A stretch of DNA of 64,000 nt from contig NZ_JAMZFT010000001.1 in NCBI RefSeq assembly GCF_024158125.1, positions 1,054,001-1,118,000 of the forward strand, written 5' to 3'. The position numbers were made by a program, and so were the translations under genes. Below, piece by piece: positions 1 through 64,000 of the stretch. Below the pieces are notes generated by a model. The model saw only the letters and a list, made by a program, of their open reading frames with translations. It searched no databases and had not been told where the DNA came from. This DNA comes from Futiania mangrovi (GTDB lineage Bacteria; Pseudomonadota; Alphaproteobacteria; Futianiales; Futianiaceae). The first letter of the stretch is position 1; every line of letters begins with the position of its first letter.

Positions 1-34
1 CCGCCTGTTTTCAAAGGCATCTCGGCCTCAATGA
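1..34 (+). CDS. 3' end of a probable TatD-family hydrolase (partial)
   Basis: Reading from base 2, the last ten codons are RLFSKASRPQ followed by TGA at 32-34. TatD-family metal-dependent hydrolases often end in a similar FFRLFSK tail, and a tatD gene commonly precedes the MBL-fold gene found next. The stop overlaps the next start codon as ATGA, typical of co-translated genes. Only about eleven codons are visible, so the call rests on tail similarity and context. Confidence 0.45.
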   Translation, partial: RLFSKASRPQ

Positions 35-834
35 CGACAAGATCAAAAGCGCCGCTCAAGGTCACGATCCTGGGTTGCGGGTCATCGGGCGGCGTCCCGC
101 GTGTCGGCAACGACTGGGGTGCGTGCGATCCGGCGGAGCCGCGCAACCGGCGGCGGCGCTGCTCGATCCTTGTCGAACGCGGCGAAACCGCGGTGCTGAT
201 CGACACGTCCCCGGACCTGCGGGAACAACTGCTCGATGCGGGCACGCGGCGCCTGGACGCCGTCTTCTACACCCACGATCATGCCGATCAATCGCACGGC
301 ATCGACGATCTGCGCGCACTGGCGCTGACCATGCGGCGGCGGATCGACGTCTATTCGGACGAAGCGACCGCGCGCACGCTGATGAGCCGGTTCGGCTATT
401 GCTTCGAGGAGATCCGCGGCAGCGGCTATCCGCCGATCCTGCGCCTCAACGAGATCGGCATGGAACCGCTGACCGTGGACGGGCCCGGTGGCGCCATCAC
501 GCTGACACCGTTCGAGGTGGAGCATGGCCGCATCCGCGCGCTCGGGTTCCGGATCGGGCCGGTGGCGTATACGCCGGACGTGAGCGACGTGCCGGAGGCC
601 GCGTTCGATGTGCTGGACGGCGTCGACACATGGATCGTGGACGCTTTGCGCTACACGCCGCATCCGACCCATGCGCATCTGGAGAAGACGCTGCAGTGGG
701 TGGCGCGCGTCAATCCGGCCCGCGCGGTTCTGACGAACCTGCACGTCGATCTGGATTACCACACGCTCTGCCGTGATCTTCCTGCCGGCGTCACGCCTGC
801 GTTCGACGGCATGGTGCTCATCTTCGATGTATGA
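31..834 (+). CDS. MBL-fold metallo-hydrolase, PhnP-like
   Basis: The 267-residue protein is a metallo-beta-lactamase-fold hydrolase. The dinuclear metal motif THDHADQSHG lies at residues 81-90, and an N-terminal GCGSSGGVP segment (16-24) is typical of the PhnP-like branch. Further histidines in HPTHAHLEK and NLHVDLDY near the C-terminus are likely metal ligands. PhnP is a phosphodiesterase acting on cyclic phosphates, but most homologues outside phn operons, like this one, have no assigned substrate. The start at 31 overlaps the preceding stop (ATGA), which supports translational coupling to the probable tatD. The substrate is unknown. Confidence 0.85.
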   Translation: MTTRSKAPLKVTILGCGSSGGVPRVGNDWGACDPAEPRNRRRRCSILVERGETAVLIDTSPDLREQLLDAGTRRLDAVFYTHDHADQSHGIDDLRALALTMRRRIDVYSDEATARTLMSRFGYCFEEIRGSGYPPILRLNEIGMEPLTVDGPGGAITLTPFEVEHGRIRALGFRIGPVAYTPDVSDVPEAAFDVLDGVDTWIVDALRYTPHPTHAHLEKTLQWVARVNPARAVLTNLHVDLDYHTLCRDLPAGVTPAFDGMVLIFDV

Positions 835-837
835 GTT

Positions 838-869
838 TTGTGACATAATCATCATTATGCGAATTATAT
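838..869 (+). promoter_or_regulatory. AT-rich palindrome and candidate mazG promoter
   Basis: The 35 bases after the MBL stop are unusually AT-rich for this DNA. They hold a perfect inverted repeat, CATAAT (844-849) and ATTATG (854-859), separated by four bases. A possible -35 TTGTGA (838-843) and a -10-like TTATAT (864-869) flank it, though the 20-base spacing is long. A repressor-type operator within a promoter is plausible. The regulator is not known. Confidence 0.4.
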
Positions 870-893
870 ATGCTGGAACGAAGGGTCTCCTCC

Positions 894-1745
894 ATGAGCG
901 GAACTGAGCGAACCCCTGCCGGTACCGAGCCTGGACCCAGCGACGCGGCCCGCGGCGATCTCCGCCGCATCGACGCGCTTCTCGCCATCATGGCCAAACT
1001 CCGCGATCCCGACGGCGGCTGCCCGTGGGACCTCGAACAGGATTTTTCGTCTATCGCGCCATATACCATCGAGGAAGCCTATGAGGTTGCCGACGCGATC
1101 CAGCGTGCCGACATGGCCGATCTCAAGGACGAGCTTGGCGATCTCCTCCTCCAGGTGGTGTTTCACGCCCAGATGGCTGACGAGGCCCGCCTTTTCCGGT
1201 TCGCTGACGTGGTCGCAGCCGTTTGTGAAAAGATGATCCGGCGGCATCCCCACGTGTTCGGAACCGCGCACATCGACTCGGCGGAAGGCCAGACGGTCAG
1301 CTGGGAAGCGATCAAGGCGGCCGAGCGTGCTGAGAAAGCCAAGGGCGATGCGAGCCTGCTCGACGATGTGCCGGTCGCCCTACCCGCGCTGCTGCGCGCC
1401 GTGAAACTTCAGAAGCGTGCTGCGCGTGCCCGCTTCGACTGGAACGACCCGGTGCGCGTCTTCGACAAGGTCGAGGAAGAACTTGCAGAACTGCGCGAGG
1501 CGGTCGCGAGCGGCGATGCGGCACACGTCGCCGAGGAGATGGGCGATCTGCTGTTCGTCATGGCGAACCTTGCACGCCATCTGAAGGTCGACCCGGAAGA
1601 TGCACTTCGTCAGGCCAACGCCAAATTCGTTCGCCGTTTCCACTATATCGAGCAGAATGCGGATACGCCGGACCTGGTTGCGGAACCGCTGAGCCTCGAA
1701 GCGCTCGAGGCCCTCTGGCAGGAGGCGAAGGCCAAGGGCCTCTAG
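894..1745 (+). CDS. mazG: Nucleoside triphosphate pyrophosphohydrolase MazG
   Basis: MazG hydrolyses (d)NTPs to the monophosphates plus pyrophosphate and helps clean nucleotide pools and tune stringent-response signals. Two all-alpha MazG folds are visible. The first has GGCPWDLEQ followed by the EEAYEVADA metal-binding helix. The second has VEEELAELREA and EEMGDLLFVM. The protein is 283 residues with the ATG at 894, close to the usual 260-280. That start has GAAGG about nine bases upstream. An in-frame ATG at 870 has no ribosome site and lies in the AT-rich promoter-like stretch, so I reject it. The 3' end overlaps the converging hydrolase stop by four bases. Confidence 0.95.
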   Translation: MSGTERTPAGTEPGPSDAARGDLRRIDALLAIMAKLRDPDGGCPWDLEQDFSSIAPYTIEEAYEVADAIQRADMADLKDELGDLLLQVVFHAQMADEARLFRFADVVAAVCEKMIRRHPHVFGTAHIDSAEGQTVSWEAIKAAERAEKAKGDASLLDDVPVALPALLRAVKLQKRAARARFDWNDPVRVFDKVEEELAELREAVASGDAAHVAEEMGDLLFVMANLARHLKVDPEDALRQANAKFVRRFHYIEQNADTPDLVAEPLSLEALEALWQEAKAKGL

Positions 1746-2644
1746 TCCGCCGCGCCGAAAAAGCGCGCGAGTTCGTCCGCCACCTCCTTGGGCCGTTCTT
1801 CGGGCAGGAAATGGCCGCAGTCGAGCGCCCGCCCCCGCACCTCGTGCGCCCACGGCCGCCAGAATCCGAGGTAATCGAAATCGCGCCCGTCCTTGTTGCG
1901 CCGCTCGCCCCAAAGACAGAGCAAGGGCGCGGCGATGCGCGTGCCCGCTGCCCGGTCAGCCGCATCGTTCTCGCAATCGCGCGTGGCGCCAGCGCGATAG
2001 TCCTCGCACATGGCATGACGCGCGGCGGAATCGGAAAACGCCTTCAGATAATGCGCCATCGCTTTGTCATCGAAACGAAATCCGGCCGCCGCCCAGGATT
2101 TCAGCGTCCATCGCAGATAGAACTCCGGCTCCGCGCCGATCAGGCGTTCCGGCAGGTCGAACGGCTGCGCCAGGAAGAACCAGTGATAGGTGCCGAGCGC
2201 CATGAACTTGCCCGTGCGGTCGAAGGTGTCGAGCGTCGTGGCGATGTCGAGAACCGCAAGGCGCGCAACCGCAACCGGATGATCAAGCGCAAGGCGGTAC
2301 GCGACCCGCCCGCCCCGGTCATGGCCTGCGACCGCGAACCGGTCGAAGCCCAGTTGCGCCATCAGTTCCACCATGTCGGCTGCCATGGCGCGCTTGGCAT
2401 AGGTCAGGTGCTCGGGGTCGCTCGCCGGCTTCGCGCTGTCGCCATAGCCGCGCAGGTCGGGCGCCACGACGGTGAACCGCTCGGCCAGACGCGGGGCCAC
2501 CGCGCGCCAGCAGGCACGCGATTGCGGGTAGCCGTGCAGCAGAAGGACCGGCGGCCCCTCGCCCGCGATGGAATAGGCGAACTGCCCTGCCGCGAGCCGC
2601 ACCGTCCGGTCTGCGAAGCCCGGGATCAGTGCGCCGGAACTCAC
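1742..2644 (-). CDS. Alpha/beta hydrolase, haloacetate dehalogenase type
   Basis: This 300-residue alpha/beta hydrolase has an HGYPQS oxyanion region and the nucleophile elbow GHDRGGR, with Asp109 as nucleophile rather than Ser. Arg110, Arg113, Asp133, His154, Trp155, Trp184, Tyr216 and His278 fall almost exactly where I recall the fluoroacetate dehalogenase set (D110, R111, R114, D134, H155, W156, W185, Y219, H280). It therefore probably removes halide from a 2-haloacid by an Asp ester intermediate. An epoxide hydrolase or other Asp-type activity remains possible. Translation starts at GTG, whose GTGA overlaps the hflX stop, so it is the last gene of the hfq-hflX run. Confidence 0.85.
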
Positions 2645-3966
2645 GCCTCGCTTCCCACTTTCAAAAGGCTCGGAAACTCCTTGAGAAGTTGGCCATATTC
2701 CTTTTCGCTCAACAACACGTCGAGATGAATCTCGCCCGTCTCCTCGTCCGGCGTGCTGCCCTGTACCTCGCCCTTGCGATAGAGCCAGGCGAGCGCCTCG
2801 CCCGCGTCCGCAGGGATGGCGAGGTGACGCAGCCGCCGCTCCTTCCGGAAGAAGCCGGCAATCGCATCGAGCAGCGCATCCATCCCCTCCCCCGTCAGCG
2901 CGGACACCGCGACGAGGCTCGGATCGCGTGCTGCACGTTCGGCCACCGCCTCCCGCTCGGGCTCGGGCAGGCGGTCGATCTTGTTGAGAACCTCCAGGAT
3001 CTCCGACTGCGCACGGGTATCGACGCCAAGCTCGTCCAGCACGCCCAGCACGTCTGCCCGCTGCGCCAGCGTCTCCGGGTGCGAGATGTCGCGCACATGC
3101 AGGATCAGGTCGGCCTCCAGCACCTCCTCCAGCGTGGCGCGGAAGGCGGCCACCAGTTCCACCGGCAGGTCGGAGATGAAGCCCACCGTGTCGGAGAGGA
3201 TGATCCGCTGTCCCGTGCCGGGCAGGACGATTGCCCGCATGGTCGGGTCGAGCGTGGCGAACAACATGTCCTTCGCCACCACCTCGGCCCGCGTCATCGT
3301 ATTGAAAAGCGTAGACTTTCCAGCGTTCGTGTAGCCCACAAGCGCAACCACCGGGTACGGCACCTTGCGCCGCGTCTTGCGGTGCTCCTCCCGCGTGCGG
3401 GCGACCTTGTCCAGTTGCTTCTTGAGGCGCGTGATCTTCTCCGCCAGCACGCGCCGATCGGCCTCGATCTGCGTTTCGCCGGGGCCGCCGAGGAAGCCCG
3501 TACCGCCGCGCTGGCGTTCGAGGTGCGTCCAGGAGCGGACGAGCCGGCTCTTCTGGTAGGTGAGATGCGCAAGCTCGACCTGCAGCGCGCCCTCGCGCGT
3601 GGCCGCCCGCTCGCCGAAGATCTCGAGGATGAGGCCGGTGCGGTCGACGACCTTCGCCTTCCAGCGGCGTTCGAGGTTGCGCTGCTGCACGGGCGTGACC
3701 GCGCTGTCGATGACGACAAGCGCGATCTCGCGGTCGTGGATCAGTTCTGCCAGTTCGTCGACCTTGCCCTCGCCGAAGACCGTGCCCGGCTTGACCTTGT
3801 CGAGCGGCACCACCGCCGCGTGCACGATGTCGACGCCGATGGCTTCGGTCAGGCCCACGGCCTCCTCCAGCCGGGACCGGGGATCGCGCGCGGCACCATC
3901 CTCACCCGCCCTTGCGGAGGCGGGACGCTTCAATGCCGGGTGAAGGACGCAGGCGCGTGTGCTCAT
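2641..3966 (-). CDS. hflX: Ribosome-associated GTPase HflX
   Basis: HflX is a TRAFAC-class GTPase that binds the 50S subunit and splits stalled 70S ribosomes under stress. An N-terminal HflX domain comes first, then a glycine-rich linker ([11 protein letters not shown]) before the G domain. The G domain has G1 [10 protein letters not shown]3 DTVGF and G4 NKID, and is followed by a short C-terminal domain. I chose the ATG at 3966 (441 residues, [10 protein letters not shown]). A TTG at 3984 is an alternative. It follows hfq by about 50 bases, the classic hfq-hflX pair, and overlaps the GTG of the downstream hydrolase by four bases. Confidence 0.95.
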
Positions 3967-4015
3967 GCCGACACAACAGCACAAGCCAGGACCCGCGTCA
4001 CCATCGGCGCTGGGG

Positions 4016-4252
4016 TCAATCCTGCTCCTGCTCGTACAGCTGGACCGGCTGGCCGGGCATCACGGTCGAGATCGCGTGCTTGTAGACCAGCTGCGAGTGC
4101 CCGTCGCGGCGCAGCAGCAGGCAGAAGTTGTCGAACCAGGTGATGACGCCCTGCAGCTTGACCCCGTTCACGAGGAAAATCGTGACCGGAATCTTGTTCT
4201 TGCGGATCGTGTTGAGGAACGTGTCCTGAAGGTTCTGCTTGTCGTTGGCCAC
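4016..4252 (-). CDS. hfq: RNA chaperone Hfq
   Basis: Hfq forms a hexameric Sm-like ring that pairs small RNAs with mRNA targets. The 78-residue protein carries the Sm1 motif with [19 protein letters not shown] and [12 protein letters not shown]. The Sm2 core is LVYKHAIST, where E. coli has VYKHAIST. Its C-terminal tail is short, as in other alphaproteobacteria. The start codon is GTG at 4252-4250, preceded by AGGGG about ten bases upstream. It lies between the aminotransferase and hflX. The 120-base gap upstream gives room for its own promoter, though I see no convincing -35/-10 pair there. Confidence 0.97.
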
Positions 4253-4372
4253 GGGTTCTGCCCCTTTTTGTTGGCGGCGGTTCGGTACGGGTTACAAAGG
4301 CGCTGATCGCTACCCCAACGGAGGCGCACAATCAACAGGCGAAAGAGACACCGGGAAATCCCCCAGCAAGTC

Positions 4373-5236
4373 TCATGCCTGCGCCAGGGCCTCCGACGCC
4401 ATTATGTAGAGTTCACGCAGCCGCATTGCCACCGATCCCGGCCTTCCATTGCCGATCACCGCATCATCGATCTGTGTCACGGGCGTGACGAAGGACGTCG
4501 CGCTGGTGATGAAGGCTTCGCGCGCGGCCTTTGCCTCCTCCACGGTGAACGGCCGCTCGATTATGTGGACGCCCGCTTCCTGGGCAACCTGCATCAGCAT
4601 CCTGCGCGTGATGCCTCCCAGAATGGCACTGTCGAGCGCGCGCGTGACCAGGTTTCCGTCCGTGTCGACGATCCAGGCGTTGGTCGAGCTTCCCTCGGTC
4701 ACATGGCCGGTTTCGTCGACCAGCCACGCCTCGTAGCCGCCCGCCTCCTTCGCCGCCTGCTTGGCAAGCACGTTCGGCAAAAGCGCGACGGCCTTGATGT
4801 CGCAGCGCTTCCAGCGGATGTCGGGATGGGTGACGGCACGCACCCCCTCCTCCGCCCGGGCCTGCGCCTTTACGAGGTCGACGGGACGTGCGGTGACGAC
4901 CAGGGAGGAGGCGGCGTGCGCCGGAAAGGCGTGGTCGCGCGGTGCCACCCCCCGCGTCACCTGGAAATAGAGCAACCCGTCGCGCAGGAGATTTCGCCGC
5001 ATCACCTCGCGCAGGACCACGCGCAGCGCCGGGCGCGCCATCGGCGGATCGATCCGCAATTCGCGCAGCGACCGGTCGAGCCGGTCGAGATGCGGCCCCT
5101 CGTCCAGCAGCCTGCCGTTCTTGACCGCGCAAACCTCGTAGACGCCGTCGGCGAACTGGTAGCCACGGTCCTCGACATGCACGCTGGCCTGCGCGTGAGG
5201 AACATAGCGGCCATTGACATAGGCGATGCGGGGCAT
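4373..5236 (-). CDS. dat: D-amino-acid aminotransferase (class IV, PLP-dependent)
   Basis: This 287-residue fold-type IV aminotransferase interconverts D-amino acids and 2-oxo acids, supplying D-alanine or D-glutamate for peptidoglycan or recycling them. The PLP lysine lies in CDIKAVALLPNVLAKQAA, very close to the DIKSLNLLGNVLAKQ segment of bacterial D-amino-acid transaminases. EGSSTNAWIV matches the cofactor phosphate-binding loop. The start at 5236 (MPRIAYVNGR) has AAGGT nine bases upstream. Longer in-frame extensions run into trkA and are not credible. A branched-chain aminotransferase-like specificity cannot be excluded. It sits between trkA and hfq. Confidence 0.88.
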   Translation of the reverse strand: MPRIAYVNGRYVPHAQASVHVEDRGYQFADGVYEVCAVKNGRLLDEGPHLDRLDRSLRELRIDPPMARPALRVVLREVMRRNLLRDGLLYFQVTRGVAPRDHAFPAHAASSLVVTARPVDLVKAQARAEEGVRAVTHPDIRWKRCDIKAVALLPNVLAKQAAKEAGGYEAWLVDETGHVTEGSSTNAWIVDTDGNLVTRALDSAILGGITRRMLMQVAQEAGVHIIERPFTVEEAKAAREAFITSATSFVTPVTQIDDAVIGNGRPGSVAMRLRELYIMASEALAQA

Positions 5237-5264
5237 GGATCGGATACCTTCTCGGGCAAACGGG

Positions 5265-6641
5265 TCAGAAATATTCGAAGCTGACGCGGAACATGTTCTC
5301 GACCTTGCGCACCATGTCCGCGGTCGCGAACAGGACCACGCGGGCGCCGGGCTTGATGACGGTGTCGCCGCGCGGAATGACGACCTGCCCGTCCTGAAAC
5401 ACACCGGCCACGATGATGCCCGGGGGCAGCGAGACCTCTTCGAGCGGCTTGCCTGTCAGCGACGAGGTTTCCAGTGCCTCCGCCTCGATCACCTCGGCGG
5501 CCCCGTCCTGCACGCTGCGCAGCGCCTTGATGCGGCCGCGCCGGACATGCTGCAGGATCTTCGACACTGTCGTCGCGCGCGGATTGATGAAGGTGTCGAT
5601 GTTCAGCGTCCGCATGAGGCTGCGGTAGTTCTCGTTGTTGATGAGCGTCACGGCCCGGCGGGCCCCCTGCCGCTTCGCAAGGACGGAGGCGAGGATGTTC
5701 ACCTCGTCGTCGTTGGTCAGCGCGACCACGGTTTCGGCATCCGCGACGCCCGCTTCCTCCAGCACCTCGCGGTCGAGCGCGTCGCCATGCAGCACCACGG
5801 TCCGCGAGAGGTGGTCGGCAACGAACTCCGCCCGCGACTTGTTGTCCTCGATCAAGCGGGCGCGAATGTGACCGCCCTCCTGCTCGATCGCCTCGGCGAC
5901 GGCGAGGCCGACGTTTCCGCCCCCCATGATGATGATGCGGCGGGCCACCTGTTCCTCGTGACCGAAAACGGCCAGCGTCCGCGGCACCATTGCGGAACGG
6001 GAGCAGAAATAGATCTCGTCGCCGGGGAAAAGCTGGTCGTCGGCCTTGGGCACGCGCATCGCGTCTTCGCGCCAGATGCCGATCACGCGGGCGTCGAGAT
6101 CGGGAAACAGCTCGGTCAGCTGGCGCAGCGGCGTGTTCACCACCGGGCAGTCGTCGTCGAGCCGGACGCCCACGACCTGAACCTTGCCATCGAGGAAGGG
6201 CAGCGTTTCGAATGCACCGGGCGCCTTGAGGCGCCGCAGCACAGACTTCGCCACCTCCATCTCCGGCGAGATGATCTCGTCGATCGGCAGATTGTCGCGG
6301 CTGAAGAGATCCCGCCACATCGGCTTGAGATAGGACTGGGAGCGGACGCGCGCGATCTTCACCGGCACATTGAAGAGGGAATGGCACACCTGGCAGGCGA
6401 TCATGTTCACCTCGTCGGAGTGTGTGACCGCAACCACCAGCTCGGCATCGCGCGCGCCCGCGCGGTCCAGCACGTCCGGGTGCGACGCGAAGCCGACGAC
6501 CCCTTGCACGTCCAGCGTGTCGGTGATCTTGCGCACGAGGTCGGGCGAGCTGTCGATCACCACGACGTCGTTTTCCTCCGCCGCAAGCTGGCGGGCAATG
6601 TTGGAGCCGACCATCCCGGCTCCGCACACGATGGCGCGCAT
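5265..6641 (-). CDS. trkA: Trk potassium uptake regulatory subunit TrkA
   Basis: TrkA is the cytoplasmic NAD(H)-binding ring that gates the TrkH/TrkG potassium channel. It is 458 residues, the same length as E. coli TrkA. Two RCK-N Rossmann halves are visible, the first starting AIVCGAGMVGSNIA and the second IIIMGGGNVGLAVA. Each is followed by an RCK-C domain. The ATG at 6641 has AGGAG eleven bases upstream. It follows ntrX closely, as in many alphaproteobacteria, so potassium uptake may be co-expressed with the NtrY/NtrX system. No trkH/trkG is in the window. Confidence 0.96.
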   Translation of the reverse strand: MRAIVCGAGMVGSNIARQLAAEENDVVVIDSSPDLVRKITDTLDVQGVVGFASHPDVLDRAGARDAELVVAVTHSDEVNMIACQVCHSLFNVPVKIARVRSQSYLKPMWRDLFSRDNLPIDEIISPEMEVAKSVLRRLKAPGAFETLPFLDGKVQVVGVRLDDDCPVVNTPLRQLTELFPDLDARVIGIWREDAMRVPKADDQLFPGDEIYFCSRSAMVPRTLAVFGHEEQVARRIIIMGGGNVGLAVAEAIEQEGGHIRARLIEDNKSRAEFVADHLSRTVVLHGDALDREVLEEAGVADAETVVALTNDDEVNILASVLAKRQGARRAVTLINNENYRSLMRTLNIDTFINPRATTVSKILQHVRRGRIKALRSVQDGAAEVIEAEALETSSLTGKPLEEVSLPPGIIVAGVFQDGQVVIPRGDTVIKPGARVVLFATADMVRKVENMFRVSFEYF

Positions 6642-6675
6642 GACGTGTCGCTCCTTTATCGGCCCCGTCGGGCCG

Positions 6676-8067
6676 TTACTCCTCGCTCTCGCCCCCACGG
6701 GCGTCGGCACCGATTCCCAGCATCTTCAGCTTGCGGTGCAGGGCCGAGCGCTCCATCCCGATGAACGACGCGGTGCGCGAGATGTTGCCGTTGAACCGCG
6801 TGATCTGTGCGACGAGATAATCGCGCTCGAACCTCTCACGGGCTTCGCGCAGCGGCAAGGTCATCAGTTGCTCGGTCCCGTTGCCGCGCAGCACGGCAGG
6901 CGCCGCATCAACGATGTCCTGAGGGATGGCCTCGGCCGTGATTGGGCCCTGCTCGCCGCGCGTCAGAATCAGCAGCCGTTCAACCACGTTGCGCAGCTGG
7001 CGCACGTTGCCGGGCCAATCGTAGCTTTGCAGCAGCGCCATGGCGTCGTCGCTCACGTCGCGCTGCGGGAAGCCAGCGCTTTCGGCCAGGGTGCGGGCGA
7101 AATGGCGCACGAGGACGGGGATGTCCTCCCGCCGCTCGGCCAGCGAGGGGATGCGCACGGGCACCACGTTGAGACGGTGAAACAGATCCTCCCGGAACCG
7201 GCCGCCCGCGATCTCCCGCGCAAGGTCGCGGCTCGTCGCGCTGATCACGCGCACGTCCACGCGCACCGGTTCGGCGCCGTTGACGCGGTGGAAGGTCTGG
7301 TCGACGAGGACCCGCAGGATCTTGTTCTGCGTCTCGGGTGGCATGTCACCCACCTCGTCGAGGAAGAGCGTCCCGCCGTGCGCCTGCTCGAAGACGCCGA
7401 TCTTCCTGGGGTGGCCGTCCTGTGCCTCGACGCCGAACAGTTCCGACTCCATCCGCTCCGGCGCGATGGAGGCCGCGTTGATCGCGATGAAGCCGCCGCT
7501 CGCCCGGCGCGAGCCGGCATGAATCATCCGCGCGACCGTCTCCTTGCCCGAACCGGCCGGTCCGGTAACCAGCACGCGGCTTCCCGTGGGGGCGATCTTC
7601 TCGACCATCCCCCGCAGCGCCATCGCAGCCGGGGATTCGCCCACCAGCACATCCGACTGACCGGAGCGCAGACGAAGCTCCGCCACCTCGCGCTTCAGCC
7701 TCGCGGCCTCCAGCGCGCGGGCGATGATCAGCAGAAGCTGGTCGATCTTCAGCGGCTTCTCGATGAAGTCATAGGCGCCGGCGCGTATCGCGGACACCGC
7801 GACCTCGATATTGCCGTGGCCCGATATGATGACGACGGGAACGTCGGGCGTGTTCCGCTTCACCTCCTGTAGCACCTGCAGCCCGTCGAGGCGGGAGCCC
7901 TTGAGCCAGATGTCGAGGAGCACCAGCGACGGCTTGCGCATCGCGATCTCGCGCAGCGCGGTATCGGCATCGCCGGCCGTGCGTGCCTCGTAGCCCTCGT
8001 CCTCCAGGATGCCAGAGATCAGGTCGCGGATGTCCGCTTCGTCGTCGACGATCAGGATGTCCTTCAT
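6676..8067 (-). CDS. ntrX: Nitrogen assimilation response regulator NtrX
   Basis: NtrX is the partner of the NtrY kinase. The 463-residue protein has a receiver domain with acidic pocket VDDE (7-10), phospho-acceptor Asp52 and the switch Lys in FIEKPL. An AAA+ domain with Walker A GPAGSGKE (169-176) follows, and then a Fis-type helix-turn-helix ending GMERSALHRKLKML. The sigma54-contacting GAFTGA loop is missing. After ESELFG comes VEAQDGHPRKIG, as is usual for NtrX, so it probably does not activate sigma54 in the classical way. Its ATG overlaps the ntrY stop as ATGA. Confidence 0.95.
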   Translation of the reverse strand: MKDILIVDDEADIRDLISGILEDEGYEARTAGDADTALREIAMRKPSLVLLDIWLKGSRLDGLQVLQEVKRNTPDVPVVIISGHGNIEVAVSAIRAGAYDFIEKPLKIDQLLLIIARALEAARLKREVAELRLRSGQSDVLVGESPAAMALRGMVEKIAPTGSRVLVTGPAGSGKETVARMIHAGSRRASGGFIAINAASIAPERMESELFGVEAQDGHPRKIGVFEQAHGGTLFLDEVGDMPPETQNKILRVLVDQTFHRVNGAEPVRVDVRVISATSRDLAREIAGGRFREDLFHRLNVVPVRIPSLAERREDIPVLVRHFARTLAESAGFPQRDVSDDAMALLQSYDWPGNVRQLRNVVERLLILTRGEQGPITAEAIPQDIVDAAPAVLRGNGTEQLMTLPLREARERFERDYLVAQITRFNGNISRTASFIGMERSALHRKLKMLGIGADARGGESEE

Positions 8068-10319
8068 GCCACGCTCTCCGAGGGATTGATGCTCCCGGCC
8101 GGGTGCGGCCGGGGAAACACGAGGGTCATGGACGCACCGCGCCCGTCGGGAGCATCGCTGACACGCAGCGTTCCCCCGTGGTCGTCCATTACCTTCTCGA
8201 CAATCGCAAGACCGAGGCCCGTGCCCTTGTCCCGCGTCGTCACATAGGGCTCGGTCAGCCGGTGGCGCAGGTCGCCCGGCAGGCCAGTGCCGTTGTCGAT
8301 GATCCGAACCTCGACAGTCCCGTCGCCAGGCACGATCTCTACCCTTACCTTGCCTTCGTAGCCCGCTCCCTGCCCCTCCTGCTCGGCGCGCGCATGAACC
8401 GCTTCGCCGGCGTTCTTCAGCAGGTTGACGAGGGCCTGGGAGATCAGCCGCTGGTCGCATTGCACGAGCACCGCCTCGTCGGGCGCGATCACGCCGAACA
8501 TGATCTGCGGGTCGCCGACCTGTTGCAGGAAGACCGCCTGGCGCACCACCTCCGTGATGTTCTCCTCCGCCATGACCGGCTTGGGCATGCGCGCGAAGGC
8601 CGAGAACTCGTCCACCATGTGGCGGATGTCGCCCACCTGCCGGACGATCGTGTCCGTGCACTGCTCGAACACCGCGCGGCCCTCGCCGATCTGGGTCGAA
8701 TACTTGCGCTTCAGCCGCTCGGCCGACAGCTGGATGGGCGTCAGCGGGTTCTTGATCTCGTGCGCGATGCGCCGCGCCACGTCCGCCCAGGCCGCCATGC
8801 GCTGCGCAGCCATGAGCCGGGTGACGTCGTCGAGCGTCACGACAAAGCCCGCCGGCCCGTCGGGCGCGGGCTCGGTCGTAACCCGGACCAGCAGTTCGCG
8901 CGCCGTGCCCTCGCGCTCGATCCGCACCTGGTCCGAGGGCTCGAGGTCCGTGCGCAGCCCCTTGCGCACCCCGCGCACGAGGTCCTTCAGCTCCGGCGCC
9001 ACGTCCTCCAGCCGCTGGCCGAGCAGCCGGTCTGGCGGCAGGCCGAGCAGCTTGCACGCCGTGGTGTTCGCAACCTCCACCCGGCCGCCCTGATCCAGGC
9101 CCACCACGCCCGCCGACACGCCGAACAGCACCGCCTCGATGAAGCGGCGGCGGTCGTCTATGCTCCGATTGGCCCGAACAAGCTCGTCGCGCTGCGCCTG
9201 CAACTGCGCGGTCATGCGGTTGAACGCGTTGCTCAGGCCCCCGATCTCGTCCTTCGGCTGGCCTTCGGGGACGCGCACGCGCAAATCCCCCTCCGACACG
9301 CGCATGGCTGCATCGATCAGGCGCCCGACGGGCGTGGCGAGACGGTTGGAGAACCATAGCCCCACCCAGATCGCCGTCATCAGCACCAGGAGCGCGAAGA
9401 TGAAATAGATCAGCGCAAGGGTCAGCTGGACACCCGACCTCTGGCTTTCCAGCCGCTCGTACTGCTCCACCGCGTCGCGCGTGCGCCTGAGATGGTCGAG
9501 CGCGCGCGGATCGAGAAAACGCGCGACATAGAGATAGGCATCGACGAACGCGCCCAGCCGCACGAGGGCGCGGACCTGGGCATCCTCCTCGCTCGTGAGG
9601 ATGACAACCTCCCCCTCCGCAGCCCTGTCCATCGCGCCTGCGGGCGGGGGATCGAACGTCATCGCCATGGCGAGGGACGCCTGAGCGATGATCTCCCCGC
9701 GGCTGTTGATCACGTAGGCCTCAGGCAGGGCGCGCAACGCGGCCTGTGTCGTCACAAGCTCGCCGAACCTGCTCGGATTGTCGTGCAGCAGGTTGGAAGC
9801 CCTGTTCACGTCGGTTGCCATGGCCAACGCGTCGGCGCGAATCACCTGGCGATGCTCGTCGAGATAGGCTTCGGCAACGACCACCGAGTTCGTCACCGCC
9901 TGCCGCACCCGCGTCGAGAACCACGTCTCGAGACCCAGGTTGATCGTGATCGCCGAAAAGACGGCCACCAGGATCGCCGGCACGACCGCGATCAGCGCGA
10001 AAAGCGTGACCAGGCGGATGTGCAGCTGCGAGCCGGCCGAACCCGCACGCCGCGCCATCAGAAGTTGAAAGACCCGCCACCCGATGATGGCTGCCAGCAG
10101 TACCAGCAGCGCGACGTCGAGCACGATCAGCGCAACCGCAAGCTCCGGCTGGGGGCCCAACGGTGTCGCGTCGGTTATGACGAGATAGGTCAGAAATCCG
10201 GAAAACGGCGCCGCAATCGCGATGGCGACCGCCAGTCGCGATCCGAGCCGTGCCTCGGAGAGGCGCCCGAACAGGCTGCGCCTGCCGGGCGGAGTAGCCG
10301 TTTCCGCGCTCGTGGCCAT
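8064..10319 (-). CDS. ntrY: Nitrogen regulation sensor histidine kinase NtrY
   Basis: NtrY is a membrane sensor kinase for NtrX, linked in alphaproteobacteria to nitrogen, redox and envelope responses. The 751-residue protein has N-terminal transmembrane segments, a large periplasmic loop after SAITINLGLETWFSTRV, and a further segment (LALIYFIFALLVLMTAIWVG). HAMP and PAS domains follow, then HisKA with AHEIKNPLTPIQLSAERLKR and the HATPase core. I prefer the ATG at 10319, with GGAG nine bases upstream. The ATG at 10328 lies directly against that GGAG. The stop overlaps the ntrX ATG by four bases. Confidence 0.96.
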   Translation of the reverse strand: MATSAETATPPGRRSLFGRLSEARLGSRLAVAIAIAAPFSGFLTYLVITDATPLGPQPELAVALIVLDVALLVLLAAIIGWRVFQLLMARRAGSAGSQLHIRLVTLFALIAVVPAILVAVFSAITINLGLETWFSTRVRQAVTNSVVVAEAYLDEHRQVIRADALAMATDVNRASNLLHDNPSRFGELVTTQAALRALPEAYVINSRGEIIAQASLAMAMTFDPPPAGAMDRAAEGEVVILTSEEDAQVRALVRLGAFVDAYLYVARFLDPRALDHLRRTRDAVEQYERLESQRSGVQLTLALIYFIFALLVLMTAIWVGLWFSNRLATPVGRLIDAAMRVSEGDLRVRVPEGQPKDEIGGLSNAFNRMTAQLQAQRDELVRANRSIDDRRRFIEAVLFGVSAGVVGLDQGGRVEVANTTACKLLGLPPDRLLGQRLEDVAPELKDLVRGVRKGLRTDLEPSDQVRIEREGTARELLVRVTTEPAPDGPAGFVVTLDDVTRLMAAQRMAAWADVARRIAHEIKNPLTPIQLSAERLKRKYSTQIGEGRAVFEQCTDTIVRQVGDIRHMVDEFSAFARMPKPVMAEENITEVVRQAVFLQQVGDPQIMFGVIAPDEAVLVQCDQRLISQALVNLLKNAGEAVHARAEQEGQGAGYEGKVRVEIVPGDGTVEVRIIDNGTGLPGDLRHRLTEPYVTTRDKGTGLGLAIVEKVMDDHGGTLRVSDAPDGRGASMTLVFPRPHPAGSINPSESVA

Positions 10320-10402
10320 CAGGGGCATCTCCGTTGCGGGCCCGCATCACCCCGAGAGCAGGCCGCCTGCCCCGGTTGCAGCCCCTCTGTTGCGGCAATG
10401 CC

Positions 10403-10416
10403 GGCAACCTGTTGCC
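10403..10416. repeat. 14-bp palindrome in the ntrC-ntrY gap
   Basis: GGCAACCTGTTGCC is a perfect 6-bp inverted repeat around CT, in the gap between the ntrC stop and the ntrY start. The two-base centre is too short for a good RNA hairpin, so a protein-binding operator is likelier than a terminator. No clear -10/-35 pair lies beside it. Confidence 0.35.
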
Positions 10417-10424
10417 AAGTTACA

Positions 10425-11897
10425 TCACTTGATGCCGCGGACCACGCGAATGTCAAGGTCGCGGATCTTCTTTCGCAACGTGTTCCGGTTGATGCCCAGC
10501 AGGTCCGCAGCGCGGATCTGATTGCCCCGGGTCGCGGCGAGGGAGGCCGTGATCAGCGGAAGCTCCACCTCGCGCAGGATACGGTCGTAGAGGCCTGCGG
10601 GCGGCAACTCCTCCCCATGCGCGGCGAAATACCGGTTGAGATGCCATTCGACCGCAGCGCCGATGCTCTCGCCGTGTCCCCCGTCGCCAGCCGGCTCTCC
10701 GCCCTCGCCATCACCGGCAGGCGCAGCGGGCGGGCGTTCGGAGAACAGTTCCTCCTCGACGATCTGCGCCGTGATGACATCTTCCGAATAGAGGGCGGCG
10801 AGCCGGCGGACGAGGTTCTCCAGCTCCCGGACATTGCCCGGCCAGCGGTGGCGCTTGAGGACGCCGAGGGCGCCCGCGTCGAGGGACTTTGCCGGCAGGC
10901 CCTCGCTCTGGGCGCGGCCGAGGAAGTGACGCACGAGATCGGGCACGTCATCCAGCCGTTCGCGCAGCGGGGGCATCCGGATCGGCACCACGTTGAGCCG
11001 GTAATAGAGGTCTTCGCGGAACAGGCCCTGGCCGATCAGCTGCCGAAGGTCGCGGTGCGTTGCGGCGACGATGCGCACGTCGGTGCGGATGGGAGTGCGT
11101 CCGCCCACGGTCGTGTATTCGCCTTCCTGCAGCACGCGCAGCAGGCGGGTCTGTGCCTCCGGCGGCATATCCCCGATCTCGTCGAGGAAGAGCGTGCCGC
11201 CCTCCGCCTGCTCGAACCGGCCCGTGGAGCGGGTCTGGGCGCCGGTGAAGGCCCCCTTCTCGTGCCCGAAAAGCTCGCTCTCTATCAGCTCGCGCGGGAT
11301 CGCCGCCATGTTGACCGCGACGAAGGGTCCGCTGCGCCGCTTGCCGTAATCGTGCAGGGCGCGCGCGACCAGCTCCTTGCCCGTCCCCGACTCCCCCGTG
11401 ATCATCACCGAGAGGTCGGTCTGCAGCAGTCGCGCCATGACGCGGTAGATGTCCTGCATGGCCGGCGACCTGCCGATCAGGGGCAGCCGCTCCTCCTCCG
11501 GCTCTGCCGCGGTGCCGCCTTCCCGGCTGTGAGGCACCGTCAGCCCGCGCCGCACCACGCCGATCAGTTCGTTGAGGTCGAAGGGCTTCGGCAGGTACTC
11601 GTACGCCCCCCGCTCCGCCGCGCGGATCGCCGTCAGTACCGTGTTCTGCGCGCTCATCACCACGATGGGCAGATCGGGGCGCAGCTTGCGGATCTTCGGC
11701 AGCAGGTCGAGCGCGTTCTCGTCCGGCATCACCACGTCGGTGACGATGATGTCGCCCTCGCCCTCCGACACCCAGCGCCAGAGGGTCGATGCGTTTCCGG
11801 TCGCACGGACGTTGAAGCCCGCGCGGACCAGGGCCTGGTTGAGGACCGTGCGGATCGCGGTGTCGTCGTCGGCAACGAGAACGGTGGCTTCGCTCAT
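10425..11897 (-). CDS. ntrC: Nitrogen response regulator NtrC
   Basis: NtrC is the sigma54-dependent activator of nitrogen assimilation genes, phosphorylated by NtrB. The 490-residue protein has a receiver with DDD at 10-12 and Asp54. The AAA+ domain has Walker A GESGTGKE (168-175), the intact GAFTGA loop (215-220) and Walker [12 protein letters not shown]. It ends with a Fis-type DNA-binding helix pair ([13 protein letters not shown]). The chosen ATG at 11897 has GAGGAG eight bases upstream. A GTG at 11906 overlapping the ntrB stop is less likely. The intact GAFTGA contrasts with ntrX in the same block. Confidence 0.97.
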
Positions 11898-11902
11898 TGG
11901 CG

Positions 11903-12994
11903 TCACTCCTCGGGCTGCAGCATGGGCAGCAGCACGCGGAAGAGTGTGCGGCCGTCCCTGCGCTCATGCTCCACGATGCCGCCATGGTCGCCGATGATCT
12001 TGGCAACCAGCGCGAGGCCTAGGCCCGTGCCGCGCGGCTTCGATGTCACGAAGGGGTCGAACAGATGGGGCAGCAGGTCCTCCGGCACGCCGGGGCCATT
12101 GTCCTGGACCGTCACCTCGAACGGCAGGCCCTGGCGCCCCCGCCCACCCGGCAGCGACAGGCGCACGCCCGGCCTGAAGGCAGTCGAGACCTGGATCTCC
12201 CCGCCACGGGCCGGCACGGCCTCGGCGGCATTCTTCAGCAGGTTCAGGAAGACCTGGATCAGCTGGTCACGGTCGCCCAGCACCGGCGGCAACGAGGGGT
12301 CGTAGCTCTCCACGATCCGGATGTCGCGTGCAAAACCGTTCTCGGCGAGGCGGCGGACGTGATCCAGCACCTCGTGGATGTTCACGGCGGTCCTGCGGGG
12401 CGGGCGGGCGTCGGAGAAGACATCCATCCGGTCCATGATCTGGCAGATGCGGTCGGTCTCGTCGCAGATCAGGCGGGTCAGCGGCCTGTCGGCGGCGGGA
12501 GCCGACTGTTCCAGCAATTGCGCGGCGCCGCGAATACCGGAGAGCGGGTTCTTCACCTCGTGCGCGAGCATCGCCGCCATGGCGGAGACGGAGCGCGCGG
12601 CCCCGCGATGGGTGAGCTGGCGGTCCATCTTCTCGGCGATGGAGCGCTCCTGGATCAGGATCAGCAGGCGGTCGGGCAGTTCGGGGACCGGCGCCACCTG
12701 CACGTCGACCGTGCGCACCGGCGTGCGCGGCGTGCCGAGGTGGAGGCCGTATTCGCTGACGGTCAGCGCGCCCTGACGCACCTGCTCGACAAGACCGAGG
12801 AGCGGCGTGTCCTCGGCCACCAGTGTCTCGAGCGTGTGGCGCGCGAGTGCCGCGGCGCTCAGTGAAAAGAACACCTCCGCCGCCATGTTCGCAGCGACGA
12901 TCGCATTGCCGCGGTCGACCACGAGGATCGGCAGCGGAATGGCCTGGACGATGGCGGTGGACAATTGGCCGGCGTTTCCTGTCAGCGCGATCAT
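11903..12994 (-). CDS. ntrB: Nitrogen regulation sensor kinase/phosphatase NtrB
   Basis: NtrB is the cytosolic PII-controlled kinase and phosphatase of NtrC. The 363-residue protein has no membrane segment. It has an N-terminal PAS domain ([18 protein letters not shown]), the HisKA box [19 protein letters not shown] with phosphoryl-accepting His145, an N box NLLKNAAEA, and G boxes DNGPGVPE and GTGLGLALV. Its ATG overlaps the dusB stop as ATGA, and ntrC starts five bases after its stop, so dusB-ntrB-ntrC are one transcript. Nearby PII (glnB) is not in the window. Confidence 0.96.
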
Positions 12995-14004
12995 GCGGCG
13001 AGCTTCCCCCTGTCGGCGGCCTTCTCCGCAAGGCCATGCGCCTCGTCGAGGAGCGCGTGCACGTCCCCAGATGCGGTGGCGCGCATCAACGGCGTGCGCA
13101 GCGTCTCTGCCCCCGGCAGCCGGTCGAGGGTCCAGCCCAGGTGCTTGCGGGCGGCGCGCATGCCGACCTCCGGCCCATAAAGGCCGAGCATCGCCTCATG
13201 GTGTTCCCGCGCCGTGCGTGCGCGCACGCCGAGCGGCGGATCGTCCGGCACTAGGCGGCCCGCGAGTCCTGCGGCAACCTGGCTTGCGAACCAGGGCCGC
13301 CCCAGCGTGCCGCGCCCGATCATCACGCCGGCCGCACCCGACGCCTCCAGCGCCGCGCGCGCCCGCTCCACGCTGTCGATGTCGCCATTGACGATCACGG
13401 GGACGGACGAGACCTCGACCACCGGGCGCACGGCGGCCCAGTCCGCCTCACCCTCGTAGAACTGGCAGCGTGTGCGACCGTGAACGGTCAGAAGCTGCAC
13501 GCCCGCGTCGACGGCCCTGCGCGCAAGCTCCGGCGCGTTGATGCTGTCATGGTCCCAGCCGAGCCGCATCTTGAGCGTGACCGGTACGTCCACCGCGCGC
13601 ACCGTCGCCTCGATCAGCGTCAGCGCGTGGTCGAGGTCGCGCATCAGCGCCGATCCCGACAGTGCGCCCGTTACCTTGCGCGCCGGGCAGCCCATGTTGA
13701 TGTCGATGATCTGCGCGCCCTCGTCCGCCGCGATCTTCGCGGCCTCTGCCATCCAGTGCGCCTCGCAGCCTGCAAGCTGCATCACGCGCGGCATGGACGA
13801 TGCTGCCGGGAAGAGCGCGCGGCGCAGCGATTCCGCCTTCCGGTTCACCAGTTCCCGGCTGGCAATCATCTCCGACACGACGAGCCCGACGCCCCACGAC
13901 GCCACCAGCTCCCGGAACACGAGGTCGGTGACGCCGGACATGGGCGCGAGGAACACGGGCGAGGAGAGCGCGTGTCCGCCGATAGCGTCGATCAGATTTG
14001 ACAT
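12991..14004 (-). CDS. dusB: tRNA-dihydrouridine synthase DusB (NifR3)
   Basis: This FMN-dependent enzyme reduces uridines to dihydrouridine in the tRNA D-loop. The protein is 337 residues from [10 protein letters not shown]. It shows the FMN-binding [12 protein letters not shown] near residues 16-27, the catalytic Cys in [12 protein letters not shown], and VTLKMRLGW with the lysine and arginine that contact the phosphate or the RNA. In alphaproteobacteria it heads the ntrBC operon and was named nifR3 for that position. The longer upstream ATG at 14088 has no homologous extension. The stop overlaps the ntrB start. Confidence 0.94.
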
Positions 14005-14020
14005 GGATGCGCCGGCAAGC

Positions 14021-14048
14021 GTGCTATTCGCGTGAGCAATTCGTTCAA
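14021..14048 (-). promoter_or_regulatory. Candidate dusB-ntrBC promoter
   Basis: In the 194-base divergent gap between dusB and ispDF, the - strand reads TTGAAC (14048-14043), a 16-base spacer, then TAGCAC (14026-14021). The predicted leader would be only about ten bases, which is short, so this is tentative. I see no clear promoter for ispDF in the same gap. Confidence 0.3.
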
Positions 14049-14198
14049 TGCCTCTTTTTTCAGCATTGGACGCTATCGCATTTCTCAAGGCACTGCAATT
14101 CGTCCTTCGCGTCCCGGCGGTTCCGGCAAGCCGGTTGCAGTTGGCCCCGCCCGTTCCGCCAAGTAGTCTCGCACGTACAGCAGAATCGGGAGCATCGC

Positions 14199-15368
14199 AT
14201 GCGCATTGCCGCCGTGATCGTCGCTGCCGGACGGGGGCACCGCGCCGGCGGTGGCCTGCCGAAGCAGTACCGCACGCTGGCCGGACGCACGGTCCTGCGC
14301 CGCACGCTCGATGCGTTCCTGGCGCAACCGGCGATGTCCGCCGTGCAGGTGGTGATCCATCCTGACGACACGGCGCTTTACGATGAAGCGGTTGCGGGCC
14401 TCGACCTGCCCGCAGCCGTGCATGGCGGGGCGACGCGGATGGAGAGTGTGGCCGCGGGGCTCGACGCCCTCGCCCGCATGGATCGCGGCCCGGACGCGGT
14501 GCTGATCCACGACGCCGCCCGCCCCTTCGTCTCGCCCGCGCTGATCGACAGGGTCACGCAAGCCATTCGCCCGGACCGGGGCGCGATGCCTGGCCTTGCG
14601 GTCACCGACACGCTGCGGCGTATCGAGGGCGGTGCGTGCGCCGCCACCGTCCCGCGCGAGGGTCTGTGGCGGGCGCAGACACCGCAGGGCTTTCCCTTCG
14701 CGCCGCTGCGTGCGGCATTCAGGCTGGCGCGCGGCAGCGAGACGGACGATGTGGAAGTGGCGGTTGCGGCCGGGCTGACCGTCGTCGCCGTCGAAGGGGA
14801 TGAGGCAAACGTGAAACTAACGACCGAAGCGGATTTCGAGGCGGCGGGACGCAGGCTCGCCCGCGACATGGAGACGCGCGTGGGCACAGGCTTCGACGTC
14901 CATGCCTTCGGACCCGGCGATCATGTGTGGATGTGCGGTGTGCGCATTCCCCACGATCGCGGTCTTGCGGGGCACTCCGACGCAGACGCCGGCCTCCACG
15001 CGCTGACCGACGCCCTGCTGGGCGCGATCGGCGCGGGCGACATCGGCCAGCATTTCCCACCCACCGATCCGCAGTGGAAGGGCGCGTCCTCCGACCGGTT
15101 TCTCGCCCACGCGGCGGGGCTTGTGAAGGCGCGCGGCGGGCGGATCGTGCACGTGGACGTAACCCTTGTGTGCGAACGTCCGAAGATCGGCCCGCACCGG
15201 GAGGCGATGTGCACCCGGATCGCGGAGATCCTGGAAATCGCGCCGGACCGCGTCTCGGTGAAGGCCACGACCACCGAGAAGCTGGGCTTCACCGGCCGTG
15301 GCGAAGGTGCCGCGGCGCAGGCCATCGCGAGCGTGGAGGTGCCAAGGGTGGAAGGTTCGCGCGCATGA
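14199..15368 (+). CDS. ispDF: Bifunctional IspD/IspF (MEP pathway)
   Basis: The 389-residue fusion catalyses two non-adjacent steps of the MEP isoprenoid pathway. IspD (1-223) makes CDP-methylerythritol and shows [18 protein letters not shown] and HDAARPFV. IspF (224-389) forms MEcPP and shows [36 protein letters not shown] and [14 protein letters not shown], with zinc and CDP-binding residues present. Fusion is common in alphaproteobacteria. The ATG at 14199 has GGGAG eight bases upstream. In-frame sequence upstream is not homologous. The stop overlaps the pgpA start (ATGA). Dxr, the enzyme two steps before IspD's product is used, lies at 55034-56248. Confidence 0.96.
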
Positions 15369-15838
15369 GCGGGGCAACGCTGCTTGCGACCTGGTTCGGT
15401 GCCGGCCTGCTGCGGCCCGCGCCGGGTACGTGGGGCTCGTTTGCCGCCCTGCCCTTCGGCTGGGCGCTGGCCTGGTGGGGCGGCTGGCCGGCGCTGCTTG
15501 CGGGCGCCATCCTCGTGTTTGCGGTCGGCGTGTGGGCCGCAGACGTGCACTGCCGCGCGGTCGGCCGCCACGATGCCTCTGAAGTGGTCATCGACGAGGT
15601 TGCGGGGCAATGGCTGACGCTGCTGCCCGCCGCCATCGTTGCCGGCACACCCTCCCTTGCCCATCTGGGGGCAGGATTTCTGCTGTTCCGCATCTTCGAC
15701 GTGGCCAAGCCCTGGCCCTGCTCGCTGCTCGACCGCAAGGTGAAGGGCGGCCTCGGCGTCATGATCGACGACGTGGCCGCCGGGGTTTACGGTGCCGCCA
15801 TGCTCGCCCTGCTGATCTGGATCGGAGCGATGGGATGA
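15365..15838 (+). CDS. pgpA: Phosphatidylglycerophosphatase A
   Basis: PgpA removes the phosphate of phosphatidylglycerophosphate at the inner membrane, the last step to phosphatidylglycerol. The 157-residue protein shows the family motifs [31 protein letters not shown] and [17 protein letters not shown], with about three or four hydrophobic helices. It is translationally coupled on both sides by ATGA overlaps with ispDF and cinA. The CDP-diacylglycerol that feeds this pathway is made by CdsA, encoded at 56239-57054. Confidence 0.95.
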
Positions 15839-16338
15839 TCTTTCCTGCCGACCATGTGGCGAAGGCCGAGGCCGTGCTCGACGCGGCCCGCGCGCGCGGA
15901 CTGATGGTGGCGACGGCGGAGTCCTGCACCGGCGGGCTGGTTGCCGCCTGCCTGACTGAGATCGCCGGGTCCTCGGCGGTCGTCGAGCGCGGCTTCGTCA
16001 GCTACACGAACCAGTCGAAGATCGAATTGCTCGGCGTGCGCGCCGACCTGATCGAGACACTCGGTGCGGTCAGCGAGGAGGTTGCCCGCGCCATGGCGGA
16101 AGGCGCCCTCGCCCGCAGCCACGCGCAGGTGGCGGTGTCGATCACGGGCGTTGCAGGTCCCGGCGGTGGCACGGTGAGGAAGCCCGTGGGCCTCGTCCAT
16201 TTCGGGCTCGCGGTCGAGGGGCGCGACACCCGCGCCCGTGTCGAGCGGTTTGGTGCGCAGGGCCGCGCGCACGTGCGTCTGGCCGCGCTGGGCGTCGCCC
16301 TCGACCTGCTTCTGACGGGTGTCACGGGCGAGGACTAG
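15835..16338 (+). CDS. Nicotinamide-nucleotide amidohydrolase, CinA C-terminal type (PncC)
   Basis: The 167-residue protein consists only of the CinA C-terminal domain. It deamidates nicotinamide mononucleotide to nicotinic acid mononucleotide for NAD recycling. Conserved pieces are TAESCTGGLVAACLTE with the catalytic Ser/Cys region, GFVSYTNQSKIELLGV and SITGVAGPGGGTVRKPVGLV. The N-terminal molybdopterin-binding-like domain of full CinA is absent, as in E. coli PncC. The start overlaps pgpA by ATGA, and the stop overlaps the converging ratA stop by four bases. Confidence 0.92.
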   Translation: MIFPADHVAKAEAVLDAARARGLMVATAESCTGGLVAACLTEIAGSSAVVERGFVSYTNQSKIELLGVRADLIETLGAVSEEVARAMAEGALARSHAQVAVSITGVAGPGGGTVRKPVGLVHFGLAVEGRDTRARVERFGAQGRAHVRLAALGVALDLLLTGVTGED

Positions 16339-16805
16339 GCCTGCGCCGCCTCTTCGCCGGGACCGTAGAGGTCGCGGGCCCGCGCCTCGAACGCGCGCAC
16401 GAGACGCTGCATCGCCTCCTGAAACAGCGCCGTCACGACCCGCTGCAGGATCGCCGAGCGGAACTCGAAATCGACATAGAAGTCGATGTCGCAGCCGCCG
16501 TCCTCGCGCGGTATGAAGTGCCAATGGTTCGCCAGATAGCGGAACGGCCCGTCCACATAATCGACGTCTACGCGGGTTTCTTCCGGCCGCAGCGTCACCC
16601 GGCTCGTGAACTTCTCGCGGAACACCTTGAAGCTGATGATGAGGTCGGCGATCAGCGTCTCGTGTCCGTCCGCCAACTCACGCCGCCGGATCCGCGCGCC
16701 CGAACACCACGGCAGGAACTCAGGATAGCGGTCGACCGCCGCGACCAGGTCGTACATCTGGTCGGCCCGCCAGGGAACGTGACGCTTTTCGGCATGCGTG
16801 GGCAT
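16335..16805 (-). CDS. COQ10/RatA-like START-domain protein
   Basis: The 156-residue protein belongs to the polyketide cyclase/START-like family that includes mitochondrial COQ10 and E. coli RatA. The fold is shown by the N-terminal VPWRADQMYDLVAAVDRYPEF, then LPWCSGARI, and VDYVDGPFRYLANHWHF. COQ10 members bind ubiquinone and support respiration. The RatA ribosome-toxin label is often transferred in annotation but is less likely for an alphaproteobacterial gene next to lipA. It starts 11 bases after the lipA stop, so the two are probably co-transcribed. Confidence 0.87.
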   Translation of the reverse strand: MPTHAEKRHVPWRADQMYDLVAAVDRYPEFLPWCSGARIRRRELADGHETLIADLIISFKVFREKFTSRVTLRPEETRVDVDYVDGPFRYLANHWHFIPREDGGCDIDFYVDFEFRSAILQRVVTALFQEAMQRLVRAFEARARDLYGPGEEAAQA

Positions 16806-16816
16806 GGGCGCGCGCG

Positions 16817-17776
<960 letters not shown>

Positions 17777-17908
17777 GGGCGGTCTCTGCCTCGACAGGAA
17801 TGCGCCGCATGGGGCGCGGATGAACGTTGAGGTATTCCAGACGGGCGCTTCGATCAAGGCTGCACGGCGTCGGGAACGAAGCTGGCGCCCGCGCGTATTC
17901 TCAAGAGG

Positions 17909-17949
17909 AAGCGCCGCTGTTGCATCTCCAAATTCCTCTCGCGGCGCTT
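17909..17949 (+). repeat. 9-bp inverted repeat in the leader of the small exported protein gene
   Basis: AAGCGCCGC (17909-17917) and GCGGCGCTT (17941-17949) are perfect reverse complements separated by 23 bases. They lie just upstream of the AAGGAGG ribosome site (17962-17968) of the 17978 gene and within the 201-base divergent gap with lipA. As RNA this would form a stem with a large loop ending 12 bases before the ribosome site. No other structure or gene is seen in this gap. Confidence 0.45.
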
Positions 17950-17977
17950 GCAAAGGCCGACAAGGAGGATGCCCACC

Positions 17978-18283
17978 ATGACACGCACGCTCGCGACCTT
18001 GCTGGTAGCCGCCGGTTTTGCGACAGCGGCCGCCGGTACCGCGCTCGCCCAGGCGGACACCCGCACGATGATCATGAGCCCGCCGGTGCTGAGCCCGCAG
18101 GACTGTTTCGGCCCGAACCTCAACCGCATGAGCCGGGAGCGCTTCGAGCGGCACATGAACCGCTTGCCGCCTGAGCGGCGCGCGCCCTGCATGCAGATGT
18201 GGGAGCGCCGCGACGAGGCTGTCCGCGACTGGCGGCGCGAGCACCGGATGCAGCGCCAGCAGGAGATGCGCCGCAGGATGTGA
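17978..18283 (+). CDS. Small exported Met/Arg-rich protein, unknown function
   Basis: I do not recognise this 101-residue protein. Residues 1-24 form a clear signal peptide ([19 protein letters not shown], cut after ALA), so the mature part should be periplasmic. That part is about 77 residues, rich in Arg, Met and Glu, has two cysteines (DCFGPN and APCMQM) and ends in a highly charged helix-like tail. It has a strong AAGGAGG nine bases before the ATG at 17978. An ATG at 17969 is too close to that site. It stands alone on the + strand between lipA and lpd. A Spy/CpxP-like periplasmic role is conceivable but not shown by motifs. Confidence 0.7.
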
Positions 18284-18348
18284 CGCGATAGCCGAGGGCG
18301 GACGGGGCAACGGCGCGGGTTCGCGCCCAGCCCCGCGTCGCCATCGCA

Positions 18349-19794
18349 TCACATGTGGATCACGCGGCCATAGGCGTCGAGCACGCTCTCGTGCATCATT
18401 TCGGAGAGCGTGGGGTGCGGGAAGACTGTGTGCATCAGCTCTTCCTCGGTCGTCTCGAGGTTCATCGCGACGACATAGCCCTGGATCAGCTCGGTCACTT
18501 CCGCCCCGATCATGTGCGCGCCCAGAAGTTGCCCGGTCTTCGCGTCGAACACGGTCTTCACGAGGCCTTCCGGCTCACCCAGCGCGATGGCCTTGCCATT
18601 GCCCACGAAGGGGAAGCGGCCGACCCTCACCTCGTGGCCCGCTTCCTTCGCCTTCTTCTCCGTAAGGCCGACGGAGGCGACCTGCGGGTGGCAATAGGTG
18701 CAGCCGGGGATCAGTTCCTTCTTCATCGGGTGAGCGTCGCGGCCGGCGATCTTTTCCACGCAGATGACGCCCTCGTGCTCGGCCTTGTGGGCGAGCATCG
18801 GCGGACCCGCCACGTCTCCGATGGCGTGGACGCCCTTGACGTTGGTGCGGCCGTAGCCGTCGGTCACGATGCAGCCGCGTTCCGTCTTCACGCCGAGCTT
18901 CTCGAGCCCCAGATTCTCGACGTTGCCGACGACGCCGACAGCCGAGATCACGCGATCGACGGTCACGGTATCCGTCTTGCCCTTCGCATCCTCGATGGTG
19001 ACGGTCACGCTGTCCTTGCCCTTGTCGAGCTTTGTGACCTTGGCCGAGGTGCGAATGGAAATGCCCTGCTTTTCGAAACGCTTGCGGGCGAGTGCCGCGA
19101 TCTCCGCATCCTCGACCGGCAGGATCTGGTCCATCACCTCGACAACCGTCACCTCGGCGCCCATGGTGCGGTAGAAGCTCGCGAACTCGATCCCGATGGC
19201 GCCGGAGCCGACGACCAGCAGCGACTTCGGCATGGCGGGCGGCACCATCGCCTCGAAATAGGTCCAGACGAGCTTTCCGTCCGGTTCGAGGCCCGGCAGC
19301 ACGCGCGGGCGCGCGCCGGTCGCGACGATCACGTTCTTCGCGGCATAGTCGCCGGGCCCGAGCGCGCCCTTGGGCTGCTCCACCGGCTTGCCCCCCATCG
19401 CGGACTTCGACGGCGCCTTGACGCTGAGCTTGCCGGGCGCGGTCAGCGTCGCCTCGCCCCAGATCACGTCTACCTTGTTCTTCTTCAGCAGGTGGCCGAC
19501 GCCGCCGTTCAATTGCTTCGAGACACCGCGCGAACGTTCGACCACCTTCTTGATGTCGAAGCCGAAGTCCTTGGCCCACAGCCCATAATTGTCCGCATGG
19601 GACATGTGGCCATAGACCTCCGCCGAGCGGAGCAGGGCCTTGGTCGGGATGCAGCCCCAGTTGAGGCAGATGCCGCCCAGGTGCTCCCGCTCCACGACCG
19701 CGGTCTTGAGGCCGAGTTGTGCCGCGCGGATCGCCGCGACATAGCCGCCCGGCCCGCCGCCGATCACGATGACGTCATAGGTGGTGTTCGCCAT
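18349..19794 (-). CDS. lpd: Dihydrolipoyl dehydrogenase (E3)
   Basis: E3 reoxidises dihydrolipoyl groups of the 2-oxo-acid dehydrogenases with FAD and NAD. The 481-residue protein has the FAD-binding [19 protein letters not shown], the redox disulfide [13 protein letters not shown] (Cys43, Cys48), the NAD-binding [15 protein letters not shown] and the C-terminal [13 protein letters not shown] with the active His-Glu pair donated across the dimer. It starts 20 bases after the pdhC stop, so it is probably the PDH-dedicated E3 and the last gene of pdhA-pdhB-pdhC-lpd. Confidence 0.97.
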
Positions 19795-19814
19795 GGGTCA
19801 GGTCCCCCGGAGCG

Positions 19815-21164
19815 TCAGAGCAGCAGGCTGAGCGGATTCTCGACGATGGATTTGAACGCGCCGAGGAGTTCCGCCCCCAGCGCACCGTCGACCGCGCGGT
19901 GATCGGTCGAGAGCGTCACGGTCATCAGCGTCGCGACCTCCACCTTGCCGTCCTTCACGATGGGACGTTGCTCGCCCGCCCCCACGGCGAGGATCGTCGC
20001 GTGCGGCGGGTTGATCACCGCGGCGAAGTCCTTGATGCCGTACATGCCGAGGTTGGAGACCGCGGTCGTGCCGCCCTGGTACTCCTCCGGCTTCAGCTTG
20101 CGGTCGCGGGCGCGGGCGGCATAGTCCTTCATCTCGGACGAGATGGCGGCAAGCCCCTTGGCGTGCGCGTCGCGCACCACCGGCGTGATGAGGCCGCCCG
20201 GGATCGACACGGCGACACCCACGTCGGAGCCCTTGTGCTTCAGCATGCCGCCTTCGGTCCAGGTCACGTTCGCGTCCGGGACCCGCTGCAGTGCGACCGC
20301 GAGCGCCTTGATAACGAAGTCGTTGACCGAGATCTTCCAGGCCGGCTTTCCGTCAGCGTCCTTAGGTGCGCTGGCGTTAACCTGCGTGCGCGCGGCGAGC
20401 AGAGCGTCGATGTTGCAGTCGACCGTCAGGTAGAAGTGCGGGATCGTCTGCTTCGCCTCGACGAGGCGGCGGGCGATTACCTTTCGCATGTTGTCGTGCG
20501 GGACGACCTCGTAGGTTCCGTCCTTGAAGAAGGCGCGGATCTGGTCGTCCGACATGGCGGGAGCCGCGGCCTTCGCGGGCGCACCGGCGGCCGGCGCGGG
20601 TGCCGCCTTGCCAGTTCCTTCCTTCGCAGCCTTCTCCACGTCCGCCTTCACGATCCGGCCGTGCGGACCGGAGCCCGAGATGCGCGCGAGATCGAGCCCC
20701 TCCTGCTCCGCGATGCGGCGGGCGAGCGGAGATGCGAAGATGCGCTCCCCTCCGGACTTCGGCGCGGGCGGAGCGGAAGATTGCGGCTTCTCCTCAGTCT
20801 TTTTGGCGGTTGCGGGCTTTTCCTCAGGCGCGGATGGAGCCTTCTCGGCAGGCTTCTCCGCCTTGGCGGGCGCGCCTGCGGATGCCTTCTTGCCCCCTGC
20901 CTCGATGTCGGATGCGCTCTCGCCCTCTTCCAGCAGGATCGCGATGGGCGTATTGACCTTCACCCCCTCGCTCCCTTCGGACACGAGGATCTTGCCGAGC
21001 GTGCCCTCGTCGACCGCCTCGACCTCCATGGTCGCCTTGTCGGTCTCGATCTCCGCGATCACCATGCCCGCGGCGATCTCGTCACCCTCCTTCACATGCC
21101 ATTTGGCAAGCGTCCCCTCCTCCATGGTGGGAGAGAGTGCGGGCATCAGGATTTCGGTCGGCAT
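19815..21164 (-). CDS. pdhC: Pyruvate dehydrogenase E2, dihydrolipoyl acetyltransferase
   Basis: E2 is the core that moves acetyl groups from lipoyl arms to CoA. The 449-residue protein has one N-terminal lipoyl domain with lipoyl Lys43 in [12 protein letters not shown], an Ala/Pro/Lys-rich linker, a peripheral-subunit-binding domain ([19 protein letters not shown]) and the catalytic domain ending in [13 protein letters not shown] with the HxxxDG active site. It begins 22 bases after pdhB and is followed 20 bases later by lpd. Its lipoyl-coding DNA is nearly identical to part of that in pdhB. Confidence 0.97.
21001..21068. repeat. Copy A of a 68-bp near-identical tract (pdhC lipoyl domain)
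   Basis: This stretch of pdhC encoding the lipoyl-lysine loop is identical at 67 of 68 bases to 22412-22479 in pdhB. The only difference is C versus G at 21054. A second shared stretch lies at 21082-21120. Flanking parts of the two lipoyl domains differ much more. Confidence 0.9.
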
Positions 21165-21186
21165 CTTGTTGGTTCCCCCCCGAGCG

Positions 21187-22575
21187 TCAGTCCTTGTAGC
21201 AGACTTTTTTCACTGCCCCGACCACCTCGTCGACAGACGGCAGGGCGAGCTTTTCCAGATTTGCGGCATAGGGCATGGGCACGTCCTTGCCCGTCACGTT
21301 CAGCACCGGCGCATCGAGATGGTCGAACGCCTGCTGCATGAGCACGGACGAGATGTAGCTGCCGACGGAGTTCTGCGGCCAGCCCTCCTCGACCGTGACG
21401 CAGCGGTTCGTCTTGCGCACGCTCTCGACGATCGTGGCCGTGTCCATCGGGCGCAGGGTGCGCAGGTCGATCACCTCCGCCTCGATCCCGTCTTCCGCCA
21501 GTTTCTCCGCGGCGGCGAGCGCATAGGTCATGCCGATGGACCAGGACACGATGGTCACGTCCGCGCCCTTGCGCGCGACCCGCGCCTTGCCGATGGGCAG
21601 CACCAGGTCGTCGACCTTCGGCACCTCGAACGAGCGGCCGTAGAGGATCTCGTTCTCCAGGAAGATCACCGGGTTGGGATCGCGGATCGCGGCCTTGAGC
21701 AGGCCCTTGGCGTCCGCCGCCGTGTATGGCGCGACGACCTTGAGGCCGGGCACGCTGCTGTACCAGGCAGCGTAGTCCTGGCTGTGCTGGGCAGCGACCC
21801 GCGCGGCCGCGCCGTTGGGCCCGCGGAACACGATGGGACATCCCATCTGGCCGCCGGACATGTAGAGCGTCTTGGCCGCGGAGTTGATGATCTGGTCGAT
21901 CGCCTGCATGGCGAAATTGAAGGTCATGAACTCCACGATCGGGCGCAGCTTTGCGAAGGCCGCGCCGACGGCAAGGCCCGCGAACCCGTGCTCGGTGATC
22001 GGCGTGTCGATGACGCGCTTCGCCCCGAACTCGTCCAGCAGGCCTTGCGTGATCTTGTAGGCGCCCTGGTACTCGGCCACCTCCTCGCCCATCACGAAGA
22101 CGTCGCCGTCGCGGCGCATCTCTTCCGCCATGGCGTCGCGCAGGGCTTCGCGCACGGTCATGGAGACGGTTTCCGTGCCCTCCGGAACCTCCGGGTCGGC
22201 CTCGGCCACGGGTTCGCGCGGCTGGGCAGGCACCTTGTCCGGTTCCGCCTCTTGCGGCGCGGGCGCATCGGCCTTCGCCTCCGCCTTCTCCCCACCCTTC
22301 GGCGCGGCGGCGGCGGCGTCCTTCGCGCTCTCGCCCTCCTCGGCCAGAAGTGCGATCACGCTGTTGACCTCGACACCCTCGGTGCCTTCGGCCACCAGCA
22401 GTTTCGCAACGGTGCCCTCGTCGACCGCCTCGACCTCCATGGTCGCCTTGTCGGTCTCGATCTCGGCGATCACCATGCCGGAAGTGACCGCGTCACCTTC
22501 CTTCACATGCCATTTGGCGAGCGTCCCCTCGGTCATGGTGGGGGACAGCGCGGGCATCAGTACCTCGATGGGCAT
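21187..22575 (-). CDS. pdhB: Pyruvate dehydrogenase E1 beta with N-terminal lipoyl domain
   Basis: E1-beta forms the alpha2beta2 decarboxylase with PdhA. At 462 residues it is longer than a plain E1-beta (about 330). Residues 1-80 are a lipoyl domain with lipoyl Lys43 in [13 protein letters not shown] linker rich in Ala, Pro and Lys follows. The transketolase pyrimidine-binding domain starts near [17 protein letters not shown], with [16 protein letters not shown], and ends with a C-terminal domain ([14 protein letters not shown]). Lipoyl-E1-beta fusions are known from alphaproteobacteria. It starts 65 bases after the pdhA stop. Confidence 0.96.
22412..22479. repeat. Copy B of a 68-bp near-identical tract (pdhB lipoyl domain)
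   Basis: This is the partner of 21001-21068, identical at 67 of 68 bases. It also encodes the loop around the lipoyl lysine. A second stretch at 22493-22530 matches pdhC 21082-21120 with only a few differences. Confidence 0.9.
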
Positions 22576-22640
22576 TGATCAGTTCGCTCCCTGCTCGATC
22601 CGTGTCGCGTGGTTGCCGGTGCCTTTGGCAAGCCGGCCTT

Positions 22641-23684
22641 TCAGGAAACCAGGACGTCCGTCCAAAGCTCCTGCGGATCCGGTTCCGGGCTCTCCTGCGA
22701 GAACTCCGCCGATTCCGCCACGATCTTCTTCACCCGCGCGTCGATCTTCTTCAGCGCGTCCTCGTCGGCATGCCCCTTCTCGATCAGCAGCTGTTTCAGC
22801 GTGTCGATGGGGTCGCGCTCCTTGCGCATCTTGTCCACCTCCTCCCGCGAGCGGTACTTCGCCGGGTCGGACATGGAATGACCGCGGTAGCGGTAGGTCA
22901 TCATCTCGAGAATGTAGGGGCCATTGCCGCCGCGGACGTGGGCGGCAGCCTTCTCGCCCGCCTCGCGCACCTTCAGAACGTCCATGCCGTCGACCTGCTC
23001 GCCCGGAATGTCGAAGGACACCCCGCGCTGCGACAGGTTCACGGTGGAGGACGACCGCTTCACCGCGGTGCCCATGGCGTACTGGTTGTTCTCGATGATG
23101 TAGATGACGGGAAGCTGCCAAAGCTCCGCCATGTTGAAGCTTTCGTACACCTGGCCCTGGTTCGCGGCGCCGTCGCCGAAATAGGTCAGGCAGATGTTGC
23201 CGTTCTCGCGGTAGCGGTTGGCGAACGCCAGCCCCGTGCCGAGCGGCACCTGCGCGCCGACGATTCCATGGCCGCCGAAGAACGCCTTCTCGCGGCTGAA
23301 CATGTGCATCGAGCCGCCCTTCCCCTTGGAATAGCCGTCGATGCGGCCCGTCAGTTCGGCCATGACGCCGTTGGGGTCCATGCCACAGGCAAGCATATGG
23401 CCGTGGTCGCGGTAGCCGGTGATGACCTGGTCGCCGTCCTTCAGCACGGACTGCATGCCGACCACGACGGCTTCCTGGCCGATGTAGAGGTGGCAGAAGC
23501 CGCCGATCAGCCCCATGCCGTAGAGCTGGCCCGCCTTCTCCTCGAACCGGCGGATCAGGAGCATGTCTTCGTAGTACTTGAGCAGGTCGGCCTTGCCCGG
23601 CGTCTTGGCCGAGGACGACCGCGTGCGGGTGGTCTTCGCCCCACCGGATGCCGCTTTGCCCGACTTCGACTGCGAGGTCGCCAT
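22641..23684 (-). CDS. pdhA: Pyruvate dehydrogenase E1 alpha
   Basis: E1-alpha binds thiamine diphosphate and starts oxidative decarboxylation of pyruvate. The 347-residue protein has a low-complexity Ser/Lys/Thr N-terminus, RRFEEKAGQLYGMGLIGGF, the ThDP motif GDGAANQGQVYESFNMA with ENNQYAMGT, and the phosphorylation-loop-like YRYRGHSMSDPAKYR. I chose the ATG at 23684 with GGAAGGG just upstream. The ATG at 23729 lies within a likely promoter. It is the first gene of the PDH operon. E. coli-type AceE is a single chain, so this is the alpha/beta heterotetramer type. Confidence 0.96.
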   Translation of the reverse strand: MATSQSKSGKAASGGAKTTRTRSSSAKTPGKADLLKYYEDMLLIRRFEEKAGQLYGMGLIGGFCHLYIGQEAVVVGMQSVLKDGDQVITGYRDHGHMLACGMDPNGVMAELTGRIDGYSKGKGGSMHMFSREKAFFGGHGIVGAQVPLGTGLAFANRYRENGNICLTYFGDGAANQGQVYESFNMAELWQLPVIYIIENNQYAMGTAVKRSSSTVNLSQRGVSFDIPGEQVDGMDVLKVREAGEKAAAHVRGGNGPYILEMMTYRYRGHSMSDPAKYRSREEVDKMRKERDPIDTLKQLLIEKGHADEDALKKIDARVKKIVAESAEFSQESPEPDPQELWTDVLVS

Positions 23685-23724
23685 GCGTCCCTTCCCCCTG
23701 TTGGTTTCGTTCGTGGGCGTGCCC

Positions 23725-23754
23725 TGCATAAGCTATGTCCGCGCCTTGCGTAAA
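23725..23754 (-). promoter_or_regulatory. Candidate pdh operon promoter
   Basis: On the - strand the 109-base gap between ftsB and pdhA contains TTTACG (23754-23749), an 18-base spacer and TATGCA (23730-23725). This would give a leader of about 35 bases before the chosen pdhA ATG. It is the only reasonable sigma70-like pair I see in that gap. Confidence 0.4.
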
Positions 23755-23793
23755 GCGAGGCCTACGACGAAAGTCTTATGCCGGATACGCAAT

Positions 23794-24123
23794 CTACTCC
23801 TGCCCGCCGCCGCGCAGGATGATGACATCGTTCGGATTGGCAAGGCCCAGGCGCCGGTGCACCTGCTCCTCCAGAAGGTCGGGATCGATGGGGTTGTTGC
23901 CCGATCCCAGAAGCTGGATCCGCCGCTCCAGCGCCTCCCGCTCTTCCCGCGCGAGGGTAAGCTCCTGCTCCAGGTGCGCGACCTGATATTGCAGGCGCAG
24001 ATAGGCGATCAGCCCCCGTTCCCCTTCGAGGCCGTGATAGATGAAATAGGCAAGGATCGCGAACAGGACGATCGGCCAGATCGCCCAGCCCGTCCTGCCC
24101 CGGATTTCCGCCAACACCGCCAT
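23794..24123 (-). CDS. ftsB: Cell division protein FtsB/DivIC family
   Basis: FtsB is a bitopic septum protein that joins FtsL and FtsQ and activates FtsW/FtsI. The 109-residue protein has a short cytoplasmic N-terminus, one transmembrane helix (about 13-31, AIWPIVLFAILAYFIYHG) and a periplasmic coiled coil rich in Leu, Glu and Arg (YQVAHLEQELTLAREEREAL). It ends with the family-type QVHRRLGLANPNDVII. Placement between eno and pdhA is typical for alphaproteobacteria. Septum initiator proteins vary, so FtsB is assigned by architecture and place. Confidence 0.88.
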   Translation of the reverse strand: MAVLAEIRGRTGWAIWPIVLFAILAYFIYHGLEGERGLIAYLRLQYQVAHLEQELTLAREEREALERRIQLLGSGNNPIDPDLLEEQVHRRLGLANPNDVIILRGGGQE

Positions 24124-24214
24124 GGGTTCAAGTGACCATACCGGCGAGATTCCCGCAAGCTGCGCGCGCCCTTTGCGGCGCGCGCGCGGCCCACCCTCCC
24201 GCCGGCCAGTCCCG

Positions 24215-25537
<1,323 letters not shown>

Positions 25538-25580
25538 TCATAGGGCAGGACGCCGCGCGGGAAAAGCCCCCACGGGCCGG

Positions 25581-25600
25581 CCCGCCCTCATGTCGGCGGG
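25581..25600 (-). terminator. GC-rich hairpin directly after kdsA
   Basis: Right after the kdsA stop the - strand reads CCCGCC, an 8-base loop, then GGCGGG, a perfect 6-bp GC stem. It is followed by the palindrome CGGGCCGGCCCG and, about 14 bases later, TTTT. The T-run is displaced, so terminator function is plausible but not textbook. It could insulate eno from kdsA. Confidence 0.4.
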
Positions 25601-26446
25601 TCAGAGCGACTTGGCCAGCCGGTCGAAGGCGGTGAGTTGCGCCAGCATCGCGTCCATCTGGTCGAGCGGCACCATGTTCGGCCCGTCGGATGGGGCCGTG
25701 TCCGGCTCCTGGTGCGTCTCCATGAAGACCGCCGCCACGCCGATCGAGACCGCCGCGCGGGCGAGCGTGCCGACGAAGCGCCGGTCGCCGCCCGAGGTCG
25801 CCCCCTGCCCGCCCGGCTGCTGCACCGAATGGGTCGCATCGAATACCACCGGGCAGGCACATTGTTCCTTCATGATGGGAAGCGCGCGCATGTCGGAAAC
25901 GAGCGTGTTGTAGCCGAAGGACACGCCCCGCTCGCACGCCATCACGTTGGGATTGCCCGCGTCGCGCACCTTGGCGACGACGTTCTTCATGTCCCAGGGC
26001 GCGAGGAACTGGCCCTTCTTGACGTTCACGGCCTTTCCCGTTTTCGCCGCTGCGACCAGCAGGTCGGTCTGGCGGCACAGGAAGGCCGGGATCTGCAGCA
26101 CGTCGACGACCGCACCGGCAATGGCGCATTGCTCCTCGGTATGGACGTCTGTCAGGACCGGCATGCCGGTTTCCTTCCGCACCTCCTCGAAGATCGGCAG
26201 CGCAAGCTCCAGCCCGATGCCGCGGGCGGAATTGGCGCTCGTCCGGTTGGCCTTGTCGAAGGAGGACTTGTAGATGATCCCGACGCCGTGCCTCTCGCCC
26301 AGCTTGCGCAGCGCATCGGCCATGAACAGCGCGTGGTCGCGGCCCTCCATCGCGCACGGACCCGCGATGATGGCAAGCGGCAGGTCATTGCCGATCTCGA
26401 TGTTGCCGACGCGGACGGTGCTGGCGGTGCCGGTTTGGGCGGTCAT
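25601..26446 (-). CDS. kdsA: 3-deoxy-8-phosphooctulonate synthase (KDO-8-P synthase)
   Basis: KdsA condenses PEP and arabinose 5-phosphate to KDO-8-phosphate for the lipopolysaccharide inner core. The 281-residue protein shows IAGPCAMEGRDHA, YKSSFDKANRTS, TDVHTEEQC, VKKGQFLAPWDM, FDATHSVQQPGGQG and a metal- or substrate-binding MVPLDQMDAML tail. The start at 26446 has AGGGGA eight bases upstream. Upstream in-frame codons are not homologous. PEP comes from enolase encoded next to it. KDO-lipid genes themselves are not in the window, but lipid A genes are at 46456-50798. Confidence 0.97.
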   Translation of the reverse strand: MTAQTGTASTVRVGNIEIGNDLPLAIIAGPCAMEGRDHALFMADALRKLGERHGVGIIYKSSFDKANRTSANSARGIGLELALPIFEEVRKETGMPVLTDVHTEEQCAIAGAVVDVLQIPAFLCRQTDLLVAAAKTGKAVNVKKGQFLAPWDMKNVVAKVRDAGNPNVMACERGVSFGYNTLVSDMRALPIMKEQCACPVVFDATHSVQQPGGQGATSGGDRRFVGTLARAAVSIGVAAVFMETHQEPDTAPSDGPNMVPLDQMDAMLAQLTAFDRLAKSL

Positions 26447-26565
26447 GTCGTCAATCCCCTCGGGCCAAGTCGTCGTTTGGATCGCACGATCCGTCACGGG
26501 CGCCATGTAAGCCGTTGCGGCGGCGAAGGGAAGCCATGTGCGCTCCCCGCGCGTGACGTATCCGC

Positions 26566-26584
26566 GTTTAAGCAGCGGTTAAAC
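26566..26584. promoter_or_regulatory. CtrA-type box upstream of the orphan histidine kinase
   Basis: The sequence is GTTTAA, seven bases, TTAAAC. It contains an exact TTAA-N7-TTAA at 26568-26582, the consensus bound by the alphaproteobacterial cell-cycle regulator CtrA. It is also a perfect 6-bp inverted repeat. TTAA is rare in this GC-rich DNA. The box lies 91 bases before the kinase ATG at 26676 and 120 bases before the divergent kdsA start, in a 229-base gap that otherwise shows no structure I can name. Confidence 0.6.
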
Positions 26585-26675
26585 ATGGACGGGGCAGAAT
26601 TGAGGCGGGGACGGCCATCCGGCTGGCGGGGCACCCGGCCGTTCCCCTGGGGTCAACAGGACGGTTACGCGAGAC

Positions 26676-28169
<1,494 letters not shown>

Positions 28170-28307
28170 GACCCGCACGCACGGCGGCGATCTCTCCCCT
28201 TGCCTGCGCGGTGATCTGGACGGCCCCCCAGACGAACAGCCCTGCATCCGGCGCCGGAAAGCCCCATTGGCATCTGATTGCCCTCGCAGCCCCTCGCGGG
28301 GGCGGCG

Positions 28308-29942
<1,635 letters not shown>

Positions 29943-29964
29943 TCACCTTAGTCGAGATTCGGGG

Positions 29965-29987
29965 GGGCCGGAAGCACCTTCCGGCCC
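29965..29987 (-). terminator. Perfect 9-bp hairpin between secG and pyrG
   Basis: GGGCCGGAA and TTCCGGCCC form a perfect 9-bp stem with a 5-base loop. In the secG-pyrG transcript the right arm runs straight into more Cs, giving seven in a row (29967-29961), and no U-tract follows. It may be a Rho-independent-like stop lacking U's, a processing site, or part of a pyrG leader control. Confidence 0.5.
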
Positions 29988-30013
29988 GTTACAAAACAGG
30001 AAACCGGAAACGG

Positions 30014-30373
30014 TCAGTCGGTCGCGGGAACCGACGGTCCGGAGGGTGCAGCCGGCGCGTCACCCGACGGCTGGGTGCCGACGGCCTCGCCCTTGAGCTG
30101 CTCGCTCGTCAGCGGTGTCGTGATCGGCGCGGTGTCGAGGATCGAGGAAGAGCCCGAATGGCCCGCGATCCAGGTCAGCGCCAGGCTCAACGCCATGAAA
30201 AGAGCCGCCAGGATCGCCGTTGTCCGGGTCAGCACATTGCCCGCGCCCCGGGCGGTCATCATGCCGCCGCCTCCGCCGATGCCCAGCGCGCCCCCTTCCG
30301 ACTTCTGCAGCAGGACGACCCCGACGAGGAAGACGGTGACGACAAGATGGATGATCAGCAGGACCTGATACAT
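30014..30373 (-). CDS. secG: Protein translocase subunit SecG
   Basis: SecG is the small accessory subunit of the SecYEG channel. The 119-residue protein has two transmembrane helices: about 3-22 (QVLLIIHLVVTVFLVGVVLL) and about 52-70 (TAILAALFMALSLALTWI). Between them is the conserved glycine-rich cytosolic loop (QKSEGGALGIGGGGGMM). A Pro/Ser/Ala-rich tail follows, longer than in E. coli but common in alphaproteobacteria. It lies between tpiA and pyrG, an order often seen in this class. Confidence 0.95.
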   Translation of the reverse strand: MYQVLLIIHLVVTVFLVGVVLLQKSEGGALGIGGGGGMMTARGAGNVLTRTTAILAALFMALSLALTWIAGHSGSSSILDTAPITTPLTSEQLKGEAVGTQPSGDAPAAPSGPSVPATD

Positions 30374-30403
30374 GGCGAACCCTTCGAAAAGCCCGGTTGC
30401 ACG

Positions 30404-30430
30404 GCGGCGGGACGCTTGTAGCCGCCGCCC
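30404..30430 (-). terminator. GC hairpin between tpiA and secG
   Basis: On the - strand GGCGGCGG and CCGCCGCC form an 8-bp GC stem with an 11-base loop. TTTT follows about 13 bases later, just before secG. This could be a weak terminator or attenuator after tpiA. The displaced T-run keeps confidence low. Confidence 0.3.
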
Positions 30431-30478
30431 GCGCGGGGGTGTTTAGCAGCCTTCGCGCGGCGTGTCACCTGACCGCGG

Positions 30479-31243
30479 TCACCGCTCTGCTGCAAACGCT
30501 TCGACGATGGGCAGGAAATCGGCCGCCTTCAGGCTTGCGCCGCCGACCAGCGCACCGTCGACGTCCGCAACGCCCGCGATGGATACGGCGTTCCCGGCCT
30601 TGACCGAGCCGCCGTAGAGCAGGCGGATCGCCCCCCCGGTCTCCGCGCCGTAGCGCGCCGTCAGCGCGGCCCGCATGGCCCCATGCACCTCAGCGATGTC
30701 CTCCTCGACGGGTGTGCGGCCCGTGCCGATGGCCCACACGGGCTCGTATGCGACGACGACGCTCGCCCCGCTCACGCCCTCGTCCGGAAGCGAGCCCGCA
30801 AGCTGGCTGCGCACGACGTCGAGTGCCTGGCCCGCATCGCGCTGGGCTTCGGTTTCACCCACACAGACGATGGCGACGAGGCCTGCCCCGTGGGCCGCGG
30901 CCACCTTGGCGCGCACGTCGGCGTCGGTTTCGCCGTGATCCGCGCGCCGCTCCGAATGGCCAAGGATGACCGCCCGCGCGCCCGCATCCGCCAGCATCGG
31001 GGCGGCGACGTCACCCGTGTGCGCGCCTGTGGCGTTTGCGTGGCAATCCTGCCCCCCTGCCGTCACCGCGGTCCCGGAGACGGCGTCTGCAAGCCGCGAC
31101 AGCAGGGTCGCGGGCGGGCAGAGCATCACCTCGCAGGCGCCGGCGTGCACGGCCGCGCCTGCGGCGATCGCCTGCGCCTCGACCAGATGGCCCGCAAGGC
31201 CGTTCATCTTCCAGTTGCCAGCGACAAGCGGGGTGCGGGTCAT
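30479..31243 (-). CDS. tpiA: Triose-phosphate isomerase
   Basis: TpiA interconverts dihydroxyacetone phosphate and glyceraldehyde 3-phosphate. The 254-residue protein has GNWKMN (catalytic Lys), ILGHSERR (catalytic His), [13 protein letters not shown] (catalytic Glu) and the phosphate-binding [16 protein letters not shown] lies about ten bases before the ATG at 31243. It is divergent from ppiD across a 250-base gap and is followed by secG-pyrG. Its own promoter is not obvious. Confidence 0.98.
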
Positions 31244-31395
31244 GGGCCAGCCGTCCTCCAGACTGCGAACGAGGGTTCTGTTGCGCGTCTTGGTTGGCCG
31301 ATCCGGCCGCCGGGATCAAGCCCGATTGCGCCCTGCCGGCGGGAGTGTCGTGCAGATTCTTTGCTTTTCGAGCACCAAGAGCCGCCGGCATTGGG

Positions 31396-31424
31396 TTGTA
31401 ACGCCTCCCGCCCGCTCCTAATAT
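31396..31424 (+). promoter_or_regulatory. Strong sigma70-type promoter for ppiD-trpE
   Basis: TTGTAA (31396-31401), an ideal 17-base spacer and TAATAT (31419-31424) form one of the best promoters in the window. It points at ppiD, whose chosen ATG lies 69 bases downstream of the -10. The transcript start would be near 31431, just ahead of two alternative leader hairpins. Confidence 0.65.
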
Positions 31425-31435
31425 CCGCCGCCCGA

Positions 31436-31466
31436 CGGACCGGTTCGCGGTCCGCCGAACCGTTTT
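31436..31466 (+). promoter_or_regulatory. Two competing hairpins, the second terminator-like, in the ppiD leader
   Basis: Hairpin 1 pairs CGGACC (31436-31441) with GGTCCG (31449-31454). Hairpin 2 pairs CGGTTCG (31441-31447) with CGAACCG (31456-31462) and is followed at once by TTTT (31463-31466). The left arm of the second is the loop of the first, so they are mutually exclusive. This is the layout of an anti-terminator and terminator pair, 28 bases before the chosen ppiD start. Confidence 0.45.
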
Positions 31467-31493
31467 GCGCGCGTGAGCGAGGATGTCCGCCAA

Positions 31494-33392
31494 ATGCTCG
31501 ACCAGATGCGAAAGTTCGCCGGCGGCTGGGTCGCCGGTATCTTCATCGTCCTGCTTGCCGCGAGCTTTGCGGTCTGGGGCGTCGGCGACATGCTGCGCGG
31601 CGGTGCGTCGACCACCGTCGCCACGGTCGGCGACGTGCCGATCGAGGCGCCGGCCTTCCTGCGCGAACTGGACCAGGAGCGGCAGCGGCTTTCGCAGCAG
31701 CTGGGCCGCAACATCCTGCCGACCGAAGCGGTGCAGGAGGGAATCGACGGCCAGGTACTGGAGCGCATGATCGACCGCACCGTCCTCGACGTCATGGCCC
31801 ACCGCATGGGCCTCGACACGCCGGATGCGGCAGTTGCTGACTATATCCGCACCCTTCCGGCCTTCCAGGGCCTCGACGGAACCTTCAACCGCACCGCGTT
31901 CGAAACCGTGCTGCGCCGGACCGGGTTTTCCGAGCAGGCGTTCCTCGAGAACGTGCGTGCCGATCTCACCCGCCAGCAATTGCTCGACGTGATCGGTGCG
32001 GGTGCGCAGCCGGCACTGCTCACGACGTCTGCGCTCAATCAATATGCCCGCGAAGCGCGGACGCTGAGCGCGCTCGTCATCCCGGCCTCAGCCGCTGGCG
32101 AGGTGACAGCCCCGACGGACGGGGAGCTGGCGTCCTATCACGAAGACAACACCCAGCGCTTTACCGCGCCGGAATACCGCGCGGTGACGCTGGTCGCGTT
32201 CGGGCCGCAGGATCTGGCCGCACAGATCGAGGTGCCGGAAGAAGATATCGCCGCACTCTACGAGACGCGAAAGCAAAGCTACACCGTGCCCGAACGGCGC
32301 ACGGTCCAGCAGATGCTGTTCGACACGCAGGAAGCGGCGCAGGCGGCGGCGGCGCGCCTGCAGCTTGCGTCCGACCTCGACCAGGCCGTGGCCGATCTCG
32401 GCTTCTCGGCGGAGGAGATCTCTCTCGGTGCCGTGACGCGCGCCGAACTGCCGGACGCGGTCGCCGAAGCGGCGTTCGCCCTCGAGGCGCCCGGTGTGAC
32501 GGCCCCGGTCGAGGGGCCCTTCGGCTGGACGCTGCTCCGGGTCACGGAGATCCAGCCCGAGGACGTGACCCCTCTCGCCAACGTGCGCGAACTCCTGCGC
32601 ACCGAGCTTGCGCTGGAGCGAGCCAGGGACGAGCTATACGAGCTTTCGAACGTGTTCGAGGACCGGCGCGCGGGCGGCGAAACGCTGGAGGAAGCGGCGT
32701 CCGCACTCGACCTGCCTGTCTACAAGGCCGAGGCGATCGATGCGCGCGGTCTTGGCAAGGACGGTCAGCCGCCGCAGGACTTCCCCCGCATCGACGGGCT
32801 TCTGCAAGCCGTCTTCGAGTCGGACGTGGGGCTGGAGGAGCCGATCAACGAAACGACGGATGGCATCTATTGGGTCGTCCGCGTCGACGGGATCGAGCCT
32901 TCGCGCGTCAGGCCGCTCGACGAGGTGCGCGACCGCGTGGTCGAACTGGTGACGGCGGAGAAGCGCCAGGCCGCGCTCGCCGAAAAGGCAGAAGCCTATG
33001 CGGAAGCGGTGCGCAAGGGCGAAACGACCCTCGACAGCGTCGCCGCCGAGGTGGGTGCCGGCGTGCAGGAGATTTCGGGCCTTACGCGCCTGCAGCCGAA
33101 AGCGCCTGTCTCGGGCGACATGCTGGACGCACTGTTCGAGGCGGCGGAAGGCGGCGTCGTGACCGGACCTGCGGCGGGCAGCGACGGGTATCTGCTGGGC
33201 CGCGTCACGGCGATCTCCAGACCCGAGGGCGATGCGGCGGCGCAGGCAGCGCAGACCCGCCAGGCGCAGCTTTCCGATCTCTACCGGCAGGAACTCATCG
33301 CTTCTTACATCGCCGACGCGAAGCAGGCGCTCGAGGTGAGCCGCGACCCGGCTGCCATTCGCGCCGCGCTCAACTCCTATGGCGCGCTCTGA
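31494..33392 (+). CDS. ppiD: Periplasmic chaperone / parvulin-like PpiD
   Basis: PpiD is a SurA-type chaperone anchored in the inner membrane near the Sec exit. It helps envelope proteins fold. The 632-residue protein starts MLDQMRKFAGGWVAGIFIVLL, one transmembrane helix (12-30), matching other PpiD N-termini. A SurA_N-like helical region follows, then a parvulin domain (about 250-345, near PERRTVQQMLFDT), and a long C-terminal chaperone part. I chose the ATG at 31494 with GAGG about eleven bases upstream. A GTG at 31473 would add seven residues. trpE begins 18 bases after its stop. Confidence 0.92.
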   Translation: MLDQMRKFAGGWVAGIFIVLLAASFAVWGVGDMLRGGASTTVATVGDVPIEAPAFLRELDQERQRLSQQLGRNILPTEAVQEGIDGQVLERMIDRTVLDVMAHRMGLDTPDAAVADYIRTLPAFQGLDGTFNRTAFETVLRRTGFSEQAFLENVRADLTRQQLLDVIGAGAQPALLTTSALNQYAREARTLSALVIPASAAGEVTAPTDGELASYHEDNTQRFTAPEYRAVTLVAFGPQDLAAQIEVPEEDIAALYETRKQSYTVPERRTVQQMLFDTQEAAQAAAARLQLASDLDQAVADLGFSAEEISLGAVTRAELPDAVAEAAFALEAPGVTAPVEGPFGWTLLRVTEIQPEDVTPLANVRELLRTELALERARDELYELSNVFEDRRAGGETLEEAASALDLPVYKAEAIDARGLGKDGQPPQDFPRIDGLLQAVFESDVGLEEPINETTDGIYWVVRVDGIEPSRVRPLDEVRDRVVELVTAEKRQAALAEKAEAYAEAVRKGETTLDSVAAEVGAGVQEISGLTRLQPKAPVSGDMLDALFEAAEGGVVTGPAAGSDGYLLGRVTAISRPEGDAAAQAAQTRQAQLSDLYRQELIASYIADAKQALEVSRDPAAIRAALNSYGAL

Positions 33393-33410
33393 GGCGCGAA
33401 GGAAGGCCGC

Positions 33411-34934
33411 ATGATCACGTCTCCGGCGTTCGACGCCTTCGCCGCAGCCTATGATGCAGGCCGCGCACAGGTCGTCTGGACCACGTATGTCGCGGACCTG
33501 GAGACACCCGTCTCCGCCTTCCTCAAGCTGGCACACGGCCGTCCGCAGAGCTTCCTGTTCGAGAGTGTGGAAGGCGGCGCCGTGCGCGGCCGCTACTCCA
33601 TGATCTGCATGAAGCCCGACCTGATCTGGCGTGCGTTCGGCAGCCGGTCGGAGATCAACCGCTCCGCACGCTACGATCCCGATGCCTACGAGGCGTGCGA
33701 GAAGCCGCCGCTCGACGCCCTGCGCGACCTGATCGCGGAAACCCGGATCGAGGACATGCCGGCAGAGTTGCCGCCCATGGCCGCGGGCCTTTTCGGCTAC
33801 ATGGGCTATGACACCGTGCGGCTCGTCGAGCGGCTGCCGGAACCGAACACGGACGTGCTCGGCGTGCCTGATGCGATTCTCGTCCGCCCGACGATCGTGG
33901 TGATCTTCGACAGCGTGAAGGACCTCGTGACGGTGGTCACGCCGGTCCGGCCCGAACCGGGCGTCTCGGCGCGGGCGGCGCATGCCCGGGCGTGCGAGCG
34001 GCTCGCGGACGTGCTGGCAGATTTCGAGCGCGCGCTCCCGGCCACCGGCTACGACACGCGCACACTGGAGACGGCGATCCCGGCACCGGCCTCCAACATG
34101 TCGAAGGAAGCCTATTTCGAGATGGTGGAGCGGGCGAAGGAGTACATCCTGGCCGGCGACATCTTCCAGGTCGTGCTGAGCCAGCGCTTTGCCGTGCCCT
34201 TCCCGCTGCCGCCCTTCGCGCTCTACCGTGCGCTGCGCCGGACGAACCCCTCCCCCTACATGTATTTCCTCGACTTCGACGGGTTCTCGGTCGTTGGCTC
34301 GAGCCCGGAGATCCTTGTGCGCGTGCGTGACGGAAAGGTGACGATCCGCCCCATCGCGGGCACCCGCCCGCGAGGCAAGGACGAGGCGGAGGACGACGCA
34401 CTCGAGGCCGACCTGCTCTCCGACCCCAAGGAACTTGCCGAGCACCTGATGCTGCTCGACCTCGGCCGCAACGACGTGGGCCGGGTCGCCGAAATCGGCT
34501 CCGTCGAGGTGACGGAGGAGTTCGGGATCGAACGCTACAGCCATGTCATGCACATAGTATCCAACGTGGACGGCAAGGTGCGCGGCGACGTCGATGCGCT
34601 CGACGCGCTGCAGGCCGGGCTTCCGGCGGGCACCATCTCGGGCGCGCCGAAGGTCCGCGCGATGGAGATCATCGACGAACTGGAGCCGGAGAAGCGCGGC
34701 ATCTATGGCGGCGGCATCGGCTATTTCGCCGCGAACGGCAGCATGGACACCTGCCTTGTCCTGCGCACGGCGGTTGTCAAGGACGGCACGATGTACGTGC
34801 AGGCAGGCGGCGGTGTCGTCGCGGATTCCACACCCGAAGGCGAGTACCAGGAGACCGTGAACAAGGCGAAGGCCGTTGTCCGCGCGGCGGAGGAGGCCGT
34901 GCGCTTTGCGGCGTCGGGGGGGCGGCGGCAGTAG
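33411..34934 (+). CDS. trpE: Anthranilate synthase component I
   Basis: TrpE makes anthranilate from chorismate with ammonia from TrpG. The 507-residue protein has the feedback-type N-terminus, FLDFDGFSVVGSSPEILVRV, PIAGTRPRGKDEAEDD, DLGRNDVGRVAEIG, HIVSNVDG, GTISGAPKVRAMEII and GGGIGYFAANGSMDTC, covering chorismate and magnesium sites. GGAAGG lies four bases before the ATG. It follows ppiD on the same transcript and is separated from trpGDC by a reversed deacetylase gene. I see no Trp-rich leader peptide before it. Confidence 0.97.
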   Translation: MITSPAFDAFAAAYDAGRAQVVWTTYVADLETPVSAFLKLAHGRPQSFLFESVEGGAVRGRYSMICMKPDLIWRAFGSRSEINRSARYDPDAYEACEKPPLDALRDLIAETRIEDMPAELPPMAAGLFGYMGYDTVRLVERLPEPNTDVLGVPDAILVRPTIVVIFDSVKDLVTVVTPVRPEPGVSARAAHARACERLADVLADFERALPATGYDTRTLETAIPAPASNMSKEAYFEMVERAKEYILAGDIFQVVLSQRFAVPFPLPPFALYRALRRTNPSPYMYFLDFDGFSVVGSSPEILVRVRDGKVTIRPIAGTRPRGKDEAEDDALEADLLSDPKELAEHLMLLDLGRNDVGRVAEIGSVEVTEEFGIERYSHVMHIVSNVDGKVRGDVDALDALQAGLPAGTISGAPKVRAMEIIDELEPEKRGIYGGGIGYFAANGSMDTCLVLRTAVVKDGTMYVQAGGGVVADSTPEGEYQETVNKAKAVVRAAEEAVRFAASGGRRQ

Positions 34935-34970
34935 CCCGCCGGTTTCCGCCCGACGGGCCGGCCCCCTGCC

Positions 34971-36233
34971 CTAGCCGCGCAGCGACTTCACGATGGTCGT
35001 GACCGGCACGATCACGAAGCCTCGGTCCTCGATGGACTTGAGCCAGGGTTCGAGCATGTCCAGCGTCATCGGACGCGGGTGGCCGATGCCGACGGCAAAA
35101 CCGTACTTCTTCGCCTTCCGCTCCAGTATTTCCAGCTGTTCCTGGATCGAGCCCTGTACGTCCTCGTAGTCGATGAAGACGTCGCGGTCGACGTTGGGAA
35201 GCTGCATCCGGCGCGCGAGCGGGCCCGCGACCGACTTGGCGCTCGTCCGGCTGTCGACGAACAGGAGGCCGCGCCGGGACAACTCGTCCATCACGACCGT
35301 CATCGCGTCCTGGTCCGCCGTGACCAGGCTGCCCATGTGATTGTTGACGCCAACGACACCGTCGATGCGCGCGAGGTGCCAGTCGAGCCGGGAGCGCAAT
35401 TCGTTGAGGCCGAGCCCCGCCAGCAGCGCGTTCGGACCCGGGTCGAGCGGGAGCACAGGCTCCATCGGGATGTGCGCCATCGCCTCGAAGCCTGCAGCGC
35501 GCGCGCGATCGACCTGCGCCTGCACGTTCTCCACATGCGGGAAGAAGGAGAGCGTCAGCGGCTTGTCGAAGCTCAGGATCCGCTCGAAGGAAGACATGCT
35601 GTTGCCCATGTCGTCGATGATGATTGCGATCATCGGGCGCCCGGCGATCGGGGGCGGCGGCACGGCATTGCGCCGCCATGCAGGCAACAGCGCGCTCGGC
35701 GCCACTTCGCGCGGAACCGTGGGCAGTGCGGCGACCTCGGCCTGCGGTGCGGCGGCCTCCGGTGCCGGTACCGATGCGGGCGGCACCGTCTCGGGCAGGC
35801 CCAGCGTCTCGGGAACCGCCATGCGTCCGATCCCCTCGTTCCCGAAGTCGAATCCCTGCGGCACGGCGGGAAGAGCCGGTGCAGTCTCCGGTGAGATCAC
35901 GCGCGGCGCAGCATCGCCCGCGCCGGATGTGGCGGGGGTAAGGATGGCAGGCTGCCCATCGGGCATCGCCACCTCGCTGCCCGTCCCGCGGACCAGATAG
36001 AGCGCGAGGACGGCCGCCGAAAGCGCCGCCACAGCCGCGTAGAGGCAGAGCAGGTAGAGCGACGGTGCCTTGCGCAGGCCCTTGCCGAGGTCGGCAACCC
36101 GGACCGTGGCCGCGGGCTCGCCGAGTGCCGCGATCGCGTCGGCGGCCAAGGTCTTGAAGACCTCGGCCGGCGGCCTGCCCGCCGCGGCGTTCCTGGAACC
36201 CTTCGCAACCAAGGTACTGACCACCGAATTCAT
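34971..36233 (-). CDS. Divergent polysaccharide deacetylase family protein
   Basis: The 420-residue protein has a cytoplasmic N-terminus, one transmembrane helix (about 58-81), a long Pro/Ala-rich periplasmic linker (about 85-195) and a divergent polysaccharide-deacetylase domain. The domain shows MIAIIIDDMGNSMSSFE, NNHMGSLVTA, LLFVDSRTSA and VGIGHPRP, corresponding to the DUF610/YibQ family. In YibQ-type proteins the deacetylase fold is clear but activity is unproven. I placed the start at 36233 (MNSVVSTL) with AGGT upstream. The gene sits reversed between trpE and trpG. Confidence 0.88.
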   Translation of the reverse strand: MNSVVSTLVAKGSRNAAAGRPPAEVFKTLAADAIAALGEPAATVRVADLGKGLRKAPSLYLLCLYAAVAALSAAVLALYLVRGTGSEVAMPDGQPAILTPATSGAGDAAPRVISPETAPALPAVPQGFDFGNEGIGRMAVPETLGLPETVPPASVPAPEAAAPQAEVAALPTVPREVAPSALLPAWRRNAVPPPPIAGRPMIAIIIDDMGNSMSSFERILSFDKPLTLSFFPHVENVQAQVDRARAAGFEAMAHIPMEPVLPLDPGPNALLAGLGLNELRSRLDWHLARIDGVVGVNNHMGSLVTADQDAMTVVMDELSRRGLLFVDSRTSAKSVAGPLARRMQLPNVDRDVFIDYEDVQGSIQEQLEILERKAKKYGFAVGIGHPRPMTLDMLEPWLKSIEDRGFVIVPVTTIVKSLRG

Positions 36234-36285
36234 CCGAACCTGACCTCTTCTACACAACTGCTGCGCCGCCGTCCTGCCGGGTGGC

Positions 36286-36314
36286 TTGACGCTCCGCGGC
36301 GGAGAGCCTTTAGT
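36286..36314 (+). promoter_or_regulatory. trpGDC promoter with a palindrome filling its spacer
   Basis: TTGACG (36286-36291), a 17-base spacer and TTTAGT (36309-36314) form a good sigma70-type promoter 66 bases before the trpG ATG. Within the spacer CTCCGC-G-GCGGAG (36292-36304) is a perfect 6-bp inverted repeat, starting right after the -35. A repressor bound there would block RNA polymerase. No leader peptide with Trp codons follows, so attenuation is unlikely. Confidence 0.6.
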
Positions 36315-36379
36315 GCCCAACCGAACCCAGGGGTACGGGAAGACCGTCCCTGCACCCTTCGACCGTGCGAGTGACCGCG

Positions 36380-36958
36380 ATGATCCTGCTGATCGACAAC
36401 TACGACAGCTTTACCTGGAACCTCGTCCACTATCTGGGCGAGCTTGGGGCCAAGGTGGACGTGGTCCGCAACGACCAGATCACACCGGCCGAAGCCATGG
36501 CGCGCAGGCCTGCGGCCATCGTGATCTCGCCGGGCCCCTGCGATCCGGACCGGGCGGGCATCTGCCTCGACCTCATCGCCGCCGCATGGCGAGAGGTGCC
36601 GATCTTCGGCGTCTGCCTCGGCCACCAGGCGATCGCGCAATCCTTCGGTGCGCGCATCGTCCGCGCGCCGGTGCCCATGCACGGCAAGGTCAGCAAGATC
36701 AGCCACGACGGAACCGGCGTCTTCCAGGGCGTGCCCAACCCGTTCGAGGCGACGCGCTATCACTCCCTCACCGTCGACCCGGAGAGCGTACCCGACTGCC
36801 TGCGGGTGACGGCGCACAGCGAGGACGGCGTCATCATGGGTGTGTCGCATCGCGAGCGGCCCGTCCACGGGGTACAGTTCCATCCTGAAAGCATTCGCAC
36901 GAACCATGGCAGGGCCATGCTTAAGAACTTCCTAAATCTTGCAGCGGTGGCGGCATGA
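36380..36958 (+). CDS. trpG: Anthranilate synthase component II (glutamine amidotransferase)
   Basis: TrpG supplies ammonia to TrpE and in many bacteria also to PabB. The 192-residue class I amidotransferase starts [19 protein letters not shown]. The Cys nucleophile is in [12 protein letters not shown], and the His-Glu pair in [11 protein letters not shown]. The GTG at 36365 would add five residues and is less likely. It has its own promoter, away from trpE, and overlaps trpD by four bases (ATGA). Confidence 0.96.
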
Positions 36959-37983
36959 CGGCGGCGCAGGAACGCAGTCTTCGCCCCCTCATCGCGCGGG
37001 TCGCCGACGGCACCGCCCTGACCGAGGATGAGGCCATGCAGGCCTTCGACATCATGATGTCGGGCGAGGCGACGCCCTCGCAGATCGGCGGTTTCCTGAT
37101 GGCGCTCAGGGTGCGCGGAGAAACCGTCGACGAGATCACCGGTGGCGCGCGCATCATGCGCTCCAAGGCGTTGAAAGTGGATGCGCCCGCCGGTGCCGTC
37201 GACACGTGCGGCACGGGCGGCGATGCGTCCGGCACCTACAATGTGTCGACCGCTGTCGCCTTCGTCGTCGCTGCTTGCGGTGTGCCCGTCGCCAAGCACG
37301 GCAACCGGGCGCTCTCGTCGAAGTCAGGCTCCGCCGACGTGCTCTCTGCGCTGGGCGTGAACATCGAACTGGACGCCGGCCTCGTCGCCCGCGCGATCCG
37401 CGAGGCCGGCCTCGGCTTCATGATGGCGCCGCGCCACCACGGTGCAATGCGGCATGTCGGCCCGACGCGGGTTGAGCTCGGCACCCGCACGATCTTCAAC
37501 CTGCTGGGTCCGCTCTCGAACCCCGCTGGCGCACGCCGCCAGCTGATCGGCGTCTTTTCCGACCGGTGGGTCGTGCCGATGGCGGAAGTGCTGGGCAAGC
37601 TGGGGGCCGAGCGCGCCTGGGTCGTCCACGGCAGCGACGGGCTCGACGAACTGACGACCACGGGTCCGAGCATTGTCGCCGAATGGCACGCGGGCGCCGT
37701 GCGCACGTTCGAGGTCACGCCGGAGGACGCTGGCCTGTCCCGCGCCACGGCGGCGGATCTGCGCGGCGGCGATGCGGAGGTCAACGCCAGGGCGCTGAAG
37801 GCCGTGCTCGACGGGTCAAGGGACGCATACCGAGACATCGTGCTGCTCAACGCCGCGGCGACGCTGATCGTCGCGGACAAGGCCGCCGACCTGAAATCCG
37901 GCGCGGCGACAGCTGCCGACGCCATCGACAGCGGGAAGGCGCGGGCCGTGCTCGACCGGCTCGTCGCGGTCACCAACTCCTGA
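36955..37983 (+). CDS. trpD: Anthranilate phosphoribosyltransferase
   Basis: TrpD transfers phosphoribose from PRPP to anthranilate. The 342-residue protein has the PRPP-binding [32 protein letters not shown] with the basic anthranilate region, [20 protein letters not shown] and [16 protein letters not shown]. The start overlaps trpG (ATGA). trpC follows after 16 bases. Confidence 0.97.
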
Positions 37984-37999
37984 AGCGCCGGACAGACCC

Positions 38000-38803
38000 A
38001 TGAGCGACATTCTCGACCGGATCCGCGACTACAAGCTCGAGGAGGTGGCTGCACGCAAGGCCGTGCGTCCCCTCGCAAGCGTGGAGCGCGACGCCCGCGC
38101 CGCCCCGCCCGTGCGGGGCTTTCACGCGGCCCTTCTGCGCGCGCAGGAAGAAGAGCGCTACGGCCTTGTCGCCGAGATCAAGAAGGCGAGCCCCTCAAAG
38201 GGCCTGATCCGCGCCGATTTCGACCCGCCGGCGCTCGCACGCGCCTATACGGACGGTGGTGCGTCCTGCCTTTCGGTGCTGACCGACACGCCCTCCTTCC
38301 AGGGCGAGGACAGCTACCTGACGGCGGCGCGGGAGGCGACCCATCTGCCCGTGCTGCGCAAGGAATTCCTGTTCGACACCTACCAGATCCCGGAGAGCCG
38401 GGCACTGGGCGCCGATTGCGTGCTGCTCATCATGGCCGCACTGGAGGACAGGCAGGCAGCCGAGCTTGAGGCCGCAGCCCTCGACTGGGGCATGGACGTG
38501 CTGGTCGAGGTGCATGACGGGGCCGAGCTGGACCGCGCGCTGAAGCTGCGCTCCCCCCTCATCGGCATCAACAACCGCAACCTGCGGACCTTCGAGACAT
38601 CTCTCGCGGTGACGGAGACGCTGGCGCCCCGCGTACCCGCCGACCGGCACGTAGTGGGCGAAAGCGGACTCTTCACGCCGGCGGATCTCGCCCGGCTTGC
38701 GCGCATCGGCGTCAACAGCTTCCTGATCGGCGAGAGCCTGATGCGCCAGGCCGACGTGGCATCGGCAACGCGCGCCATCCTCGCGCGGGAGACGGTGGCA
38801 TGA
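38000..38803 (+). CDS. trpC: Indole-3-glycerol phosphate synthase
   Basis: TrpC closes the indole ring from CdRP. The 267-residue TIM-barrel shows the catalytic [10 protein letters not shown] with Lys, the substrate region [22 protein letters not shown] and [12 protein letters not shown]. It is the monofunctional enzyme, not fused to TrpF. trpF, trpB and trpA are not in the window. The stop overlaps the moaC ATG by four bases, so tryptophan and molybdenum cofactor genes are co-translated. Confidence 0.97.
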
Positions 38804-39294
38804 GCGGCAGTGCGCCCGGCGGGCGCCTTACTCACTTCGATGCAGACGGCAAGGCCGCAATGGTCGACGTCGGCAGCAAGGACGTGACCTCGCGCACCGC
38901 GGTCGCGAAAGCGCGCGTCCTGATGGCGCCGGACACGCTGGCCCGCGTCATGGAAGGCACCGCCGCCAAGGGAGACGTTCTGGGCGTGGCACGCCTCGCG
39001 GGCATCATGGCGGCGAAAAAAACCTCCGACCTGATCCCGCTGTGTCATCCGCTGGCGCTCACCAAGGTGGCTGTCGACCTCATGCCCCTGCCCGCCGACA
39101 ATGCCGTGGAGATCACCGCGACCGCGAAGGTCGAGGGACGGACGGGCGTGGAGATGGAGGCTCTGACGGCTGCGTCCGTCGCGGGCCTCACCGTCTACGA
39201 CATGCTGAAGGCCGTGGACCGCGCCATGCGCATCACCGACGTTCGGCTCGTCGAGAAGACGGGCGGCAAGTCCGGCGACTACCGGGCGGAGTGA
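38800..39294 (+). CDS. moaC: Cyclic pyranopterin monophosphate synthase MoaC
   Basis: MoaC converts the MoaA product to cyclic pyranopterin monophosphate, the first molybdenum cofactor intermediate. The 164-residue protein shows [49 protein letters not shown] and the C-terminal [12 protein letters not shown] with active-site Lys. The start overlaps trpC (ATGA) and the stop overlaps a possible GTG start of moeA (GTGA). moaA is not seen here. Confidence 0.96.
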
Positions 39295-39305
39295 GCGCGG
39301 CGGCA

Positions 39306-40532
39306 ATGAACGGCAAGGCACCCTTCCCCCTTCTTCCCGTTGCCGAGGCGCGCGCACGCCTGTTTGCACAGCTGGCGCCGACCGGAACCGAATGGGTGCC
39401 GTTCTCCGAGGCCGACGGGCGTGTCCTTGCATCCGACGTCACAGCCAACCGGACACAGCCGCCCTTCGATGCGTCTGCGATGGACGGCTACGCGGTCCGG
39501 GCGGAGGACCTCGCCGACCTCTCCGCGCGCCTCGATGTGATCGGGGAGTCTGTCGCAGGCCAGCGCTTTTCCGAGGCGCTGCGGCCGGGAACGGCCGTGC
39601 GCATCTTCACCGGCGCGCCCATGCCGGAGGGAGCGGACGCCATCGTCCTGCAAGAGGATGTCGACCGCGCCGGCGATGTCATCGCGGCCCGCGAGGCACC
39701 CGCATCCGGACGCTGGATCCGGCCCGCCGGCCTCGATTTCAAGACCGGGGACAGGGTGTTGCGCGCGGGCACGCGGCTCGGTGCCGCAGACGTCGCACTG
39801 CTTGCGTCGGTCGAGGCGCTGAGCGTGCCTGTGCATCGCCGTCCCGTCGTCGCCATCCTGGCGACCGGAGACGAGCTCGTGCGGCCCGGCTCCCCGCGTG
39901 GGCCCGACCAGATCGTCGCCTCGAACACTTACGGGCTGGCCGCGCAGGTGCGCGCAGCGGGCGGCATCGCGCGCGACCTCGGCATCGCGGGCGACTCGGA
40001 GGAGGCGCTGCAGGCTGCCATCGCCGACGCGGCAGGCGCCGACATGCTGGTCACGCTCGGCGGCGCATCCGTCGGCGACCGCGACCTCGTGGGGCCTGTC
40101 CTTCGTGGGCTCGGCATGACGCTCGACTTCTGGAAGATCGCCATGCGGCCGGGAAAACCCCTGATGTTCGGGACGCTCGGTGGAATGCCCGTGCTGGGGC
40201 TTCCGGGAAATCCCGTCTCATCTCTGGTTTGCGGCACGCTGTTCGCCGGCCCGGCGATCCGCCGCCTCGCGGGCGAACCGGCATCCGCTCCCGCCACGCT
40301 GAGGGCCCGGCTCGCGGCCGACCTAGGCGAGAACGACCGGCGCGAAGACTATCTGCGGGCATCGCTGACGCGGGAGGAGGACGGAACGCTCCTTGCCACG
40401 CCCTTCCCGCGCCAGGACAGCTCCATGCTCGCGCTGCTTTCACGCGCGGATGCCCTAGTGGTGCGTCCGCCACATGCGCCGCCAGCCAGGGCCGGCGAGG
40501 CCGTCGACATCCTGCCGCTGCGGGCGATCTGA
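39306..40532 (+). CDS. moeA: Molybdopterin molybdenumtransferase MoeA
   Basis: MoeA inserts molybdate into adenylylated molybdopterin. The 408-residue protein has TQPPFDASAMDGYAVR, IFTGAPMPEGADAIV, the MoCF-binding TLGGASVGDRDLV and KIAMRPGKPLMFG, and a C-terminal domain IV. I chose the ATG at 39306. A GTG at 39291 inside the moaC stop (GTGA) adds five residues and is possible through coupling. The gene closes trpGDC-moaC-moeA and ends 21 bases before the lexA promoter. Confidence 0.94.
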   Translation: MNGKAPFPLLPVAEARARLFAQLAPTGTEWVPFSEADGRVLASDVTANRTQPPFDASAMDGYAVRAEDLADLSARLDVIGESVAGQRFSEALRPGTAVRIFTGAPMPEGADAIVLQEDVDRAGDVIAAREAPASGRWIRPAGLDFKTGDRVLRAGTRLGAADVALLASVEALSVPVHRRPVVAILATGDELVRPGSPRGPDQIVASNTYGLAAQVRAAGGIARDLGIAGDSEEALQAAIADAAGADMLVTLGGASVGDRDLVGPVLRGLGMTLDFWKIAMRPGKPLMFGTLGGMPVLGLPGNPVSSLVCGTLFAGPAIRRLAGEPASAPATLRARLAADLGENDRREDYLRASLTREEDGTLLATPFPRQDSSMLALLSRADALVVRPPHAPPARAGEAVDILPLRAI

Positions 40533-40553
40533 GGACGGATGTTCTCACTTCGC

Positions 40554-40583
40554 TTGACGAATCATTGCGAACCAAACTAGAAC
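40554..40583 (+). promoter_or_regulatory. lexA promoter overlapped by an SOS box
   Basis: TTGACG (40554-40559) and TAGAAC (40578-40583), 18 bases apart, form the promoter. GAAC-N7-GAAC at 40569-40583 is the alphaproteobacterial LexA site (GTTC-N7-GTTC on the other strand) and covers the -10. Binding there would give LexA autorepression and DNA damage induction. Confidence 0.75.
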
Positions 40584-40646
40584 ATAAGCGCAACGGTCCG
40601 CTTCGCGGCCGCCGTCGGAACACAGGGCAAAAGTTCGGGGGACACC

Positions 40647-41357
40647 ATGCTCACACGCAAGCAGCACGAGCTTCTGCTCTTCATCCACCAGCGCCTGAAG
40701 GACGGTGGCGTCTCCCCTTCCTTCGACGAGATGAAGGACGCGCTGTCGCTCAAGTCGAAGTCGGGCATTCACCGTCTCATCACGGCGCTGGAGGAACGCG
40801 GGTTCATCCGCCGCCTGCCGCACAAGGCCCGCGCGCTGGAGGTGATCCGCCTGCCGGAAGACGCATCGCGCCCCGCAACGCCACCCGCGGCCACGACGGA
40901 CACCAATGTCATCCCGGGCCGCTTCCGTAGTGCGCCGCGCCCCGCAGCCTCCGCGAAGCCGGTCGGCGAAGGCGCCGGAATCGCGGTGCCGCTGATCGGC
41001 AAGATCGCGGCTGGCGTTCCTATCGCCGCGCTGGAGAACCCGGTTGCCGAGATCGAGGTGCCGCGAGCACTCGCCGGGCAGGGGGAGCATTTCGCGCTCG
41101 AGGTCGAGGGCGACTCGATGATCGAGGCGGGGATCCTCGACGGCGACTGGGCGATCCTGCGCAAGTGCGACTCGGCGAATTCGGGCGAGATCGTGGTTGC
41201 ATTGATCGACGACAGCGAGGCGACGCTCAAGCGCCTGCGCCGTAAGGGCAATTCCATTGCACTCGAAGCCGCGAACCCGGCGTACGAGACCCGCATCTTC
41301 GGTCCCGACCGGGTGAAGGTGCAGGGCAAGCTCGTGGGGCTTATCCGCCGCTATTGA
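40647..41357 (+). CDS. lexA: SOS repressor LexA
   Basis: LexA represses SOS genes and cleaves itself when RecA filaments form on damaged DNA. The 236-residue protein has a winged-helix N-terminus ([17 protein letters not shown]), a Pro/Ala-rich hinge and the S24 protease domain. The Ala122-Gly123 cleavage bond lies in [10 protein letters not shown]. Catalytic Ser157 is in [10 protein letters not shown] and Lys195 in SEATLKRL. The N-terminal length and sequence are of alphaproteobacterial type and fit the GTTC-N7-GTTC operator upstream. It converges with comEC, whose stop overlaps by a few bases. Confidence 0.97.
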
Positions 41358-43540
41358 GGCGATTGCGGCACCCAGGGACGGTTGCCGCGGGCACGAGCCA
41401 CGGTTTCGACATGGACTCGCTCGCCTTGCACGGTGAGTGCCGTTGCCCCTTCCCGCTCGAGCCAGGTGCGGTCGATGGCATGCCCGGGCAGCTCCGGACA
41501 TCTTAGACCTTCACGCGGAGCGATGATGATTGCGGCAAGCGCGCAATGCGCTTCCTCACCCCTGACACTGCGTCCTGAAGCTGCGGTCAGCACCGCGATG
41601 CCGATGCCCCCGCGACTGGACAGCACGCATGGGACCGCCGTACCGCAGGCGGCTTCCCAAGCCGTCCGGGCCACCTCCAGCGGTCGGGGGTCGCCGTCCG
41701 CTCGCAACCAGCGTTCGGCTGCGAAGGTCGAGCGCCGATTGAGAGCCATGGCGTAGTCCCCCTCCTCGTGCAGGCGTACGGCAATCGTCGCACCGATGTC
41801 GTCGACGAGGATGTCCGGGCCACGCGCCGTCGCAAAAGCTGCAAGTCCTGCACACAGAGGGACGAGCCCCATCCACCGGGTGCCGCCCCTCTGCAGCAGC
41901 AGGACGAGGCTACCTGCGACCACGGCGATCAGGGCCCAGAGAGGTGGCCGCGCCACGATGAACTCCGCGCCGGGCAATGCCGCGACCGCCGCGGCGACGG
42001 CAAGCACTGCGTCGATCCCCCATCCGGCAGCGGCGAGCGCGAACTCAGAAGCGGCACTCCATCCCAACTCCAGCAGCAAGCCCGCAACAAGCGCGGGCAT
42101 CACCAGCAGCGCCACGACCGGCACGGCCGCCAGATTGGCAAGCAGGCCGAGTACCGCGACGCGGTCGAAGTGAAAGGCAGCAAACGGCGCGGTTGCCAGG
42201 CCGGCGATCAGGCTGGTTCCAGCGACACCTGCCATGTAGGCTGCCACACGATGGAGGGCGCCATGCTGGCGCGGGCGTTCGCCGCGCGGGCGGGCGGACC
42301 AGCGCTCGTAGATGGCGACAAGCGCTACCACCGCGGCGAAGGACATCTGGAACCCCGCCTCGAGCAAAGCCTCTGGCTGAAGCGCAAGGATGACGAGAGC
42401 GGCCAGCGCGACCGTCCGCATGGAAATGGCGCGCCGGTCGATCAGCACGGCGGAAAGCACCAGCATAGCCATCAGGAAGGCGCGGACGGTGGGCACCGAA
42501 GCGCCCGAGATGCCGAGATAGGCGGTAGCGGCAACCATCGCGGCCACGGCGGCGATCTTCTTCGCTGGCAGGCGCAGCGCAAGCGGGGGAATGAGCGCGA
42601 TGGTCCCTCTCACCGCCCCGAAGACGGCGCCAACCACCAGGCCCATGTGCAAGCCGGAGATCGCAAGAAGGTGGGCAAGGCCCGCAGCGCGCAGGTGCTC
42701 TGTGTTCTCCGGCGGAATCCCGCCTCTGTCTCCGGTGACAAGGGCCACCGCGACCCCGCCTGCGGAACCCGGGATCGCAACGCGCAGCCGTTCCGCCACC
42801 GCGGCGCGCAGGCTCGCCCAGAAGCCCACACCGCCCGCACCGTCGACCGGTGCAATGACGCTCAGGCGCCGAACCTGGCCCAGTCCGCCGATCGATTCGA
42901 AGAAGAGCCGCCGCCCGAAATCATAGGCACCCGGCGCCACCGGGGGAGGGGGCGGCCATAGCCTCGCCGTCGCCTCGACACGCACCCCCGGCAAGAGGTC
43001 AGGCCCCGCCCCGCGTGCAGGCACGGCAAGCCGCAGACGGCGCGGCGTCGTACCGGGCCCAAGCCCCCCGATGCGGTCCACCTGAAGCACCACTGTCATG
43101 TCGCGGCCGCCGTCACCTTTTCCGGAGACCGCAAGCACACGGCCCGTCACCTCGGCGCTGCCGATACCCCTGTCGAGGACGGGCGTGCCGACCCCCTGGG
43201 TCCGCAGGGTTCCTGCAAGCACGCCGGTCAGCACCATTGCGGCAGCGAGACAGACGATCCGGAAGCCCGCACGTCCCGTTCGCCATGCTGCGGCGGCGAG
43301 CACGGCCACCGCGAGGGTCAGAAGCACGGGCGCAGCCTGCGCGGGTTCGGCCGGCAAGGCGAAATAGACGGCAATGCCGAGGGCCAGGAGAACAGGCGCC
43401 CAGGTGAAGGGCTGCGCCTGTTGTGCAATCCTGCCCGCGGCCCGCTTCACACCGCGGCGCAGACGCCGGCGCCGGGGCACTGCCATGGCGGCGGGCTTCA
43501 AAGGCCGGGCTGCCGGTGGTAAGGAAGCCGCGCCACTCAT
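41351..43540 (-). CDS. comEC: ComEC/Rec2 family DNA uptake channel
   Basis: ComEC forms the inner-membrane channel for transforming DNA. The 729-residue protein has a Pro/Arg-rich N-terminus, several hydrophobic helices, a DUF4131 region (near [14 protein letters not shown]) and the competence domain with [22 protein letters not shown] and about ten membrane helices. The C-terminal part (after about 580) lacks the HxHxDH metallo-beta-lactamase motif of long ComEC proteins. I chose the ATG at 43540 ([11 protein letters not shown]). An ATG at 43486 is possible. It is divergent from gltX. Confidence 0.9.
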
Positions 43541-43567
43541 CGCCACGCCACGAACACAGGACGCCCC

Positions 43568-44980
43568 ATGGCCGACCCCCGGACAGTTGTCACCCGCTTC
43601 GCCCCCTCGCCGACCGGCTTCCTGCACATTGGAAACGCGCGGACGGCGTTGTTCAACTGGCTTTATGCACGTCACACGGGTGGAAAGTTCCTGCTGCGCA
43701 TCGAGGACACGGACCGTGCACGCTCCACCGACGCGGCAATCCAGGCAATTTTCGACGGCTTGCGCTGGCTGGGCCTCGATTGGGACGGCGATGCGGTCTT
43801 CCAGTTCTCACGCATGGACACGCATGCCAGGGAGGCGAACCGCCTCCTGGACGAAGGCAAGGCCTACCGCTGTTACATGACGGGGGAGGAACTGGAGGCG
43901 GAGCGCGCCCGCGCCCGCAGCGAGGGGGGGCGCGTCGAGAGCCCCTGGCGCGACCGCGACTGGCGGGAGGCACCCGCGGGCCGCCCGTTCGCCGTACGCT
44001 TTCGTGCCCCGCGTGCGGGCGAGACCGTGATCCGCGACATCGTCCAGGGCGAGGTTCGGATTCCCAATACGCAGCTCGACGACATGGTGCTCCTACGCTC
44101 CGACGGCACGCCCACCTACATGCTGTCGGTCGTCGTGGACGATCACGACATGGGCGTGACCCACGTGGTGCGCGGCGACGATCACCTGACCAACGCGGCT
44201 CGACAGATGCAACTGATCGAGGCGCTGGGCTGGTCCGTTCCGGTTTACGCCCACATCGCGCTGATCCACGGGCCCGACGGGGCGAAGCTCTCGAAGCGCC
44301 ACGGCGCGCTGGGTGTGGACTGGTACCGCGACCAGGGCTATCTGCCCGCCGCCATGCGGAACTATCTCGCGCGCCTCGGCTGGGGACACGGCGACGACGA
44401 GATCTTCACGACCGAGCAGGCGATCGCATGGTTCGATATCGCGGACCTCGGCAAGTCGCCCTCGCGCCTGGATTTCGAGAAGATGCGCAGCGTGAACGCT
44501 CACTATCTGCGCGCGATGCCGGCGCAGGACGCGCTGGCTGCACTGGAAGAATTCGCAACCGCACACGGCCATGCGGCCTTCAACGAAACCCAGCGTGCCC
44601 GGATTGCAGGGATGCTGGATGCGCTGCGCGAACGGGCGAGCACGTTGGCCGACCTGCTGGACCAGGCGGCGTTCCTGCTCACCGACGAGGTGATCGTGCC
44701 GGACGATGCCGCTGCCGCCGTGCTGACGGAGGAAGCCCGGGCGCGGCTCGGTGCACTGGCGGACGCGCTGGCCGATGTCGAGCCATGGACAGCCGAAAGC
44801 CTCGAGGCGGCGGTCAAGGCGCACCTGAAGGATCAGGGCCTCAAGCTGGGCGCTGTCGGGCCGGCGATACGGGCCTGCCTCGTGGGCCGGACGGCGAGCC
44901 CCAGCCTGTTCGCGGTGCTGGGTGGCGTGGGCCGCGAAACGGCGCTGATGCGCCTGCGCGCAGCCGCGCGCCCGGCATGA
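43568..44980 (+). CDS. gltX: Glutamyl-tRNA synthetase
   Basis: GltX charges tRNA(Glu), and possibly tRNA(Gln) where amidation is used. The 470-residue class I enzyme has [19 protein letters not shown] (HIGH-like), [32 protein letters not shown] and the KMSKS-like [11 protein letters not shown], with a full anticodon-binding C-terminus. AGGA precedes the ATG at 43568. Only about 27 bases separate it from the chosen comEC start, so its promoter probably lies within the comEC 5' end. gltA follows after 175 bases. Confidence 0.95.
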
Positions 44981-45038
44981 GCGCCCCCCGATTTCGGGAC
45001 GTGACGGCTGCGCTTCAAGGGCTTATGGTGCGCTGCGA

Positions 45039-45067
45039 TTGGCGGGGGCGCCCCAACGCCGTATAAC
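45039..45067 (+). promoter_or_regulatory. gltA promoter
   Basis: In the 175-base gap after gltX, TTGGCG (45039-45044), an exact 17-base spacer and TATAAC (45062-45067) form a good sigma70-type promoter. The leader is about 80 bases and leads to AGGAGG (45144-45149) and the GTG start of gltA at 45156. I see no convincing gltX terminator. Confidence 0.6.
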
Positions 45068-45155
45068 CCGTCGCGGAGACCTCTATTCGTCGCCTGTGCC
45101 GCCGGACCTTCCTACCGGGGGCAGCCTTGCGACCTCAGCCTCGAGGAGGGATGCA

Positions 45156-46451
45156 GTGAGCGATAACAACAAGACTGCAACGCTGAACGTGGACGGCAAG
45201 CCGTTTGACCTGCCGGTCCACTCCGGAACCGTCGGCCCGGACGTGATCGACGTGCGCAAGCTTTATGGCTCCACGGGGAAGTTCACCTACGACCCGGGCT
45301 TCACCTCCACCGCGAGCTGCTCCTCGAAGATCACCTATATCGACGGTGACGAGGGCGTGCTGCTCTATCGCGGCTATCCCATCGACCAGCTTGCTGAGAA
45401 GTCGCACTTTCTCGAGGTCTGCTACCTGCTGCTCTATGGGGAACTGCCGACGCCGGCGCAGTGCGAGGACTTCGAAAAGACCATCACCTACCACACGATG
45501 GTCCACGAGCAGATCCAGTTCCTGTTCCGCGGCTTCCGGCGCGACGCGCATCCCATGGCCGTGATGGTCGGCGTCGTCGGCGCGCTGTCGGCGTTCTATC
45601 ACGACTCCACCGACATCAACGATCCCGAGCAGCGCAAGATCGCGACCCACCGCCTTGTGGCAAAGGTGCCGACGATCGCGGCGATGGCCTTCAAGTACTC
45701 CATTGGCCAGCCGTTCGTGTATCCGCGCAACGACCTCGGCTACACCGAGAACTTCATGCGCATGTGCTTCGCCGTGCCGTGCGAGGAATACACGCCGAAC
45801 CCGGTGCTGGCGAAGGCGCTGGACACGATCTTCATCCTGCACGCCGATCACGAGCAGAACGCCTCCACCTCGACGGTGCGCCTGGCGGGCTCTTCGGGCG
45901 CGAACCCGTTCGCCTGCATCGCGGCGGGTATCGCCTGCCTGTGGGGGCCTGCGCACGGCGGCGCGAACGAGGCCGCGCTGCAGATGCTGGAGGAAATCGG
46001 GAGCGTCGACCGTATCCCGGAGTACATCAAGCGCGCCAAGGACAAGAACGATCCCTTCCGCCTGATGGGCTTCGGGCACCGGGTCTACAAGAATTACGAC
46101 CCGCGCGCGAAGGTGATGCAGAAGCAGTGCCACGCGGTGCTGAACGAACTGGGTATAAAGAACGACCCGCTGCTCGAGGTGGCGGTCGAGCTGGAGCGCA
46201 TCGCGCTGTCGGACGAGTATTTCGTCGAGAAGAAGCTCTACCCGAACATCGATTTCTATTCCGGCATCACGCTGCGCGCGCTGGGCTTCCCGGTGACAAT
46301 GTTCACCGCGCTGTTCGCGCTGGCCCGCACGGTGGGCTGGATCGCGCAGTGGAAGGAGATGATCGAGGATCCCGAGCAGCGCATCGGCCGCCCGCGTCAG
46401 CTCTACACCGGCCCCGGCGAGCGGGACTACGTGCCGCTCGGCAAGCGCTGA
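45156..46451 (+). CDS. gltA: Citrate synthase
   Basis: GltA condenses acetyl-CoA and oxaloacetate at the entry to the TCA cycle. The 431-residue protein is the long, NADH-sensitive bacterial type. It shows [19 protein letters not shown], the active-site His in [28 protein letters not shown] with the second His, [13 protein letters not shown], and [13 protein letters not shown] with the catalytic Asp. GTG at 45156 is the start, with AGGAGG six bases upstream. ATG-start extensions have no homology. It converges with lpxB, four bases away, with no terminator visible. Confidence 0.97.
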
Positions 46452-46455
46452 CCGG

Positions 46456-47625
46456 TCAGAGGCCGAGGCGGCGGGCGATGGCCTCCGCCGCCCGTTCGGC
46501 GGGTGGACGCCCGCCCCGGCCCAGCATCTCCATGGCTTCGGCAAACGCCGCGCGCTGATCCTGGCGCGCGGTTTCGTCGTTCAGGAGCCGCCTCACGGCG
46601 GCGCTCAGGCGGTCAGGCGTGCAGGCGTCCTGCAAAAGCTCCGGCACCACCGGACGGTCGAGCAGGATGTTGACGAGCGTCGCATAACGCACACGGATAA
46701 GCCTTTGCGCGATGGCGGCGCTGAGCGCGCCAACGCGGTAGGCCACGACCATCGGGGTTCCGGCGGCCGCAAGTTCCAGCGACACGGTTCCCGACGCTGC
46801 GAGCGCGGCATCGGCGGCATGGAAGGCCGCGAACTTCTCCGCCTCTCCCGTGACCGTGAAGGTTCTCTCCCCCCAGGTGGCAAGCGCCTCGCCAATACGC
46901 GCGGCCTGAGACGGAACCGTCGGCGTCACGGTCCACAGGCCGGGATGATCGGCCCGAAGGCGATTGAGGGTCTCGCCGAAAACCGGCAGGAGGCGCGTGA
47001 CCTCGGACGTCCGGCTGCCGGGCAGGACGGCAAGCAGCGGCGCGTCCGCCGCAATACCGTGGCGCGCCCGAAAAGCGGCGCCCGTAACCGGATCGGGCGG
47101 CACGCGCGTGACGACCGGGTGGCCGACAAAGGTCGCGGGCAGACCGAAGCCCGCGAAGAAATCCGGCTCGAAGGGAAAGAGGCACAGAAGCTCGTCATAG
47201 ACGCCCTTCAGCTTGCGCGCGCGTCCCGGCAGCCAGGCCCAGAGCTTCGGTGCGGCGTAGTGCAGGATCGGCATGCCGGGCCGGCCTGCCCGCACCCGGC
47301 GCGCAAGCCGTCCGTTGAAACCGAGCGAGTCGATGGTGAGCAGCAGGTCCGGTGCCTCGCGTTCGGCCAGCACTGCCGCAGCCCGCAACCGGGCGAGAAT
47401 ACGCCCGATACTGGGCAGCACGTCGCCCAGCCCCATGACCGCGATGTCGTCGAGCGGAAACAGGCTTTCCAGCCCCTCCTCCGCCATCGCGGGGCCGCCG
47501 ACGCCGACGAAACGCAACCGGCCAGGCGCCCGCCCCTTCAGCGCGGCCATCACCTCGCCCCCAAGCCGGTCCCCGGAATACTCGCCAGCCACGATCATCA
47601 CCGTGCGCCGGGCTTGCGCGCTCAT
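46456..47625 (-). CDS. lpxB: Lipid-A-disaccharide synthase LpxB
   Basis: LpxB joins UDP-2,3-diacylglucosamine and lipid X to form the lipid A disaccharide. The 389-residue GT-B protein matches over its length, with VGGPAMAEEGLESLFPLDDIAVMG, HYAAPKLWAWLPGRARKLK and the UDP-binding VLPGSRTSEV. Some usually strict positions differ: GEASGD is GEYSGD (14-19), and the IDAPDFN segment is IDSLGFN, keeping Asp99 but not the following Pro-Asp. It is the last gene of lpxD-fabZ-lpxA-lpxI-lpxB and overlaps lpxI as ATGA. Confidence 0.93.
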   Translation of the reverse strand: MSAQARRTVMIVAGEYSGDRLGGEVMAALKGRAPGRLRFVGVGGPAMAEEGLESLFPLDDIAVMGLGDVLPSIGRILARLRAAAVLAEREAPDLLLTIDSLGFNGRLARRVRAGRPGMPILHYAAPKLWAWLPGRARKLKGVYDELLCLFPFEPDFFAGFGLPATFVGHPVVTRVPPDPVTGAAFRARHGIAADAPLLAVLPGSRTSEVTRLLPVFGETLNRLRADHPGLWTVTPTVPSQAARIGEALATWGERTFTVTGEAEKFAAFHAADAALAASGTVSLELAAAGTPMVVAYRVGALSAAIAQRLIRVRYATLVNILLDRPVVPELLQDACTPDRLSAAVRRLLNDETARQDQRAAFAEAMEMLGRGGRPPAERAAEAIARRLGL

Positions 47626-48488
47626 GCCCCCGCTCCGCAGTGCCGCGACAGGTCATGCGCGGTGTAGCCGACGACGAAGAGCCCCTCCGCATCGGCCGCT
47701 GCAATCACGTCGTGGCGGTCGAGGATCAGCGCGTCGCCCGCCCGCAGCGCGATCCCGGCCAGCCCGGCCGCCGCGGCGCGGCGCACCGTCTCCGGCCCGA
47801 TCGCGGGCAGATCGAGGCGGCGCTCCTGCGCGTGCTTGGCGGCCTTCAGGAGCACGCCTGCGCGCGCGGCCTTGCCCGTGCCGCGGACATGGGCAGGCAA
47901 ATCCGCAAGACGTGCCAGCATGGCGTCGGTCCCTTCGACCGCCTCGATGGCAAGCGCGATGCCGCGCGCAACGACCGCCCCCTGGCCCACGTCGAAGGGT
48001 GCCAGCGCGCCGACGATCGCATCGGCCCGCGCGATGTCGGCCCAATCCGCACCGTCGGGTGACGAGACGGTCAGGCAGCACTCCGTGGCGAGCAGGGGCG
48101 CCGCGACCTCCTCCGGCCCGACGACGCGAAAGCCCTCATCCTCGAATGCCCCGACGATGGCCCGCATCAGTGCATCGTCGCCGCCACGCAGCTTCGGTGC
48201 GAGGCGGGGCAAGAGCCGGATCCCCGTCCAGTCGAGCTTGAGGTCGCCGAGATCGGGACGCGACACATAACCGGCGATGGCAACCTCGTGGCAGCCTGCC
48301 GTGCGCAGAAGGGAGAACAGGCGCCCGACCTGGCCAAGGCCTACGGTCGCGTCGGCATCTACCTCGGCTCCCTCCCCAGCCAGCGCCACGACGAACACGC
48401 TCCGGCCCGCCGCACGCGCAGCCGCCGCCAGACGGGCGGGCAGCGCCCCGCCCCCGGCAACGATGCCGAGCGGGCCACCCCCTGTCAT
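47622..48488 (-). CDS. lpxI: UDP-2,3-diacylglucosamine pyrophosphatase LpxI
   Basis: LpxI hydrolyses UDP-2,3-diacylglucosamine to lipid X and UMP. It is the alphaproteobacterial alternative to LpxH. The 288-residue DUF1009 protein shows GIVAGGGALPARLA, GQVGRLFSLLRTAGCHEVAIAG, PRLAPKLRGGDDALMRAI, VVARGIALAIEAVEGTDAML and LPAIGPETVRRAAAAGL. Its ATG overlaps the lpxA stop (TGATG) and its stop overlaps lpxB (ATGA), so the steps LpxA-LpxI-LpxB are co-translated. Confidence 0.95.
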   Translation of the reverse strand: MTGGGPLGIVAGGGALPARLAAAARAAGRSVFVVALAGEGAEVDADATVGLGQVGRLFSLLRTAGCHEVAIAGYVSRPDLGDLKLDWTGIRLLPRLAPKLRGGDDALMRAIVGAFEDEGFRVVGPEEVAAPLLATECCLTVSSPDGADWADIARADAIVGALAPFDVGQGAVVARGIALAIEAVEGTDAMLARLADLPAHVRGTGKAARAGVLLKAAKHAQERRLDLPAIGPETVRRAAAAGLAGIALRAGDALILDRHDVIAAADAEGLFVVGYTAHDLSRHCGAGA

Positions 48489-49279
48489 CAGCCGCGCGCG
48501 GGCGTGCAGAACGACCGCGAGGTGTCGGCGGTCACGAAGGCGATCACCTCCTGCACGAGGGTCGAATCCACGTACTTCTGCGCCACCGCGGCCGCCCGTT
48601 CCTGGAGCGTACCCTCTCCAGCGAAAAGCTCCTGGTAGGCCGCACGGAGTGTGCTGATCTCCGGCTTGGAGAAACCGCGGCGCTTGAGGCCCACGAGGTT
48701 CAGCCCCTGAAGAACCGCGCGGTTCCCGGTCACGAGGCCGAAGGGGATGATGTCGTGCTCAACCCCCGACATGCCGCCAACCATGGCGTGACGCCCGATG
48801 CGGACGAACTGGTGCACAGCCGACAGCCCGCCCAGAATGGCGTGGTCGCCGATCTGCACATGACCGGCGCAGGTTGCATTGTTCACGAGGATCACATGAT
48901 CGCCGATCCGGCAGTCATGGCCCACGTGCGCCCCGACCATGATGAGGCAGCTGGCGCCGACACTGGTCAGTCCTCCGCCTCCCTCCGTGCCAGGGTTGAG
49001 GGTCGCATGTTCGCGGATCACCGTCCGCGGACCCACCGTAAGGGCCGTTTCCTCCCCCCTGTACTTCAGGTCCTGGGGCGCGTGCCCGACCGAGGCGAAG
49101 GGATAGACGGTCACGCCCTCTCCGAGATGGGTCCGGCCGGCGACCGCGACATGGGAATGCAGCCGTACCCCCTGGTCGAGCTGCACACCCGCCCCGACCA
49201 CGCAATAGGGGCCAATGGCGACGTCGGCGGCAAGCACGGCACCGGGATCGACGATCGCGGTCGGGTGGATATTGGACAT
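48488..49279 (-). CDS. lpxA: UDP-N-acetylglucosamine acyltransferase LpxA
   Basis: LpxA adds a 3-hydroxyacyl chain from ACP to UDP-GlcNAc, the first lipid A step. The 263-residue left-handed beta-helix starts MSNIHPTAIVDPGAVLA, has hexapeptide repeats throughout, the active-site His in VGAHVGHDCRIGDH, NNATCAGHVQIGDHA and the C-terminal helical domain with QGLNLVGLKRRGFS. The start at 49279 has GGGAAG upstream. The in-frame extension to 49768 runs into fabZ and is spurious. It overlaps lpxI by one base. Confidence 0.97.
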   Translation of the reverse strand: MSNIHPTAIVDPGAVLAADVAIGPYCVVGAGVQLDQGVRLHSHVAVAGRTHLGEGVTVYPFASVGHAPQDLKYRGEETALTVGPRTVIREHATLNPGTEGGGGLTSVGASCLIMVGAHVGHDCRIGDHVILVNNATCAGHVQIGDHAILGGLSAVHQFVRIGRHAMVGGMSGVEHDIIPFGLVTGNRAVLQGLNLVGLKRRGFSKPEISTLRAAYQELFAGEGTLQERAAAVAQKYVDSTLVQEVIAFVTADTSRSFCTPARG

Positions 49280-49296
49280 GAAGCTTCCCGCTCTCC

Positions 49297-49761
49297 TCAG
49301 GGATCGACGATCATGGCGCCGAACTCGGCCTCGGCCACAAGCTGGCCGTCCACCTTGGCAGCGCCACGGAACTTCCAGACATTGCCGCGGCTGCGCTCGA
49401 CGCCGACATGGATGTGCAGCTGGTCGCCCGGCGTGACGGGCCGGCGGAACCTGGCCTTGTCGATGGTCATGAAATAGACGAGCTTGCCCTCGCCCTCCGG
49501 TCCGAGCGTGTGCACCACCAGAACGCCTGCAGTCTGGGCCATCGCCTCCACGATCAGGACGCCCGGCATGATCGGACGAACCGGGAAATGCCCCTGAAAG
49601 AACGGCTCGTTGATCGTGACATTCTTGATACCGACGGCCGATTCGCCCGCGCGCATGTCGACGACCCGGTCGATCATCAGGAACGGATAACGATGCGGGA
49701 TCATCTTCCAGATCCGTTCGACTCCCACGGAGTCGACAGCCGCAAGGGCTCCGTCGCTCAT
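49297..49761 (-). CDS. fabZ: 3-hydroxyacyl-ACP dehydratase FabZ
   Basis: FabZ dehydrates 3-hydroxyacyl-ACP in fatty acid elongation and competes with LpxA and LpxD for the same substrate. The 154-residue hot-dog protein has the catalytic His in [14 protein letters not shown] and Glu in [17 protein letters not shown], with [10 protein letters not shown] between. Its start overlaps the lpxD stop (ATGA), and lpxA begins 17 bases after its stop, the usual lpxD-fabZ-lpxA order. Confidence 0.97.
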
Positions 49762-50798
49762 AAGTCACCCCCTCTTGCTTTCCGCAGGCGTGTCAGAAAC
49801 GCCATGTCGCGCATGAACTCCTGGATATCCTTCGCCGGTACGCCGCCATGGACCGCACCTGCCGGGATATCGCGCATGACGCCCGAGCCGCCGGCGACCT
49901 TCGCACCCGTTCCGATGGTCACGCTGTTGGAAATGCCCGTGTTGCCGCCCACCGCGACGAAATCGCCCAGCACGGTGCTTCCACCGATCGCCACCTGGCC
50001 GGACAGGATGCAATGCCGCCCTATCTGCACATTGTGGCCGATCTGGACGAGATTATCGATCTTGCTTCCTTCCCCGACGACGGTGTCGGGACCGGCCCCG
50101 CGGTCGATCGCCGAGTTCGCGCCGATCTCGACATCGTCCTGAACGATGACCCGCCCCAGCTGCGGCACCTTGGCATGCGACGGCAGGCCCATTGCGAACC
50201 CGAACCCGTCCTGGCCGATCCGCACGCCGGGGTGCAGGATGATGCGGTCGCCGAGGCGCGCATGGCTGACCGAGACGAGCGCACCGATCCGGCAGTCACG
50301 CCCGATGGTCACGTTGGCGCCGATCACCGCGTTCGCTGCGATGTGCGTTCGCGCACCGATCTGCGCGCCGGGTCCGATCCATGCACCGGCGTCGATCCTC
50401 ACGCCTTCGCCCAGGCGCGCGCTCTCGTCGACGACCGCGCGGATGTCGATCCCCGGCACGACGGGGTCCTGCGGATAGAACGCCTGCGCAATCAGCGCAT
50501 AGGCGCGGTAGGGATCGTTGGCGAGCACGAGACGGCAGCCGGCCGGCGCATCCTTCGCAAAGCGCGGCAGGGCCACGCACGCACCCGCCCGCGTGGTGCG
50601 AAATTGCCCGAGATACTTGCGGTTGTCGAAGAAGCTCAACTCCGCCGGGCCCGCCGAAGACAACGGGGCAACGTCTTCCACGACGAAATGCGCGTCGTCC
50701 TGATCGGCCAGTACCGCCCCGACGGCGGCAGGCAGCCGTTCGACGATCTCGGCCAGCGTGAGCGTGCAGGCCCGCGTGAAAAAGGCTGGGTCCGCCAT
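49758..50798 (-). CDS. lpxD: UDP-3-O-(3-hydroxyacyl)glucosamine N-acyltransferase LpxD
   Basis: LpxD adds the second hydroxyacyl chain in lipid A synthesis. The 346-residue protein has an N-terminal uridine-binding domain ([20 protein letters not shown]), a long left-handed beta-helix with hexapeptide repeats, [15 protein letters not shown] and the catalytic His in [18 protein letters not shown] precedes the ATG. It follows skp by 12 bases and overlaps fabZ. Confidence 0.97.
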
Positions 50799-50810
50799 GC
50801 CTTGCTCCTG

Positions 50811-51422
50811 CTAGGGCTCCGCACCGGTCAGGGTCACCTCGATCTGCGGATCGAGCGCGTCGAGGCGCGCCAGTGCGGTGGCCGTGATGTCCATGGCTGT
50901 ATCGTGCAACAGCACGCGCTGCCGTTCCAGCAGGAGCGTCGCGCCCGTCTCGGTGACGAGATCCTTGAGGATCGGCTCGATCGCCGCGCGCAACTGCGAC
51001 TGCGCCTTCTGCTGGGCAAGCTGGATGGCACGGCTGCGCTCCTGGATGCCCATCTGCGTCCCACGCACCTCCTCCTCGAAGGCGCGGGCACGCTGCTGGA
51101 AGCCTTCTTCCGACAGCACGTTGCGCTGCGCGTTCAGGGCATCGCGTTCGCTGCGCAGGCGACTTTCCGCCTCCGAGGCGTCGGCTTGGAGGGTAGCGTT
51201 CAACGTCTCGATCTGCGCGAGCATCCGGCGCGCGGGCTTGGAGTCGCGCATCAGGGCACCTGTGTCGACGACGGCGATCCGGGCGACGGGCAGCGTTGCC
51301 GACGGGGCAGCCTGCTGCGCCCCCGCCACCCCGCCCGCCACGGCCAGTGCAGCCGCGACGCCGCAAACCGCCAAGCGCAACCTGCTGGGCCGCCGCCCAC
51401 GCGCGGGGTACAGGCCGAGCAT
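50811..51422 (-). CDS. skp: OmpH/Skp-family periplasmic chaperone
   Basis: Skp holds unfolded outer-membrane proteins in the periplasm on their way to BamA. The 203-residue protein has a basic N-terminus and signal peptide (LRLAVCGVAAALAVAGGVAGA), then the OmpH core: RIAVVDTGALMRDSK, long charged helices with LNAQRNVLSEEGFQQRARAFEEEV, and ILKDLVTETGATLLLERQRV. The Gln/Ala tail is typical. The start follows the bamA stop by three bases. No ribosome site is clear, so coupling to bamA is likely. Confidence 0.9.
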   Translation of the reverse strand: MLGLYPARGRRPSRLRLAVCGVAAALAVAGGVAGAQQAAPSATLPVARIAVVDTGALMRDSKPARRMLAQIETLNATLQADASEAESRLRSERDALNAQRNVLSEEGFQQRARAFEEEVRGTQMGIQERSRAIQLAQQKAQSQLRAAIEPILKDLVTETGATLLLERQRVLLHDTAMDITATALARLDALDPQIEVTLTGAEP

Positions 51423-51425
51423 GGT

Positions 51426-53849
51426 CTAGAACCGCGTCCCGGCCGAGAAGCGGAAGAACTCTGTCTTGTCGTAGTCTTCCTTGATCAGGGCCTGGCTGAA
51501 GTTGAAACGGATCGGACCGATGGGCGAGGCCCAGCCCAGACCGAAGCCCACCGAGAGCCTGAGGCTCGCATCGTCCTCGATATTGCTCAGCACGCCGATC
51601 TGACCGGTAGTGGGATCGACGCCGATGACATCCTCCTCGTCGATTCCGAACGCCGTACCGGCATCCATGTAGACGCTGCCGCGGAAGCCGATCTCGCTCA
51701 GGCCGCCCAGCGGAAACTCCACCTCGCTGCGCACGACGGCATAGTAATTGGCCCCGAGCGCATCGCGCCGGACCGAGGCCGTGTCCCGCGGACCGAGACC
51801 CGAACGGTCGAAGCCGAGGAAGTCCGAACCGCCGATGAAGAACCGATCGGTCGTGCGCGGGTCATAACCGCCGAACGGGTAGATTGCACCGCCCTCGAAC
51901 CCGATGCTGGCGACGACATCGTCCAGCACCTCGCGGAAATAGACAGCGCTCGCCCGTGACTTCACCATCCGGACGTCGCCGCCGAGGCCGGAGAAGTCCT
52001 GCTCGAGCGAGAAGCGGAAACCGCCCGTGGGGTCGATCGGGTCGTTCAGGATGTCGTACGTCAACTCGAACCCCAGCGAGGAGTTCAGGTACTCCCCCTC
52101 CGAGTCGCGGATGATCGCAGACGCCGAGACCGGAACATTGAAGATCTCGTCGAGAGACAGCCGGTAGCGGGGCGAAAGGCGCCAATTGTCCGACAGCGGG
52201 AACCCCGCCTGCAGCGCGAAGCCGGTGGATTTCTGGTCGAACGAAGACTCGCTCTGGTAGTCGGTTTCGACCCGGAAAAGATCGAAGCCCGCCGACAGGT
52301 CGCGATCGAACACCTTCGGCTCGCGGAACCGGATTTCGTATTGTTGCTGCGTGCCGCTCAAGGATGCACGCAGGCGCAGGAACTGGCCGCGGCCGAGGAG
52401 GTTGCGCTCCGTCAGCGCAATGTCCCCCAAAAACGAATCCGTCGACGAGAAACCGAGACCGAACGACAGCTCGCCGGTCGACTTCTCCTCCACCTCGACA
52501 CGGACGTTCGCACGGTCCGGCAGCGAGCCTGGCTGCTCATCGATCTTGACGGAGGAAAAGAAGTCGAGGGCACGAAGGTTCTTGCGCGCATCGTCGAGCA
52601 GCGTGCGGTTGAAGGCGTCGCCCTCGGCCAGCCGGAACTCCCGCCGGATGACCCGGTCCAGGGTCCGCAGGTTGCCGATGATGTCGATGCGTTCGACATA
52701 GACCCGCGGCCCTTCACGCACCTCGATGACCAGGTCAATGGTCCGTGCATCGGCATTCTTGCGCACCCGCGGCCGCACCTCGGCAAAGGCGTAGCCCCGC
52801 TCCTGGAGCGTCACGGTGATCGCGTCGACGGCCTTGTCCACCGCGCTCGCATCGTAGGTGTCGCCGGTCGCGAAACGCAGGCGGCCCTGCAATTCCTGCG
52901 CATCGACATCGACGATCTCACTCGAGACCGAAACCTCGCCGAACTGGTACTGCTCCCCCTCCTCCACCGTGAAGGTGATGAAGAAGTCCTTCTGGTCCTC
53001 GGCCAGTTCGGCGACGGCGGAGATCACTTGGAAATCGGCGTAGCCTTCGGAGAGATAGAAACGGCGCAGCTGCTCCCGGTCGAAGGCGAGACGGTCGGGA
53101 TCGTAGGTATCCGTCGAGCTGAGGATCTTCCACCAGGCGCTTTCGCTTGTCGCGATCTCGCCGCGCAGGGTGGAATCGCTGAATGCCCGGTTGCCGACGA
53201 ACGCGATCCGGCGGATCCCGGTCAGCGCGCCCTCGCTGATCTCGAAGACCACGTCGACCCGGTTCTGATCCTGCTGGATGATCTTCGGCTCGATATCCGC
53301 CGCAAACCGGCCGTTCGCGCGGTAAAGCTCCAGCAGCCGTTGCACGTCGGCCTGCGCCTTCGCGCGGGTGAAGACCACCCGCGGGCGCAGCTGGGTCTCG
53401 ACACGCAGCTCGTCGTCGTCGAGCGCGTCGTTACCCTCGAACGCCACGCGGTTGACGATCGGATTCTCGACCAGCGAGACGATCAGCGCGCTGCCGTCCT
53501 GGCGAATCGATACGTCGGCGAACAGGCCCGTGTTGAAGAGCGTCTTCAACGACTGGTCGATACGCGACGGCGTGATCGGATCGCCGGGGCTGATCGCCAT
53601 GTAGGACCGGACCGTCGCTTCCTCGATCCGCTGGTTGCCCGTGACCTCGATCCGTTCGAGCGTCACGCCCTGCTCAGGCGCGGCAAGCGGCGCGGAGGTA
53701 ACCGCGGCGGTCTGGGTCAGGCCAGGCGTTGCAAGGAGCGCGGTGCCAATGGCGAAAGTGGCGAGAGCGCGGCGGAAACCGCCAGGGAACCGGCGTCCGC
53801 GCGGCGCCCCCGGGTCAGGAGAGGATACTGCTGATGGTGTCAAACACAC
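51426..53849 (-). CDS. bamA: Outer membrane protein assembly factor BamA
   Basis: BamA is the beta-barrel insertase of the outer membrane. About 807 residues include a signal-like hydrophobic stretch (ALATFAIGTALLATPGLT), five POTRA domains starting LERIEVTGNQRIEE, and the 16-strand barrel. The barrel has a conserved FIGGSDFLGFDRSGLGP near loop 6 and ends with a C-terminal Phe (FFRFSAGTRF). No ATG lies near the signal sequence. The best starts are GTG at 53849 or TTG at 53843, both inside the rseP 3' end and without a clear ribosome site, so translation is probably coupled to rseP. Confidence 0.9.
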   Translation of the reverse strand: MCLTPSAVSSPDPGAPRGRRFPGGFRRALATFAIGTALLATPGLTQTAAVTSAPLAAPEQGVTLERIEVTGNQRIEEATVRSYMAISPGDPITPSRIDQSLKTLFNTGLFADVSIRQDGSALIVSLVENPIVNRVAFEGNDALDDDELRVETQLRPRVVFTRAKAQADVQRLLELYRANGRFAADIEPKIIQQDQNRVDVVFEISEGALTGIRRIAFVGNRAFSDSTLRGEIATSESAWWKILSSTDTYDPDRLAFDREQLRRFYLSEGYADFQVISAVAELAEDQKDFFITFTVEEGEQYQFGEVSVSSEIVDVDAQELQGRLRFATGDTYDASAVDKAVDAITVTLQERGYAFAEVRPRVRKNADARTIDLVIEVREGPRVYVERIDIIGNLRTLDRVIRREFRLAEGDAFNRTLLDDARKNLRALDFFSSVKIDEQPGSLPDRANVRVEVEEKSTGELSFGLGFSSTDSFLGDIALTERNLLGRGQFLRLRASLSGTQQQYEIRFREPKVFDRDLSAGFDLFRVETDYQSESSFDQKSTGFALQAGFPLSDNWRLSPRYRLSLDEIFNVPVSASAIIRDSEGEYLNSSLGFELTYDILNDPIDPTGGFRFSLEQDFSGLGGDVRMVKSRASAVYFREVLDDVVASIGFEGGAIYPFGGYDPRTTDRFFIGGSDFLGFDRSGLGPRDTASVRRDALGANYYAVVRSEVEFPLGGLSEIGFRGSVYMDAGTAFGIDEEDVIGVDPTTGQIGVLSNIEDDASLRLSVGFGLGWASPIGPIRFNFSQALIKEDYDKTEFFRFSAGTRF

Positions 53850-54984
53850 GGAGTTGGACGAAATCGTTCCAGGTGGCGAAAACCATGAGCGACAGGACCA
53901 AAACAAGGCCAATCTTGAACCCCATCTCCTGCGCCCGCTCGCCCAGCGGTTTACCACGCACCGCCTCGAAAGCATAGAAGAGAAGGTGGCCGCCATCGAG
54001 CAGCGGAACCGGGAACAGATTGATCAATCCGATGCTTGCGGAGATGATCGCCGCCAGGTTCAGAAGCGCAAGAAAGCCGATTTGCGCCACATCTCCGGAC
54101 ATTTTCGCGATCCGGATCGGGCCGCCGAGCTGATCGGTCGCCTCCGTTCCGGCAATCATGCGCCCGACATAGGACAGCGTGTTGCTGACGATGAACCAGG
54201 TTTCCTCGACCCCCATCCACACCGATGTGAGCGGATCGTAGCGGACGATTCGCGCCCCCTCGCCCGAACTGGCGCTATGCTGGATGCCGAGACGGGGCTG
54301 CGCGACGGTATTGCCGAACCCGTCGTCGGACCGGACCGTCTCGGGCGTCGCCATGATCCGCTCCTGCGTGCCGGAGCGCTCGACCACGAAGGCAAGCGAC
54401 GCCCCGCCCGAGGTCATCACGATCCGCTGCACGTCGGAGAAGGTCTCCACCTCCGATCCGTCGACGCTGAGGATGACGTCCCCGACCTGGAAGCCAGCCC
54501 GCTCGGCCGCGCTGTCCGGGGCGATACCGTCGACGCGCGGCGGCGAAACGTACTGCCCCACGGCCATGAAGATGCCCGCGAAGATGGCGATGGTGAGCAG
54601 GAAGTTGGCAAACGGCCCTGCCGCCACGATCGCGGCCCGCTGCCAGAGCGGCTTGAAATGAAAGCTCTCAGCTCTCTCGGCAGCCGACATGCGCGACAGG
54701 TTGTTGCGGTCGGGCGTGCTCGCCTCGCTCATGTCGCCATGAAACTTCACGTATCCGCCCAGCAGCAGCCAGGAGAACTTCCAGCGCGTGCCGTGGCGGT
54801 CGTAGAAGCCGAACAGCTCCCTCCCGAAACCGATCGAAAAGACATCGATCTTCACCCCGCACCAGCGTGCGACCATGAAATGGCCGAGCTCGTGAATGAA
54901 CACGACGAGCGTCAGGACGAACAGGAACGGCACGAGATAGCCGAGCGTTCCACCGATAGCCGGGAGGTTTGTCAGAAAGTCCAT
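53815..54984 (-). CDS. rseP: RIP metalloprotease RseP
   Basis: RseP is an inner-membrane site-2 protease that cleaves anti-sigma factors and signal peptide remnants. The 389-residue protein has the zinc motif HELGH (31-35) in the first helix, MSEASTPDRNNL, AAGPFANFLLTIAIF, one PDZ domain (PPRVDGIAPDSAAERAGFQVGD) and LFPVPLLDGGHLLFY with the third zinc ligand. It is read after dxr with a 49-base gap, and its end overlaps the likely bamA start, the usual alphaproteobacterial order. Confidence 0.96.
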   Translation of the reverse strand: MDFLTNLPAIGGTLGYLVPFLFVLTLVVFIHELGHFMVARWCGVKIDVFSIGFGRELFGFYDRHGTRWKFSWLLLGGYVKFHGDMSEASTPDRNNLSRMSAAERAESFHFKPLWQRAAIVAAGPFANFLLTIAIFAGIFMAVGQYVSPPRVDGIAPDSAAERAGFQVGDVILSVDGSEVETFSDVQRIVMTSGGASLAFVVERSGTQERIMATPETVRSDDGFGNTVAQPRLGIQHSASSGEGARIVRYDPLTSVWMGVEETWFIVSNTLSYVGRMIAGTEATDQLGGPIRIAKMSGDVAQIGFLALLNLAAIISASIGLINLFPVPLLDGGHLLFYAFEAVRGKPLGERAQEMGFKIGLVLVLSLMVFATWNDFVQLRVFDTISSILS

Positions 54985-55033
54985 GAGGGCTTTGTACCCT
55001 AAACTCGTTAATGATTATCAGATCGGGAGAGAG

Positions 55034-56248
55034 CTAGGCCGCCGCGAACCCCTGCGCAAGGTGACGCGCGCGCGCATCCCAATGCATGACATCCTCCAGG
55101 CTTCCCGGCACGGCGCCTGCGGCCTCCCCCACAACGGCCTCAAGCACCCGCTCGACCCCCGCGGGGATATCGAGAAACCCGATTTCGCCCGCGAGAAAGC
55201 GCGCCACGCAGACCTCGTTGGCGGCGTTGAGCACGGTGGGCGCCACGCCTTCGGCCCGCAACGCTTCCCGCGCCAGGCGCAATGCGGGGAAGCGCGTGTC
55301 GTCCGGCGCCTCGAAATCCAGCCTGCCGACCCGCGCGAGATCGAGGCGCGCGCACGGCGTCTCCATCCGGTCGGGCCATGCCAGCGTGTGTGCGATTGGC
55401 GTGCGCATGTCGGGCGTGCCGAGCTGCGCCAGAACCGACCCGTCGCGGAAGGCGACAAGGCTGTGCACCACCGACTGCGGATGAACGAGGACATCGATGC
55501 ACGCCTCGCCCACCGGGAAGAGGTGCGCAGCCTCGATCAGTTCGAGGCCCTTGTTCATCATCGTGGCGGAATCGACCGAGATCTTGGCGCCCATCGACCA
55601 GTTCGGATGCGCGATCGCCTGGGCCGGCGTGGCTGCACGCATCGCCGCGATGTCCCACGTCCGGAAGGGCCCGCCCGACGCGGTCAGCGTGATCCGCTCG
55701 ACATCCGACATGCGTGCCCCGGCCAGCACCTGGAAGATGGCGTTATGCTCCGAATCGACTGGCAGAAGCGTGGCGCCCGCACGCTGCACCGCGTCCATGA
55801 AGACCGGGCCTGCGGATACGAGACATTCCTTGTTGGCGAGGGCCACGACCGCCCCCTGGCGCACCGCCGCCAGAGTCGGCTTGAGCCCGGCCGCCCCCAC
55901 GATCGCCGCCATGACCCAGTCGGCGGGCCGGCTGGCCGCCTCGACCAGGGCCGCTTCACCAGCCGCAGCCTCGACGCCCGAGCCGGAGAGTGCTGCCCGC
56001 AGATCATCCAGCAGCCCCTCCTCCGCGATCACTGCAACGCGCGCCTGCAACGCGCGCGCTGCCTCCGCCAAAGCCGCCACGTTTCGGTGTGCGCTGACCG
56101 CCTCAACCAGGAACCGCCCGCCGGAGCCCGCAAGTCCCGCCCGGCGCACGAGGTCGACCGTGCTGCCGCCGATGGAGCCCGTGACACCGAAGATGGAAAT
56201 GCGCCGGACCGATGCCGGCTGCGGGGACTTGGCGTGGCTTACGGCCAT
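55034..56248 (-). CDS. dxr: 1-deoxy-D-xylulose 5-phosphate reductoisomerase
   Basis: Dxr makes MEP, committing carbon to isoprenoids. The 404-residue protein has the NADPH-binding FGVTGSIGGSTVDLV, ANKECLVSAG, the metal site in LPVDSEHNAIFQ, LTASGGPFR, SMGAKISVDSATMMNKGLE and HPQSVVHSLVAFRDG. The start at 56248 overlaps the cdsA stop by ten bases. It works upstream of IspDF (14199-15368) and of UppS three genes before it. Confidence 0.97.
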   Translation of the reverse strand: MAVSHAKSPQPASVRRISIFGVTGSIGGSTVDLVRRAGLAGSGGRFLVEAVSAHRNVAALAEAARALQARVAVIAEEGLLDDLRAALSGSGVEAAAGEAALVEAASRPADWVMAAIVGAAGLKPTLAAVRQGAVVALANKECLVSAGPVFMDAVQRAGATLLPVDSEHNAIFQVLAGARMSDVERITLTASGGPFRTWDIAAMRAATPAQAIAHPNWSMGAKISVDSATMMNKGLELIEAAHLFPVGEACIDVLVHPQSVVHSLVAFRDGSVLAQLGTPDMRTPIAHTLAWPDRMETPCARLDLARVGRLDFEAPDDTRFPALRLAREALRAEGVAPTVLNAANEVCVARFLAGEIGFLDIPAGVERVLEAVVGEAAGAVPGSLEDVMHWDARARHLAQGFAAA

Positions 56249-57054
56249 TCGAATACCGTTTCTCCTGTCGCGGCCATCGATACATGGACAAGGATGGCCG
56301 CCGCGACAAGGCCGTCGACCCGGTCCAGTATGCCCCCATGACCCGGAATGAGCGAGCCTGAATCCTTCCGCCCGTAGAAACGCTTGTACGCCGACTCGGC
56401 AAGGTCGCCCGCCTGGGCGACGAACGCCGCGACGACGCCGACCGCCATCATGGCCACGATGCTCCCCCGCCCGGCGGCGAGGCCGAAGCCGGCACTCGCA
56501 AGGCCGGCGAACACCATCGTCCCGGCCAGTCCGGCCCAGGTCTTTCCCGGGCTGATCCGCGGCGCGAGTTTCGGGCCGCCGATGGTCTTGCCCGCCGCAT
56601 AACCGCCCGTGTCGGCCGCCCAGACCGTTACCAGAAGCCAGACGATCAGCATGAGGCCGTCGGGATGCTGGCGCAGGTACAGCAGCGCCACCGCGCTCGC
56701 CACCGTATAGATCGGAGCGAGCGCCGACAGCATCTGCGGCCGCCCCCGCGTGCGCACGGCGAGCGCAAGGGTAACGGCCAATCCGATGACAAGTGCCTGC
56801 CCCGGGCCGGCAAGGATGGCGAACAGCACCCCGGCACCTACGCCACCGACCGACAGCCCCATGTCGGACCGGTCCAGCCGGGCCATGTCTGCGGCCTCGT
56901 ACATCATCAGGAGGGCCGCCGCGAAGATCAGTGCGGCATAGACCGCGCCTCCCGCCCAGACGGCTGCGAGCGCGATGGGCGCCAGAACGAGCGCGCTCGC
57001 CACGCGCGTCCAGAAGGCGCGCGTGCTTCCGGCGCCGGTTCCGGGCTGGCTCAT
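56239..57054 (-). CDS. cdsA: Phosphatidate cytidylyltransferase CdsA
   Basis: CdsA makes CDP-diacylglycerol for all phospholipids, including the PgpA pathway. The 271-residue protein has about eight membrane helices, the family motif AQAGDLAESAYKRFYGRKDSG and a C-terminal PGHGGILDRVDGL signature. The ATG at 57054 has GAGGG upstream. It begins seven bases after the uppS stop. CTP comes from PyrG, also in the window. Confidence 0.95.
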   Translation of the reverse strand: MSQPGTGAGSTRAFWTRVASALVLAPIALAAVWAGGAVYAALIFAAALLMMYEAADMARLDRSDMGLSVGGVGAGVLFAILAGPGQALVIGLAVTLALAVRTRGRPQMLSALAPIYTVASAVALLYLRQHPDGLMLIVWLLVTVWAADTGGYAAGKTIGGPKLAPRISPGKTWAGLAGTMVFAGLASAGFGLAAGRGSIVAMMAVGVVAAFVAQAGDLAESAYKRFYGRKDSGSLIPGHGGILDRVDGLVAAAILVHVSMAATGETVFEWP

Positions 57055-57061
57055 CCCGCCC

Positions 57062-57793
<732 letters not shown>

Positions 57794-57827
57794 TCGGAAA
57801 CTCCGGCGGGAATCGCGGCAGCGGGCC

Positions 57828-58388
57828 TCAGACCTGCATGATCTCTTTTTCTTTATGCGCGAGGCTCTCGTCAATCTTTCCGATTGTCCGATCGGTGAGA
57901 GACTGCACCTCATCGGCGAGTCGCTTGTGCTCGTCCTGCCCGATTTCACCGTCCTTTTCGAGGCGCTTCAGCGTATCCATCCCGTCACGGCGCACGTTGC
58001 GCACCGCGATCCGCGCCTGTTCGGCGTACTTCGCGGCAACCTTCGTAAGCTCGCGCCGCCGCTCCTCGTTCAGTTCCGGGATCGGGATGCGAATCAACGT
58101 GCCGTCCGGCATCGGATTGAGCCCGAGCCCGGCGTTACGGATCGCCTTGTCCACCGCCGACACCATCCCCCTGTCCCAAACCTGGACCGCGAGCATCCGC
58201 GGCTCCGGCACCGAGACGGTGCCCACCTGGTTGAGAGGCATGGTCGCGCCATAGGCCTCGACGGTCACGGGGTCCAGAAGGCTGGCCGAGGCACGGCCCG
58301 TGCGCAGGCCGCCAAACTCCGACTGCAGCGTCGAGAGCGCCCCCTCCATGCGCCGCTCCAGGTCCTTCTTGTTGAACTCGCCGCTCAT
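57828..58388 (-). CDS. frr: Ribosome recycling factor
   Basis: RRF splits post-termination ribosomes with EF-G. The 186-residue protein is the usual length and shows [58 protein letters not shown] and the C-terminal helix [16 protein letters not shown]. The tsf-pyrH-frr order is classic. It starts 65 bases after pyrH. Confidence 0.97.
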
Positions 58389-58453
58389 CGCCGCGTCTCC
58401 CCGTTCCTGTTCCCGCGCACGGTCACGCCACGGATGCGGCGCGGACCGCCCGC

Positions 58454-59173
58454 TCAGTCGTTGATCGTCGTGCAGGTACCCTCACCCGTCAGCACGCGGG
58501 CGAAAGCGCCTTGCGCATGGATGTTGAACACGATGATGGGCAAGCCGTTCTCGCGGGCAAGCGAAATCGCAGATGCGTCCATGACCTTGAGGTCGCGCGA
58601 CAGCACGTCCATGTAGCTCAGCCGGTCGTAGCGGACGGCCTCGGGATCCTTCTTCGGATCTGCCGAGTAGACGCCGTCGACCTGCGTGCCCTTGAGCAGC
58701 GCATCGCAGCCCATCTCCACGGCACGCAGCGCCGCGGCCGTATCGGTCGTGAAGAACGGGTTGCCCGTACCTGCCGCGAAGATGACGATGCGGCCCTTCT
58801 CCATGTGCCGGATCGCCCGCCGCCGGATATAGGGCTCGCATACCGTGGTCATCGGGATCGCCGAAAGCACGCGGGTCTGTGCGCCGATCCGTTCCAGCGC
58901 GTTCTGCATGGCCAGCGCGTTCATCACGGTCGCCAGCATGCCCATATAGTCCGCGCTGGCCCGCTCCATGCCCTGGGCGGCAGCCGAAAGGCCCCGAAAG
59001 ATATTGCCCCCGCCGATCACGAGGCAAACCTCGACCCCGAGATCGCGGACAGCCCGGATGTCGGCAGCGATCCGTTCGACGGTGTCGTGGTCGAGGCCAT
59101 AGGCCTTGTCGCCCATCAGGGCCTCGCCCGACACCTTCAGCAGGACACGCCCGTACGCCGGTTTCGCCGCCAT
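58454..59173 (-). CDS. pyrH: UMP kinase
   Basis: PyrH phosphorylates UMP to UDP, supplying UTP for PyrG and UDP-sugars. The 239-residue amino-acid-kinase-fold protein has [64 protein letters not shown] and [19 protein letters not shown]. It is the bacterial hexameric type. It begins 63 bases after tsf. Confidence 0.97.
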
Positions 59174-59236
59174 CCGAACGCTCCTTATTCCGCCACTGTC
59201 CGTTTCGCCGCCGTACTGTCCAAGAGGTACCGCGCG

Positions 59237-60163
59237 TCAACCGCCTGCCGCAGCGGCCACTTCCGACGCGAAGTCCTGCTCTTCCTTCTCGATGCCCTCG
59301 CCCAGCGTGAAGCGCACGAAGGCGATGAGATCGACCGGCGCACCCGCATCCTTGGCCGCTGCCTCGACCACCTGGCCGACCCGCGACTCGCCGTCGATCA
59401 CATAGGTCTGCTCGAGCAGGCAAACCTCTTCGTAGAACTTGCGCAGCCGGCCCTCGACCATCTTCTCGATCACGGCCTCGGGCTTGCCCGACTCGCGGGC
59501 CTGCTCGACAAGCACCGCACGCTCCCGTTCGATCGCGGCGGCGTCGAGGTCTTCCTTCCTGAGCGACATCGGGCTGGTCGCCGCGATGTGCATGGCGATC
59601 TGACGGCCAAGCGCCTCGAGCGTGGCCTTGTCGCCCGACGATTCCAGAGCCACGAGCACGCCGATCTTGCCCATGCCCGGCGCAACCTGGTTGTGCACAT
59701 AGGATGCGACGACGCCGTCGCTGACCTCGAGCGTCGCCACGCGGCGCAGAGACATGTTCTCGCCGATGGAGGCGATCATGCCGGTCAGGTGGTCCTGCAC
59801 GGTGCCGGACGTGCCCGGATAGGAGGCGCCGGAGAGCGTGTCGAGGCTGCCGCCGGACGCCAGCGCCAGCTTGGCGATGGTTCCGGCCATCTCCTGGAAC
59901 TTGTCGTTGCGCGCCACGAAGTCGGTCTCGGAATTGACCTCGACGACGGCGCCCCTGGTGCCTTCGGTCGCGACGGCCACGAGGCCCTCGGCAGCGACCC
60001 GGTCCGCCTTCTTGGCGGCCTTCGCAAGGCCCTTGGTGCGCAGCCAGTCGATAGCCGCCTCCATGTCGCCGGCCGTCTCGGTCAGCGCTTTCTTGCAGTC
60101 CATCATGCCTGCGCCGGTCTTCTCGCGCAGTTCCTTGACGAGGCTTGCGGTGATCTCAGCCAT
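59237..60163 (-). CDS. tsf: Elongation factor Ts
   Basis: EF-Ts exchanges GDP for GTP on EF-Tu. The 308-residue protein has the N-terminal [32 protein letters not shown] and the core domain ending [19 protein letters not shown]. Length is normal for alphaproteobacteria. It is read after rpsB across a 100-base gap holding a strong hairpin. Confidence 0.97.
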
Positions 60164-60195
60164 GATCGTCCGGGGTCCTCTGATCCTTGGGTTTC

Positions 60196-60254
60196 AAAAA
60201 GAATGCGCTGTCACGGGCGCGCGCACGGGTGCGACCCGAGCCGCGCCGCGTGAC
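60196..60254 (-). terminator. Long hairpin with a T-run between rpsB and tsf
   Basis: On the - strand a near-continuous stem (60254-60210) pairs GTCACG with CGTGAC, GGCGCG with CGCGCC and GGGT with ACCC around a 3-base loop, beginning nine bases after the rpsB stop. TTTTT follows at 60200-60196. This could be a partial terminator or attenuator that lowers tsf relative to rpsB. The nine-base offset of the T-run makes full termination uncertain. Confidence 0.5.
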
Positions 60255-60263
60255 CGCGACGTG

Positions 60264-61043
60264 TCAGTTGGCCGCAGCGGCTTCCCCACCCTCGGCCGGC
60301 AGTTCCTCCACCGCCGGGTTCTCCTGCGCGCCGAGGTCGACACCTTCCTCGCCCTGGCTCAGCATGATGCCATCGAGCACCGCGCGGGCCATGAGGTCGC
60401 AATAGAGAGAGATCGCGCGGGTCGCGTCGTCGTTGCCGGGGATCGGATAGGTGATGTCGCTCGGATCCGAGTTGGAGTCGAGCACGCCGATCACGGGGAT
60501 GTTGAGCTTCTTGGCCTCCTGGATCGCGATCGCTTCCTTGTTGGTATCGATCACGAACATCATCGTCGGCAGGCCGCCCATATCCTTGATGCCGCCCAGC
60601 GCACGCTCCAGCTTCTCCTGCTCCCGGGTCAGCTGGAGCATCTCCTTCTTGGTGAAGCCCGTCGCGCCGCCGGAAAGCTGCTCCTCCAGCTGGCGGAGCC
60701 GCGAGATCGAATGGGAAATCGTCTTCCAGTTCGTCAGCGTGCCACCGAGCCAGCGGTGGTTCACGAAGTACTGCGCACACCGCCGCGCCGCGTCGGCCAC
60801 GGGTTCCGAAGCCTGCCGCTTCGTGCCAACGAAGAGGATGCGGCCACCGCCCGCCACCGTGTCGCGCGCAGCCACGAGCGCCTGGTGCAGCAGCGGCACG
60901 GTCTGCGCAAGGTCGATGATGTGGATGCCGTTGCGGTCGCCGAACAGGTAGGACCCCATGCGCGGGTTCCAACGGTGGGTCTGGTGACCGAAATGAACGC
61001 CCGCCTCGAGAAGCTGGCGCATCGTGAAATCGGGAAGAGCCAT
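60264..61043 (-). CDS. rpsB: 30S ribosomal protein S2
   Basis: S2 binds the head-body junction of the small subunit. The 259-residue protein starts [20 protein letters not shown] and shows the family motif [56 protein letters not shown] and [21 protein letters not shown]. The tail is Glu/Ala-rich. It is the first gene of rpsB-tsf-pyrH-frr, with a good promoter about 125 bases upstream. Confidence 0.97.
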
Positions 61044-61169
61044 GTCCTTGTCCTTTTCCGGTTATCCACCGCAGGCGAGAACCCCCGAACCGTTCGAGAG
61101 CACCGGAGGGACCATGATGCAGGCAAGACCTGACCATGCGCCCCGTACCTGCGTGCGGGATCGGGGCGG

Positions 61170-61198
61170 CTTATACGCCCCGGCGCCGCAGGATGCAA
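61170..61198 (-). promoter_or_regulatory. rpsB operon promoter
   Basis: On the - strand TTGCAT (61198-61193), an ideal 17-base spacer and TATAAG (61175-61170) form a strong sigma70-type promoter. It would give a leader of about 120 bases to rpsB, long enough for S2 feedback control. I cannot fold or match that leader to a known S2 motif by eye. Confidence 0.65.
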
Positions 61199-61217
61199 CC
61201 TCGCGCACCTCTCCCAC

Positions 61218-61251
61218 GCATCGGGCGATGCAAGCCTGCCGCGGGCATGCA
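61218..61251. repeat. Inverted repeats between dnaE end and the rpsB promoter
   Basis: GCATCG-GG-CGATGC (61218-61231) is a perfect 6-bp palindrome 20 bases upstream of the rpsB -35. Overlapping it, TGCAAGCC (61229-61236) and GGCATGCA (61244-61251) form an 8-bp stem with one mismatch and a 7-base loop, ten bases after the dnaE stop. The second may end the dnaE transcript, though no T-run follows. The first could be an operator. Confidence 0.35.
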
Positions 61252-61261
61252 CCCACACCGG

Positions 61262-64000
<2,739 letters not shown>

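Follow-up and report, generated by a model that had tools for sequence, protein, structure and literature searches.

The window, a stretch of 64,000 nucleotides of the Futiania mangrovi genome, contains an inverted repeat at 26566–26584 that is a predicted CtrA binding site for the promoter of an orphan sensor histidine kinase. Some form of CtrA control of this kinase is very likely, judging from the DNA itself. The fuller reading is that the box, located in the promoter region from which kdsA and the kinase gene diverge, is a true CtrA full site, and that the kinase, placed under CtrA, feeds back on the circuit; this is the reading towards which we lean.

The box and its genomic surroundings

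The element, GTTTAAGCAGCGGTTAAAC, was located by pattern search, is assigned to no strand and reads as GTTTAA-N7-TTAAAC. An exact TTAA-N7-TTAA core, with both half-sites perfect, occupies 26568–26582, and the outer arms GTTTAA and TTAAAC form a perfect 6-bp inverted repeat. Between the end of the box and the ATG of the kinase gene (26676) lie 91 bases; letters, repeat and distance are all as the original prediction gave them. It also had the box facing kdsA, and this is confirmed. The kdsA gene, encoding KDO-8-phosphate synthase (25601–26446, minus strand), diverges from the kinase across the box, and its likely start at 26446 is about 120 nt away. The box itself is the single match to TTAA-N7-TTAA in the window, where shuffled sequences give an expectation of 0.01. 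A sigma-70 scan found no sigma-70-like promoter beside it. In activator-dependent promoters, the −35 and −10 elements are often poor.

The CtrA full site is TTAA-N7-TTAA, with a spacer of 6 as a known working variant (PMC6180460), and the Hyphomonas ChIP-seq consensus is TTAA-N7-TTAAC (PMC7200025). Comparison with the full sites of Caulobacter, Hyphomonas and Rhodobacter (PMC6180460, PMC7200025) shows exact half-sites and spacing, an intergenic position and a genome that has CtrA. The box differs from known full sites in its symmetric outer bases, which lengthen the arms to 6 bp, and in being a predicted site, known from its sequence. The second TTAA is followed by A here, whereas C is found at this position in the Hyphomonas consensus.

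The kinase gene (26676–28169, plus strand) is convergent with pyrG, encoding CTP synthase (28308–29936, minus strand). Besides kdsA and pyrG, the neighbourhood contains pdhA, ftsB/divIC, eno, secG, tpiA and a PpiD/SurA-like gene. There is no response-regulator gene among the neighbours, and the kinase is thus unpaired, as originally claimed. At about 7600–12600 of the window, a pair of HisKA kinase genes is clustered with a pair of receiver genes, and the group resembles ntrB/ntrC and ntrY/ntrX.

In 21 of 29 other alphaproteobacteria sampled, kdsA directly follows pyrG on the same strand; in the remaining eight, the pyrG motif was not found within 1.5 kb of kdsA. Only the window genome has a kinase between the two genes, on the opposite strand. 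Given the adjacency of pyrG and kdsA elsewhere and the kinase and box lying between them here, the arrangement looks lineage-specific. Upstream of kdsA, an exact box is absent from all 29, which ties the box to the kinase, and an ancestral kdsA element was rejected on this ground. Kinase and box appear to have entered this position together, by an acquisition or a rearrangement specific to the lineage. A search of about 390 alphaproteobacterial genomes turned up no orthologue of the kinase, the best match being 37% identical and not syntenic. This nearest homologue (in G004) was rejected as an orthologue, since it neighbours a glutamate synthase gene instead of kdsA and is without an exact box.

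CtrA sites and circuit genes across the genome

An exact-pattern search of the 3.39-Mb genome (G000) identified 12 TTAA-N7-TTAA sites. When spacers of 1 to 24 were searched together, 44 sites were found, and the 12 with a spacer of 7 compare with a mean of 1.39 and a maximum of 4 at the other lengths (Poisson P ~3e-8). Restricted to spacers of 4 to 10, spacer 7 accounts for 12 of 17 sites (P 2e-7). All 12 sites are intergenic, compared to four of eight matches for the reversed control AATT-N7-AATT (Fisher P 0.014). Chance would supply about 1.4 of the 12, and the excess of spacer 7 over other spacers places about 10 or 11 of them above background. A Caulobacterales-like genome (G062) is enriched for both spacer 7 and spacer 6, with 10 and 8 of 24 sites, and in Keguizhuia (G407), from outside the class, the listed sites are spread near-evenly over spacers 5–9. 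The window genome has a single N6 site against 12 with N7, while G062 has 8 against 10, which suggests that the preferred CtrA spacing differs between lineages.

Signalling or motility genes neighbour seven of the 12 sites (binomial P 2e-6 to 7e-4, for an assumed background of 6–15% such genes among flanking genes). Upstream of cckA is TTAACCATTCGTTAA, a textbook site that is closer to the Caulobacter form than any other CtrA site in the genome (L004/L038, G000:C1:275813–278420). Another site is positioned between chpT and cheA (L003, G000:C1:131154–134168), with cheA directly after chpT. This chpT–cheA site is about 5 kb from ctrA, and the relay genes are inside a chemotaxis cluster. Further sites precede motA (L006), a sigma-54 activator response regulator (L001) and a DivJ-like kinase (L009/L025), and one (L011, G000:C3:250924) has a lone receiver-domain gene (C3:250454–250798) on one side and a MaoC-like gene on the other. 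Besides the window box, L011 is the only one of the 12 with the extended GTTTAA-N7-TTAAAC arms, and its lone receiver might be a partner for an orphan kinase. The other five sites are found at an EamA transporter gene, 3' of an aldehyde dehydrogenase gene, at the convergent 3' ends of a kinase gene (L027) and a methyltransferase gene, at a small membrane protein beside a molybdopterin oxidoreductase, and at a PAS_5 protein. The convergent site (L027/L008, G000:C2:658580) overlaps the stop codon of the kinase, one of the FGPLG type described below, where no promoter is expected. As a set, the 12 exact sites sketch a core CtrA regulon of this genome.

The ctrA gene, on whose presence the original prediction depended, is encoded. 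Its product shares 82% identity with the Caulobacter query, and the C-terminal DNA-binding half is near-identical, with long identical runs. DivK is also encoded, with 79% identity. Both queries were Caulobacter protein sequences, and the high identities make the assignments safe. NCBIfam models identified CckA (L004, 773 bits) and ChpT (L003, 187 bits), each with a score below the strict species-group cut-off of its model.

The kinase and its place in the PdhS-like group

The kinase is 497 aa long and was assigned to the PdhS-like (FGPLG) group from its open reading frame, domain search, signature and tree position. It is composed of a short N-terminal membrane segment, HAMP, PAS, HisKA and HATPase_c, in that order, all read from the plus strand. 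Hydropathy places a hydrophobic stretch at about residues 12–63 (26709–26864), probably a pair of membrane helices separated by next to no periplasmic loop. Domain search positioned HAMP at residues 82–125 (26919–27050) and PAS at residues 133–233 (27072–27374), and the PAS domain is likely the sensory module. The HisKA domain (27447–27656; domain search and signature) has His268 (codon 27477–27479) as phospho-acceptor and carries the signature FGPLG-x-x-KY-x-x-YA-x-x-I-x-x-SG-x-HLL; its end is divergent, DILQIAKIDGG compared to DILDLSKIEAG. In HATPase_c (27804–28130; domain search and sequence), the N box (LLKNAVQHT), DMGQG and GAGLGLPL are intact, so the kinase looks catalytically competent.

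The broad PdhS-like signature SHELRTPLN...FGPLG...Y..YA..I..SG.HLL.LLNDIL is present. However, FGPLG was rejected as proof of PleC or DivJ identity, since nine kinases of the genome share this type of signature (L019, L021, L022, L024–L027, L029 and L032). Among the kinases examined in G062, two have it, DivJ and PleC, the latter recognised through its HisKA sequence and length and not as a named record. Nine PdhS-type HisKA kinases in one 3.4-Mb genome, compared to two in G062, is a marked expansion.

A tree of 41 HisKA–HATPase regions places the window kinase inside the FGPLG clade, with 100/100 support against other HisKA kinases. Within the clade it has a long branch, surrounded by generic alphaproteobacterial kinases, and is placed neither in the DivJ group nor beside PleC. 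Its joining of another long branch (own_L032) might be an artefact, and a rerun without own_L032 left it outside both DivJ and PleC. The DivJ model gives the kinase 160 bits, compared to 254 for L025, the DivJ-like kinase of the same genome, and 443 for the DivJ of G062. On the PdhS model (NF041593) it scores 170 bits versus 263 for L026, with which it does not group in the tree, and both scores are below those of most paralogues. Its N terminus is short, and a long sensory one would be expected of PleC. AU tests reject none of the forced groupings (DivJ, P 0.08; PleC, P 0.12; PdhS-like L026, P 0.055), and close kinship to these kinases is therefore unsupported rather than excluded. The original description of a PleC/DivJ-like kinase is thus correct as to the FGPLG signature and the broad PdhS-like group, but PleC or DivJ identity is not supported; placement outside the PleC/DivJ clade, which had been named as evidence against it, applies in part. 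The kinase is related to, yet distinct from, the kinases acting on the CtrA circuit.

The best DivJ candidate of the genome is L025 (from about C3:70334), which has PAS and a PdhS-type HisKA and falls with DivJ in the tree (98/74 for the DivJ-like pair, 94/78 with the G062 DivJ). Its own exact TTAA-N7-TTAA overlaps the start of the open frame. The two kinases are alike in having an exact box just upstream and a PdhS-type HisKA with PAS, and differ in that only L025 groups with DivJ. With the PdhS family (PleC, DivJ, PdhS1 and PdhS2; PMC7003649), the window kinase shares the HisKA signature FGPLG-Y-Y-I-SG-HLL-LxNDIL, the conserved His and Thr of SHELRTP and a C-terminal HATPase. It is set apart by its divergent HisKA end, its lone long branch and the lack of an assignable PleC, DivJ or PdhS orthology.

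Probable CtrA control and possible feedback

The enrichment of spacer 7, the intergenic sites, the company of cckA, cheA, motA and the DivJ-like kinase, and the presence of CtrA and DivK make CtrA control of the kinase promoter likely. The original claim that the box controls the kinase stands to this extent, while "controls" was too strong a word for a predicted site. From the computed site and its statistics, we infer that CtrA~P would bind the box and set transcription of the kinase gene, probably as an activator from near −35, and it may possibly drive kdsA from the same box. The kinase would act as a membrane-anchored PAS sensor with a HisKA of the kind that communicates with DivK-like receivers, and would probably phosphorylate or dephosphorylate DivK or another single-domain receiver. 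Its output may then return to the CckA–ChpT–CtrA relay, alongside the separate DivJ-like kinase with its own box. This partner and this loop we infer from the circuit genes, domain architecture and broad family placement, which were likewise computed. The PdhS-type HisKA makes DivK a plausible partner, with which a loop onto CckA–ChpT–CtrA would close, and feedback through the kinase is plausible.

CtrA might instead control a kinase that works outside DivK–CckA–CtrA as an ordinary output of CtrA, for example a sensor for the envelope or for motility that is paired with a different response regulator. Nine FGPLG kinases are too many all to act on DivK, and the tree position, outside DivJ, beside neither PleC nor the PdhS-like paralogue and among generic kinases, agrees with such a role, as do DivJ (160) and PdhS (170) scores that are low relative to the paralogues. 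However, the kinase has kept the HisKA signature typical of kinases that interact with DivK, and feedback via kinases of this kind is common in CtrA circuits (PMC2877005, PMC4433202); we consider an output outside the circuit rather unlikely.

Two further explanations concern the box. It may serve mainly kdsA, with CtrA timing KDO synthesis and the kinase merely divergent. The kinase separates kdsA from pyrG, so kdsA needs its own promoter; its divergent start is close to the box, the half-site on its strand is TTAACC, like the TTAACCAT variant, and in Rhodobacter sphaeroides two divergent promoters can share one CtrA site (PMC6180460). Yet the exact box is missing from the kdsA upstream regions of all 29 other genomes, and the other sites of this genome favour signalling and motility genes, making a role primarily in kdsA expression highly improbable. 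It is also improbable, though a little less so, that the box is an AT-rich palindrome arisen by chance or an operator for some other dyad-binding regulator, with CtrA not bound. Random expectation does account for about 1.4 of the 12 sites, and the GTTTAA/TTAAAC arms, which exceed the usual CtrA core, recur at one other site of the 12, L011. The spacer specificity, intergenic placement and functional company of the 12 sites argue against this, and L011 also flanks a response-regulator gene.

CtrA-dependent feedback through the window kinase has close parallels. In Sinorhizobium meliloti, CtrA directly activates divJ and binds cbrA (PMC4433202). The likeness lies in a CtrA site 5' of a PdhS-type HisKA kinase and in predicted feedback through the DivK module; the window kinase differs in not being a DivJ orthologue and in its position between pyrG and kdsA, and its partner is a predicted one. 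A comparative study predicted that CtrA controls divJ, pleC or divK in a large cluster of alphaproteobacteria and proposed that feedback persists as its connections are rewired (PMC2877005). Feedback from CtrA onto kinases of the PdhS family is thus already known, and the window kinase is a new example of known wiring. The Hyphomonas study concluded that the CtrA pathway must receive input from further kinases besides DivJ and PleC (PMC7200025), and the window kinase, from a genome without a close relative among those compared, is a concrete candidate for one of them. In this bacterium, going by its sequence, CtrA probably has a further signalling kinase under its control. More tentatively, and with some doubt, placing a PdhS-like kinase and a CtrA site between pyrG and kdsA may have given this deep-branching alphaproteobacterial lineage a second CtrA-controlled DivK input, parallel to the DivJ-like kinase. 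CtrA feedback would then be able to run through one or another member of an expanded PdhS-like kinase set, matching the proposal that the feedback is kept while the wiring moves (PMC2877005).
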